NCBI GenBank assembly: GCA_029531795.1
Contig: JAPEIS010000013.1
Coordinates: forward strand, 2,323,211 to 2,387,210
Length of the DNA: 64,000 nt
Direction of reading: 5' to 3'
Source of the DNA: Sclerotinia nivalis
Taxonomy: Eukaryota; Ascomycota; Leotiomycetes; Helotiales; Sclerotiniaceae
Position 1 is the stretch's first letter. The number at the start of each line of letters is the position of its first letter. A program made the position numbers and the translations under genes. The notes below the pieces were generated by a model. That model saw only the letters and a program-made list of their open reading frames with translations, made no database searches and was not told where the DNA came from. Below are positions 1-64,000 of the stretch, piece by piece.

Positions 1-834
1 CAATTGTATGAATTTTCTCGCGATGTTTGTAATCATGTGAGGGTTTCCATGATGCAAGTAAAGCCAGGCGCTGACAGATTTCACCTGTCGTATGTGTATG
101 AAAAGTACAAGGGTCAAGTCCACTTCCAACAGAAGGAATCCGGTAATCACTGGTCGCATTCGAGATGCTGGATTCAAATCGCAACTGGATCTTCATAATA
201 TCGTAAAGAATGTCCGCTTTATCTTTGAAACCCTCGAGACGTTTCAATTTCTGACTATTTGGAGAACTTGGTCGACCAAAATACCATGCCGCACTCAGAC
301 CACAGTAAAATCGTAAGGAGCTTTTCCTCGTAGTATTCTTGTAGACCTCCGGCATGTGCTTATAAATCTCTCGATCAAATCGATAAGCATGAAACTGAAT
401 CGCATCCATGGTTTTGTCCATTAAATCAATGATTTCGAATCTTTCGGCCAAGTAATATAATTCTCGCATTTGTCGACCATAAGAACTAGATTCAGGACCA
501 TCCTCAATGGGGCAAGTTGGAACATGCCCTTTATACAAGTATGTGACGAGAATAGAAAATGCGTTTTCGAATCGTGGTTCACAGTGGAATTGATATTTTC
601 CTTTCTCCTTGAGTACTTTCATATGATTTTCGAAGGCTGTGGAACGACTTGAGAGGAGTTTCTTATGAAAGGCCACTTCTTTCTTTTGTTTTCCAACTTG
701 AACAGTGACAAACTCTGTTCCTAAAGCTCTGAAGATGGGAAATTGGAAATTAGGAATTGTTCTCAATTCTCCATGAGAGTAAGTACTTACTTTTCGTCCA
801 GAGGCCAATCGTCTTTTGGATATTGGTGTGCCAT
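1..834 (-). CDS. BTB/POZ-domain protein, partial (3' end outside window)
   Basis: Reading leftward from an ATG near 834, a 15-codon first exon ends at a GTAAGT donor near 790. After a ~62-nt intron (branch-like CCTAATTT, acceptor TTCAG near 729) the frame stays open to base 1, giving about 257 residues without a stop. The start reads MAHQYPKDDWPLDEK, followed by a beta-rich segment (GTEFVTVQVGKQKKEVAFHK) and KLLSSRSTAFENHM. This is the usual shape of the fungal BTB fold, where a peptide is 'held in' by a K/H-K-x-LL-x-x-S-x-x-F motif. A later segment (RELYYLAERFEIIDLMDKTMD) matches the end of the BTB fold. Such proteins usually mediate dimerisation or act as cullin-3 adaptors, but many fungal paralogues have no assigned role. 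The C-terminus and stop are beyond the window edge. Confidence 0.75.
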
Positions 835-883
835 TGTAGGGGTAAGTTATATTGGCATGGAGTATTCTTCAAGAGGTAGTCCT

Positions 884-931
884 GAGAGCTTTGGACGTTG
901 AGAGCTTTGGACGTTGAGAGCTTTGGACGTT
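884..931. repeat. 16-bp tandem repeat, 3 copies
   Basis: GAGAGCTTTGGACGTT occurs three times head to tail, followed by a degraded fourth start (GAGAACTTT). It lies just upstream of the BTB gene start on the minus strand, so it falls in that gene's likely promoter. Confidence 0.85.
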
Positions 932-1808
932 GAGAACTTTAAGGTCAAGAAGTAAATAAGATAAATTGCAAAGAAGATCAAATAAAATATCGATCAAAAA
1001 GTGAATTCCTCTTACGCGTGAACTGGAGGGAGGAGACGCGCAACGCACAGACCATCTTATTGTCCTCGAGTTATTGAAGTGAATGAATGTTTCAATCTCT
1101 TATCATGTCTCAAATCCACGGTCATTGGTAGCTTCACAAGTATTGGTGGCTTAAGAGAGAACAATAGTTCCAAGAGGAAGTGCTCCTAAACTAGATTGAT
1201 AGTTCTGTGGCTAGAATATAGCTGGCTCACTTGATACCTGGCAGACACATCTGAAGCCGATATGAGATATGAGGGTTTCCTTCTATCTACCATCATAAGT
1301 CCAAGAACATGACATAACATTATCGGATAACCTTGTGTCTGGAAAGGGGGGCGAAAGTCAAATAGAGCGATAGAGAGAGAGGAGGAGAGAGAGTCCCTTG
1401 GTAAGGTGCTGTGCTCGTAAGGATGGAAGCACGGGCACCGTCACCGTCACGGTCAAAAGAACTAGGAGGATCTAGGAAGGGACGGGATATTCCCATCCCT
1501 TCGATACTAATCTTCTCGCGATGATCATACGAACGTGAACGTGAATGTGAATGTGAATGTGAATGTGATAATGGCGTCGCTGTGTGTGACTAAGATCAGA
1601 AGTGGAAATGCCAATTCATCCCTCACTTCGGGTCTAAGGTTACCGTAGACTAATCCACCCCCATCAAGGTCGAAATCCTAGCCCAACAAATTGCCCCCGC
1701 ACCACTTATCAATAGTCCTTGAAGATATATATTCTTGGGATTTTAACAATGGTTTAATTATAAGTGAACATCATCCTGAGACATTGCATACCCCAGATCC
1801 CATCTTAC
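932..1808. other. Intergenic, simple repeats only
   Basis: No supported gene. The stretch holds a purine-rich AGAGAGAGAGG tract near 1370-1395, a CACCGTCACCGTCACGG stutter near 1436-1452, and a 6-bp GTGAAC/GTGAAT tandem run at about 1531-1569. Confidence 0.6.
1531..1569. repeat. 6-bp minisatellite-like run
   Basis: GAACGT twice, then GAATGT four times, in direct tandem. The C/T difference between halves is a single transition. Confidence 0.8.
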
Positions 1809-3289
1809 TCACAACATCGCCAACCAATTAATAATCATCATACTCTTCACTAAATTCCCCTTCAAATCCAAATGTACCCCATCATATTTCCTCGCTTGAA
1901 TACTCATATTCCAAGTCCCCAAATGTTCCAATCCCCTCTTTCTCGCCTCAATTCCAACTGCCTCTTCGTATAACATCAATGCTTTATTGCCCTGACTTAC
2001 AATCCATTCGTCCGTCTTTTCTTTTCCTGCTGCGTTCGGAGTGACGAAAAGTCCTTTCCATTTGCCTCGACCAATTGTAGAGTCTATGAGCATAACCAAA
2101 GCGTCAAGCCATTGGATTGTTTTGGGAAGGTCAAGATCAGACCATAGACCATGACCGAAAATTATGGCCATGGGTTTGGAAGTAGGATGAACGAGAAGGT
2201 CGGCTTGAAGGCGAGATATCTCATCTTCGGGTATGTTATAGTAAACAATCTCTTCCACTGTTATGAATATTAGTGGTGGGGAATCCACCGAGGTATTGGA
2301 GTACTTACTCATGACGTTGATGGAATTGGAACAAGATATACTTCCTGGATCATGAGCCTCCACATCCGAGGTCTTGTATATACCCTGTACCGAACAAGCT
2401 TTTACATCGAACTGCTCATTACAAAAACATTCCTTCCTAAACTTCAGTCAGCACTTTGCTCTTCAATTCTCCCAGTGGTATGATAGAAGAGGCACCACTG
2501 GCAAGGCACGCAAGGAGAGAAGGAACTAGCTCAGAATATCTTCAAGAAGATTCTGAACATTCAACCGAGGGGAAAATCCTTTCGGACGAGAGCCGAGACA
2601 CTACACAAAACCTTACCTCTCTTGTATATTAAAATTCCAATCCGTCACGGCACCATACCCAATATCCTTCCTCAAAAAGATATTGAAACATCCTAGAACA
2701 TGTCTCAACATGCTATCCCCAATAACCATCACTTTTTCAAATCTTCCAAATATCTCACATATCTCCTCAGATGTAAACCAACGAAAGTCACAATCCCTAG
2801 GCATATATGGTGCATCGAATCCAATGCGACCGCCGGATGTCATAGCCGTTAGCATAGATTGTCGGCTCGAGCATAAAGGACTGAAAGGAGCATGAAGATC
2901 TAGAGAGGAAATGTTGCAAGCGTTTCGAAATTTATAGGTTGCAAATGCGTCGGTGGTATCAGGAGCTCGATAGGTATTTGATTCTACAGGCTGAAACGGG
3001 ACATGGGCGGTAGTCCCATTATTCAAATCGACAATGGACTTTGAGGACTATATTGTATGAGTCTTGCACGTACATTGATGATGGAATGAGCAAAAACCTC
3101 TGCAACTGCAACCTTAGGTAACAATCCATGAACCAAGAACAGACAACCACAAACAATCAATGAGATTCCAATTCTCGTCGGTGTCACTCGAAATCCAGAG
3201 AAGCGTGAGTGACGGCTTGCCCGAGCCCATCTATAGGGGAGGTTAGGTGAAGTGATGGGAGTTGTGAATGGATCCTCCTTTTGCCACAT
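1809..3289 (-). CDS. Membrane-anchored PC-esterase / SGNH-like protein
   Basis: Four exons can be threaded. Exon 1 starts at 3289 (MWQKEDPF) and carries one hydrophobic segment (IGISLIVCGCLFLVHGLL, ~residues 41-58), a type II signal anchor. It appears to end at a GTACGT donor near 3073, with a very short (~34 nt) intron. Exon 2 carries the nucleophile block VMVIGDSMLRHV. It ends at GTAAGG near 2617, followed by a long (~170 nt) intron with CTGAC branch and TTTAG acceptor. Exon 3 reads RKECFCNEQFDVKACSVQG and ends at GTAAGT near 2312. Exon 4 runs to the stop at 1809 and has FGHGLWSDLDLP and the terminal YDGVHL motif. GDS plus a C-terminal D-x-x-H is the signature of the PC-esterase (Cas1/TBL-like) branch of SGNH hydrolases, often O-acetyl-modifying or glycan-linked. 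The substrate is unknown. The long third-exon junction is the least certain. Confidence 0.7.
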
Positions 3290-3889
3290 TTTGATGGTCG
3301 GAAAAGAGGTTAGACAATGAACGAAAGATGAAGTGATGGTTTGTATGTTGATTATATGATCCGGGAGATTTGCATACTGGTGAAGCGATATGGTTCAGAT
3401 TTGAGGGCAGGAGAGATAATGGATGACGATGTGAATAAGAATAAGAGAAGAAAACCAAAACTCGTATGAATTGAAGTACATCACCATTTTTGGAAGCCGT
3501 GATCAAAGGAGATAAAAAGGAAGCCGCGCTTGAGTTCTTTTCCCCCCATGCTTCGAGTACTCCTCAAGAAGACAGCCATTCATGAATTTTCGAATGAAGA
3601 AATTATGCCGCACAAGGAACTTGTGGACATTCAAAACGCCAGAATGAACACGATTTGTTGCGTCCATGTATATTGAATGTGGAATTATATAGAAAAATCC
3701 ATTTCCCCTCTCACTCGAGTTTATTATTACAGTTATACTCGATCCATCCCATTGAACACATTTCTCGATGCCCCAATGAAACCTACACACTTGAATGTCG
3801 CATAAGGGCCTATAACTCAAATACAAAATTAAATCCACTACAGCCCTTCTTGACCTCCCCTTAGATATGGTGAATTCCTTAATATCTAA
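3290..3889. other. Intergenic
   Basis: About 600 bases between two minus-strand genes, the likely promoter of the PC-esterase-like gene and terminator side of the SDR gene. Short open frames here (3243-3838) have no recognisable motif and low-complexity Ser/His composition. I regard them as chance. Confidence 0.5.
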
Positions 3890-4999
3890 TCATCCGCCCA
3901 AGATGGAGCGTATGGGATACGTCAATGCCTTTGCAATATCCATTACCCATCCTCCCCAACCTCTCATCGTCTCAACTGTATTCAGCAACCTCACAAACCT
4001 TGCGCCAAAGACCTCGAGTTCGATGCAATCATCGGCATAAGCCTCCCATACAGCTTTTTCAATTCCTTCTTTTGATGTTTCCGGCAACAAATTAAATTCA
4101 CCTTCCACTCGAACCTTTGGACCAATAACCAAAGCTCTACCAACTATTCTTGTGTCTGCCATCAGTCTTGTGCCGGCATCTACAACATCTTCCGGTTTGC
4201 CCATCGCTCCACCCGCCAATATTAATCTACCTCCTGCAGGTATCAAAGGTGTATCAATGAAATAGGGACATAACATGTTGACTCGAATACCATTGACAAA
4301 AGCCGTAGATCTCAATGAGCGGAATAATCCCAGGACCCCATGTTTTGCGACTGCGTATTGAATTTGTCCAGGAAAAGGAGCGATAGATGCTACTGATCCA
4401 ATCAATAGTAAATGTCTATCGGGTGTATTTGGACCAGGTGTTGTGGATGGATTGGCTTTTTGTGACCTAGGATTTCGAGGAAGATACCACATAGCCAAAT
4501 GTGCTGTATACATAACTCCAAGTAAATCAACATCAAAGGCCTTAAAGTTCGGCTTGGGTGGTTCCGGTGCATCTAAATTCAAAGGTTCCTGAAAACTCAT
4601 GGGCTCCTCTGCAATTCCCGCATTTGCAACCACAGCGTCAATACCTTTAGATGGACTTAGCTCGGCAGCCGTACGAAAGAAGTCGACTTGTGATTGCCAA
4701 TTCGTAACATCGCAATGTAAATAATGATGGTTTTGATTGCCAGTCTTCTTGCGTACTTCCTCGACCAATGCTTTCCCTCTTGTACTGTTGACGTCTCCAA
4801 TTATGACATTTGCTCCATTCTCTGCCCATTTCCTAAAGAATCCTTCACCAAATCCCGACGCTCCACCCGTTATAATAATCGTTTTTCCTGCTACCCATCC
4901 AGCATCGTATGGACTTGTGGTATCTATTGGGGGTGATTGTCTGATGATATCAACGATATTGTTTCGAGCTGAGTTGGAGGTAGTCATATCGTGAGACAA
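3890..4999 (-). CDS. Short-chain dehydrogenase/reductase (classical SDR)
   Basis: Intronless 369-residue frame from 4999 to a stop at 3890. An alternative start is M5. It has the full classical SDR set: nucleotide-binding TGGASGFG at residues 44-51, D70 after the second strand (VIIGDV; Asp there usually favours NAD), CDVT at 96-99, NAG at 126-128, catalytic S202 in IGSVAS, and Y215-x-x-x-K219 in QYAVAK. A proline-rich loop (~141-195) and a long C-terminal extension after ~260 are typical of fungal 15-hydroxyprostaglandin- or 5'-hydroxyaverantin-dehydrogenase-like SDRs. It should carry out NAD(P)-dependent oxidoreduction of an alcohol or ketone in the cytosol; the substrate cannot be read from sequence. 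All key residues are present and no lesion is visible, in contrast to several neighbours to the right. Confidence 0.9.
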   Translation of the reverse strand: MSHDMTTSNSARNNIVDIIRQSPPIDTTSPYDAGWVAGKTIIITGGASGFGEGFFRKWAENGANVIIGDVNSTRGKALVEEVRKKTGNQNHHYLHCDVTNWQSQVDFFRTAAELSPSKGIDAVVANAGIAEEPMSFQEPLNLDAPEPPKPNFKAFDVDLLGVMYTAHLAMWYLPRNPRSQKANPSTTPGPNTPDRHLLLIGSVASIAPFPGQIQYAVAKHGVLGLFRSLRSTAFVNGIRVNMLCPYFIDTPLIPAGGRLILAGGAMGKPEDVVDAGTRLMADTRIVGRALVIGPKVRVEGEFNLLPETSKEGIEKAVWEAYADDCIELEVFGARFVRLLNTVETMRGWGGWVMDIAKALTYPIRSILGG

Positions 5000-5801
5000 A
5001 CTGTGTGTGATGTTCGTGAAGACGGCAAAGAAGGAGAAAACAGAGAAGAGGGAAGTCGTACCTCGCGGGGATTCTCAATGTTTACAAATGATCTGCAAAT
5101 CAAAAGAGTGCGGATTCTAGAGAACTTAATAGTTCATGTAGGGTGGCACAGACAAGAAATGAGGCTTGTGAGGAGAAGAGGGGAAGCTGAAACCGAGCAG
5201 CACAGAGAAGAAATAACCTTACGGGTATAGGAATCCTGAATCCTTATACATTTAAAGTAAGAGCAAACCTGATACTTAACACTTCCATGGTGAATTTCAT
5301 GAATCGTAACAAAACATCTGAGGGGTAAGAGCTGGTGAGCTGAAAGTTGATAGTTGATTGTCGTGAGTTGTTACTGTACATCGTAACCTTCCATATGAGG
5401 CAATTGTGAGAGTTGATCCGAGCATAACCTTAATAAGCGGGGTTTAGGAAAGGTGGGGTAACCTACCGGACACAAGCACACCACTTTACCACTTACTTAC
5501 CACTTACTTACCACTTACCATTCACCACTTATCATTCGCCACTTACCACTTCTCTGAGTGAAGCTCAAACTCTGATATGCCTTTCTTAATCTTTTGATTT
5601 TGATAGCAAGATTGTCCTTTTCAAGTAATCTTTCTCATATTATGGGAATATGAGAGATATACGGGAGTGTGTGGTTACAACACACCAATGTTCCATGATA
5701 CCAGTCGTCGCCCAACACAATGTGCGACGCGAGTATGACACAAAGTTCATATGCCGTACACCAATATCTTTGTTTTCTATCCATTCAACCGAAGTCCGAC
5801 A
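5000..5801. other. Intergenic, with short tandem repeat
   Basis: No supported gene. It contains the SDR promoter side and a short tandem repeat near 5485-5551. Confidence 0.5.
5485..5551. repeat. ACTTACC-type short tandem repeat
   Basis: Units of the form TACCACTTACT are repeated head to tail and then decay into ATTCACCACTT and ATTCGCCACTT variants. Confidence 0.75.
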
Positions 5802-6709
5802 CTATTCTACCCTTTCAACGGTAAACTCTAGGATATTTCTACCAGTACTTTCTGGCATATCTTCTGGCTTCCATCCCATCTCCTCAATCGTTTTGAATCC
5901 CGCCGTCGTCTTCCATTTTGAACCTGTCTTTTCTGCCACTTCATCCCACATCTTTGCAAACGACTCCGGATCATGTAGCCAACTATCTCCTTTCATCAAT
6001 TCTGTTCTCCCCTGGAGTTTTGCTGGGCCCCGATCTGGTACCCTGCAACTATGGTTCCGACACGTGATAGAGTGACCAAATTCTTCGCCGCAAGAACTTG
6101 GCCCTCCCACGTCCATTGATGGAGCACATGTGTAACCCAGACTATATCCATCTTTCCGTTCAACTTTTCTAGGGCTGATTCGGGCTCAGTATATCACACT
6201 CGATATATCGGGCGTGGAATTTCTCTTTATCTCGATACATTTCATAGCCAGTCTCCCAGTGGTTGACGATATCTACTCCATAGAGATTGGTAGATGGTGC
6301 CCCGTTGTAGACGAGTTGGCGTAAATCTTGACCGATGAATGTACCTACATCCATTAGCGAAGCCCCGTCATTCAGACGTGATAGGGTGGTGCGGTATAGA
6401 GGATGGCGGGGAATACTAGGGTTGAGGAATATTCCTTGCCCAGTACACATATGGGATCGGATCGCCCACGCTTTGTCACGCTACGTGTTATAAAAGTGAG
6501 CCTTTGAAATACAGCAAATTGGTGAAGTGCCTTACAATTGTATTGATATGGTGAACAACTTCGTCCCCTGGGATGTTGCTGTAGGTCTCAAGAAGGTGGC
6601 GAGTATCCACCGTCAATTTATTGTCAATGTTCGGAAAGTACCAGACAACATCAGTGCCATTGCTATATTCCTTGCACCATATTGGCTCGGATTCTATCGA
6701 CGTGGTCAT
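5802..6709 (-). pseudogene. Class I SAM methyltransferase (AusD/Trt5-like), two frameshifts
   Basis: Start at 6709 (MTTSIESEPIWCKEY). Exon 1 ends at GTAAGG (6535); a 55-nt intron ends in CGTAG (6481), and exon 2 resumes in frame as RDKAWAIRSHMCTGQG. The SAM-binding block is clear: GASLMDVGTFIGQDLRQLV, then the acidic strand-2 region NLYGVDIVNHW and later ECDILSPN. Immediately after SPN the frame is lost by one base. The next frame gives ALEKLNGKMDIVWVTHVLHQW and reads to VGTIVAGYQIG. There a second one-base shift occurs, and the tail (DSWLHDPESFAKMWDEVAEKTG) is in yet another frame. Family members methylate carboxyl or hydroxyl groups in fungal meroterpenoid and related pathways (family knowledge). 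With two shifts 130 bp apart the protein cannot be made as one chain, unless these are assembly errors. Confidence 0.8.
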
Positions 6710-7378
6710 TTTTGACAAATATCGAAGTGTTCTGAGACGATATATGAAGGAAGCACGGCGGCATAAGAATTTGATCAAAGTCTGTCGAGGTGTTGGGTCC
6801 TTGATGCTACATATAAAAGAGTATAACGTTTCATTCGCGGCATGTGATTTGTGGTCCACTCAAATACCACATTCTCGGTGTCATACGTGGACGGCACAGA
6901 CAGCTATCTATCTGCACCCTCCTTGTCACATGGGTCACTGATGGTAAGCACTTACACGAAGACATTATACCGAAAGTTTTGGTCCCGCTTTGAACCTCTC
7001 GCAGGAAAACTTCTATGCATACCGAGAGTCTTAATTTAGCATTAAGTTCTCAATATACCATATTTATCTCGGAAGTTGAACTTTGAAGTGACTTGAAGTT
7101 CTGCTAAGAATTGTGAAAAAGGTTTATATCTATTGATGAATTGTGCAATCCGGCAAACAGTTTTTTTAGTAAACAAAAACTACCACTATTATATTACACC
7201 TGAACTTGTCCGGTTCCTGAGTAGTGTGTTCTCAGGTTCACTGCTTTGAGTACATTGCTTCAATTTGATGCTCTTCTTAAAACGAGACGTCATTTGTTAC
7301 CATTATTTCGTTCCTGCTGGCCGCATTGCCTTCAGAATTGCTTCGAGTAATCTCAGTAGCAATAGAGGAACCATTTCG
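6710..7378. other. Intergenic
   Basis: Upstream region of the methyltransferase pseudogene. Short open frames on both strands show no family resemblance. Confidence 0.4.
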
Positions 7379-7597
7379 CTACTCTTTATGTTGGACATGG
7401 ATCACATTTTCCTCCATGGTCTGGAAATAGTCTTCCTGATTCGTTTTCGGGAGCGCGGTCCTGCTGCGATTGAGGCTGTTTAGAGAGAATATCGAAAGTA
7501 TACTACCGATGATACTTTCCGGCGAACTACCAGAGAGCAACGGACCCAGAGTTGGTAAGCATGCTGCAATCACCTCAATGCAGACCTCGACTTCCAC
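7379..7597 (-). pseudogene. Fragment resembling C-terminal part of a fungal rhodopsin-domain (PTH11-like) membrane protein
   Basis: A 72-residue frame begins MEVEVCIEVIAACLPTLGPLL, close to the conserved last-helix signature of the fungal seven-helix rhodopsin-domain family (pattern E-x-x-x-x-I-I-x-A-C-L-P-T-L-x-P-L). It is followed by a polar tail with Ser/Arg clusters, as usual in that family. About 300 bases upstream on the same strand another frame reads DYFTRGITIEDDA, faintly like the family's N-terminal R-x-Y-x-R-x-x-T-x-DD motif. The distance is too short for the missing helices, so this would be a deleted relic. The identification rests mainly on one short motif. Confidence 0.4.
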
Positions 7598-8513
7598 ATT
7601 GGTGACGGGACCTTGATTCGTGTTAGCCCTTTACCTCGGTATGATAAATCAATTTACTCACACAAAAAATCACGATAGTCAAGTGTAGTATCTAACACCA
7701 ATGAGTAGGTATGTATGTTGTGGTTGAATGTCGGATTCCTCAGTTGTTAGCCAAGGCGCCAACATCTATTACCCGTCCTTGGCAGGAACCGGGGCATTAC
7801 ACTGCTAAGTGAATTGAAGAAGCCATTTACTGTCGTCATCGCTAGACAAATTTTGCGCCTTGTTTATTCTATGGTACTCAACGGCCGCGTCATCCTCAAT
7901 TGTTATTCCACGAGTAAAATAATCGGATTTCCACAGAAGTATTGGTTCTGGCTTCTAAGTCCTGCCAGCTGTGTGAAAATAGACAGTGCGCTTAGGCCCT
8001 GGTGACCGATAGCGATTGTGGAGCATAGATGTGGTGCCAGACTGTCGGGTTTGTAGAGTGTTCATGATGTCGGTCAGATTGGATGGCAATAGTATTTGGA
8101 GTATTCCGTTCCTACTCGGCCTGATCATGAGTCTATGGCACTGAATTTGTACGGATAACCCATGGGTGTAGTGATAAACCAGGGTTGAATGCATCCTTAT
8201 TGATATGATGATACTAACAGTTTAGGATCCTATCATAACTTTCAAAGATGCCCCGAAATAAGCCCAGCCCTTACGAACCACCCATCATTTCTCCAATATC
8301 ATTCAGTCGTCTTTAACCTATTAACTCAAGACAAATGACATGAGTATTATAGTGAACTTACTTCATATGAAAGAACTATTAGTAGTATTGGCCCAGTCCA
8401 AAGATTTTCTTAAATTAGGCCTCCGCTCGTTTCTTATGCCACTACACTGAGGCTTTCACAGTAGTATAACGGCCTAGAGAAGCATCCAAAATTGTCTCGT
8501 TGAGCCTTGAGCT
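7598..8513. other. Decayed sequence, no intact gene
   Basis: May contain the rest of the membrane-protein relic on the minus strand. Otherwise nothing recognisable before the MFS fragment. Confidence 0.4.
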
Positions 8514-9443
8514 ATGGATCAAGTGCTCAGCCCAGAGAAAGGCGGCACTTCAGTTGAATCTGTCGACATCGAAAGCAACAATGGAGCGTTAGAAGAAAAG
8601 AATAGCAAGTCCGTTGCAGCCATACGAGAGTCGGCCTTGTCTAAATCGACCGAAGTAGCCTCCTATATAGTTAGTTTCGATGATGATGATCCCAGTGAAC
8701 TGGCCACGAAGTCGGAAATGGGCCATGGTAACTATCTTGTCTTTTGTGACTCTGACAGCGTGAGCCTCCAACAAATCGTCCGATATGTTGTTGCTGGTCA
8801 TTTTGTAGCATTTTTGGAACCGGCATGTGTATTCCAGGATCGCCGCGGATACTTGCCTCCCTCCGCTCTAATCATGAGATTTTCCTGATGCTTCTTGTCT
8901 CCGTGTGGGAGCTTGGTGAAGCCTCTGGACCTCTATTCATCGGCCCATTATCAGAGACTTATGGACGCCTTCCTGTGTACCACATGACCAACATTCTATT
9001 CATCATCTTTTCCATTGCCTGTGCTGTCAGTAGCAATATCGACATGCTTCTGGCTTTTCGATTTTTGAATGGCGTGGGCGTAGCAGCAATATGTTTGAAT
9101 TCTAGTGTCGTAGGCGATATGTTCATTCAAGAAGAGCGTGCCGGTATCCAGGCTATTATCAATCTTCCTGCGCTCACCGGCCTCGCGATTGCTTCAATTG
9201 TGAGCGGTTACATCAGTGAGAACCTCGGATGGCGTTGGGTATTCTGGCTTCTCTGTTATCAATATCTTTGGGGCTTTCTTATACCACAAATCATGGTCAA
9301 GCATTCTGAAAACATTCTCTTGTCAACTTCAATCCGCTTTCCGTCTGTATGGAAGAGAACAGCAATATGGCTTTGTGGGCGGGGTGTCCAATAGTCCGCA
9401 CCGGCAGACTAGATTTAAGCTTTCAATGTTCGAAATTCTTTGA
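8514..9443 (+). pseudogene. MFS transporter (DHA1 type), truncated and frameshifted
   Basis: A 5' frame (from ATG 8514) has an acidic Ser-rich cytosolic leader, as in fungal multidrug MFS proteins, and ends at 8888. The membrane part continues in another frame, with SVWELGEASGPLFIGPLSE, YGRLPVYHMTNILF, AFRFLNGVGVAA, VVGDMFIQEERAG and GYISENLGWRWVFWL. These are the helices 2-6 signatures of drug:H+ antiporter-1 family members. After GWRWVFWL the frame slips again and the expected 'V-T-I-F-G-G' continuation (VINIFGAFL) appears one frame over, with a KTF..RLYGREQQYG loop-like segment. Similarity then stops at an AT-rich block (from ~9415). Helices 7-12 are absent. A functional relative would export toxins or metabolites at the plasma membrane; this copy cannot. 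Confidence 0.85.
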
Positions 9444-9575
9444 ATGTTTGAATATAATTCAATGTTTCAAATAATTTGAATATTCTAATTATATTTGATA
9501 TTTTAAAAATTAAGAATATTTAAACATGATTCATTATTTCAGTTAATTTGAGTATCCTAAATAAATTCAGGAATC
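9415..9575. other. AT-rich block at the breakpoint of the MFS relic
   Basis: About 160 bases of TTTGAATATT-like runs (TTTGAATGTTTGAATATAATTC, shortened here) that begin where the MFS similarity ends and stop before the next gene. It looks like decayed DNA, possibly RIP-affected. Confidence 0.6.
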
Positions 9576-9618
9576 CAAAAGATTCTCATTGTTGGACTGC
9601 AGTCCAGGCTATTGGCCC

Positions 9619-10229
9619 CTAAGGTATTGTCTCCTTCCTATTAAGCAAGTCAAACGTTGCTGCCTTATATGTCTTCCATTCTACCACTCCATCGAAACGA
9701 TGCTCATCCTTCTTCTTTTGACAATACCCCATTGCCGCATCTCGGACTGTAACCCATTCCATCACAGACGTACCCAAAACTTTTGCATCGTTTTGCAGCT
9801 CCATCAATGCCTCTCTCACCCATCCCACACAATTCCAACCTTCATCTCCTCCTCTCGTAGGAATTCCTCGCAGGATTTGCAACATGCGATCATGATTTTC
9901 GATTTTCGCAATCATCACCCGAACCAAAAGCATTTGCGTGGCTATGAGACGAATAGGCGCCTCCTCGTACTTCCACTCGTGTTTCCTGGATGAGACGACC
10001 ATACTCTCTTTGGCGTGAAAACGTGTTCCTTGTGACTCTTTACCCTCCTTTTTAGGTCCGACGATTAAAGCCCAATGATATTTTCCCGGCCAAGTTTGTC
10101 AGCTGGCATTACTTTCACTCGCCAAACGCGAGAATAGGAGGAACCTTACGTGTCTTCTTTTTCGGGCATAGTGGCTTTGCCACCACGTGCATAAAGTGCG
10201 ATGTAAAGACGATTCTTGTCGGAAGGCAT
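9619..10229 (-). pseudogene. DUF6914-like fungal protein; exon 2 acceptor apparently missing
   Basis: Exon 1 starts at 10229: MPSDKNRLYIALYARGG, then MPEKED, ending at a GTAAGG donor near 10150. The main exon is open from about 10095 to the stop at 9619 and reads YHWALIVGPKKEGKE, RFHAKES, TQMLLVRVMIAKIENHDRM, WNCVGWVREAL, EWVTVRDAAMGYCQKKK and HRFDG. This is a widespread fungal family of unknown function (I recall it as DUF6914, with a conserved Asn-Cys-Val-x-Trp like NlpC/P60 or PPPDE folds). A CTGAC branch site lies ~25 bases before the conserved YHW, but no AG follows it before YHW. The AG just before the branch (CCAG) leads straight into an in-frame TGA. The gene is therefore either non-canonically spliced or broken at this intron. 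The 3' part is otherwise intact. Confidence 0.7.
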
Positions 10230-11591
10230 GATTGCTGCGAGGATGTTTACTTATCCGAATGTCGAAGTGAAATCAATACTAGTTGACGATTGAATAGTCC
10301 TTTTCCGTGGTCCAGTTTCCAAGTGCAAGGAGTAGTACAGCAACTTCTTATATGGAGAAAGCTTAATCACCAGGGAATCTCAGTGCCAGAAATGCTTCTG
10401 TGATTTCATGTTTCATGAATATAGCCTAAGATCTAAGTCTTCATACATAGACCAGTCAATTTGATGATATGTAGTTCACTCGCGGCTGTACGACCGATTA
10501 ATCAGCGGAACCGCGGTCGCATATCAGTTTGTGCTAATCGATTGGCCATTACACCCAGATAGTAGGGTGTGTCCTTTCGGGACATGCGCAGTTTTCAACA
10601 TTGGTCGTGAATTTCTATCACATATTACACATCGTATTTTTAATCTTAATTCATTGTTGCGATACCAGTAAATCACTAGCACCACATTAGTGGCTCTTCC
10701 ACATATATAATATTCGTAGTACAGTAACCTCTGAATAGTATCCAACCTAATATCAATCACTTCCATTACCATTTATGATCATAACCCTTGTTATCACCAC
10801 CGAGGTGATACCAACGCAACATCATATATCGCATATCACATATCACGTATCACATATTGATACCACAACATCATATTCCCACACTCAAACTCCTGCCTCC
10901 ATTGAAACCGCCGGCCCCAACCCCTGAAACCCTTTACTCCCCAACTCTGACTCCTCTGAGACCCATCACTTCTCCAAAGCTTTCCAAAGACCCTTCGTTC
11001 CCCAAAAGCATTTCTCATTTTAATTTTCTAACTAGAGCCCTGGCCCTACAATGGAAAACAATGCATGTGTCAAGAATCGTCCCCAAAGCCATAGATTAAA
11101 TATCATTGAGCGACCTAAGACCAGTCTTGTAACCTAACCGCCGGTTTGGTTGATATGGGCGCCACAGCAGGTGGTATTCTTTAAAACCCTATCATACCTA
11201 AATAGTAAAAAGTCGGTTTCCACTCAAATAGGTCTAGCAATTCCCGAAGACTTGTAGATGAATTCTAGCTTTTTAAACAAACCCTGTTAAATTCCAATTA
11301 ATAATTAGAAACCTATAGAACCGCGATATAGGACTAATTTCCCATTTTCCCCAAAGAGAAGCCATCAAGAAAACACTCAAAACTCCTTGCTAATAATCAA
11401 GAGAATCCCTCCAAATAGAAATTATCTCCACGAAATTAATGGTCTTGCAAATACCAACTCAGCAGCCATCTTCGCTGACGTAGAGATACCCTGAAATAAG
11501 TTGGTGCTGATGAGATCTTAACGTGAATCATAACATGACCCAAATATCGAAAATGAACTTGTGCAGAAGAGAGTGTCGATGCAGTTTCAAC
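10230..11591. other. Intergenic, no gene seen
   Basis: Only short frames without motifs. A stutter of CATATCAC/CGTATCAC units occurs near 10825-10860. Confidence 0.5.
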
Positions 11592-12467
11592 TCAATAATC
11601 TCCCCAGTATTTTTGCCGAACCTCCTCCATAGCCTGCGCAGTAGGTAGTGGATCCAAGAATTTATCAATCTCTTTCTTCCAAAACTCATTGTATGGATTA
11701 ACGTACATCGCTGTTGTGTACTCCCAATAGAATGGGTACCAACCAGAAGTTTCCCAATCAATAATACCAACCACTTTGTCACCGTCTGCGAGAATGTTGA
11801 GACTACTTAAATCGCCATGTGTGAAGACGGGTAGAGCGAGCCAAGGGCCGTCGTGCCATTCTATAAGCTCATTAACGCCCTCTGGATTCTGTGGATGGGC
11901 TGGAAAATCTGATCTCAGGTACCGGTGAAACTCATTTGTGTTTTCGAAGGGACCAAATTGCGCCGGACCATCGATTCTTCCATCATATAAGATTCCACCG
12001 TCAACATTAGCGATCCTTGACGATTTCGGAGTCAACTTGCGCATCTCCGCAATCATCTCTCGAATCTGAGAAAGTATCTTTGCCTTAGACTCGGGCGTCC
12101 GATGTACCCATCCATGGACTAAAGGGCTTCCGCGTATCCTTTCCATGACAATATACGTTGTTCCCTTGTGTACAAAAGAACAGTAAATCTTAGGCACCGG
12201 AATAGATGTGTTTTCTCCAATAAATTTCATGGCTGATGCTTCTGCTAAAGTCCTGAACTCGCCGTATTTAACGCAAACTCCTCTAGATATGCTGAGGATG
12301 CCATGATGATGGCAGTAAGGGATTCTTCTAGCAAGTTTAATTGAAGCAAGCACTAAAAACCGGCGGAAACGAGCATTATTGATTGGTTTTGATGCTGGTA
12401 TTTCAATGGCAGATTCGACTTTCTTCTCATCGCGTGTGTTGCTTATATCGGACATGATTTCCTGCAA
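11592..12467 (-). CDS. Aminoglycoside phosphotransferase (APH)-like kinase
   Basis: Intronless 291-residue frame from 12467 to 11592 (an in-frame alternative start is M5). It has the protein-kinase-like APH layout: VCVKYG with K67 as the ATP-binding lysine candidate, EASAMKFIG and VPKIYCSF, hinge-like YIVMERIRG at 105-113, catalytic HGDLSSLNIL at 217-226 (D219 base, N224 Mg ligand), and IIDWETSGWYP at 235-245 (D237 Mg ligand). Such proteins are very numerous in fungi and phosphorylate small molecules. Most have no known substrate, and resistance to aminoglycosides is not implied. All catalytic residues are kept, and it sits intact between two damaged genes. Confidence 0.88.
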   Translation of the reverse strand: MQEIMSDISNTRDEKKVESAIEIPASKPINNARFRRFLVLASIKLARRIPYCHHHGILSISRGVCVKYGEFRTLAEASAMKFIGENTSIPVPKIYCSFVHKGTTYIVMERIRGSPLVHGWVHRTPESKAKILSQIREMIAEMRKLTPKSSRIANVDGGILYDGRIDGPAQFGPFENTNEFHRYLRSDFPAHPQNPEGVNELIEWHDGPWLALPVFTHGDLSSLNILADGDKVVGIIDWETSGWYPFYWEYTTAMYVNPYNEFWKKEIDKFLDPLPTAQAMEEVRQKYWGDY

Positions 12468-13453
12468 AGGATTGAATCTTAAACAAATAATTGAGTCAGC
12501 CGCTTCTCTGAAGATTTGGTAGGATAGTGTTCATTGCTGGTAATACGGATGATGGTCGAGGGGAAGAGGTATGATGCCGTGCAATGTCTTGTGCGTGTTG
12601 TATCAGTTTTACTTATTCCTTGGGTCGAGATGATAATGATGCTGATGCTGAGGCTGAGGCTGAGCAGTGTTAAAATTAGGCATGCAAGGCTACGAATATT
12701 ATCCCGAGGCTAAAACTGTAAGGTCATCTTTCGCTTACTCACATCACCAGATATTAATAAGTTCAAACAATCCTCTGTTTCATGACGAGTTTTCCTAAAT
12801 GGGTCCAAGTTATCTTCAGAGTTCAACATACAAAGTTATTGGATTTATGAAGTCAAAACAAGAACTAGTCGTTGCAATTGGTTGTCTTTGCGAAAAAACC
12901 CTTCTCTAGATGATTGTATTCTTGAGTAGCAAATAGCTAAGTATTTTATTTCTTTTATATTCGAATACTATGATTTTTCTAATGCAATGCACCGTACGGT
13001 AATTTCTGTCCTCTGCAAGACTCCCCCTACTCAGTTCCCCCTTGGCCATAAGCTTGTCAGACTCGATACAAATTGTAATGCGATATTACGTTCGATCGTT
13101 CATCGATATTGGACATTTGTACCTGTCTGCATTTCCAATAATGCGACTGGTATGGGGAACGGTGGGAGGCCATAGGTGCGGGTAGTAAGGTTATATTAAT
13201 CGCGGCTAGCGGTAGTAACTGAATTTTATCTCAAGCTAAGGTTTGGCACATGAAATATCTTTGATCGGGTGATCTTATTGAATATCATTTGAAGATAGAT
13301 GGTAGAATCGATTTGTTCAGCTAGGTAGAGTCTCAACATAAGTTCAACATAAGTTCGTGGTAATGATAATTGAGATGCCACCCTGAGACGATACTCCCTC
13401 CCTTTGTCCGAAAATTTGACTAGAATTCCAAAGCCTACCTCCAAAGCCATCAC
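12468..13453. other. Intergenic
   Basis: Promoter side of the APH-like gene. Contains a GATGCTGATGCTGAGGCTGAG trinucleotide-type stutter near 12640-12665 (shown shortened). No gene recognised. Confidence 0.5.
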
Positions 13454-15041
13454 CTAGAGTGGTCCAATATCATAAATGCTCCTTGGACTACCCGCAAAAA
13501 TCCAATTCAAATCGTCCTCATTCAAGAAAGGGGCGTTCAACATAGCTTCAAGATTAGCCTCGTGATTGTATCCGAATGGCTAATCCTGTCCAACATGTTA
13601 GTCAATTTTCAATTTTTGTGAAGCAGTACCTACGGTTCCAAAAGTAAGTTGAGTCTTAGGCACGTCATACGCTAGCAATCCTAGGACTTGATGAGGAAAC
13701 GTCGGCCCAGCACTGATAGCAATCAATTAGATTCGTTTGCCGAACTCTTCCTGGTTGACATGAGAACTTACGTGTCCCACCAAAATCTCGTCTGTAATGT
13801 GTGATAAACATTACTAGCATTTCCAGCAGTAGCCCACAAGAAACGATCGATGATCGAGGGAAACGAATCACCGACATGAGAAATTTGATAGCGTATATTG
13901 GTAAAATTTTGTACGGTTCCAGATAGAATGAGATCCATCACAGTTCTAGCAGTATCGAAATAAAATTCCACGAGCCCTGGCCGGTAGATTGCTATGAGAG
14001 TTCAGCTACCAAAGTCCAAGAATTCAATGTGGACCGTGAAGACATACTGGGGTTCGCCTCAATCAAAACACCATTATAGCGAAGATATGGAGTATGGGGG
14101 TGTATGAATATAGTATGGCTTTCATTCATGAGCCTGTTCAAAGCTTGGTAGAATGGTTCAAAGGTTGAGTTTCCCAGATAAAAACCCTCGTGATTAGAAA
14201 GCAAGATGATGCCAACCGCGTTAAGCTTTGAAATACTATAAGTTGCTTCCACAATACTATATATTCTTGTCAATGAAAATTCCGACATCAGATCACGAAG
14301 ACTTACGATTCTTCGGTATATGGCAAAGGAATTGTAGCAACGAAAGAAAATTGTTTTGGATACGTTCGAACAAGCTGGGCAATTCTTGTCAGTCCCTGAA
14401 ATTTTTGAAGGGCATGTGGTACTAACAGCTGCCTGCCATTCATTAAGAAGTCGTGCTAATGCGACGGATGCCTCTCGATTCCCAGGGTAAACTGTTGAAC
14501 CAGGTGTTGTTATAGATAATACCCTATGCGTGATGTCTAACATAAAGATTAGATTAGGTGGTTGTGCTTGAGATGATATGATTCACTTAAGCTTTTCATG
14601 AATTCGAATTCAGTCTCAATACTCCAGAATGGAGTTGGTTGACCGGCAAGTGTTGGTACAATTTGACGATACCAATCCGGAACCGCATGTGCTAATTGGA
14701 AATCTGTCAGTTAGAAGTTGATTGCTAGCTATAGCCATCAACACTTGCCATGAGTATCAATTCGGAGGTCTAAATGAGAAGTGTTGTTTGAAACCGTGGG
14801 AATGCTCTGGTTAGCAGAAAGAATATTATCAATAGACTTTAATGCTGGTGTTGTGAAGTGAAATGCCAGTAAATCAATTCCATCTAAAATGGGTTAGCAT
14901 TTGCAAGCTGTATTTCTCACATAAGTATGTCGTACCTCGTTGCGCAACTTCAAGAATCTCTTTCGAGGACTCCGAGAATGCAAAGACTGCACTTATGGAT
15001 GTCGTTAGACATATAAGAGATGGAACCACTTTTGAAAACAT
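13454..15041 (-). pseudogene. Secreted amidohydrolase (ACMSD / 6-MSA-decarboxylase type), with nonsense codon in the metal-site motif
   Basis: Start at 15041 (MFSKVVPSLICLTTSISAVFA, shown as a typical signal peptide). Threaded through seven or so introns the protein reads ILEVAQRDGIDLLAF, then RIDTHAHAVPDWY with the HxH metal motif, FWSIETEFEFMKSLN, ITHRVLSITTPGS, LVRTYPKQFSFVATIPLP, GIILLSNHEGFYLGN, TIFIHPHTPYLR, LVEFYFDTARTVMDLILSG, YQISHVGDSFPSIIDRFL, RFWWDTAGPTFPHQVLGLL and LTFGTD-stop-PFGYNHEANLEAML, ending at 13454. This matches amidohydrolase-2 family decarboxylases. The stop (TAG, 13582-13580) is where the family has Tyr in Asp-Tyr-Pro. Using that TAG as an alternative acceptor restores the frame but deletes the conserved Asp. 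The HxH exon is followed by a GC-AG intron (14748-14692), and a 31-bp GT..AG segment (14426-14396) must be removed to keep frame. It is probably a recent pseudogene. Confidence 0.8.
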
Positions 15042-16835
15042 AATTGCTAGTCACTCATTAATTGATCTCAAGATTCGCAAATGATGAATGTGAACAGGAA
15101 TCAGACCTAAGGATAAATAGCCAACGAGCTAGCTGAACTCCCCATATCTGGAAATGATGATGTATTGCTTATGCACCATTATATTGAGAACAAGGCAATC
15201 GATCTTTGGCTGCCGCTTCTCAATTTGTTATCTTACATACGCCTATGCTTACAACCGTAGCACAAATATTATTCTTTGCTCAAATTGGAAACGGCGGCGG
15301 TGCCCCGTTGGCCTGAGATAGAATCAGGGCAATAATAGTCAAAAGATGTGGCAAGTAATTCTGGATTACTAATCCGGTGTATTGACCATCTTAGTCTAAT
15401 GATTTGGAAGATTGCCTGGAATTCATGGATGTAAAAGTTACCAGAGTGTAGAGGTGAAATATCTTATCACAAGGCCCTGCACATGATAGAGAAATTTAAA
15501 TGATGCTATGCATTTAACTTACTGCAAGAGCAAGCTGGTTTGGACATATGCATGGAAATGAGGCTACTCAATCGCGATCCATACCATAAAAAGCACTTGG
15601 CACAGGTGAATATTACTGAACGGAATTCCCGTAAACAGCACACCATGTCCCGCCCATTTGTATTTTTGTTGTGTGAGAAAGGTCCTTAACAAGGGCTCAC
15701 CATAGTAAGTCGAAGATGGATGAATTGATATAATCGAAGTGTCACGAGGAATGATTACTATATCAACCCAATTAACCACTCGGCAAGAGTGGCGTCACTT
15801 TTATCGTGATACGAAGTTTATGCCGCGTGGCTAACGGGATAAGGGCATGTTGGCTTGAGTGAATCTTGAATTCCGGGACGGAAGAGTTCCAATACAGAAG
15901 AGGGGGCGGAGGATTGGAAGTCCGCGGTTCAATTGGCGCAAACAGTGTCGATTCACATGCATTCTTGGCCTTAAGAGTCTACACGACAGCCCCCGGATTG
16001 AACAATATGTATGCTGCATCTATCTCCGAGAAAGTCGATCGTTCCATTTCTCCAAGGCACCGTGTATTCTTGGATCTAGTATTGCGATGACGGCAGATGG
16101 CACAAATCGTCAAGTGCGGTATATGACTTTAGGAGGAAAGTGCCAAATGGCAAAGGCGACGAATTTGAAGAGAAGGGTTGGGTATAAATTGATGTTTAGT
16201 GTTTCCTAGAGGTTTAAAATTCCTTAAGAATGGGGCTAAAAAAGCCGGAAAAACAATGCCCCAGTATGAATGCCCTACTCTGTAACCTAAATCTTGTTTA
16301 CACCAAATAGTCACAACTTTTCAAGGGATATCTTATTGATGTTTTCTTCAAAACGATTCACATCTTCGATATTAAAATCAAATATTGAATCACATACATC
16401 CACATTCATCATAACATATTACTGTGGCGCCATTCAAACAATTTACCGGCGATTAACTGTACCAAAAACGGCTGGAGAGAAGCCTCCCAAGAATCACAAG
16501 TTTGATTTAAGTTCTCATTACCGCTATCTTTGAAATCTAATAAATCTGCCATTTTTCTTCCCGTCATTTATCGCCGTTTTTGTTTGCTCAATGATTCATA
16601 ATTGCAAGGCGCAGATACGACGAGGCTGTGCTGAATCTGCAGCTAAAAGATGGCTGACTGCTCAGTGAGTGGGTATGCCCTGACATAAAATACACAACGG
16701 GTTCGAAGATCATCAACTTTGCATCATTCTCACAATTATTCGGACCTTCCACGTATTGAAAAGCTTTGATTTCCTTTCAGATACTTTCTCCTGGATTGGA
16801 GACACATAAAAAAACGCCGTATCGCTACTACAAAA
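15042..16835. other. Intergenic or decayed
   Basis: A minus-strand frame at 15564-15779 (TYYGEPLLRTFLTQQKYKW) is protein-like but unrecognised. A tRNA-like relic may lie at 15822-15945. The final ~300 bases are the promoter of the coiled-coil gene that follows. Confidence 0.4.
15822..15945 (+). other. tRNA-like relic with A-box and B-box
   Basis: GCCGCGTGGCTAACGGGATAAG resembles the 5' end of fungal tRNAs and fits the A-box pattern (TGGCTAACGGG). About 100 bases later GGTTCAATTGG fits the B-box except its last base. TGTTGG and CCAATA can pair around a possible intron. No 3' acceptor-stem partner (ACGCGGC) is seen, so if it is a tRNA it is degenerate. Confidence 0.25.
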
Positions 16836-18146
16836 ATGGCAACTCAACACATCATAGCTTCAGCTACTCAAAACACAAATCTCCTCTCCATACTTTCACA
16901 AACAGATCATGCACCTTCGGAATATGCCCAAATCACACAATATCAATTATCTATTGAGAGTATTGTCTCGGAACAAGAGCAACGGGTCAAAACTTTGGTG
17001 GCAGCAAGTGCAAAGGAACATCAGGACCACGAAGAATATAAAGACTCCACTGTCAAACGTTTAGCCTATAAATTAAGTGGCAGGAAACAAAAGTTTATTG
17101 AAAAGGAAGAGAAAGAACATCGAGAATGGTTAAATGCAATTCAGAATGAATTGGAAGCTAAGCGTCACTTGAGTCATTTGAAAGACACACTACAAGAAGC
17201 TAAATCAAAAGCTTCGTCGTTGAAGCCTCTGGTTGAAGAACATAACGCTGCACAAGCTGAGCTCGATACTCTTTATAATTCCATATTCTCAGGGCCATCA
17301 CCCGATTTTCCAGCTGAAGATACGATGGAGCATCTTCTTTCTCGCGCCAAAGATTCATTCGATGAAGGACAGCTGCGACTTAGTATTGAGTCCAATGTCT
17401 TATCAATCTTGCAAAATGCTTCAACAATCATGCGTCAATGTATTGCAGCTATGGATAATGCTCTACAATCATCGACCATGGATGCATGGGGAATAGGTGG
17501 AGGATTTGCTGACATGACGGAACGATCTTCACTTGCACAAGCTCAATCCCTTTCTTCTCAAGTAGAGATGTTAATTTCTCAAGCGCGACAAATGCAACCA
17601 GCAGTTCAACCTTTGGGCCCGATGAACATTGCACAAGGGAGCCTGATGTCTGATGTTATCTTTGATAATATCCTCTCTGATCTTAAATTTCATGAAAAGA
17701 TTGAGGAGTCAAAACGGCAGTTGATAGCAGCACGATCTCGATTGATTCAAGAAACGAAACATAGCAACGAGCGTTTGACGAGTTTTCGTCTGGAAGTTGG
17801 GGAGAAGAAGAAAGTTTTGGAAACGAAACGAAAAGAATTACAGGATGAAAGAGCAGCGGTGTTTGAGAGAGTTGTTGCTCGTGGCGGCATTGCGTATAAT
17901 TCTCAGGAACCGCGGAGCAATGTTCAAGTAGAACACGATCAATCAGGCTGGCAGTCCCCAACGCTGCAATGGAATAGTCAGCAACATATACATTATTCGC
18001 TGTTTGGAGGAGGGTATCAGGAACAGTCCAATGAATCTGAACCGTACCGTATTCTACCGGCAGGAACTTATGACTCTCAGCACATCGATCCAAACTATCC
18101 TCAGCAGGATCTATCGATGCCCGCTCCTCCATGGTATACATCGTGA
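16836..18146 (+). CDS. Conserved-type coiled-coil protein, unknown function
   Basis: Intronless 436-residue frame. The N-terminus (LLSILSQTDHAPSEYAQ) is followed by a long charged helical stretch (~residues 40-135: EQEQRVKTLVAASAKEHQDH, VKRLAYKLSGRKQKFIEKE, REWLNAIQNELEAKR). A middle helical region follows (~160-260: HLLSRAKDSFDEGQLRLSI), then a second coiled coil (~290-350: EESKRQLIAARSRLIQETKH, KKKVLETKRKELQDER). The C-terminal ~85 residues are Gln/Ser/Pro-rich and probably disordered. There is no signal peptide or membrane segment. The arrangement resembles a fungal family of uncharacterised coiled-coil proteins I have seen in ascomycetes and basidiomycetes, for which I know no function. 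The frame is clean and codon use is ordinary, so I treat it as a live gene. Confidence 0.8.
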   Translation: MATQHIIASATQNTNLLSILSQTDHAPSEYAQITQYQLSIESIVSEQEQRVKTLVAASAKEHQDHEEYKDSTVKRLAYKLSGRKQKFIEKEEKEHREWLNAIQNELEAKRHLSHLKDTLQEAKSKASSLKPLVEEHNAAQAELDTLYNSIFSGPSPDFPAEDTMEHLLSRAKDSFDEGQLRLSIESNVLSILQNASTIMRQCIAAMDNALQSSTMDAWGIGGGFADMTERSSLAQAQSLSSQVEMLISQARQMQPAVQPLGPMNIAQGSLMSDVIFDNILSDLKFHEKIEESKRQLIAARSRLIQETKHSNERLTSFRLEVGEKKKVLETKRKELQDERAAVFERVVARGGIAYNSQEPRSNVQVEHDQSGWQSPTLQWNSQQHIHYSLFGGGYQEQSNESEPYRILPAGTYDSQHIDPNYPQQDLSMPAPPWYTS

Positions 18147-18334
18147 TAGATGTGGGTATCGTTTGGCTAAAGAAATGCTTTCGTTGTTGGTGATTACTAA
18201 TTAGGCGTTTGGAATCTTGGGGGCATATACCAGGAGTTACTGGAGGAGGTGTACATGATTATGGGTAACCAAACAATAGGCAACCAAACAATAAAGAGAA
18301 TATTGTTTTCAAAGTTTTATATAATTTCTGTTAT

Positions 18335-18895
18335 TTAACCTCCATTATTAAAGCCTGTTTGCATCACCCATATATTGTCTCGAGTACCATTTCCAAATAT
18401 GGTCAGCACCAATTCACAGTTTAAGCTGGGGCAAAGGATGAAAAGCCTCCCACACGGTTCGAATATCCTTCCCCATCCTGCTCCATATATAATTTGATGG
18501 TTTTCATCCCATTCCACCATCAATACATCATACATAAATGGCAGCTTTGAGTATATGAGTCTCCAAGTTAGAGGATTAGAACAAGCTAATTGGGCTTTGG
18601 AACTTGTCAAGGATTCGTGTTGATTGGTTGTACCTTTAGTGAGCTCTATGAATTTGATACAACATAATGCACAGTGGCATTTAAACATTTTTTTACCAGG
18701 AGCTTTTGCGCCTTAAAGATCAAGGTTTCTTTTTCCCGTTGATTTGTCCACAATTCTAATGCTGTTGAGCTACCTGAAAGAAAGTGCTGGATGTCTGAAG
18801 TTGGAGACAAGTTCCTCGCTCTCTTCATCCGGCTTAAGCTTTAGGACCTTGCCAAAGCAACTTGCTATTCTTTTAAAATACGAAAAGAAATTCAT
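18335..18895 (-). CDS. Small hypothetical gene with one or two introns
   Basis: From ATG 18895 a frame reads MNFFSYFKRIASCFGKVLKL, KPDEESEELVSNFRHPALSF, ending at CAG|GTAGCT. After a presumed intron ending near GCGCAAAAG or later, the frame that ends at 18335 has TWRLIYSKLPFMYDVLMVEW, GAGWGRIFEPCGRLFILCP and TRDNIWVMQTGFNNGG. Both halves have natural amino-acid composition, including several Trp and Cys. The exact splice sites in the middle are not settled, and I recognise no family. The 3' end converges with the coiled-coil gene. Confidence 0.35.
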
Positions 18896-19329
18896 GAGTT
18901 CGTACCTTTCTAAATTCCCGCTCTGGTCTCATGTTAATCCCAATTCTTGATGTGTTGGAGATACCATTTGATTACTGATACTTCTTTGTGATTCCTTTAG
19001 CATGCCAGGTCTATTCACCAGCTAACAGGGGCATGACCAGTCCTTGGAAACAAAGTCTCTAAATCGTGTCTCTGTTGAGCAGAAGCTGGCTGCCGCAATA
19101 ACACGATGTCAACAATTCCTTGGTTTTGTTGGCCATTACTCACATACAAGGCGCCATATAAAGACAAAATGTATTAAAGCTATCCCCTTCTTCTATCTCT
19201 TCTCTTTCAGATGACTGATGAAAATACATCCGACTATTTATCACTACATAAACCGTTGAACTCAGAAAAAGAACTCCACTCATTTCAATCTCCAGCATAC
19301 CATTACAAATACAAAAGTGCCCACACCTT
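18896..19329. other. Intergenic
   Basis: About 430 bases between two minus-strand genes. Nothing recognised. Confidence 0.5.
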
Positions 19330-21277
19330 CTAGTTCCAATTCTTATGAGCGAACATACCACTGTTATGGCTATTACCATTTGGTATTCCATTTTGCTTGC
19401 TGATTTTGACATTTTCCATACCGTTGGTCATAGTACCTGTCTCGTTTTGCTTGATCAAAGCCTCAGTTGAAGTTTGAATACGCTTTCCAAGATCTGCATT
19501 GACCTTGCCGAACATTGCTACTCGGATGTTAGTACACGGAGTTGAGTCTTAACTAGATTACATACCATAAACTGCTTGTCTAACTTGAAGTCCCTTATCT
19601 CCGGTAACAGCGCTTAGATGACCCGCAACGTTGCTAATTAAGTTATCTTGTTGACCTGGCTCGCTAGCCAATGTTTTCTCCCAAAATATTCTCGGCTGCA
19701 GGTAGTCTGCATCAACGACTTGACTCTCAAAGCTGACAACATTCCCTTGAAATTGTTCCTCATCAGGTTGTGCATATTGTGCCGCCACTCCGACATTATA
19801 GAATGATGATGGAAAGTAATTTTCAGTACCACCGAGGTTACCATTGATAACAGCAGCTCCATCCCGCATGAGAGGAGTGAATGGTTTATTGTGTGGAGCA
19901 TTAACAGGCAATTGAATGAAGTTGGTTCCAAGGCGATATCTTTGCGTATCTGCGTAGGCAAGAGCACGGGTTTGAATGACTAGTAGATTTGTTAAAATCA
20001 TAACGAACAGAACAACTTAGTTCTTGTTCACTGGAAAAGAATAACTTACTTGGATCAGGAGTCAGAGCCCATCCAGGGACGAGATTTGTTGGACTGAAAG
20101 CACTTTGCTCTTGTTCGGCGAAGAAATTGTCCACATTTCTGTTTAGTGTGATTTTACCGAATTTGCGAAGAGGAAAGTCTGAGAATGGAAATGTTTTAGT
20201 TGCGTCGAAGATATTGATGTGATAATGCTCAGCCTTAGCGGGGTCAATGATCTGGGCATAAACATCCCACGACGGGTATTTCGTATTTTCGATATCTTCA
20301 TAAAGACGACGAGTTTGGAAGTCTGGATCTACACCAGCCTTTTGATTGGCCTCATCCTGCGTGAAGTTTTTCACTCCTTGGTTGGTTTTGAGATGAATCT
20401 TGACATATGTGAAAGAACCATCTGATTTGGTGAACTTGTACGTGTTGATACTGAAAATGTCGGCATGCTGGAAATCAATTGGTGTAGCACGATCACTGAA
20501 GAGGAACATGAGGAAGTGAATTCCCTCTTGGTTATTAGTGAAGTAACTATACAAGTCAGGAGTCTGTTAAAAGCACAACAAGGGATCGAAAACATACTCC
20601 CAGAATGCCTTGTGGTCAGGTAGACCACTTCGTGGGTTCTTTTTAGTTGCATGGGTGAAGGATGGGAATTTGGCTCCATCTCGAATTGGAAAGACAGGCT
20701 ATGACATGAGCTTTTTGAATATTTTCAAACAGACACACGAGATTGACTTACAGTACTAAGGAACAACCAATCTAAATTACCCTCCTCAGTAAACATCTTG
20801 AAGGCAAATCCACGAGTATCCCGAACAGTTTCGGCTGATTCTGCTCGACCAGCTACAGTAGAGAAGCGACAGAATAGTTCGGTCTTCTTTCCAACCTTAT
20901 TGAGAAAAGCCGCAGAAGTGACATCTGAGATATCATCTGTAACCTCAAAGTATCCATGAGCGCTAGTGCCTCTGGCGTGGACGACACTAGATATGGTTGA
21001 TTAGCCAAGATCATGCAGCCGGAATAATGAGTTGTTTAACTTACCGCTCTGGGATTCTCTCATGGGTGATATGTTGAATTAATTCCAGGAGATTGATATC
21101 TTGAAGTAGAAGAGTGGCTCTGAGTTGATTACCGATTCTCTGAGTGGATGCTGGCTTCAAAACGGGAGCACCATTCATCGTGGTGATGGCTGGTTCCCGC
21201 ATAACGCCGTTGCTCTATAAAGGTTGTCAGTTCATTATTCCTGAGTGTAGAACTGTCGTATCTCATACTTGAGCCAT
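19330..21277 (-). CDS. Catalase (monofunctional haem catalase)
   Basis: Exon 1 is just Met-Ala-Gln (21277-21269), followed by a GTATGA...TTATAG intron. Exon 2 reads [18 protein letters not shown] to HITHERIPE. After an intron, exon 3 opens with [19 protein letters not shown], where the His is the distal haem residue. Downstream come [94 protein letters not shown] and the proximal haem-ligand block [19 protein letters not shown] (R-x-x-x-Y). The tail to 19330 is Asn/Gly-rich ([20 protein letters not shown]) without a PTS1 signal. Total is roughly 510-520 residues, normal for a small-subunit catalase. It decomposes hydrogen peroxide. All catalytic motifs are intact across six or so introns, so this looks functional. 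The [14 protein letters not shown] stretch (normally R-H-M..S-x-H-T) marks it as a divergent fungal clade. Confidence 0.92.
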
Positions 21278-22793
21278 GTTGTTTGATTTTTTTTGAATCA
21301 AGTTGCAAAGTATATCTGATGTATGATAATGTTACTGTGGAGGATAAAAGTGATTGGAAGTGAAAGCTTTCTGTGGTAGCTGAGGCTTCGTGGAAATCAA
21401 GTTGTTTTTATAGACAGTCATACATTAGAGGCCAGTTTTGCACTTTCGTCATGTAATGATCACTCAGCAGTTGTATTATCTTTTGACGATACCGAGGCGT
21501 AGGAGGCGTGCGCAAAAGCTGAAAGGAATAAGTCTCCACAGGGACATCGCTCTTCCAATTTTCGAGGCAGAATATACACCGCCACTGAAAATTCACTAGA
21601 TAGGGTGGTATCCATTCCTATAAGCTTACAGACGATCTGACTCGTGATTTCGTATCTTTTCAATATTACGGTAAAACTTGGCAGCCTTACCGATATTATT
21701 TCTGTTTGAAACGGTAAGCTTACATTCATTGGGCGTTGGGGGCGGCACAGATTAGCGAGAATAAGCCTCTACAAGGGACAATTCTTCTATATAGGTTAGC
21801 TCTTTCGTAAATTTTTCACATCTATCCTAAGGCGGTTGTGTTGAAGATCAAGTGTTAAGTGATTGTAAACTAAGCTTATAGGATTGGCTGCGCAGTTGCC
21901 TAAAATCTCACTATAATTGGAATTGAATAGTTACCCATGCCGCGTAGAGGTAAGGCCTCAATCACAATTACGATATCATGATACAACCTACCTATGACGT
22001 TTAGAGAATTTGCTGATTGATGCGAGATTATTGAGTGGGATGACCAAAGCTGGTATGTGACGGCACAATCAACCTTAATCAATAGATGTACAAAGATACC
22101 TCGTATAAAGGTCATTTATATTTATTTCTTTACTTGCTTTCGACCCTCATGATATGTTATTGGTTGAATCCAGATTTTTTCTCTTCGCTTCAGGGCTGCC
22201 TAAAATGCATGAGAAAGGGGCTATGGGAAAACGGAAAATACATTCCCAAATCGTTCACCACTGAAGGTTTACCGACCCGAGTGAGATCTAAATTACCTGG
22301 ATAATGACTCACTTTGTTAGAGATCAATCATGAATTAATTCCTGATACAATAATGATTACCTGAAAACAAGGGTTATATCAGGTGGGCCATTGTGCGGTT
22401 CGGTGAAACATTCTTACCTATTGACATGTTTTCCACTATCACTTGACTTGTAGGAGTTTGCAAATCCGTCATCAGTCCTTAAGACTCTCTCAGTATTACG
22501 GCATGATTAAAACTTTATTGTCCTTTGATTCATCTACTATGGGATATCCTTCTGCTGTAGACACATTCATCTTATATTACTTTAATTATAGTCCATATCT
22601 ATGGCGATATATTACAGCTCTCTACGCTCTTCACGCAATTTATTCTGGAGATCTTTGACCGAGCATGGTCGATTGAATATGAAATAGTTGCGGAATTATT
22701 TTATTGTGGTTTTTGATCAAAAGTCATCCGAAATTTAGTCACCAAAAATATGCTGTGAGAAGTGAATAAAAGACGACAGAATTGACCAACGGC
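21278..22793. other. Intergenic, no gene seen
   Basis: The first few hundred bases are the catalase promoter. The rest is moderately AT-rich with short frames only. Confidence 0.5.
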
Positions 22794-23720
22794 ATGGGTT
22801 TCGATAATGACCTTTAATTCTATCAATTAGGTAATAACTTGCGGGATACATTTGTCATCGAGTTTGATAAAAGTGTTTGCAAGGAATCCAATTCACCGAT
22901 TGAGAATATTATGAACATCCTTCTTTCATTATCTGAGAGTACTATCCTTCACGCAATTACAGGAAAGCTTCACAAATTATTACACGAGTCTTTGGGTGAT
23001 TCACGACTACCAAGAGATCATCGTATCGCAAAAGCAGAGATGAAATGGAACTATGGTTCACATCCTAGGCGTTATTTAACTTCGACGAATCGTAGTCTCA
23101 TAAAGCGTTTCATTGGTACATTACGACGAAGACTGGAATCAATTCCGGAAAACAAAACAAACGAACCATTAAATTGGTCAGTTTCATATACCGGTTGGAC
23201 TCAAAGTGAGGGTCGAAGAGTTTATGAACATAGCAGGCACAACACGGGAAGCACCATCGCATAGTAAGTTTATACATAGTCCTTGGCCCAAATCCTACAA
23301 TCATTCTAGTCATATCCTCTCATTCAAAGTTCTCATATATCTAAAGTCCTTCTATACATAGCTCAGATACATTATCATCTAACATAATTTAGTCTTTTGG
23401 AAGCTGCCATGTGGAATAAATATCCCACCAAGAGATATTTACTTCGAAGTCTGACTATTGCCAACGTCACTGATGTAAGGTCAATAAGATTTGCGGAACA
23501 TGTCATCTCAATTCTAACTAATTCATATTTCTCATCGGCTGGTTTATGTGGAGCAATTGGTGGAGATAAAGCATCCGAATCAAGAGCTCAGAGGACCTGC
23601 ACAGAAGAGACTTGGGATAATGGTACGAGAGCTTTAATCAAACAGAAGGTTTACGAAGTCAATAAATCAAATTTGGAGAAAGGATCACAGCGATTTTGCT
23701 CTCTTTATGAGAAGATATAA
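22794..23720 (+). CDS. Unknown protein with a clear intron; 5' end uncertain
   Basis: A frame from about 22839 reads LRDTFVIEFDKSVCKESN, IENIMNILLSLSESTILHAI, LLHESLGDSRLPRDHRIAKA and PLNWSVSYTGWTQSEGRRVY, EHSRHNTGSTIA. It joins across a textbook intron (GTAAGT at ~23264, CTAAC branch, TTTAG at ~23393) to YLLEAAMWNKYPTKRYLLRS, IRFAEHVISILTNSYFSSAG and the stop at 23720. Phase is kept exactly across the intron, which supports a real gene. The SVSYTG..R..EH..H pattern is faintly like the start of a GIY-YIG-type fold, but I would not name it on that. An in-frame ATG at 22794 is separated from the frame by a TAA (22815), which could be CAA changed by C-to-T. The true start may instead be an upstream exon. 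Confidence 0.5.
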
Positions 23721-24058
23721 AGACCGAGTTCCCAGGATGTCGGAGAATGAAGTTAACAATCAATTCATGGGATATGAGTCCAATAATATCCATGAATATT
23801 GTCCCTCTCAACTCTCGAATGAGATCAATGATCTTGAAATCATTTTTGGCAATCAATGTAAGCATAGGACTTTCAATTGGCCCTGTTGACATGAAGTAAT
23901 AGAATGATATGAATTCGAGAATGTCCCAGTCGTCCAATGGATTCCCCATCTTCTTCATCAGGATCATATTATGTAAAGCCTGTCACGGTTCGAAGATTAT
24001 GTAAGCCGATCGTACCAATCGAACTCTGAACAATTAACACTCGGAGATCAATCATATA
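23721..24058. other. Short intergenic stretch before the transposon
   Basis: Nothing recognised. It ends with the TA dinucleotide target site (24057-24058) of the Fot1-like element. Confidence 0.5.
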
Positions 24059-25910
24059 ACATGGTTTATCAGTGTGCGGGTTATATCAGTGTGTGGGTCA
24101 CTTTCACCTCAATTCAATCTCTTCTCTTTCAACACGCGTTTTATCAACAATCTACAATGAATTCGAATAATCAAGAAGCCCGTATACTCCTCGTTATCGA
24201 AGCTATTCAAAAAGACAAAAAAATAAGCATTCGAAAAGTTACAAAGATGTATAATATCTCGAATACAATACTACAGTGTAGAATTAATGGTTTTACTTTT
24301 CGCTCCGAATATCGATCTAAATCTTATAATCTTTCAGAATTAGAAGAGAATATCATTTCTGAGTATATACTCGATATGAATATGAGAGGATTTCCATTTA
24401 AATTTAGAAATGTAGAAGATATAGCGAATCATATTCTTGAATCGAGGGGTGCAAAGTGTATTGGGAAGCTTTGGGTGTATCGATTCGTAAAGCATCGAAT
24501 CGAATTAAAGATGTATTTTAGTTGTGTTTATGATTTTCAAAGAGTTCTTTGCGAAGATCCTAAGTTTATTGAAGAATGGTTTCGATTAGTTTCGAATATA
24601 CGAGTGAAATATGGTATTCTCGATAGCGATTTCTACAATTTCGATGAAATAGGCTTTATAATAAGGATTATATGTATTGCAATGGTTGTTATTAGTGTTG
24701 AGAGATACGGTAGAAGTAAATCAGTACAATTAGGCAATCGAGAATGGGCTACAGCAATAATATGTGGAAATGGGGAGGGTGAAATTATATTTTCATTTCT
24801 AGTGGTTCAAGGATAGGTTCATCTTTCCAATTGGTATACCGAAACTGATTTTCCTGCGGAATGGGCTATTAAATCTATATCTAATGGATGGACAAACAAT
24901 GAGACAGGTTTAGAATGGTTGAAACACTTCGATAAGTATATTAAGAATCGAAGAAAGGGCAAATATCGAATGTTGGTACTAGATGGGTATGAAAGCTATG
25001 AATCAGTATCTTTTCAGTTGTATTGCAAAGAGAATGATATTATCTGTTTAAAATTACTACTATATTCAAGTCATTTAACTCAATCACTTGATGTTGACTG
25101 TTTTAGCAGTCTGAAACGTTCATATAGTATTCAAATTGATGGGTTTATCAAAGCACATATCAATCATATTTCGAAAGTTGAATTCTTTATAGCTTTCAAA
25201 GTTGTATACCAAGAATCAATTACGATTCAGAATATGAAATCAGGATTTCGAGGAACAGGTTTAATATCATTTGATTTTGAAGCTGTACTTTCGAAACTAG
25301 ATATTCGAATTCGTACATCTACTCCCCCCTCTTTCGATTAAGATTTATGGATTTCTCAAATCCCTTATAACCCAACTAAAGTTCTTTCACAATCGACTTT
25401 AGTAAGATCTCGAATAACTCATCATCAATCAAACTCTCCTACATTTATATTCGAGATTGTATTAGTTTTAGCTAAAGATACAAAAAGATTAGTATATGAA
25501 AATATACTTTTAAATGTAGAGATTTGTATACTTCGGGCAGCAAATGAAGCATTAAGCAAACATCGATATATAAAAAAAACTCAATTATGTCAAGAAGAAG
25601 TGCTTACTGGACAAAAGGCTACCAATATATTATTTCAGTAAAAAATTGATATTCAAATTCAATATGACGAGTATCAAAAAGGGGGGAATTCTAATAGGGA
25701 AACATCTTCTAATCGATACTGTAATAAGTATGGAAAAACTGGACATAATACAAGGATTTGTCAAAATAATGTAATAGATTCTAGATTATTAGAATCTTTA
25801 TAATTTTAATCAATTGATTTAATTGTTATTGAATAATATGGGTTTGAAAGAGTGAATTGAGGTGAAAGTGACCTATACATTGATATGACCCGCACACTGA
25901 TAAATCACGT
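24059..25910 (+). mobile_element. Fot1/Pogo-class (Tc1-mariner superfamily) DNA transposon, full length
   Basis: The element is 1,852 bp, bounded by TA on both sides (24057-24058 and 25911-25912). Terminal inverted repeats of about 60 bp start ACATGGTTTATCAGTGTGCG on the left and ACGTGATTTATCAGTGTGCG (reverse complement) on the right, and run on through GGTCACTTTCACCTCAATTC. Size, TA duplication and transposase type all fit fungal Fot1/Pogo elements. The internal gene fills nearly the whole element. Composition is strongly AT-rich relative to flanking DNA, as expected after RIP. Confidence 0.95.
24157..25803 (+). pseudogene. Pogo/Fot1 transposase with three in-frame stop codons and no frameshift
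   Basis: A single 549-codon frame from ATG 24157 (MNSNNQEARILLVIEAIQKD) to TAA 25801-25803. It has an N-terminal helix-turn-helix, with a CENP-B-type DNA-binding part (HILESRGAKCIGKLWVYRFV). The DDE core follows: first Asp in DFYNFDEIGF, second in MLVLDGYESYES, third in LTQSLDVDCF. The C-terminal zinc knuckle is YCNKYGKTGHNTRIC. The stops are TAG at 24814-24816, TAA at 25339-25341 and TAA at 25639-25641. All can come from CAG/CAA glutamine codons by C-to-T, and relatives usually have Gln around the second. Length and frame are otherwise preserved, so inactivation is by point transitions only, typical of repeat-induced point mutation. Confidence 0.92.
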
Positions 25911-25912
25911 TA

Positions 25913-26021
25913 TTTATAACTAGTATATATAATCCCTTCGGGGTTATCGACCTTTCACTCTCTAGTTATGAGTTCTAAGGATAATTGAACCCTGGTTTTC
26001 TAGCTCTTTACGGCGATTGTG
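25913..26021. other. Short spacer
   Basis: About 110 bases between the transposon and the inferred end of the coiled-coil gene on the minus strand. Confidence 0.4.
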
Positions 26022-26199
26022 TCACAAAGCCCACCATACGCTATCACCATTCAAATCCTTCGTTCTCAAAGTTAGGTCCCCAACAATAAAGAATAAGCTT
26101 GCTCTAGCCAATCTATTTAAAGGGCAAAAGTTGATCATATTCTCCAACCAGAACGTGAAGAATCGATTTGTTTGTGGATCAGAACACACGCTCACGAAT

Positions 26200-26566
26200 C
26201 AGAATCAGTGGCTGCGCAACGGGTACCCGCGGGGCGGATAATGACTCTGGTGGGTTATCCGTGGGTAACCCGCTGGCGGGGCGGATAACCGCAAATAATC
26301 TGCGGGTTAGTGGATACTCGCTTATTTTTTGAAGCTATTCCCAAAATATTATACTAATTTTTATACTAATCTTTCATAAATTATCCAAATTATCCACCAA
26401 CCCGCAGATTATCCGCAGATAATCTGCGGATAACCCGTACGGGGCGGGTTATTTTAAAACCTCAACGGGTAAGCCGCGGGGCGGGTTCTAGCTCTAATGG
26501 GTAACCCACGGGGCGGATTATTTGCGGATATCCGTGGGTGGCGGATAATTTATGCGCAGCTATGAG
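26200..26566. mobile_element. Non-autonomous hAT-like inverted-repeat element (367 bp) with 8-bp target duplication
   Basis: The block is rich in GGGTAACCCG, GCGGATAA and their complements, arranged as inverted repeats around an AT-rich centre. Outer ends are CAGAATCAGTGGCTGCGCA (left) and CTCATAGCTGCGCA (right, reverse complement), sharing GCTGCGCA. It is flanked by TCACGAAT (26192-26199) and TCACGATT (26567-26574), an 8-bp duplication with one mismatch, the size typical of hAT transposition. No transposase is present. Confidence 0.75.
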
Positions 26567-27015
26567 TCACGATTGACTGCATTTTTGTTGATAACCACAC
26601 AACGTGATATTGACCTTCCTCTTCACCGTAAACTTGTTGACAATCTTGAGAAAAATCTTTGGGCATACCGTGGAATAGTAGGAAGATATGCTCTTTCATT
26701 GGTAGATGTGGCTTCAATAACATATCATCGAAGTTGTCGGCAATCGTGATACCATAACGGGAGGTTTCAAACTTCACCACCACCACTCTTCCCTTTATCT
26801 CATCATACCTTTGTATAACATCAAAGTAAATTTTGACATCCTCTTCAGTGATTTGCTTGTTGTAATCTGCATTGTATAAGTGATGGCATTTAAGTTGATT
26901 TGATGAATCCTCGAAACTTTCTTGTAAGATCTCGAGGTTTTCCAATTTTGAGGTGAGATCATTGACTTGTGTTTGTAGATTAGAATTTTTCTTCTCGACA
27001 ATCCTCCAATTCTTT

Positions 27016-27231
27016 CGATAAATCTTTTGATGAGGCTTTGCCATTGTCCAGGCTTAGGCCAGATGACAAGGCCTTCTGATTATCCAACTTAAGGTCAGAC
27101 AATGTGGCTTTCTGGTTATCCAGGCTTAGATCGGACGATGAGACTTTCTCATTATCCAGGTTAGGGACACACAAAGAGGCTTTCCGATTATTTAGATTAA
27201 GACTAGACAATAAGCTGCTTCGATTATTTAG
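27016..27231 (-). repeat. Six tandem 36-bp (12-residue) coding repeats
   Basis: In-frame units LNNRSSLLSSLN, LNNRKASLCVPN, LDNEKVSSSDLS, LDNQKATLSDLK, LDNQKALSSGLS and LDNGKASSKDLS. The conserved core is L-[DN]-N-x-K-x-x-x-x-x-L. Sharper conservation in the last four suggests recent expansion at that side. Confidence 0.9.
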
Positions 27232-28296
27232 GTTGCGGCCAGAAGAATTTGGTTTCATCAAAGTTTGACGCAGAGGAGTACCGTGGGATGAAGAGGTTTG
27301 CGAGGTAATTTTTTTAACTGGAGTGCCTGGATGATTCGATACCTTTCTTTTCGGTGCGGGTGATCCTTGAATTATTGATAATTGTCTTTGGGCCTCCCTT
27401 CTTCCCATCTCCTTCAACATATCCGGGTCGGTAGGTAGTGATGCGATCTTCTGTGCTTCATTCTTTCGTCCCAATTCAACAATTCGCTTATGGGCGATCT
27501 TCATGGTTAATGATATCATTGATGGTTGGCTTTAATGTGGGATCCAATCCAAAGTATTTCACACACCCTTCGACAATTTTCGGATCAATCTGGTTTGAAA
27601 AATTCCTAGATGTTGTCTGAGTCCTGAAGACTCAACATCGGTCAAAGATTCGAAAATTGATCTCACAAGATCTTTTCCACTGATTTGTATTAAGGAGGGT
27701 AGAATTTCCTTTGTCTCTTGTTCCTTGACTCTTATTGCTTCATCCTTGAAAAGATTCAATTCAACCAAGGTTTTCTCACTCATCTGCCCTCTCTCGAATG
27801 CTAGTTTTGAATCCCGCATTATTCCCTTAGCCGATTCCCTATAGGAAGTGGTGAAATCAATCTTCTCAGCAATACATCCTTCGATAATGGAGATTTCTTT
27901 CTGGGCTTTCATCGTCCACCTGTGGAGTTCATCATTATTGATAAACTCCTGTACTGGGAGAAGTTCTCGGTATCTTGGAATAAAATCTGTCGCTACCTTT
28001 GCCTTATCTATTTGTAGTTTCCTTGCTTCATTCAAACCTCTTGAACGAACATCGAAGATGTATTGATTTTGAGGCATGATTATTTCTAAAGAAGAAATCG
28101 AGTAATGAATGAACTTAAAGTAAGTTGTACGAGTTCAATTGATTTAAAGAAATAATTTGCGGTGCATGAATGAAATGTGTGACATGGCAAGAATGTACAA
28201 AGTAAAAGCTTGGTGAACCCTTCTCTCAAAACATGGTGGGTGAGAAATGCCCCACTTATAAATCCCCGAACACCGATACCAGATTTCAATTATTCA

Positions 28297-29080
28297 TCAT
28301 TCTTCATCATCCTGCTCCAAGTCACTCCACGATGGTTGTCTGGATTGCTCTGACCAATCTACAACTAGGGAAGAAATTTTTGAATGATTCGGTGAAGTTT
28401 CTGTAGAGATCATTTCCTTCTTGTCTTCCTTCTTCTTCTTTTCTACTCTTGCTAGTGTCGAAACCTTTTCAGTTCGTTCGTGTTGTGTCTTCCGCTTGAG
28501 GTTAAAGACTGGACGAAATTGGCCAATTCTTCGATTAATCTTTGGTGTCTGTGTTGAACTTATCGTTTGAGACGATGGGATTGTATCATCCATTTGTATG
28601 ACTTTTTCTGATTGCATTCCTTGTGATGGGTATGTGATTTCAGATGACTTCCAGGAAGAATACACAGCGAATTTATCGTCAGGTTCTAATGTCTGAGTTC
28701 GTCTTGTTTCATTTCGGGGAGTCGGGAATTCTTGTATGGCCTCTTCGAATGTGAGAGGAGAGGAGTAAAGCGTTAAGGATGGAGAACGACTAAAGGAACT
28801 AGGAGACTCGGAACGGAGGGACAAGGATTCGTCGTGGAGGGACGAGGATTGGCGGCGGATGTACTGTTTCATCTCCTCCTTGAGCTTTCGTACTTCCTCT
28901 CTGAGAGATCGGTTCTCCTCCTTCACACTGGCGAGTTCATCCTCATATGATCTTTCCACTGTATTCATTAGAACTAAATTGTACATTGAAATGAAGGTAT
29001 AACTTACACTTATCCAAAGTCTCTCGAAGATTATGCATAATGATTGATTGGGATGATCCTCCTGATGAGAATACCGACAT
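28297..29080 (-). CDS. Coiled-coil, Ser-rich hypothetical protein
   Basis: Exon 1 from ATG 29080 (MSVFSSGGSSQSIIMHNLRE, TLDK) ends at GTAAGT. A ~48-nt intron with CTAAT branch and ATACAG acceptor brings in LERSYEDELASVKEENRSLR. A leucine-zipper-like heptad follows (REEVRKLKEEMKQYIRRQ), then a long Ser/Thr/Pro-rich, probably disordered part with basic KKKKEDKK near the C-terminus. The acidic end WSDLEQDDEE stops at 28297. The protein is about 240 residues. It lies only ~220 bases upstream of the other coiled-coil gene in the same orientation, so the two may be functionally paired. No family recognised. Confidence 0.6.
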
Positions 29081-31412
29081 TTTGAAATATATTCTTATCT
29101 CGTGTAGATATAAATGAGCAGATTTGATACTCTAGATGATTTGATGATCTGGCATAACGGATTAAATTCAATGACTTCATTGAATTGATGAATGGTCATC
29201 CCCGCATGACTTAGGAAGTGTCAACTTTGGCACCTTCCTTCTTTACATTAAATGCTTGAAACGATAACGATATCGATATATGAAGATAAGAATCTTCAAT
29301 AATGGGGTCCATTAGATATGTCTTGAAAACATTAAGACTTATTTTAAGTCATACTATACTAAACTTATAGTAAGTATGTTCTGAAAGTAATGTTGGCCAT
29401 CACAGATGTCACTATGACATATGGTTGATCTGGATTTTGATCATGGGAATGTCTTTGTTTATGTACGTGAGTAATTTTTAAATGATTACTCACGCACAAA
29501 AGCAAATAACCAGGTTGCATATCAAAATACTTTTGATTTGACTCCTACACTTATGTTCAGTACTCTATTCATCCCCATGTAGTAGATGAGTATGCTGCAG
29601 GGGAAGAAATAAATGGTTCGGCCTTGATTAACGTACGTTAGTAGTTTCCAGGATCAATATGAACAAGATTCGATATAACCCAATTTTAGGTCGGCGGGTG
29701 GTTGTGTCTAATAATATCTCATAATTGATGAGGTGAATCACGTGCCGCATCTAAATAAGATCTAGCCTTTGCTTGAGTATGTGGATAGTCGAATCGAGGA
29801 ATGGGTATAGATAATCATCCAAGAAATAACTCCTATATTCATCATTAAATTCAGCTAATCTCAACAGGTAGTGATGAATACTAACTATAAGATGGTAATA
29901 CTAGATGTGGAGGCCTTTACTAACGTACATGAGTTAGATGTTCCAGAAATGATTTGGAAGAAAAAAAGATGTAATGGAGAAGAAGGGAAAAATAGAATGG
30001 GAGAAGGGAAGAAGTATATATAGTTTGAGAAAGGCGCTAATGAGGTCAACTATATTCACTTCGCTCTTTCCAATTTGTTCTTCCCCCCTTTATTGTCGCT
30101 TATATACTTTTCACTACCGATTATTTTCATTAATTAGTCTTACTTTCTTGTTAGTGCTAGTATCAAATTATAGGGTTAGACCATGATGAGGTCAACGAGT
30201 GTTGACTTAACTTTGATGAAGAAGCGGGATTTCTATTAACAACACATTTACCCCATAAAAGACTTTGGAGCTGCTATAATCACCGATAACACAATCAATC
30301 TTTCTACCAGAATTCCAATACTCGACAACCTCCCCAACCACAATCATCAATTTTATCACTATTAGCTCTAGAAAAACCCGAAAGGATTAAAATTAGATAA
30401 GATACATTTCTCTACCAACAACAAGAAAACATTTTTCATCAGCTCAATCTCAGATCTGCTTCTAGCAATTATTTATACTTTGATCAATGCTCTGATAATC
30501 AAGCCGTAACAACGTTACCATTCCACTTGTGCTACCTGGATTGGATGTCGCCAATCTTCTCCAATTCACTTCGGAAGACTTACACAAATTCTTGAGGTAT
30601 GCAGCGTCGCAGATTCTCCCAGCGCATTCAATGGCTGGACTGAACGTCGCGGTATCTCAAATTCAAATAGAATAGCTTTTAGATTAGCAATCCTACAGAT
30701 ATTGCACATCTTTTAACATGTTCCATCTCCTTTTCTTACTGATCCACAGGACTTCGCGCCATTCCCCCTTCATCTCTGACTTCTTCATTCCAGTCATGTG
30801 TAGGGAAAATCTTTTTCGTTGAACTCTGAGTCGAAGGGCAGGCTCCCGAATCGTGGCATTAGTCGACCTGATGTGTTGCGAAAGTAGATTCTGACATGGG
30901 GTATGGTCACCAAGGTACGCGAGGTACGCGAAAGATATGAAGGGGAAGGATGGAGATGTTGTGGAATGAAATTTTTGTAGAAAGGCATACATAAATATTA
31001 AGCGGCAAAAAGCTGAGCCTTTACTGATGATTGTAGATCAGGTCGAAACGCCAATACTTCTGGCAACTAGCTTAAAAAATCACCAACCCCTTATCGAACC
31101 GAGCTCGCCTGGGACAGTGAATAAAAGCCCCACTCTGCTACGACCCCCACTCTAATAATGAATCCTTTAACCCATGAGCAACTCTCTTGGTACTTGGATG
31201 AAAGCATACGTTTTAAAGACTTTGGTATCCTCCAGACCTTATTGCTCCTGCAAGGCATTGATCAACTCAAAGATCATGACCAGTTCAAAGCGAAGAACAT
31301 AGCATTATCCACAAGGATCAAAAATTATACCTGAAGTTTCGAACCTCAACAAAAGTAATTGAGCCGAGTGCCGCGAAGGGAATTTCTTGAAAAATTAGAT
31401 CGTTCTCGCTGA
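29081..31412. other. Gene-poor region
   Basis: No supported gene in over 2 kb. Open frames at 29974-30186 and 30693-30992 lack motifs. The stretch 30240-30680 has protein-like Gln/Leu runs in one frame (LLALEKPERIKIR, HQLNLRSASSNYLYFDQ) broken by stops, possibly an old repeat-element relic. Confidence 0.4.
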
Positions 31413-33199
31413 ATGTCGATTCACTGGATATACAACTTGTTCTGCAGTAAAGACGAAAGGACACCGAGGCATCATTTTGAAGATATGGAGCTCATCCCCA
31501 TGCAACTAACATCAATTGGGAAGCTTAGTTTGGGACCTAGAAGATGGGCTTTGATAATTGTGTTGAGTCTCTGCTTAATGCCTAGTAGGACTGATGGATT
31601 GGATTATGTTGGAGGAGATATAGTGATAACGGAAGAGCAAGATGAAAATGGTCAAAATTTAGCCGCACTATAATCTATTAATTCACACTATTGCTCGTTA
31701 ACCGATCAATCACCCCTCCGTAGGCATCCAGATTTTTTCTATGTGTCCCTCTACTCGTGCGCGCCTGGCAGATTCAGGGCTGCCATTTCCCATTGTGCAG
31801 AACAACGTTCTACCATCACTCCTTAATCACTGGGACCACTCTATCAACAAAAACTCTTGCAACATATTTCAAATGAACTTCCCACATTAAAATTTACAGT
31901 AGCATACAAAGGGAATAATTTCGAGATACTTTCGTGAAGCTGCGTTTTGAACCTGCAAGTCTGATTTTGTTTCTCCTCGTTTCATTGCCATCAATTCCCC
32001 ATCGTGCTTTCTACTCTTAATATCCAGCGCATGCATAGTGTTTAGTGTTCTTACAGCAAGATAGAGACGGATCCCAAGCTATTCAACTACAGCTACTCCC
32101 TTTTGCACTGTTAAACCATTGCCATTACCACCGTCATAGCAATCTCCCCCTTTGACTCCCTTGCTAATCCAATTCTCAGCAACTCCGTCTCTATCTCTCA
32201 GTATATAGAACTGGAATGAGAGGAAGAGACTCCTGGTTCTTTGGAGGCTCTTATCCAGACTAACAAAAATGATCCCACTCTTTGCGACTGAGTAGCATGT
32301 GATGTTGTCAAACCTTTAATGATTCGAGGAGCAGGAGATCTTTCAGGATGACTTGTTAATATGCCACCAATCTCGCTTCCACTTCTAACCTCACGTTACC
32401 AATTTCAGCCATCAACATCGAGTCATTCGGATATCTTCTACTCTTATACCCGATTAAACAATAATCTTCACCGACCTCATCTCCAGCTGCGAGCTAACAT
32501 CTACAGACTTAGCAACTAAAAATCGAGGTCCAATACACATCAGTTTACAAGTTGACAATCGAGACAGCATACCAACATTGTCATCGAGATAAGAGCGGAG
32601 GGGATGATTTTGCTTCATGTTATGACCTATCTCTTCCGCCAATCCTATGCCACCAGTCTCAGCAGGTCACCCACTGATAGTGCTCGCCTCATCCAAAATT
32701 CTTTCATTAAAACATCCGTTTAGGGACATCAAGCTGTGAATCTCCTGGCAAACTAATGTGAATGAAGATACTTCACCAAGCTTGATATTCGCTAGTCATC
32801 CGTGTGGTATTCATAAGGTAGTAAGTCGTTGTTTTCCTTGATAAGGAGGTCTTGCTCGTACACAAAATCCCATCAAGAAGAATGCAGACGGGAGTGGGGA
32901 ATCGTCGAGCACAGAGTCATGTATTGACTGGCCTTCTATGATTGAATTAGTGAGTTACAAGGACAGAGCCGCCACACCCAAGCGAAGGTGTGCGGGATAC
33001 GAACCTAAGAAAGAACTCAAGCAAGGACTTGGATTGGCATGAACCCAAACTTATCTCGAAACCAACCTTCGCTCCCTAATCTCGCTGATAGTGCACTAGG
33101 ACAAGAATTCCAAGAAAGTGTGCGCAAGAGGACTATGATTCCTTCTTCGCGGTCCAGAACTCATCGCAAACACACGGTTGTCATCGCGAGGAATTTATC
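31413..33199. other. Gene-poor region
   Basis: An 86-codon frame at 31413-31673 with one hydrophobic stretch (RRWALIIVLSLCLMPS) has no other support. Nothing else recognised. Confidence 0.4.
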
Positions 33200-34990
33200 A
33201 CTGCAAATTACCTAATCCTCTGGTTTACCCTGTAAACCTTGCTGTCAATCACTAAATTATAGCGTGTAGGCTTTCTGATCGTTAACCGAATAGGCATCCT
33301 TGGGATAAAAAATGTCACGGTGATCACAAAATCCATCCGCTCCACAATCTCAAGCTGTGAATCTCTGAAATTTATCACTTTGATCTCGGTTTTTACTTTA
33401 TGGTAAGCAATGATCAACTGACATGGTATTCAGGCTAGTTGTCATCAAAACAAATCGAGTACTCATCGGAAGACCAATGAACCAGCGGCATTCTGCTTTC
33501 TCAAGGAGGACAAGACTCAACACCTGTACACGGTGTCCTCTATGAATCTCCAGTTCTTTTATTTAATTATTAGAGTCTGTAGAGCTAAGTTTGAGTCATT
33601 TAATAGAGTCGTGGTGATTGGAAAAGGAAGAGGCACCCGATCGCAATGTTTTTTACCTCCGAATTGATTGATGGCAAAGGCCAGATCTCGGTTTTTTGAC
33701 AATCGCATTATTGGATTGTGCTTTCTACAACACTACTTTTATTACAAAACAAAGGACAACATTATCATCTACAACAATATACCACAAAATCATCTCCAAG
33801 ATCCCTCTAGGGCATCGAGTGCGATTTATCAAATTCGGTTTTAAGGTTCAGGCCTTACCTTCTTCGATTCGAATCAAAATAACAACAATTCATATACTTG
33901 AAAAAACTATATAGAATAACTCGAATTAATAATATATCTGCTATAGAATTCAATAGAGGATATACTATATATAGGATTAAAATACCTTGTAGGATCAATA
34001 TCCCTATAGTTTGGAGGATTCTATAAAATCGATATTAGGTAAAGTATAACTATTGGGAAGTTACGAATAGAACAAAAAGTTGATATAAAGAAAGATTGTT
34101 TGGATTTGATTGATAAAGGGATCGGATTTGGAAAATTATAAATGTAATATTTTGATTAGTATTTTTATCTTTATATACGATACCGTATAGAGATCGGGTT
34201 TTGCTCTTCAGTATTAGTTTTCATTTTCCTTATCAAAAATATATACAAACCTGTATGCTATTTAGATAACACTACCCATAGCCATCTATTAAAAGCTCAA
34301 TTGAGCTCTTAACCGTCCTAGATAGTCTTTGACTCAGTGTGGACGTTAATTAAATCAATCAATCAATCTGCTTTCTCAGGTACGCATCCGTCAGTCTGTT
34401 GAAAACATCACTCGGTATGGTGGACACTTAAAATTCTGTTTCTATTACCTCTAGAGCTATTCCTAGATCTGAAATGTTCGAATTATTTCTACCTCTTACA
34501 TGAGGTACTTGCCAGGCGGTCCTTAACAAAATTCCGCCTTGCTGTTCCTGGCTGAAAATCAGTGAGTTACTCAGATCAATACCAGTAAAGTGTCACTATT
34601 GCTTAGGTAATCGAATCCATCCCTGAAACTCTCTGGTTGCATCACTAAATTATAGCGCTTGAGTCTCAGTCTTTACTTTACGATCAGGAATGATCATTTG
34701 ACAGGCACTTCCTATCACAGACTTGTGGAAAATCTTTCCAGTGTGTTTGAGATATGACATTTGAACTCCTGCTTGTACTGTTTCTAGTGCATTTGAAAGA
34801 CTTTAATTCTCACAGCACCCACCTGCTGACAAACCAGCAAGCTACGCAAATGATCACCAGAAAAGTGTCACGGCTACTTAGGTAATTAATTTCATCGCCA
34901 CAACTTCAGGCTGTGAATCACTACCTTAAATTGTATTGCCTTTGGCCTGGAACTTATTTCTCGAAATTTTCAAAACTATCCTGGCTATGA
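33200..34990. repeat. Diverged direct repeats and AT-rich DNA
   Basis: Phrases such as AATCACTAAATTATAGCG (33247 and 34643), GTGTCAC..TTAGGTAAT (34590, 34870), GGCTGTGAATCACT (34908) versus AGCTGTGAATCTCT (33353), and CAGTCTTTACTTTACG versus CGGTTTTTACTTTATGG recur at irregular spacing. They point to several decayed copies of one unit. The part 33690-34260 is markedly AT-rich (ATATATAGGATTAAAATACC type) and may be RIP-damaged. Confidence 0.5.
34313..34368 (+). repeat. Dispersed repeat with (AATC)n tail, copy 1
   Basis: Reads GATAGTCTTTGACTCAGTGT, then GGACGTTAATTAAATCAATC, ending in AATC repeats. A second copy lies at 47410-47464. Identical tails of short tandem units at the 3' end are common for non-LTR retrotransposons. 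Confidence 0.6.
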
Positions 34991-35235
34991 ATATTCCTTT
35001 TCATATTGAATCATATTATCTTTTTATATGTTACCCCTTTATATCACATTTGAATGATTCGCCAAGCATTACCGACGGTGAATTCATTTCCGTTGCTAAG
35101 CACGTGCACAAGACAGTGCCTTGAGGCCTTCGATCGCAATATTTTGAATTGAAGCACAACAATAGCAACACACCGGTAACAATATCGAATACATCCCCAA
35201 CAAATCTTCAACAATTTCATCATCGCACCTCCAAA

Positions 35236-38200
35236 ATGTCTTCGTCCTGCTGTAAGGGCAAATTAGGCAACCTAGCAGAGACGTTTGCGACAACGGCGTT
35301 GCAGCTCGTTGAACTCTCTCCTACAATATCAAAGCCAGAGGTTGACGACGACACTTGTTGCGATGTTGATAATTTTGAACCTCTAAAGCAAGCTCAAGCT
35401 TCAAAACCTGTAGAGCATTCAAAGACAGTCAGTCCTTGCGTTGTATGTGATGGCTCTTCGAGCCTCGGGCAGTCTTGCTGTAATGGTGAGTTGGTTCATG
35501 TCAACTGCAAAATTGTTATAACAATACTAATTTTCAAAGAATCCTGCATCATTCGCATTGCAGATCGCGAATGCGATGAATCTTGTGGCTCTCGTGGTGA
35601 CTTTGCGAGCACTTCGACTGCTGACCAGAAGGCATATGGTAAGCCTCAAATCCCCGCTCTTCCATATATTGTTAGCCAACAAAGCATAGATAAGGGAGAT
35701 GATTGCTGTGAAAAATCTAAGCAATCCACAAAAAACAAGAAAGGACCATGCCAAAGTCACATGCAGTCAGCGAAGAGCCGCTTTCAGCCTACTCTCGATG
35801 CTCTCGAATGCATCTGTCGTGCGCTTTTTGCCTTGAACCTCGAATCATGCTGTTTGAAGGTAGAGAATACTCCATGCAAGCCTCGTCGATCTAGTTCCAG
35901 CACTAATAGCCGTTGTCAATCATCTGAAACACCTTTAAAATGTGGTAAAGGTGATGGTTACTGTTGCGTAGCCTCTTCTGATACACACAAAAAGCAATTT
36001 GAACAAGAATGCAACAAAGGTCGTCATTTCACTGCTACGAATTATAGTTGTGATAAATTGACGCTTTCAGGATTGTGTGCCCCATGTGACAAGAAATGCT
36101 GCAGCGAAACATCGGTGTTGGCGATAGCTGGGGTAACATCTAATAATTGCTGCTCTGACGGTTCAGACTCGAAAGAGAGTAGAATTTTACAGGCACCAGC
36201 TCCTGACGTCCAGCTGGATTTGGAGAAAGGTTTCTTGAGTAGGGAGCATGTTGTTCTTAGCATCCAGGGAATGACCTGCACTGGTTGCGAGACGAAGCTT
36301 GAACGTACACTCGCCAACATATCTGGTGTCTCTAAGATCAAAACCAGTCTAGTTTTATCACGAGCAGAGTTTTATTTTAGCTCGGCTCAGATGTCTGTTA
36401 ATGAAGCAGTGGTGCGGCTCCAAAAAGCAACGGGCTTCGAATGCCGGAAACTTACCCAGGAAGGCCATGAGCTAGAGATTCTGTCACCAGGACTTTCGGA
36501 GAATTTGCTTGGAAAATTACCGCCTGGCGTGTTGAGCATTAATCCTACTACTGATGGGACATTCATGATCGCTTACGACCCTCAAATCATTGGAGCTCGA
36601 GACATCGTTGAAAAGGCTTTTGACAAGCAACTCAAATTAGCCCCCAACCGTCCAGATCCATCAATCTCGGCAGGCAACAAGCATGTATGGCAAGTGGGGC
36701 TGGCAACACTCATATCGACATGCCTCACTGTGCCTGTCTTTGTTCTAGCTTGGGCTCCCCTTCCAGAACGAAAAATAATTTACAGCTCTGTGTCATTGGT
36801 ATTAGCAACTATTATTCAAGTATTTATCGCAGGCCCCTTCTATGTCGCAGCCTTGAAAAGTTTGATATTTGCACGAGTTATTGAGATGGATCTTCTTATT
36901 GTTTTAAGTACCAGCGCAGCTTATATTTTCTCGATTATTGCTTTTGCTCTAATGGTTGTAGGCAAGCCCTTGGCCACAGACGAATTCTTCGAGACCAGCA
37001 CTTTATTAGTCACTCTGATTATGCTAGGTAGATTCATCACTGCTTCGGTACGACAAAAGGCCATGCAGTCCATTTCTAGTCGCTCATTACAGCAATCTAC
37101 AGCCATGTTAGTCGAAGGCGATGGAACGGTTACCAAAGAGATCGATGTACGGCTTCTTCAGTATGGTGATATCTTCCGAGTTATGCCTGAAACAAAAGTC
37201 ATCACTGATGGCACTGTCATTTCAGGTGACTCGGAAATTGATGAGTCAATGATTACAGGAGAGTCGAACTTGGTGGCGAAGAGTAAGGGTGCGTCTGCTA
37301 TCGCTGGCTCCATCAATGGTTCGGGTATCTTGCATATTCGATTGACTCGACTTTGCAGTGACAACACTATTAGCGCTATTGCTAATATGGTTGATGAAGC
37401 AAAGCTGTCAAAGCCAAAGACGCAGGATATCGCTGACCGTGTTGCTGGATATTTCGTACCAGTTATTATATTCATCACTATCGTTACCTTTGTTATTTAG
37501 ATCGCTGTGAGTATCGCCAGTCAGAAAAAGAGAAGCTCAGATGCTATTGTCCAGGCAGTTACATATGCTACTGCTGTTATGATTATTTCGTGTCCATGCG
37601 CAATTGGACTTGCTGTGCCTATGGTTATCGTTATTGCTGGAGGTGTTGGTGCAAACAAGGGAGTTATCTTTAGGTCGGCAGATTCTATCGAGGCAGCCAG
37701 AAATGTTACTCATGTTGTGTTCGATAAGACAGGCACGCTGACTATGGGAATCCTGAGCGTCAAAGGGAGTAGTTATTTTGACAGTCAAACAGAAGATGTT
37801 AAGCCAATCTTGCTTGGCCTGGTGTCTGGAATCAAGCATCCTGTTTCTCAAGCGATTACTGAGCACCTAAAATCTCTTGGTGTCTCTCCCACCGCTGTTC
37901 TCGATATAGGGTCTGTCCCAGGGAAGGGCGTTTTGGGTAACTGGAATGGCAACGAAATTCGCGCTGGGAATGTATTATGGACGCAAGCTACTTCCTCATC
38001 GGAGTTACAATAACTTCTTTCTTCCGGCTCAACGGTCATGTGCTTCACCATTAACAACATTCTTCGAGTCGTATACGCACTCAGTGACACTCTGCGCCCA
38101 GAAGCTGCTCAAGTCGTTCTGGATCTTCATTCTAAAGGAGTTTCCACCAGTATTGTCAGTGGTGATGAAGTCGGTGCTGTTAAAAAAACTGCAGAAAGCC

Positions 38201-38646
38201 TAGGCATTCCATTATCCAATGCTCTATCAGGTTGCTCACCAGAAGAAAAGCAAGCTTATATCCAGACACTAAAGGCCTCCGCGAACTCCGTTATTCTTTT
38301 CATTGGTGATGGAACCAATGATGCAATTGCTCTTGCCTCTGCTAATATCGGTGTTCACATGAGCGAAGGCACAGATGTTGCTCGTAATGCCGCCGACGTT
38401 GTCTTAACACGCCCAGATCTTCACGGTATACTTGTGCTAATAGAACTATCACAAAAAGCATTTCGCCGCATCATGTTCAACTTTGTCTGGTCTTTTGTCT
38501 ATAATCTTCTCGCCATTCTACTTGCCGCCGGAGCGTTCGTCAACTTTCGAGTCCCACCAGCTTTTGCAGGAGTTGGTGAGATCGTTAGTGTCTTGCCGGT
38601 CATCGCCATCGCAGTCGGTTTGAGATGGACAAAGTTCTCGACTTAA
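35236..38646 (+). pseudogene. Cys-rich P1B-type copper-transporting ATPase (CrpA-like), two nonsense codons
   Basis: Start ATG 35236 (MSSSCCKGKLG). One 78-nt intron (35486-35563, GTGAGT...CATTGCAG) has a length divisible by three. The N-terminal ~330 residues are packed with CC and CxxC pairs, followed by one HMA domain (GMTCTGCETKLERTL). The ATPase core has TGES (~37255), the transmembrane CPC site SCPCAIGL (~37590), the phosphorylation motif DKTGTLT (~37723), HP locus (IKHPVSQAI) and GDGTNDAIAL (~38303). The C-terminal helices end at 38646. Such pumps export or deliver Cu(I); CrpA-type ones give copper tolerance in Aspergillus (family knowledge). Stops: TAG at 37498-37500, where relatives have Trp (VI-stop-IAV), and TAA at 38011-38013 after SSSELQ. 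Both are CpA-to-TpA changes. No frameshift is present and every catalytic motif survives, so loss looks recent. Confidence 0.9.
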
Positions 38647-41600
38647 ATAACTTACAGATCTCTTTGGGGAATCGGCAATCTAGCGCGTGCTATTGTAAAG
38701 TCATCGTCGCGGTTGTTATCTCTACTGAACCTTTTGATAAGGTCAAAGTGAAAGTGCAGCTAAGGTGTTTAAGTTGGATAGCTCACCGTGGTAATGATGT
38801 ACTTCTTTATGCAGCCATTTCTCTTCTTTTGTCGTCGCGACTCACAAATTCCACAGGTTTTTGAGTACATCTTAGTTTGTTAAATTCTAGAGATATACAA
38901 CACCAGAGAAGTACAGTGAAGCATCTAGTATAGACGACAACCTTACGACCGTTGATGATCACATCATGGCTTACCAGTCTTTTGATATTTAGCCAAGGTT
39001 AATTTCACCGGAATTGTCTTGACTCTTGTCTATCTCCTCTTGTCATTACCTCCTTCCATATCTTTCTCCTTCATGCTCGTGCTGGCATTCCTAGCTGTTC
39101 CATCTAAATAGTGTAAGTGTCACATTATTCCTTTGTCTCCCTCGAATCCTCACCAAAATTTAAATTCTCTTCCCTTCTCATCCGTCTTTCTCTCTCCTGC
39201 GACTTCCCTCTCCTGGTGTAGAACCCCTCCTCGCCTTGTATTTTTGTACTTGACGAGAATAGAGTCATCCATTGGGATGTATTACCATGCACATCAATGC
39301 CTTCCAAGGTTCATTGTGCTTCGTTGCACCCGTTTTATGACCCCGTCACACTCCTCATCCATTCTTGAAGATTGAGCTTTGATTCCGAGGAACAATCCAA
39401 AGTCTTAGGCGAAGAGGTTGATGCTTGACCCTATGTGTTATGTCATGACTTCAATGCTCTTCTCTAATCTCTCCAATTTACAAAGTGTCGGTGACTACCA
39501 TCGAAGGTTGTGTCGCCTAGCTCGACTAATGAAAACCCATATTGAAATATTTCTAATGAAATTCTTCATTGGCATGAATCCAGCACAAATTGCAAAGAGA
39601 AGTGGTAATATAATAGCCACGGTTAAGCCTGAATCCCTTTCAACATGTCTTACGATTGAGAGAAGTATATCTGTGTCGGCTATATTTATCATCAAGTGTC
39701 TCTGCCATATCTTTTTTATTCCCAATAAGCTCATCCTATGATTATAAAGAAATCAGCCGGTCATACTTTCAGTTGTGCCTGACTTATTGTCACATCCACC
39801 GCAGAGAGACGAAGTTTCGCAAGATATTCTTTCCGCATCATAAGTATCTTTGAGGTTGATGTCTTTATAGTTCCTGCGGCGACTCCGTTCTCATGATGTA
39901 GAAATGTAGCTGAATACTGGGCTGGTGGACAAGGAAATGTGCCAGGTCACAACACTGTTAAGGGAAACTGATGGGGATGGTAGGAATGAATGTTGTGTTA
40001 GTTGTGAAGAACTCTACACTTCTTGGAATTATGCCGTCTCAATCTTTCGGACCCGTCATTATCGTACTCGGATGTTCGTGGTGATATGATATCTATATAA
40101 AGGAGTGGCAGTTGCGTAGGACTTACTTCTTGCTGATAACTTGGAGGAGGTTTGAGATTAATGATTGAAGATTAGTAGTGAATTCTCCAAAGTTACAGTG
40201 GATTAGATGATTTCGATGGTGAGAAATCTAGAGACTTGGGATGTGACGGAGTATGATTAAAGATCTCGTCGGGGATCACATGAAGAGCTTACCAACACTT
40301 GATGACTTCAACGGGAGGTTACCACGAACAGCGACATCAAAGTACAACATCAAACCGTGATCGATAACCTTTTCAGATAATAGTGGAATGCTGATACTTT
40401 CGTTCATGAGATCACCAGTTCGCAAATGCCCAGCGGTTTGTGCCTATAGATCTATATCCTCTCGGTTTGCGATGTACGGTAGTGCTCACCGGGAAGCTCA
40501 CTGGAAGCCACTTTCATCGGAACTCCCGCTCAACTGGCAAGTGTCAATGAAAATAAACGATGCTCGAAAATTGAATTGGAGGATTTGTACCTGTTTGTGG
40601 TCTTGCTGTGAATGGAAAGCCTCTGTGAGTCCTAACCGGAGCCTACCGGGGCCTTGTAAAAGCTCACCGGGAACTCCGTTACTGCTACCATAACATTAAG
40701 TTCTATAAAAGGGCACTCGTAAGTACAGCACTTGAAATAATCTGAAACCTTCTCAGGATTAGAAAATGATTTTCCTAGGTCTCTAGCATACCATAACTCC
40801 AGGTGATCGTGGTGATTAATGCTTCATGAATGAATGTTATTGTGTTCTAGTATGACATAGACGTCACGGTCTCCATCATGATACGAAGCAAAATCTTTAG
40901 CTGCTTCGAAACACAGTACAGACCAATTATAACTATGAATACGTTTAAATGGGATGATTCTACGCAGGTCAGACTTCCTTGATGTTTGAGGAGGAACCAA
41001 GTAACGAAAGTCCATTTGTAATGGGTTAACAAAACCATCGTGACAAAACCATCGTCATACAACCATCTTGATACAAGCTCAATGATATAAGCCATAATAG
41101 AAGATTACCGTGATATATTTTCTGTGCTATAAACCGTAACGAAGTGATGAATCATCCATGAATAAGCAAAACCTTTCGAGTCCCATAGCTATCACCTGAT
41201 TATGATTTCTAGTTGGTGTTTGCTTAAGCTCAATTACCCCGCCATTTACACCGCTTTTAACCCCGCACTGATGATGGAGCTCTCTGAAGGAACTGGATCG
41301 CAACAAAATAATTTTGACCCCCCGAATTTGACGACGAAACCACGCGAATGCCGCCTGTACACCAATACTTGGAGTTTTCATATCATTTAAGTCCCATATA
41401 TGGTCCACAGATTTCATCGCGTTTACAAATTACGATTGCGCAAATCGGAATACCTTTGAGACTCGAAATTCCTCTAGCATTGCGACAATACCATTCGCGG
41501 CGCGACGTGCGAGGAGAAATGATAGCAACTGTGGAACGAATTGAGGAAGAAATTGCGGTGAATTAGTCGTGGGATGATGCGAGATTCTGTATGTCGAAAC

Positions 41601-41799
41601 ATCTGCTGCAGCGCTGGTAGAGATATCGTGGCAATGGAAACACTCGGCCGGTATCTATCCTAGATCTTAGAGATCACCAACCGCCATGTCCGCGCGGAAA
41701 ATCAATAACCTCCATGTCAACAGCTCTCACAAAATCCACGATAGATTCTAAATGACCTCAATTCCAAACAGCGAGACAGGAAGGTTGTGATCGGCTCGT
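38647..41799. other. Gene-poor region, nothing confidently recognised
   Basis: A minus-strand frame at 39495-39734 contains a hydrophobic stretch (GLTVAIILPLLFAICAGFMP) but no partner exons I can join. Other frames are short. This is where recognisable genes stop on the way to the telomere. Confidence 0.45.
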
Positions 41800-43130
41800 C
41801 TTTTTAGGTTTGCGACAGGTTCCCGACCTTGCAAAAAAGGTATGTCAGCCTGCATTTCGCGATGTTCGACATGTATGTATCTTAAGATTTAAAGAATGCC
41901 ACCAGTTCCCACACTCTTTACGACAGAGTTTGCGCTCAATGCCAAACAGCGCACAAAAAAGGTTGCGCCGGCTGATCCTCTCATGTCGGTAATAAGTTTC
42001 GATAATATATTACGAGGAAGAGTGTCAAGCTGCAAATTGAGGGGTTAAGAGATGTCCACGGGTGAAAAGAATGTCATAATCCTCGACGCTCCGCCACCTT
42101 GCAGGTCCCGACGAACACAACCCACAGCCTCCACGCTCTCAATGACCATCTCTCGACTGCGGATGTGAGAGTTCTCCGGCAGAAAATGTTTCAAAGTGCA
42201 TATCGAAATATCCAGTCATAAGTCTTTACGCAGCAAAGAGTATTCAGAATCTCCGAGCCCCCTCCCGAAACCGCAACTATTTTCACAATCTTCTGCGGTG
42301 CCCCCTGAAAATAATACAGCCTCGCAGTTATCATCTTTCAGCCGCAAACTCTGCATACTACTCGGTTATTTTCCGCACACAGATTACACATGGGAGGAGT
42401 TAAATCTTTTTGCTTGAGGAGTCTCATTCTGGGTTTTAGACTCTTCATCAACTTCTAGGTACCCGAGGAATACTCCATCTCCGCAACCATCATCTCTCAA
42501 CCGCGCATTGGAAGATCCATAGTTCTTCGGCCAAGAAATGTTGTCAAGCTGCGTATTTAAAGACATAAGTCTTCGCACAAGAAAGAACGTCTTCCAAATC
42601 TTCCCTAAGCTGATACCACTTTCATCGACTTTCACGGCGTTTTCGACAGATAATTTACCTTACAATCAACACCTCTCAATTACCTAAACTTATCCCGAAC
42701 ATTCCCCTTCCCAACCCTAGCTATATATCGGGAGAGTCGAGGGTCTTCAGGAAGGACAGAGTATTGACCTACACATTGAGGGTGGAAGCCTTCCGGTAAA
42801 AATAAATATACTCCGGAATCTTCGTCCCCCCACCACGCAAGTTTTCGGCGGGAATGAGTTCCAAGCGGCATATCCGAAGTGTTACCAGTTTTGCATAAGA
42901 AATAGTGTCCCCTCGAATCTCCGAAACCTCTCTCCGAAAACTGAGCACACCTACGAGTACCCTCGACGACTACTCCTGCCTTACAATCACCATCTCCTCA
43001 ACCGCGAACCCCGAATCACAAGCTCTTACTTTTTTCAAACTAAACTACAATTGGGTACAATCATTGATCTTCTGTTAACACAGATTATCAAGCCACACAT
43101 TGAAAGAGTCACAAGTCTCCGAGCAAGAAC
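41800..43130. repeat. Highly diverged tandem repeat, spacing roughly 230-355 bp
   Basis: Related phrases recur in one orientation: GTGTCAAGCTGCAAATTG (~42022), GTTTCAAAGTGCATATCG (~42188), GTTGTCAAGCTGCGTATTT (~42541), GAGTTCCAAGCGGCATATCC (~42856), ATTATCAAGCCACACATTG (~43085). Each is followed by ...GTCATAAGTCT/ACAAGTCTCCG and a GCAAGAAA-type stretch. A further copy is at ~47075 (TTTTCAAGCTGCAAATTGG). No coding frame spans the units. Confidence 0.55.
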
Positions 43131-46100
43131 AACATACAATATACCGCCACGAGCTGGACCATTACACAAATCTAGCTGAGGATTAGACCTGGAATTGGAA
43201 CAAGGGGATAGTGCTCGAAAGGCTTGGGACTATAGTCGAAGTGGCTAGAAATGTGGAGGTTAATAGCGAAGACGAAGAGGATGAAGAAAATGACATCATG
43301 AATGGCACATCACGGCAACCTTCCTCATCGAATTCAATTCATTCCTAGAAGACTTATTCAAATACAATAATACTTGACAATGATCGGTTGGTTATGGCCG
43401 GTACTATGTTTGACTAGGAACTTCAAAGGAATGGGCCTCACGGCAGTTGGATTTTACTTTGATTGCGAGACGACCCGACACCAGCGAGAGTTTCATATTG
43501 TCGACCCCACTTGCATCGCTATACTTGGGACAGTGGGTTAAAAAGAGTTCGAATTGGCACATGGTGCTGAAGCCACGGGAGTTGAGAACATTGAGGTCGG
43601 AGATGCGAATATTGGGGGAAATCATGGTGGGGCGTACATTCAAACGAAGAGGACACCGCACTCGACCGCGAAGATGAGGTGTTAGTTTCTCGATTGAAAC
43701 ATCTAGCAGATTGGAGTGTTCCTCTCTGAATTGTATCCTGGAGTTTCACGGCCTTCAAGTCGAAGATCAGTTCTCTCCGACGACCACGTTTGCAAAGCTA
43801 GAACTGAGATTTCAGGGCGATCCGTTATTTTAGTGAGCACGATTGGCATTTCCTCGAATTTGGTCGGCAAACAATGACACGTTCCACTAAGAATAAAACC
43901 GAAAGCAAGAGTGAATATTTCGGTGGGGTGGAACAATAGGAGGTCTCGGTTAATTTCCCAACATCGATGAATAAGAAGTTCGCACAAGGAATAACACATG
44001 AGGTACCTGGTCTGGGTGGTAGATGCGTTGATGTCAGGCACCGAAACCGAGAGCGAAGCAAAGTATGGATCGGTGATAGTATGAGGTAATTTTGGACAGA
44101 CGCAATTCGACGAAGCGAAGGTTTTACTTCAGAAACCTTGCAAATGGAGACTACAGTTTCTACGAAATCAATTCTCAGGTATGACATGTTCTAATGCATT
44201 AACATAACATGCCAGATAGAGTCTCTCTTATTCTAGGGTTATTAATACATTACACATTAGTTTTGCCGCCTTTAAGTCTGGAGAGTTGGAAACATAAAGG
44301 TTGTCGGAGTGCGGTGGTCTGGAAATGAAACTGATGAAGGGGGAACGAAGGCGCAAGCGAAGGTTACTTCCCTACTTACCTACCCGATCGTTAACAAATA
44401 CTCGGGGAGCAGAAATCATTTGGCGCAGCGCAGTTTGGTCATAGTCTCGATGTTGAGAGGATCTGATTCCTAAAGTAACTCTCTCCGTCGACAACCTTTA
44501 CAAACTTAGTACTACATTCCACTTCGATACAAGTCCTTTATGGAGGAGCATGATTGGCATTTTAGGCCCAAGGAATAGTCGGGGGCGCGGAACAACGGGT
44601 TGCCTACCTTGAGGGAATTGCGGCGACATCAATGAGTCAGAACTGGATGAATGATCCAGAACTATCGATGGGTGTGTTTGGCACAAGCCAGAACATAGTC
44701 GTAGCGGTCCGCATGGTAGATAAATTCGATCAGGTTCGTGAGTACCAAAAGCAATGTAAGTTATGTGGTTGAGTGATGGCATAAATTTATTTCAGGTAAG
44801 TACGATTCTAGCGAAGGTGGAGGTTCCAGGTCACAAAACTGCGAATAGAATGTGCTAACTGAGTGTTGGGATCAAAAGTTTTTGGACGGGTGAAGGATCT
44901 GCCAAAGGCGGATCTTATTGAAAGCTGCGTCTCATGATTTCAGACGCCCTCAAAATAAGATGATCGACGAGAGGATTAACGGAACAAGACTTACCGAGCA
45001 CATCAGTGGGCACGCCCAAGACAATGCGGGATTCAGAGCTGTTCACCAAGGTACAACAACAACTAAGAGCGGAAATAGTGACGAGAAGCCAGACCAGGCT
45101 CATGTCGAAGATTGGGGCCCGTCTGTTGTTTTGCTCGAAAGTTTTGGATATGATAGGAAGTTCTATACAATCATCTGGATGTTTTGCTCACAACTTTAGT
45201 GAGGTTATGATTCTTGCTACTGGATGGGTAGCCTTTGGACTTTTTCTTTAAAGTTTGCTAACGCTATCATAACATTTGGCAGATTAAAAACCTCTAGGAC
45301 CATTGGCACACTTGACACCAGTTTTCCCACTTGAAACTCTCAAGCTTTAGCAACAGATCTCAAAGCTGGATGTGCCACAAGCGATCCAATGTACACTCGA
45401 GGACTAAGAGAGAATGCATAGCGACCTTTGGCAGACTACACTGAGGCATTGCAGATACCAATTCAACTATTAGACTGGCATATTTGGGGGAGTGAATTGG
45501 CCAACGAGATTCTGAATGTCCTATACCATTAGTTGACACCGATTCGCAAGACGGGTAGCTGTTGGTTGGGTTGACCTAACCTTTACGAGGTTCCGCAACC
45601 TTCGCTGGCACTCATACAAACACATTCTACGTCGGGAGTGTGCCAGAAGAAATGTATGAAGAGGGATCCCCCGTGCTAATGCACGACGAGGAGAAGCTAG
45701 AGTAGAAAGAAAAGACACCAATAGCGAATTGAGATCCCAATAGCCGCTGACATGCATAGTGGTCTAGTTTCCCGAGTATGCTCGATAACTCGAAGCCCAC
45801 CTTATAGCTAGAAGAACAATGTAGAATTAAAGAAGAGGGAGAAATTTTGAGCCAAGGCGTTAGAATTTATGGAAGGCTACAGTGACGCTCGCTCCTGGAG
45901 ACCGGCGGATCTCCGTCGACATCAAACATTGAAGAAGAGTAAAGAGTTCGGTGGCTTTGATACGCCTCGAGTGAGAAGCCTTTGAGGTCCCATAGCTAGT
46001 CCATCAAATCTTGCTCAACACAATTTTACACCTGAGTGCTAAATTCCGTTGTGTGAGGTTCACGGGCGATTTGGAACGATGTAGGTGTAGGAACGTCTAG

Positions 46101-46322
46101 GTCTCAATAATTTCTGAGCATCGAGATTTACTAAGCAGCTTCATTGTTGCTTTTCCGGTAGCCATAATGGTACCTCTGGATCTGCTCGTTCTATACTACT
46201 GCACTGAATGCATCTTGTCTAAAACCTTGATGATCTAGGCTGATGTTTAAGCTATGATTTTTATCTTTTGCTTCGTTCTAATCTCTTGTTAATAACGATC
46301 GATCACTTTTTATCATCAGTGC
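43131..46322. other. Decayed region with weak internal duplication
   Basis: No intact gene. Segments around 43760-43880 and 44465-44600 resemble each other (both contain GAGCA[CT]GATTGGCATTT preceded by a CTCTCCG..GACNACC..TT.ACAAA stretch), so a ~720-bp unit may be duplicated. Short frames here have occasional LRR-like spacing but are all broken. Confidence 0.4.
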
Positions 46323-46397
46323 CATACTTTCCGGTGTAATATTTCCCGGTGACATTCTTCCCGGTGCCATTCTTCCCGGCATCATTCTTCCAGGTGC
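46323..46397. repeat. 15-bp tandem repeat, 5 copies
   Basis: Units CATACTTTCCGGTGT, AATATTTCCCGGTGA, CATTCTTCCCGGTGC, CATTCTTCCCGGCAT and CATTCTTCCAGGTGC run head to tail. The core is TTCCCGGTG. Confidence 0.85.
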
Positions 46398-48429
46398 CCA
46401 ACTACACACTTCAATCATATACCTTTACCTTATTCTAGCTCCGTCTCGGCTTCTCATAGATTTTGTCTGTCCTCTGTACCTATTTACCCCGGTCTCGTCC
46501 CTCGTTCACATATAACCGATTGCATTTTATCCCAAGTGACATGTCTTTCCGGTGCCACTCCAGTCGGATATCTTTCCCCTTCGCTTCTCATTGCTGTGTA
46601 TAATTTCACACATCATCGTTTATAAATTTTTGTACCCCGCCAAACAAGGCTGTCTCTTGTTCTCACGAAGACCTATGAGGGTAGGTTACCAAAGACGGAA
46701 CTCCACGTTGAGGCATAGTTCTAGCGAGGCCTAGCTTTAATTTGGGTTAGGGGGTAAGTACCTTTGGCGTAGGGCTAGTTGTGTATTTACTCAATCTGAA
46801 GGACAAGAAGTTCGTATGATCTAGTCATGGCCGGGGTGCTGCAGATAAGCCAAGTAGCTCACACATACCAGAATCATGAATCAAGTAAGGCCACTGGACG
46901 TTCATACGCATGTCGGAGCATATGGATGTTCCTAAATGAGACTCGTGATGTTTATGCCGGGACAGAACCCCTTTTAATCTCTCGTATTATGTGAAATCCC
47001 AGCGCCTAGGTACTCTATAAAGGGCGAGGTTCTAGCTCGATGCTGAGCTCAAGTCCTATTTATCACTGAAATAAGTATTTTCAAGCTGCAAATTGGAAGA
47101 GTCATGTCTTCTTGCAAAGCCCATTATGTTAGGAGGCATCTCTGCTGTAGTTTCGATAAACTCAAGGGACATTCTACCGCCGTCGCCAAATTTTGTTCAT
47201 GGCAACATAATTAACACCGATAGGAGTTTTCCTTATTATATGCTTCAGCGTTTGTAAGGCGGGGTCCATCCCCCAGAGTTAGTTTTCACTTCCCCTACCC
47301 AACTCAAAAGATTGAGTCCATCTCAATTGCTCGAATTATATACTTAGTTAGGCCAATAAACCAGCTTACCTTCATTATATCATCTATTAGGAGTTCGCAA
47401 AAACCTCTAGCCGTTTTAGATAGTCTTAGACTCAGTGTAGACGTTAATTTAATCAATCAATCAACACCGATAGCCACTGGATCGAGCTGAATAGGTAGTC
47501 CGCTGAGGAATTCTTGGGGTATGGTATCAACGCTTCATAATCTATTCACTTAAGCACTTCCTTAGCGATACAAGTTATACTTCATGAATGTTACAACATT
47601 CTCATTCATAATCATGGAATGATCATAGTCTTGGGGAAAATGAAGTTGGAAGCGAAGTCAAAGATACGCATGTCGATCAAATTCCTACCGTTAGATGCGC
47701 ATGATACGTGGTGAACTTTGACGTGCTATTCTGAGGTGTGATAAAAGTTTTCCCGTCAACCTGTCTGCCTCCGCCAATTTCCTGTCCAGTAGCTGACGCA
47801 ATTTTATTATAGATCTCCTATTGCAACCTACATTACCTTCTTCTAGTGCTGGTGGGAGCAACACGTGAGGATTAAAAAGAGTCCGGGATTGGGTACTTCA
47901 ACCCTTAGTTGATTCCAGTGACACATGAGAGATCAGGGGAAGATAGCCTTCGTGTGTTCATAGATCTAGGCTGAGGAATGAATCAAAGTTGCTAGAGATG
48001 CTAGGGATTAAGACCGTGATTGATGAGACGTCTGTATGTGCTCTTTTGACGACGCCAAGTCAAGCTGCTGTGATGAGCCCTTACGAAAAGATTAGACATC
48101 CAATTGGGAACTCCGTTCGGGGAGACTCTCGGGATTTCTAATGGTAGTAATGGCGATGGCATTGCCGAACGGAAGCTCAGGTAACCTAGATAGCTTCGAG
48201 TAGACAAAATCTTAGCTTCTCTTGAAACATTCACAACCCAATCGAAGCTTTATCCCTATAGTGGTCAGTCATGAGTGTCAGGCACAAGGCGGAGTAGCAT
48301 TAGCATGGCGTAATACGCTAAGTGATGTTGTCTCCCGTTTTGGAGTGATTCCTCAAAGTAGAATTCCGCAGGAAGTCATTATACAACACTAAACGTCGCC
48401 TCTATATCGATTGAGGCTGCAGAAACCAA
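46398..48429. other. Gene-poor region
   Basis: No supported gene. Contains copy 2 of the (AATC)n-tailed repeat and one isolated copy (~47075) of the 'TCAAGCTGC' unit described at 41800-43130. Confidence 0.45.
47410..47464 (+). repeat. Dispersed repeat with (AATC)n tail, copy 2
   Basis: TTTTAGATAGTCTTAGACTC followed by AGTGTAGACGTTAATTTAAT and CAATCAATCAAC. It matches the copy at 34313-34368 with few differences, and both are preceded at ~50 bases by CATCTATTA. Confidence 0.6.
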
Positions 48430-51400
48430 TTGAACCAGGTCTTGTTGCTCTAGCTAGTCACCTCATTGAGAAATCGTCAAGTTCGGGTTGATGGTTTGAG
48501 TCAAGCTCCACCTTGACCGCGGGTGCGCTTCATGAAATGACTTGGATTTGATCGTAGATGATTCTCTCCTCAGGCCTACCGGCTTCAATGCCTTTTTAGT
48601 GCCATCTCTGCCTCATTCACTAGGGTAATCATCGAGAAATCGTCAAGTGATCATTCTCCTCCTCGGGACAATGCGAAACATTTCCGAGAAGGAAGCACTG
48701 ATTGTAGAGGAAAGAGTTATTTTAAGCGACTTTCGCGAGGTTGAGAATGCTTGAGTCATATGCTTCTTGGTCATTGTGGGCGTTTTGGGGGAGTTCAAAT
48801 TTGGGGGAAATGGAGTTGGCGGGAACAATGAACAGCGAACTTCAACGTTTCGCAACGATGAAGAGAGTTAATGATAGCAAATTCGGTCCAAATGTGTTTC
48901 AGTAGATATGGGGCCCCCAGAGTATGATTTTCGCCATGATTGCTCTCCGCGTTTGGAAATTTAGTTTCGACGGGAATGGTCCGTCACAGATGGGCGAGCG
49001 CAGACTTCAAGGCTGAGCCAGTTATGCGTTCAAGGATAGGCTCTACCAAGCTCTCGAGCACTCTGAGCCACTACTATGCAGTGGTAATGACCATACTGAG
49101 CTGTTCCATGAATTTCAATCTCGACGATTCTGCAAGAACTTCGAGGTCTGGCTCCGACGCGTCCTCTCAAAGTCAAAACTATGGACTGAGAATTGCTTTT
49201 AGAGAATCTTGGAGGACTCGATGCTCCCGTAGTGTTGTTTCTTCATCGCTGAAATGTCTTTGAGGAACTTGGCTCTGTGAGGTTTGAGCTTTGGCAGGGG
49301 AGAGAATTCCGAACTTCACGATATCTCGATAACTAGTAAGGCTAAGAGAATAAAAACTGGAGCATACAGCTTCTGAAAGGTTCTAAAGCTTCCATAGAGT
49401 GTTGTATTAAGATCAGACAACATTGAGAAATTTCGATGCTGAGGAATAGAGGTCACCGGGAGCGGGGAAAATCGCGAACCTTATGACGTCAAAACGACGA
49501 CGATAGATATACCGATTTGGGCAGGTTTATATCAAATCTAGAGATCATATTTCACTACAGTGTGTTTCAAAATCAATGCATGACGTGATTTGAGAATTCC
49601 GAATTCTGAACGAAACGTCCCGGACTAGGCACGCGAGCACCCACCCTTTGATTATAGGACGACGACGAGAGATAAAACGATTCATTTAAGTGTTAAGTAA
49701 ATCCGAAGGTCTTGGCATCCTCCAGCGCAACTTAAACCTATTGCTCGACGTCATTTCAGAAATCCGAATCCTGAACGAATCGTGTCGAATCAGGTACGAG
49801 GGCACCCACCGGATGATTTTGAGACGACGGTAGGGACTATAAAGATGGCAATTAATAAGTTCCAATTCTCTAGCCTTCTAGACCTTCCACATAGCTCGTT
49901 ACATGGATTGTGGTGACTTTCAGAGAATCGATTCCTGGAAGATTTGGGTCCAGATCAGGACGAATTGCACTGACTTCACGATTCTAGGATGAGGACGGAC
50001 GGTAAAGAAGCGCGAACTAGTGTATATGAAGCATCAAGTCCGTGGTATCTTCCACGGGGTCTCCTATTTGAAGTAAGTCGTCATTCCAAGAATCAAGTTC
50101 TGCGAGATTGGGGTCACAGTTTGGGATGTCTTTACGTTTCCCCTGAACCCGGGACGACGACAATAGGAATAGTCACCAGAATATTACTTGATGAGTCGCA
50201 TAGGTCAGATTATCTCCAGGGAAGATTTAAGTACTTCATTCGCTGGTCCCAAAACGAAGTAGGATTTGGTGAGAATTCAGGTGCGGGGCAAGGGAGCGAT
50301 TCAAACTTGAGAATTACCCGACGAGAATAGGTAGAAGAGTAAATTTTAGATTTTAGTAAATCTGGTATGTACCAGACCATCAGAAACGTGTTCGCTTGGT
50401 TGCTAAACGTGATCTCAGAAAGTTCATTCCGTGCCAGATCCAACCATGAGGGGTTTGAGCACCCACTCGATGATTCCTTCATAATGATGATACCTATGAT
50501 GATGAAGAAGTGCTACAACAATCCCTGCAACTGAGGAGACCTTCCAAGTAGTATTATCTTTGCTTTGTGACGTCATTTGTGAAAATCGAATTTGGACCAG
50601 ATTCGGTCTCGCGCAGAGGTTTGAGCACCCACTTGATGATATCTCTACGATGATGATAGTTATGAATTGGAGGCAGTGTGATAAATGATTCTATAACTCA
50701 ACAAATCCTCCACGTAGTATTACCTTTGCTGTGGGATGTTATTTGAGGAAGTTACTTTTGGACCAGGTTGAATCTTGGTGGGGGGATAGGCACCGACTTG
50801 ATGATTTCTTGACAATGGAGAAAGTTATGAGGACATGGCATACATTTATATGAAGCTGAAGATAATAGAACCCTCCAAATATAATTACTTTCAATGCCAG
50901 AAGTTGTTTGAGAACTTTGAGTCCCATCAGGTCAAATCTACCAGCGGGGTAAAGCACCCACTTGATGATTTCTCGACGACGAGGAAAGCTATTAAGGTAG
51001 CGTATAGGTTTTAAAGACTCCACAAGTAGTCATACCCTTGGACGAGGATTACTTTCGCTATATCGATTCGTGTGGGGAATTGAATGTTCGTGTTAATGGC
51101 ATCTCACCAAGGTATATGAGCGGTGACTTGTTAAATTCTCGACGAGTAGACGAGCTGTGGCATTAAAAGTTTGCCGATACAAAGCTTTATGACCTTATGA
51201 CACTCTACACCATTTTCAAGCGAAGTCTAGAGGGCATCTAGGGAACATAACTCCTCAAGCAATGGTTTCTCCCAAGGAAGTTGAGCAACCACTTTATGAT
51301 TTTGCCACGATGAAGCTACCTATGCTTCACTTCTCTACCTCAATCTATTTTTACTAATCACTGTACCTCTCATGAAAAGTCAATCTGTCTCCCGGGATTC

Positions 51401-51680
51401 TTTCCAAGTAATTATGTCGTGAGAAGATGTTGAGCCAGGGTGAATTGAGCACCCCCACCTTGATTTCTTCATGAAAACACGACCGCCACCAGTGAAATTA
51501 ATTATGGTAAGCTATAGATACTATAGTATCTCTGGATACTATTTTTATCTTCATTGAAATTCATTTGGGAGTGATAAAGTTTGAGTAGTGCCATGGTAAG
51601 TGAAGTCGCAATAAGTGAGCACCCACTTGGCAATTACTCCACGACGAGTTGAGGTATAATAATAAATTTTGGCTCACAAG
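48430..51680. repeat. ~165-bp diverged tandem (satellite-like) array
   Basis: The marker GAGCACCCACTTGATGAT (with variants) followed by TCNCGACGACGA occurs at about 49635, 49800, 49967, 50130, 50294, 50457, 50623, 50788, 50952, 51118, 51283, 51447 and 51617. Neighbouring copies are 162-170 bases apart. Earlier GAGAAATCGTCAA at 48468 and 48634 shows the same 166-base step with a different phrase. Other parts of the unit (CCTCCAAGTAGTATTACC, TTTGGACCAGGTT) recur only in the better-preserved copies at 50.4-51.0 kb. There is no coding frame across units. Confidence 0.85.
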
Positions 51681-52150
51681 ATTTCTAGAATAATCGATAG
51701 ACTCAGGGATATAGTTTCCCTTCTACGAAGATTTATCTTGAGTATTATAGCTTCGATTAATGACATCCCCCGCAATCACCTCTGCGATATGTACGTCTCT
51801 AAACCCTTAATTCAGGTAAATCTACTCGGAGATTGTGGAGAATTAAATTCTATTACTTACACAACCATGAGGTATAAGATTCTAATCGCCTTCATGAAGT
51901 CCGATGTCGATTCCGTGGTCGCACTTCGCTCTCCTGACATCTACTTGTTATTTGCGGACTTCCTACACCGATTTCAATCATTTCCTACCTGCTCCAGACA
52001 TAATAAAAGCTCCATTAACCTACAGATAGTATCTCAAATCATCAATCCATCTAGTTCATCTCCCACTAGGACCTGGGGGTCTGCGTGAGTATGTCACGTG
52101 ACATCTCTGTTTTCTCCTCCCTGGTATAACTGTTCCTAGACCAAATTACA

Positions 52151-54140
52151 AAATTTAAAGACCAGTTTGGGACTCCTCAAAGTATTTCGAGTCGATCCAT
52201 CTTACTAGATTTCTAAGGATATCTGGAGTCTGTGTTATAAACACGGGTGAAGTCCCCACCCCCTAAATCTCCTACTATTTGACGAATACTCATTTCTAGA
52301 CGATTTCTGGAAATTTGGAGACCAGTTAGGATAGCCTGGACATATTTAAAGTGTTCTTACCACTTTGGTCTATCTCTATTACTATTCCCGTATGTTATAA
52401 ACACGCATGAATAATTCAATCATTTATTCACATGTGTTTATAACATGAACGGCTAGAATGGTATCTTTGGGAATACATCTGATTGACTATAATGAGTGCT
52501 CTGTATATGAAACTAGTCTTCGAATTTCAATATTCAAGTTTGTTTCTTTGTTGTGAATTTCTACGCTGACGCTGATATTTACCACTTGACTATACCGGAA
52601 TACCAAAGAGGATATCGCAAATTCGAACACCAGTTCCTATGAAACTAAAATAGTAGTAAAGCATCCACAATTATCATTTTCATTCAGAATATTCGCCGCA
52701 TGTTATAAACACAGATGAAGAATCATTCCTTTTACACTTATGTGTTTATAACACAGGGCAATTACTCTCACATAAACCAAGTTATCTGATTGATTTGAAA
52801 ATATACTCTGATACATGTAACTGGTCTTCGATTTCCCACAAACCAGCCGGTTCCTTTTTCGTCGATTTACGTGGTAAGTAACAAAAGACTAATTTAACCA
52901 CAACATAATAACTAAAGGTAAATCAAGAATTTGAAGACCAGTTCTATATCTAAGGACTAATTTCAATTGATTTGGCTTAATTGGTTTTCTTTAGGAAGCT
53001 CCACCGCATGTTATAATCATGATATTCATCTACCACCAAAAACACTAATTCGTGTTTATAACATGGAGGAAGCATTTCTACACAAATATAATCCAGCCAT
53101 TCCGTTTTAATGACTCTTTTGTATGTATAACTGGTTTTTGATTTTCCTAAAATGCGCTAGTTCTTTCATATTCATTTTCTAGGAGAATCCTCCATTTCGG
53201 GCTTTTCACGTCAACGAACAACAATGATTAAATCAAGAATTCGAAGACCAGTTCCATTATTATGAAACTAGCTTCAATATCCGAGTGTATTTAGAAATGT
53301 CTCGGATGTTACGGAAGTATGTTTAAACAACAGCAATGGAAATGACCTAAAACACCAACTTGTGTTTATAACATGGGGAGAGCATTATCACACCTAAGCA
53401 ATTATTGTCTGCGCTTTCTCTTAATCTTCTGTATATGGAACTGGTCTTTAAATTTTCTTAAATGCTCTTGTTCTTTCATAGAAAAATTTTAGCATAATCC
53501 TCGATTTCAAGCTTTTGGCTACAACACAGGACCAGACATAAATCAAGGATTTGAAGATCAGTTCGGATAGTTTCAGAGTAGTTAGAATACTATGGTGAAG
53601 TTTTTATATCACCGGATCCCTCGCAGTTATGTTTAAACATGAGCAGTAGAATTGACCTTAAACTTACATTGTGTTTATAACACGGAGGAAACATTACCAC
53701 AACGAACCAACTTATGATAACCATTTTCTCAGTTGCGTTACCTACTGAACTGGTCTTCGAATTCTTTGGAATAAGCTAGTTCTTTTATATTTATTTCCCC
53801 TCCTATTTGATAATTTCCTCCTTCTTACAGTACATGAGAATTATGACTTAAATCAAAATTCGAAAACCAGTTCCAATATAAGAAAACTTATCCTAATCAT
53901 GATGTGAAGTTAGATTTTTATCCCTATGAACGTGGCATGTTATAATAATGGGGGTCGAAAGTGGCCCAATGTTTGAAGCTGATTATGTAATGGCGGGGAA
54001 GCTCTCATATTTGAGTGATAGCTGGAAACCACTTTGTAGATGCTTTTATATATATAACTGGTCTTTGAATTCTTTCGGGGGCCTTTGAAAAGCTTTTGAT
54101 GTGAGATAGGGTGATTTTGCGGGTAATGATCAGAACACCA
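52151..54140. repeat. ~309-bp dyad-symmetric tandem array, block 1
   Basis: Each unit has, in order, AATTYGAAGACCAGTTCC, then ~85 bp later TGTTATAAACA, ~40 bp later TGTTTATAACA, and ~90 bp later GGAACTGGTCTTCGAATT. First-motif starts are about 52151, 52311, 52619, 52927, 53237, 53547, 53857 and a degraded one near 54127. After the first half-step (160) the spacing is 308-310 bases until the last. Spacer DNA between motifs shows little similarity from unit to unit. Confidence 0.9.
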
Positions 54141-54999
54141 GTTTAGAACAATGAGAATTATTTGGAACTGAGGCGGAGTATATCCAAAATACTAAGTTTC
54201 CCTAGAGTAATTGATCCCTCAGCTCAGATTTTTGATTGGACCTTTGGTTCTGAAATTAGATATGTGTATGGTTGGTGATGGGGGTAATCTGCCCTTAAGC
54301 GATCATGGACAGGCTTAAGTATCTCCAGTGAGCTTATATTGTATCACTGTAAATGAAATTACTCCCGATCAGTTTACAAAATGAACCATAGTCTTAGATT
54401 ATGAATTAGATATTCTGTTCATAAGGTACGGTCTTGCATCTGCGGGTTATGATGGTAGAGCTAGCGACGAGTAGAATTTATGTTTATAGCAACGAGATTA
54501 CAATTCTGCAGGACCTCAGTTAAGCCAAAACGTTTTGAATTACTCAAGGAGTACGGAACTGGTCTTGGATTTGTTGTTAGACCTTTCATTTTGAAGTAGT
54601 CGGTGGGTAGTCGTGGTGTTGGGTCGCGCAAAGTCTCGAAAGCGACGAACAATTGAAGATCGATATCCAACCGTCTAATTCAAGCTTTAACCGGCTCAAA
54701 ATGATTGTATGGGTTCTTGAACTGATTTGATGCACTAGAGATATAAAGGCATAGACTTCCAGTTCGAGAAAATATGAGGTTGGGTGGTCGAAATGAATGA
54801 GGTACTGGACAACGAATAACTTAAGAACCAATAAACTAAATAGAGTTATTAATGGGTAAAAATGATTGAGTCATGTAAGATATCTTGTGAAAGCAGTGCA
54901 TATAATAATTAGATGGTTTCATTACCTGGTGAGATGGTTGTATGCCATTCACTAGTTGAGGTACTCGACAACCATAAACCCGAGATGTAAGCTTTCTAC
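54141..54999. other. Transition between repeat blocks
   Basis: No gene and no clear copy of either array motif. Minus-strand frames at 54461-54831 are short and motif-free. Confidence 0.4.
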
Positions 55000-56120
55000 T
55001 TAGACTCCGACCGGGTCAAAATGATAAGAATTAATCTACGACTCAATTGAGATTATCATATATTGTATGTGACAATTGTTGGTGGTGAATCATGGTGGAC
55101 ATGGCTGTCCCCCGCCAAATTGATTAACATTACCACCATCACCACAATGGGAGAGCTGCTACTTTCAACTCTGACTGATAAAGCTTGGTTGGGATAAGAA
55201 TATGACTCAGTCTCAATCTTCATCCACTGTATGCGACAATTATTGGTGGTGGGTAAAGGTGGACTTGTGTGTTCCCACGCAGTTGATTCATAGCACCATC
55301 GACATCACAACAAGTAAGCTGCTTTTTTTAACTCTGACCGCACTAGATTAATGATATTACTGACAAAGCGTGTGGTAGGCATACATTTATAAGTTAGGAG
55401 GTACCGTCATTGCGTGTGAGTAATTGAATGGTTACGAGCAATGAAGGCATCGAACAGAACAGATTAGAAGTAATATGACCCTGGAGAATAAGCCAAGTAC
55501 ATTAAAAGATCCGCAAGAGCTACATAATGAATTAGGGGTTTGTTTCATTCTTCTGGCTGTGGTTGTACTGATGGGGAGGGTGTGATTCTGAAGTCCCACG
55601 ACAAATTTGACCACACACTTCATCATTAATCAACGACAATGATAGTTATGACGATGATAGATATGCTGATGAGAAGTAGTCCGTTCTGATTATGGAGGCT
55701 TTCTAACCTTCAAACATACCTCATGTCTGCCCCAAGATGACGTGCGTGAAGTTTCTTCGCTAACGGAATAGATTTCACCATGGGAATAGATTACGTTCTT
55801 CATCACCACTCGATGACGAAGAAGCCTATAATGATCGAGACTACTTTGATTTGATGCCAAAAGGCTGCTCATCTCCCGTAGTACTTCATATTTGCTGTTC
55901 CATGACATGCATGAAATTTCAATTCTGACAAGATAACGGTCATCGGGGGGCATGAATTACGTTCTTAATCGTTACGAGACGACCATGATTACTATGATGA
56001 CCAGAACTACCTTCATAGTGTCCCAAAACATGGCGCATCCTCCGCGATACATTCCCCTTGGCCTATGATGACATCAGTGAAATTTGGAATTCAGCTCAAT
56101 GGAAGTGAATGGGAGCACCT
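55000..56120. repeat. ~165-bp array, second block (diverged)
   Basis: TGTGACAATTGTTGGTGG (~55070) and TGCGACAATTATTGGTGG (~55237) are ~167 bases apart. ATTACGTTCTT at 55790 and 55956 is 166 apart, with ACACTTCATCATTAATCAACGAC (shortened) one step before. The ACGA/ACGACNATGAT tail after each phrase links this block to the array at 48.4-51.7 kb. Confidence 0.7.
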
Positions 56121-57239
56121 CAAAGTCTGCGCTGGGCGTTACAGACCATACAGAAAGAAACTGAGTCTACAGACCTAATTGGAATACTAATCTTACCCTT
56201 GGGTAAGGTCCATATTCATCTCAGCTCCTACTTGTGTTTTGCATGCAGGTCGTCGCTCGAGGGAAGTCACCAAAGGAACACTTCAACACTATGTCTTAAC
56301 AATGATAGCTGGAAGTAAAGAAGCTATTGGATTCGATTTGCAAAGTGAAGATCATTCTCTGAATATGTTTTTTACCTGTGAATATCCAATGGTGCTGAAA
56401 TGCGACCGTGGGGAGTGTCTTGGTCATTTTGTGCTGCAAGGCCCCCCCCCCCCCACCACAACTTCACCACCAATGATTCTTGACGTTCAATAAACTACTC
56501 CGAACCTTTCCCAGATCCCTAGTGAGGCATCCCTTGGTCCTCAAATTGAATTAGATCGCTCGTAATTGAGTAGCCATGTCGCATCCGCCCCGTGTCGCTG
56601 GACCACCCCCACCATCAATTCAATTGATCTAGGCATCTGTAATCATTTAAACACTGGAGATCTTCTCTAGATAGTTATATAAAGCAATGAGAATTAATTA
56701 CGTCCATAATAGTTGTTGTTTCATTCGTGTGGAATGGTTTTGGTTGTGTTGGGTTCGTTTTGGTGGCAAGGTCAATGAAATCTGCGAATCAAGCTTTCCA
56801 CGCTACACTTTTGACAAAACTGAATTGACCATTTGTTAAAAAATTCTCTCTTCTATCCATAGCTGCTCTTAAAGTAATGAACTTCACAAATTTTATGTTT
56901 GGCGCTAGTGGCCAGGTGTGTTTTTTCTTTCGACGAGATAAATTAATGTTCGAATATGATAGTTCCAACGCGCGGGTTATGATCTACAGAAAAAATAAAA
57001 TGGTTCTGTATGTTTTGTTTTGTCTTCAGTGCTTTAGTTCGTGCTCTAATGTGGTCCGAACCTCGTCGTCCCCGCTTAGGACTAGGTGACTGGCCGCATG
57101 TATTCAGACATCAGGTATGGGGCTTCCCACAGTCATGTATGAATTCTTCAATCAGAATGGAGTATATTAGCTTAGATGAACTACCCCAGAAAAGTATTAG
57201 TTCGTGTGATACCCCTCTTCATCCACCATGACCAGAGTC
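56121..57239. other. Spacer between arrays, no gene seen
   Basis: Contains a 13-base C run at 56442-56454 and otherwise short frames only. Confidence 0.4.
56442..56454 (+). repeat. Homopolymer C(13)
   Basis: Thirteen consecutive C, the longest GC homopolymer in the window. Confidence 0.95.
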
Positions 57240-60200
57240 TTCAGAGCTGTTTATAACAACAACAATCAAGTCCGGCAGTAAACCAAATAAGCCATTTGAA
57301 GTGGCAGTTCGTGCGTAACACTGAACTAGTCTCAGAATGATGAAGAATGATCTTGATCTCTATGAACAGTTACTGAAGTACCTCAGAATGGTTCGCAAAT
57401 CAGATACTTATTCGTTGAATAAGAATATGAAAATTCGAAGACTAGTTCCATATATATGAGCTCATTTGGAGTATATCTCATCAAAGAAGCAAAGTCGTAG
57501 GTATGATGGTTGTTGTTATAAACACGTTGGAACATTTGTATGGTGGGGACTAAGTCGTGTTTATAACAATGAGCGACTATGGTGTGGCTGAGTTGAGTAT
57601 ACCATTTTGATCCGCTAGTTTTGTTACATATGGAACTGGTTCTCAATTTTGCGTTGGTTCTTTCATTCTAGACATGTTCTTCATTAGGTTGGCTCAAGGT
57701 TCCGTGGTAATTATCTATTTACGCTCCCAGGAAGAATGTGGAAATTCGAAGACCAGTCCCATGTACAGAATTCTTGTACCATTTCATGTCTTTAATTAAA
57801 TTAGTCATCGGTTTAGCCCTCCATGTTATAAACAGAATTGAAATTAAGGTCGAAATTTCAGACATGTTTAAAACATGATTAGGAACATTGGTATTCATTT
57901 AAAACTACAGCATTCTACTTCATCTTCCGTCAAGTATATGGAACCGGTCTTCGAATTCCTAGAAATGACCTTACTGTTCAATTAGTCTTCACCCAGCTAA
58001 GGCTTATTTGCTTGCATATTCATTATTTATTTTTGAAATTGAGATATAGAAATTCGGAGACCAGTTCAAAATATCCTAGATAAAAATGAATGATTTGGGT
58101 CGAACAGTTAATCCTCAACTTTACCCCGTCATGTTATAAACACGGATTTGTGTTTGTGTGGGAAACGTTCAATCGTGTTTATAACAGGGCCGGAGATTAC
58201 TGTAACTTAACGAACTACATCATCAAAATCAGTGACCCGTGTACTATATGAAACTGGTCTTCGAATTGTTTAGAAATGTTTTAATCTGGAGACATTTTAT
58301 TCCCCGCTTTCTCCTCCTTCTATTAGATTTCCACAACATCAATCATGAATAGAATTCGGTAATTCCAATACCGTTTCCTAAAGTATCACAGTTTTTAAAA
58401 TCGATCTCAGTCGATAGAAGTTTAAAAATTTGACCGGAACCATGTTCTAAACTTATGTCCAAAAACAGGCATTTTCGGGAACGTGTTTATAACATGGACG
58501 AGAATGACTGGGGTGTACATGGCTAGATGGTTTTAATCAGAATTTTATGCTGTATGTAGAACTGGTCTTCAATTTTAAATGTGATGTTCTTGGTAAAGAG
58601 TAGTGCGCTGGCGGAAAATTTTCACCTCCCAGCTGATCTTGATATATCCTAATTGAGGGGGAAATCGGAAATTTGAGAACTAGTTCCATATATTACATGT
58701 AAATCTAAATGGAATGCCCCTACTGGCTTTATAATGTCTTGTGTCATTCGTGTTATAAACAACTAGCGTGGAAATGGTACATTCTTGTCCCCAGTTTATA
58801 ACAACGACGATAAGCTCTTACATAATCACAGATACGTAAATCAGTAAGGTATCTTCTTCCATTTATATAACTGGTGTTCGAATTTTGTCTACTATCCCAT
58901 AGCCGAAGAAGAGCTTTACAGCTTTACTCCTGTCAAACTAGCTAAACCCCACAATGAAATCCCGCGGCATCTCGAGAGAGTTTCAAGGCCGGTTCCTAAG
59001 TATATAAGCCATTTGAAATTGGATGCAAAGTTTAGAAACATGAATAGTCTCATGGTTCGTGTTATAAACCTATCGGTATAGTTTGGTAAATAATTGGAGG
59101 ATGTTTATAACATGGCGGGGTAAAGTTGACATTAGAATACTTTCGCTAAGTGTTTTAAACGTCCGTGCTCTATATGGAACTAGTCTTCGAATTTTGATTT
59201 GGACTCCCAGAGTTGGTGCAGCACAGAATCCTCTTTGAGGCCATTTCTGGCTAAAATCAATTTTTAATCACAGGGATAAGTTCTTGGAATTTGGGTAGCA
59301 GTTCCAATTATTTAGATCAAATTTAAGTATATTACACTATTTAGATGAAGCAGACTACGTTGGGAACCATGTTTTAAACATTTAAGTCTAAAACAGGTCA
59401 ATCTAGATGCGTGTTTATAACATGGCGGAGAGTGTATCACGGAAAAGAAAACCTGTCATAGTATATGGGTAATGCTGTTGTATATGGAACTGGTCTTTAA
59501 ATTTCCGTATCATTGTCGCTGCCAAATTTTCCGGCTTACCGTATGAGTTTAGAATCGGTCAGACCGAGAGATTAAATTAACTACATAAGATTTCAAAATT
59601 TGAAGACCAGTTCCATATACAAGTGGGTTCCAGGGTCTTGGGGGTATAACTCCAGTATTGTGATAACTTGTGGTTGATGTTATAAATATATAAACGCCTT
59701 TTGCGGGTGAAATTGGAGAGCTGTTTATAACAACAATCATAATAGCTGAGGATAATTCCTTGGACGAAAAGTTTCTAAATTACGTCTTATATATGTAACT
59801 GGTCTTCATTTTTTGATATTATTCTCGGAAAAGGTTTACTGGCTCGCCGCCGTGAGGTATATACAAGCCCCACGGTTTCGGCCAGGGAACCACTCAATAT
59901 ATATCACGAATGAGTAAAATATAAGACCGGTTCCGTATATAACTTATTCAGGGGCTCAGCTCCATATACTTTCCTTCTTCAACAAAATGGTAGAAAATGT
60001 TATAAACAGGGTTGAGTATTCTCCCACCAAATATGTTGTCGTGTTTATAACAACAACCATGATAATTGAGAATAATCCGCTGGACCAAAGTTCTTTATTT
60101 GATGCATCATATATATAACTGGTCTTATTTTCGTTGATTTGTTTGTTGTTTTGAAGTTACTCTATGAAGCCATGGTGAGAATGGGTGGAGATAAATTCTT

Positions 60201-60360
60201 GTAAAATCCAAAGACTATTTATGGCAATTAGAAGGCCAGTTATATATATAATGGCACTTTCAGAGTATACTAGCTTATTCAGATAATTTGATATATCGTT
60301 GGTTCATGTTATAAACACATGAAACTTTATCGTGACCAAGGGATGGGTTGGCATAAAACA
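57240..60360. repeat. ~309-bp dyad-symmetric tandem array, block 2
   Basis: Same unit as block 1. Starts of the AATTCGAAGACCAGTTCC-type motif are 57431, 57742, 58050, 58360, 58669, 58978, 59287, 59596, 59917 and 60225. Steps are 311, 308, 310, 309, 309, 309, 309, 321 and 308. In the unit at 57431 the inner arms are 57514-57524 and 57559-57569 and the outer right arm starts at 57632. Inner and outer pairs share the same centre (~57541). A second centre falls midway to the next unit (~57696), so dyads repeat about every 155 bp. Inner arms are kept in nearly every unit, while loops and spacers differ. Confidence 0.92.
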
Positions 60361-62019
60361 TTATTAACGCAACTTGATGAGGCCGCATTCTTGCCTAGGG
60401 TATAGTAGGAACTTTAGGGTCTCATGATCTGGCATTTTATTTAGCGAATTCGGATCATGAAATGAGTACCTGGGCAACTGGAGGATTCACTAGGCACTAT
60501 GCAGCCTGAAATATCTTATGGGGGCAGGTATCAATCAAACAAAGCGCAGATTCTAGTATTTGTACACATCTGTAATGATTCTACTTCATTAAAATGGTGT
60601 CGCGATAATTTGCTGTTGTTGTAAATGAGGTGAAATGTTTGAGTGGTGGAACTTGAAAGTGGTTTCGGGAAATGGGAACGAACTTCGCGATAAATCGAAA
60701 CATAGATTCATGTTCCTTAAAGATTGATTACCAGGATCCGCGCTTATTCAATAGAATCTGGCAGATTTTGTTGTGGTGTGGGCTTCAAGGATTTCCAGTC
60801 GCCTCTCATGACTAGGTCAGTCGCACAAGACCAATGAATAGGCAGTAAAAGTCTCAGTTACAAGTTCTTCAGTGCTTGCAAGATTCGGTAGATTAGTTTC
60901 CAAGTCATCGGAGGACATATAATTAATGTACACAGCGACAGTTCGAAGGTGAGGTAGTGAAACGCGGTGACCCCGCGAATTGAAGAGCGCCGGCGAGGAT
61001 GAAACAACAACGAATCTCATTGGAATGGGTATTGGCCGTATGGATTGCAGGAGATTGTCAATCGTATAATAATATATGTTTAAATCTGGCCTTTTCGCTA
61101 TTTCCGTCGTTGCGCGCATCTGGGGAGGCTGCTTGACAGGTTTGCCATAGCCCCGCACAAGTCAATTGCGCCAACTTACTTACCATTTCTACTCATGAAA
61201 TTTTTGATTCAATCATTTTTAACTATCATTTTGCAGCTTTAAATCACTCGTCCACATATTCCAGCAGGCGTGGTAGAGTCACAGCTTAAGTTGAACGTTC
61301 TATGGCGGGCTTAGTCAGCACACTGATCTCCCACCAAATGAACCCCCAACATTTCATTCTCTTAGATCTCATAGAACTTCCTACTGAATTCTTATATATC
61401 CATCAAAAGTGTAATGGACTGTGTATATGGATGTATGGATGTTTGAAATTGTTCCCAAGTGCTGCACGGAAAAGCTACTGGGCGTGATATATGACCATTA
61501 CAATCGTGTTGCATCAGGACTAGTCGTTACTGGAAGACAAACAATCATCCTTAATACTTTTAATCTATTTGAGAATCAATATTTTAATGTCTAAACATCT
61601 CAAAGTTCTTCACATTAGTCATTCTAAGTGATGACAGTCTTCTGTCACGTGACTACCCCTCACCCTCGTCCTTGTTTGTCTTCGTGATGTTTCATTCGTG
61701 CGCTACAACATCAGCAATGTCCTTGCTATGGTTTCCAGTATACCTTCAAGTTTTTCTAAGCTCAGGTAAGTCCAAAGCATAATCTAAGTATGATTTTAGC
61801 TGCCTTAGCACCCAGGGATGTGGATGGCTGGATGAGGGGCAGCACGCTTTAAAGCAAATTCATGAGAAATGTCGCATTTTAAAATTAATTGATCTTAGGA
61901 AGTGAAATTCATTTGATGGATTTGGTTCAGAAGGTGGGGAGTAGTCCCCGTCGAAGAAAATCACCCCGAATTGCCTCGAACTACTCAATCAACCACAACC
62001 GCTTCTAAGGAATTAAAAA
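60361..62019. other. Gap in the array, no gene confidently seen
   Basis: The 309-bp pattern breaks abruptly after 60320. A 113-codon minus-strand frame (60817-61158, LPHLRTVAVYINYMSSDD) has a natural look but no recognisable family and no supporting exons. Confidence 0.4.
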
Positions 62020-62975
62020 ATCAGTTCCTAGGAGAATTTAATGTTTTAAAACTGGATCTTCTATTGCTTTTTTATCTAATTGCTTCCTCCATCGTATAAT
62101 CATCAATTTATATTTCGCATGTTTTTCAACAATGTTTATAACATTAACCAGTAATTATTTAGTAACTTCTAATACCGTCAAAAATTATATTTAAGCTTGT
62201 TATATATGGAACCGGTCTTTGAATTCTTTTATTTTGCTCATAGGTGGCTGTAGCTGATGACCGGAGGGGGTGGACTTGCTAGTATTAAAGATTGAATCAT
62301 TATTATTGAAATTGAAGACTAGTCCCAATAATCTGAAGGTAAATGAAAGGATTTGGCCAATCTAGAATAGTTTCATAATGTCTTGTCTGTGTTATAAACA
62401 CGATGTTAGGTTTGGCGGGGAAATCCTAGTTCATGTTTATAACATGGGTGGAACATTCCCACAAAATTCCAGCTCGGCCAGTTGAATTTAAATGCGGGGT
62501 TGTATATATAACTGGTTCTCAATTTTATGGTTTGGACTTAGAATTGATTTGTAATGGTCGTGAAGATCTAGGCATAAAATAGCCATGTTAGTGGTCGAAG
62601 AATTATTGCTTTTGAAGGAATTCCAGACTATGTGGGGTAATTTCTGTAAGTTTAACATCAATCCATTTAATGGAAGTTTGTATAATGAGGTACAAAGAAA
62701 TCATACTTTCTCCGAAGATGTTTAAAACATAGTTACGCTATATAGATACTTCTTTTGATGATTGCACCTTATTTTATCGACATTCTAATATATGAAACTA
62801 GTTCTTGAATTGTTGATTTAGATGCACAAATAATGTTGTAACCATAACACCGTTTTTGATACTAGCTATAGTCAGGAATGTTTAAAACATGATTGCTAAA
62901 GATATTTGAATTGTCTAACGATTTAATTCATCTACAGATTAGTCAATAACATTGTAACTGGTCTTAAAATTTCCG
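62020..62975. repeat. ~309-bp array, decayed remnants
   Basis: TGTTTATAACATTAACC (~62114), TATATGGAACCGGTCTTTGAATTC (shortened; ~62203), GAAATTGAAGACTAGTCCC (~62309), TGTGTTATAAACACG (~62390), CATGTTTATAACATGG (~62434), ATATATAACTGGTTCTC (~62505), TATATGAAACTAGTTCTTG (~62790) and GTTTAAAACAT (62719, 62880) keep the motif order of the main array, with more changes and some missing arms. Confidence 0.8.
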
Positions 62976-63342
62976 TAGACGGCCTAGGAGTCGAGATCAC
63001 AATGTTGGGTTGTGGGATTAATCGAGGTTCACGGAAATGCTTATCGCATTTCGTAACGGGTACACTTATGTTTTTATGATGGATACTAGACGAGCGTTCT
63101 CTGGTATGTGATATGAATGAGGAGGTTCCGGTTTGAAAGAGCTATAGAGTTGGAGTAGACGATAGTGTAAGGACTCCGGAGAAGGTAGGAGAATCAAGAA
63201 ACTCATCAACGGAGTCGTGCTCATAAGGTCTCGCAGATATCACATCAGGCTTCAAAGATGGCAAATGCTCAAGTCAACGGAGGCTATCAGGTACTAATTC
63301 GTCATCACTCTGATAAGGATCTCGCTCTCACCATCGTTATAA
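62976..63342. other. Short unique stretch before the subterminal block
   Basis: A 71-codon frame at 63258-63473 (MANAQVNGGYQVLIRHHSDK) runs into AT-rich DNA and is not convincing as a gene. Confidence 0.35.
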
Positions 63343-63881
63343 CGAAACCGCTACAATGTTTACTAGCTATTATTACAAGCAAATTTTTGCGCGCAACCGA
63401 GTCGGTTGTAAGGGTTGCAGGGGGGTCGGTTGTAAAAGTCGGTTGTAGACCCACTTTTTTTGAAATATTTTAATTTTTCGAATACAATATATTTTAATTG
63501 AAATTCGAAAAAAGACACACTTTTATATTTCGAAATTTCATTTTTTTTTACATTCTTAAATTTTTTGAATTTCGAAAATAAAAAAATTGGATCCATTTTT
63601 TAAAGTGGATTTTTTTTTTTCAACAAATCCACTTTTTTATACCGAAGATTTTATCGAAAGTTTTATGGAAGATTTTATCGAAGGTTTTATTAAAAAGAAA
63701 TATCGAATAAAAATATCGAAGAAAAAAGAATAATTTAAATAATATATATAATCTATAATAAAATCATTATAATTTGTAATAAAATCGTTATAATATTTAT
63801 ATTAGATAATATATAAAATTTATAATAAAATCGTAATAGTATTTATATTATAATAAAGGAATTCGAAACCGCTATAATGTT
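63343..63881. repeat. AT-rich subterminal block flanked by an 18-bp direct repeat
   Basis: CGAAACCGCTACAATGTT (63343-63360) recurs as CGAAACCGCTATAATGTT (63864-63881), one transition apart. Between them lies a short GC-rich part with three GTCGGTTGTA phrases (63402-63450) and then ~400 bases of almost pure A/T. Confidence 0.75.
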
Positions 63882-63894
63882 TTTATTATAGTAA

Positions 63895-64000
63895 TAGGGT
63901 TAGGGTTAGGGTTAGGGTTAGGGTTAGGGTTAGGGTTAGGGTTAGGGTTAGGGTTAGGGTTAGGGTTAGGGTTAGGGTTAGGGTTAGGGTTAGGGTTAGG
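63895..64000 (+). repeat. Telomere repeat (TTAGGG)n, chromosome right end
   Basis: About 17.5 perfect TTAGGG units run to the last base with no interruption or variant. The G-rich strand points outward (5' to 3' towards the window end), as required for a right-hand chromosome end. Confidence 0.99.

What the first reader, a model, noticed from the sequence alone, without database searches (positions are those of the whole stretch)
52151..62975. A ~309-bp subtelomeric satellite built from two interleaved dyads whose motifs outlive the DNA between them
Across about 17 units in three blocks the order is AATTCGAAGACCAGTTCC, TGTTATAAACA, TGTTTATAACA, GGAACTGGTCTTCGAATT. Spacing is 308-311 bases in nearly all steps. 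Inner and outer arm pairs share one centre, and a second centre lies half a period on, so symmetry points recur every ~155 bp. Spacers and loops have diverged so far that I cannot align them by eye, yet the arms remain. That is the opposite of neutral decay of a tandem repeat and suggests the arms are, or were until recently, protein-binding or hairpin-forming sites. ATAAACA within the inner arm also fits the forkhead (RTAAAYA) consensus, which is a guess at the binder.
Basis: partly seen in the sequence, partly recalled or inferred. Interest (0 to 1): 0.93.

Follow-up and report, generated by a model that had tools for sequence, protein, structure and literature searches.

The report
One-locus array of spaced DNA-site pairs
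Near one chromosome end of a fungus of the Sclerotinia family, about forty copies of a pair of short DNA motifs keep an almost exact distance from each other while the DNA between them has mutated nearly beyond recognition, which suggests that proteins bind, or until recently bound, those motifs for a purpose still unknown.

Summary
I placed 39 half-units, each an inner arm (TGTTTATAACA), a 62-64 bp spacer (63 in 28 of 39) and an outer arm (GGAACTGGTCTTCGAATT). They mostly alternate in orientation, so dyad centres recur about every 155 bp. Arms carry 1.2-1.4 bits per position, spacers 0.22. Spacer identity (35%) is near shuffled (28%). Likeness falls with distance clearly in the outer gaps and marginally in the spacers, not in the arms. 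Spacer length is more constant than neutral simulations allow.

Two parts of the interpretation change. It is not a general subtelomeric satellite: whole-genome pattern searches find a cluster only at the right end of C13, and 25 other sampled ends gave no hit. Arms do not covary within units, so hairpin selection is not supported; forkhead is a weak guess (27 of 39 fit, while 37 of 39 keep the other half-site AACA).

Neighbouring DNA holds other old repeats of about 160-166 bp. Best reading: an old, private, cis-acting array of paired protein-binding sites at nucleosome-like spacing, kept by selection on sites and distance. Binder and function are unknown, and no related genome was available to test conservation.

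The parts
52152..54572 (.). Block 1: 13 half-units, 12 in the order RRFRFRFRFRFR plus a separate one at 54481-54572
57248..60317 (.). Block 2: 20 half-units in strict alternation
62011..62971 (.). Block 3: 6 half-units in the order RFRFFF
52620..52834 (.). A representative complete unit: outer 52620-52637, inner 52701-52711, inner 52743-52753, outer 52817-52834; centre 52727; next second centre 52881
53970..54071 (+). Decayed half-unit: outer arm at 54054-54071, inner arm lost or shifted; not among the 39
48415..51762 (.). Neighbouring diverged repeat family A, period about 165 bp: weak minus-strand units 48415-48486 and 48615-48659, 14 plus-strand units 49455-51762
55628..56101 (+). Three family A units inside the gap between blocks 1 and 2
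   Evidence: found by a model built only from the 48-52 kb units; confirmed in a second round
54560..55640 (.). A third diverged periodic tract, about 159-164 bp
63895..64000 (+). TTAGGG telomere repeats at the contig end

Best explanation
An old, single-locus, cis-acting array of paired protein-binding sites. SHOWN: each half-unit is an inner and an outer site 63 +/- 1 bp apart; half-units mostly alternate in orientation, so dyads recur about every 155 bp; sites stay near a consensus whatever their distance, while the DNA between them has diverged almost to saturation and keeps mainly the likeness that local duplication leaves. INFERRED: one protein reads the near-palindrome TGTT-N3-AACA and a second protein, or another part of the same complex, reads the outer site centred on AACTGGTC; both must sit at a fixed distance and helical phase, and together they set an ordered chromatin block with a repeat of about 155 bp. 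SPECULATIVE: the block organises or marks this one chromosome end (boundary, tether, loop anchor, partition or pairing site). The constraint may have ended recently, since some half-units are decayed.
For: Column information 1.43 and 1.23 bits in arms against 0.22 in spacers and 0.14 in outer gaps. Spacer lengths 62/63/64 in 2/28/9 of 39; no simulation of 4000 per rate at 0.02-0.1 indels per substitution kept 28 or more unchanged. Outer-gap likeness falls with distance (p 0.0005 and below 1 in 2000), spacer likeness marginally (p 0.064 and 0.041), arm likeness does not (p 0.24-0.73). Arms do not covary within units, so each seems to be recognised as duplex DNA. The two large deviations of the outer gap are +11 and -10 bp, about one helical turn. 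The composite module occurs 17 times in the genome, all in the array.
Against: No binding data and no second genome. The array is absent from the other ends sampled. Family A next door keeps its 165-bp period at 43% identity with less sharp motifs, so a low indel rate could be a local mutational property. The CG in the outer arm is intact in only 13 of 39. The 10-bp phase expected of positioned nucleosomes is not significant (p 0.06 in spacers, 0.24 in outer gaps). Two one-turn shifts are few.
Confidence: 0.55

Rival explanations
1. Transcriptional array: each half-unit is a promoter-like module (inner site upstream, T/A-rich TATATAT next to the outer site), driving non-coding or small RNA outward from one centre and convergently at the other.
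For: A TATATAT-like stretch lies directly before the outer arm (64-73% majority letters at five of the last six spacer columns); fixed distance fits promoter architecture.
Against: The gap between convergent outer arms is only about 93 bp; no gene or Rfam family found there. No RNA data.
Confidence: 0.12
2. Neutral decay of a satellite in a region where indels are rare; the arms look kept because units were found by them.
For: Family A keeps its period while decaying too; the locus is not at other sampled ends.
Against: Anchoring on one arm predicts the other in 33 of 34 and 20 of 22 sites; blocks are contiguous, so units were placed by phase as well as by match; arm and spacer information differ about sixfold at the same age.
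Confidence: 0.12
3. Arms are kept as hairpin or cruciform stems.
For: Inverted arrangement of both arm pairs around one centre.
Against: Arms of one unit are no more complementary than arms of different units (p 1.0, 0.21, 0.35; 16 units each); no fold predicted for the half-unit alignment; outer arms are about 180 bp apart.
Confidence: 0.05
4. Arms are homogenised by short-tract gene conversion rather than by selection.
For: Tandem arrangement; outer gaps show local duplication (up to 0.74 identity).
Against: Arm likeness does not depend on distance, and conversion tracts would carry flanks with them.
Confidence: 0.04
5. CRISPR-like store of unique, constant-length spacers between repeats.
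For: Constant-length, nearly unique spacers between repeated motifs.
Against: Neighbouring spacers and gaps share descent (up to 0.68 and 0.74); a 651-bp piece of block 2 matches only itself in the genome.
Confidence: 0.01

Closest known systems
Primate alpha-satellite with CENP-B box or pJalpha motif (review PMC8122249, passages seen)
   Same: Nucleosome-length repeats with a short protein-binding motif; dyad symmetries are reported for various satellites.
   Different: Here two motifs at fixed distance, mirrored within each unit; spacers near saturation; one locus in the genome; no link to a centromere was tested.
Macro-dyad satellites of Tribolium madens (PMC13081366, abstract and outline)
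   Same: Satellite arrays in inverted arrangement.
   Different: There symmetry spans tens of kilobases of abundant satellite; here it lies within each 309-bp unit of a single-copy locus.
Recombination enhancer of yeast chromosome III (PMC6736312 abstract; PMC3320585 and PMC13144730 listing and start of abstract)
   Same: A unique cis-acting element on one chromosome arm, linked to a forkhead protein and to chromosome architecture. Works-like analogy only.
   Different: No homology tested; the forkhead pattern is not the best description of the inner arm; no mating-type link here.
Nematode pairing centres (listing and start of PMC9908027's abstract; the chromosome-specific motif arrays are recalled)
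   Same: Logic of a chromosome-specific motif array near one end.
   Different: No binder, no meiotic data; other ends not shown to carry their own codes.

Membership tests
General subtelomeric satellite | Present at several chromosome ends | tested here: not met
   No second cluster in whole-genome pattern searches; no profile hit in 25 sampled ends, of 35 other ends of the 18 largest contigs. Ten ends were not sampled by sequence.
General subtelomeric satellite | Tandem units near a telomere | tested here: met
   About 1 to 12 kb from the TTAGGG repeats
CENP-B-box type satellite | Short motif better kept than the rest of the repeat | tested here: met
CENP-B-box type satellite | Bound by CENP-B or a relative; centromeric | not testable with these tools
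   No binding or chromatin data
Hairpin or cruciform element | Compensatory changes between arms of one unit | tested here: not met
Forkhead site array | RTAAAYA kept as the core of the constraint | tested here: inconclusive
   27 of 39 fit, 37 of 39 keep AACA
CRISPR-like array | Unrelated spacers | tested here: not met
   Residual spacer homology
Recombination enhancer or pairing centre | Acts on pairing, recombination or arm architecture | not testable with these tools
   No functional data

The most novel reading that the evidence does not exclude
A chromosome-specific identity or partition element of a fungus: a private two-site code written about forty times at one end of one chromosome, read as ordered chromatin and used to tether, pair, segregate or drive that chromosome, in logic like a nematode pairing centre or a satellite-based drive element.
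Probability: 0.12. Interest if true: 0.88.

Novelty: new variant of a known kind. Interest (0 to 1): 0.66.

Why it matters
Tandem repeats usually stay alike or decay together. Here a repeat has lost nearly all its sequence except two site types and the distance between them, so the array itself reads out which bases and which spacing matter. That makes the function of a satellite-like locus directly testable: the probe is known, the locus is unique and can be removed, and natural spacing variants exist in it.

Tried and rejected
Rejected with evidence: hairpin selection; RNA genes (one search gave one hit, a microRNA family at 52679-52776, 27 bits against a gathering score of 100, E 0.096, taken as chance); tRNA genes (bacterial code); coding repeats (ten of 51 stop-to-stop frames of at least 75 aa tested, no Pfam domain; array steps are not all multiples of three); depletion of the inner motif elsewhere (33 exact copies outside the array against 39-53 expected from Markov models of an 84-kb sample; the reversed control, 143, has a different word content); viral relatives (47 stretches of viral contigs with one match each, judged chance for 17 fixed bases). 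RIP: no strong signature. TA/AT is 0.69-0.71 in the non-309 blocks and 0.87 in the 309 blocks, against 0.68-0.77 elsewhere in the window before 48.3 kb and 0.93-0.94 in three AT-rich ends; CpG observed/expected is 0.72-0.91. A past contribution of RIP to the 309 blocks is not excluded.

Inconclusive: a 10-bp GC phase (best period there was 16.0 in spacers); the rotation test is not used because shared descent breaks its null. A bacterial promoter and terminator scan says nothing for a fungus. One-turn shift of the lost inner arm near 53970: seen, too weak to count.

Papers: searches showed no description of such an array among the 15, 9, 15, 10, 10 and 20 papers listed; the library holds open papers only, and on motif letters listed 20 of 1,133, none of those 20 with the inner motif. 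sought fungal nucleosome repeat lengths, 58 pairing centres, 76 the recombination enhancer. Seen: passages of PMC4938642, PMC8122249, PMC7463522; abstract and outline of PMC13081366 and PMC6736312; of others the search listing and start of abstract. No fungal repeat length was read in a paper; a range of about 154-170 bp is recalled. The likeness of the outer arm to a Myb site is recalled.

Full report
SETTING. The window is C13:2323211-2387210, the right end of a 2,387,210-bp contig in an assembly of 50.3 Mb and 31 contigs, and it ends in TTAGGG repeats. A short-chain dehydrogenase frame at 3890-4996 has its best named hits in Sclerotiniaceae: 91% to Sclerotinia sclerotiorum, 90% to Ciborinia camelliae, 85-86% to three Monilinia species, so the host is very likely a member of that family. 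The last recognised gene before the array is a metal P-type ATPase: Pfam domains in the frame at 35149-37500; two following frames to 38646 look like its continuation but were not tested. From 38.6 kb to the telomere, ten of 51 frames of at least 75 aa were tested and none had a Pfam domain.

OBSERVATION. Both motif types are far above chance. The natural repeat is a half-unit: inner arm TGTTTATAACA, spacer, outer arm GGAACTGGTCTTCGAATT. I placed 39, 20 in one orientation (F) and 19 in the other (R). Block 2 holds 20 in strict alternation, block 1 holds 12 (RRFRFRFRFRFR) plus one at 54481, block 3 six (RFRFFF). Inner and outer pairs share a centre within 0.5 bp in 16 of 16 complete units, and the second centre lies half a period on. 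Spacers are 63 bp in 28 of 39, 64 in 9, 62 in 2. Inner-inner starts are 41-44 bp apart. Outer-outer starts across the second centre are 110-112 bp in 14 of 16, with one 122 and one 101, about one helical turn either way.

CONSERVATION. Mean column information is 1.43 bits (inner), 1.23 (outer), 0.22 (spacer), 0.19 (loop side) and 0.14 (outer gap); shuffled spacers give 0.004 +/- 0.006. Spacers are thus not random but close to it: 35% identity over 741 pairs against 28% for shuffled spacers. The bias of finding units by their arms was checked by anchoring on one arm only: 33 of 34 inner sites predict an outer arm, mean mismatch falls from about 13 to 5 at offset +74, and 20 of 22 outer sites predict an inner arm. 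Outer gaps are more alike between neighbours (Mantel p 0.0005 in F, none of 2000 permutations in R); spacers only marginally so (p 0.064 and 0.041); arms are not (p 0.24 to 0.73). This fits descent plus constraint on the arms better than gene conversion.

LENGTH. From spacer identity I estimate about 0.8 substitutions per site per lineage. With 0.02 to 0.1 indels per substitution, 16 to 3 of 39 spacers should have kept their length on average; 28 did, and none of 4000 simulations per rate reached that. The star tree, indel ratios and indel sizes are assumptions. The weak point is family A next door, which keeps its period (162-166 bp in 12 of 13 steps, one of 178) at 43% mean pairwise identity, so either it is constrained too or indels are rare here.

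MECHANISM TESTS. Arms of one unit are no more complementary than arms of different units (p 1.0 inner, 0.21 and 0.35 outer), and no fold is predicted for the half-unit alignment. That speaks for recognition of each arm as duplex DNA. The inner arm is a near-palindrome TGTT-N3-AACA; the half facing the outer arm is kept in 37 of 39, the TGTT half in 30, the forkhead pattern TRTTTAY in 27. The outer arm is strongest at AAC and GG; an AACNG core is present in 31 of 39, which resembles a Myb-type site from memory only. The CG in the outer arm is intact in 13 of 39.

UNIQUENESS. The outer arm with up to 3 mismatches has 90 matches in the assembly, 22 of them in the array, the rest scattered (reversed control 47). 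The exact inner arm has 58, of which 25 are in the array. The composite module has 17, all in the array (reversed control 4). A 651-bp piece of block 2 and a 671-bp piece of family A match only themselves. Family A's motif clusters only here as well. Of the 36 ends of the 18 largest contigs, 25 others were sampled over 3-10 kb and none gave a profile hit to either family at E up to 1; that all 18 are complete chromosomes was not checked, and ten ends and the smaller contigs were not sampled. Twenty of the 25 samples have GC of 0.32 or less, while blocks of this tract have 0.33-0.43. Some other ends carry periodic repeats of other kinds.

NEIGHBOURHOOD. From about 48.4 kb to the array lies another diverged repeat (family A, about 165 bp), with weak minus-strand units at 48415-48486 and 48615-48659 and plus-strand units from 48.85 kb on. 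Three of its units lie in the gap between blocks 1 and 2 and were found by a model built without them. A third periodic tract (about 159-164 bp) fills 54.56-55.64 kb. The region is a mosaic of old repeats with similar, nucleosome-like periods; the 309-bp array is the clearest because its conservation is concentrated in two sharp sites.

CONCLUSION. Selection on paired sites and their distance is well supported within this one array; function is open. The claim of a general subtelomeric satellite fails, hairpins are disfavoured, forkhead is unproven.

Noticed in passing
48415-51762 and 55628-56101: Family A: a second, unrelated-looking diverged repeat of about 165 bp, with an orientation switch near 48.66-48.85 kb, also found only at this locus.
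   Followed up: partly
54560-55640 and 56100-57250: Further periodic tracts of about 159-166 bp with GGTGGTG / CACCACC motifs in both orientations.
   Followed up: no
52152-62971: Inner arms are better kept in the telomere-facing orientation: 15 of 20 exact in F against 10 of 19 in R (read); mean identity of distant pairs 0.96 against 0.82.
   Followed up: no
53320, 53630, 57865, 59370, 62719, 62879 (inner arms): Six inner arms of the TGTTTAAAACA / TGTTTAAACA type all have 64-bp spacers, so site variant and spacer length go together; a subfamily or a coupled change.
   Followed up: no
52509-52637 compared with 59795-59917 and 62208-62309: The only two large changes of the outer gap are +11 and -10 bp, about one turn of DNA.
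   Followed up: partly
47377-47464 and L039:8969-9055: An 88-bp stretch 83% identical between this subtelomere and the right end of C3.
   Followed up: no
L037 and L041: Right end of C1 and left end of C5 are 96% identical over 7.7 kb, AT-rich and repeat-rich.
   Followed up: no
L039, roughly its last 4 kb: A 129-bp periodic tract (43 codons), possibly a coding repeat; not examined.
   Followed up: no
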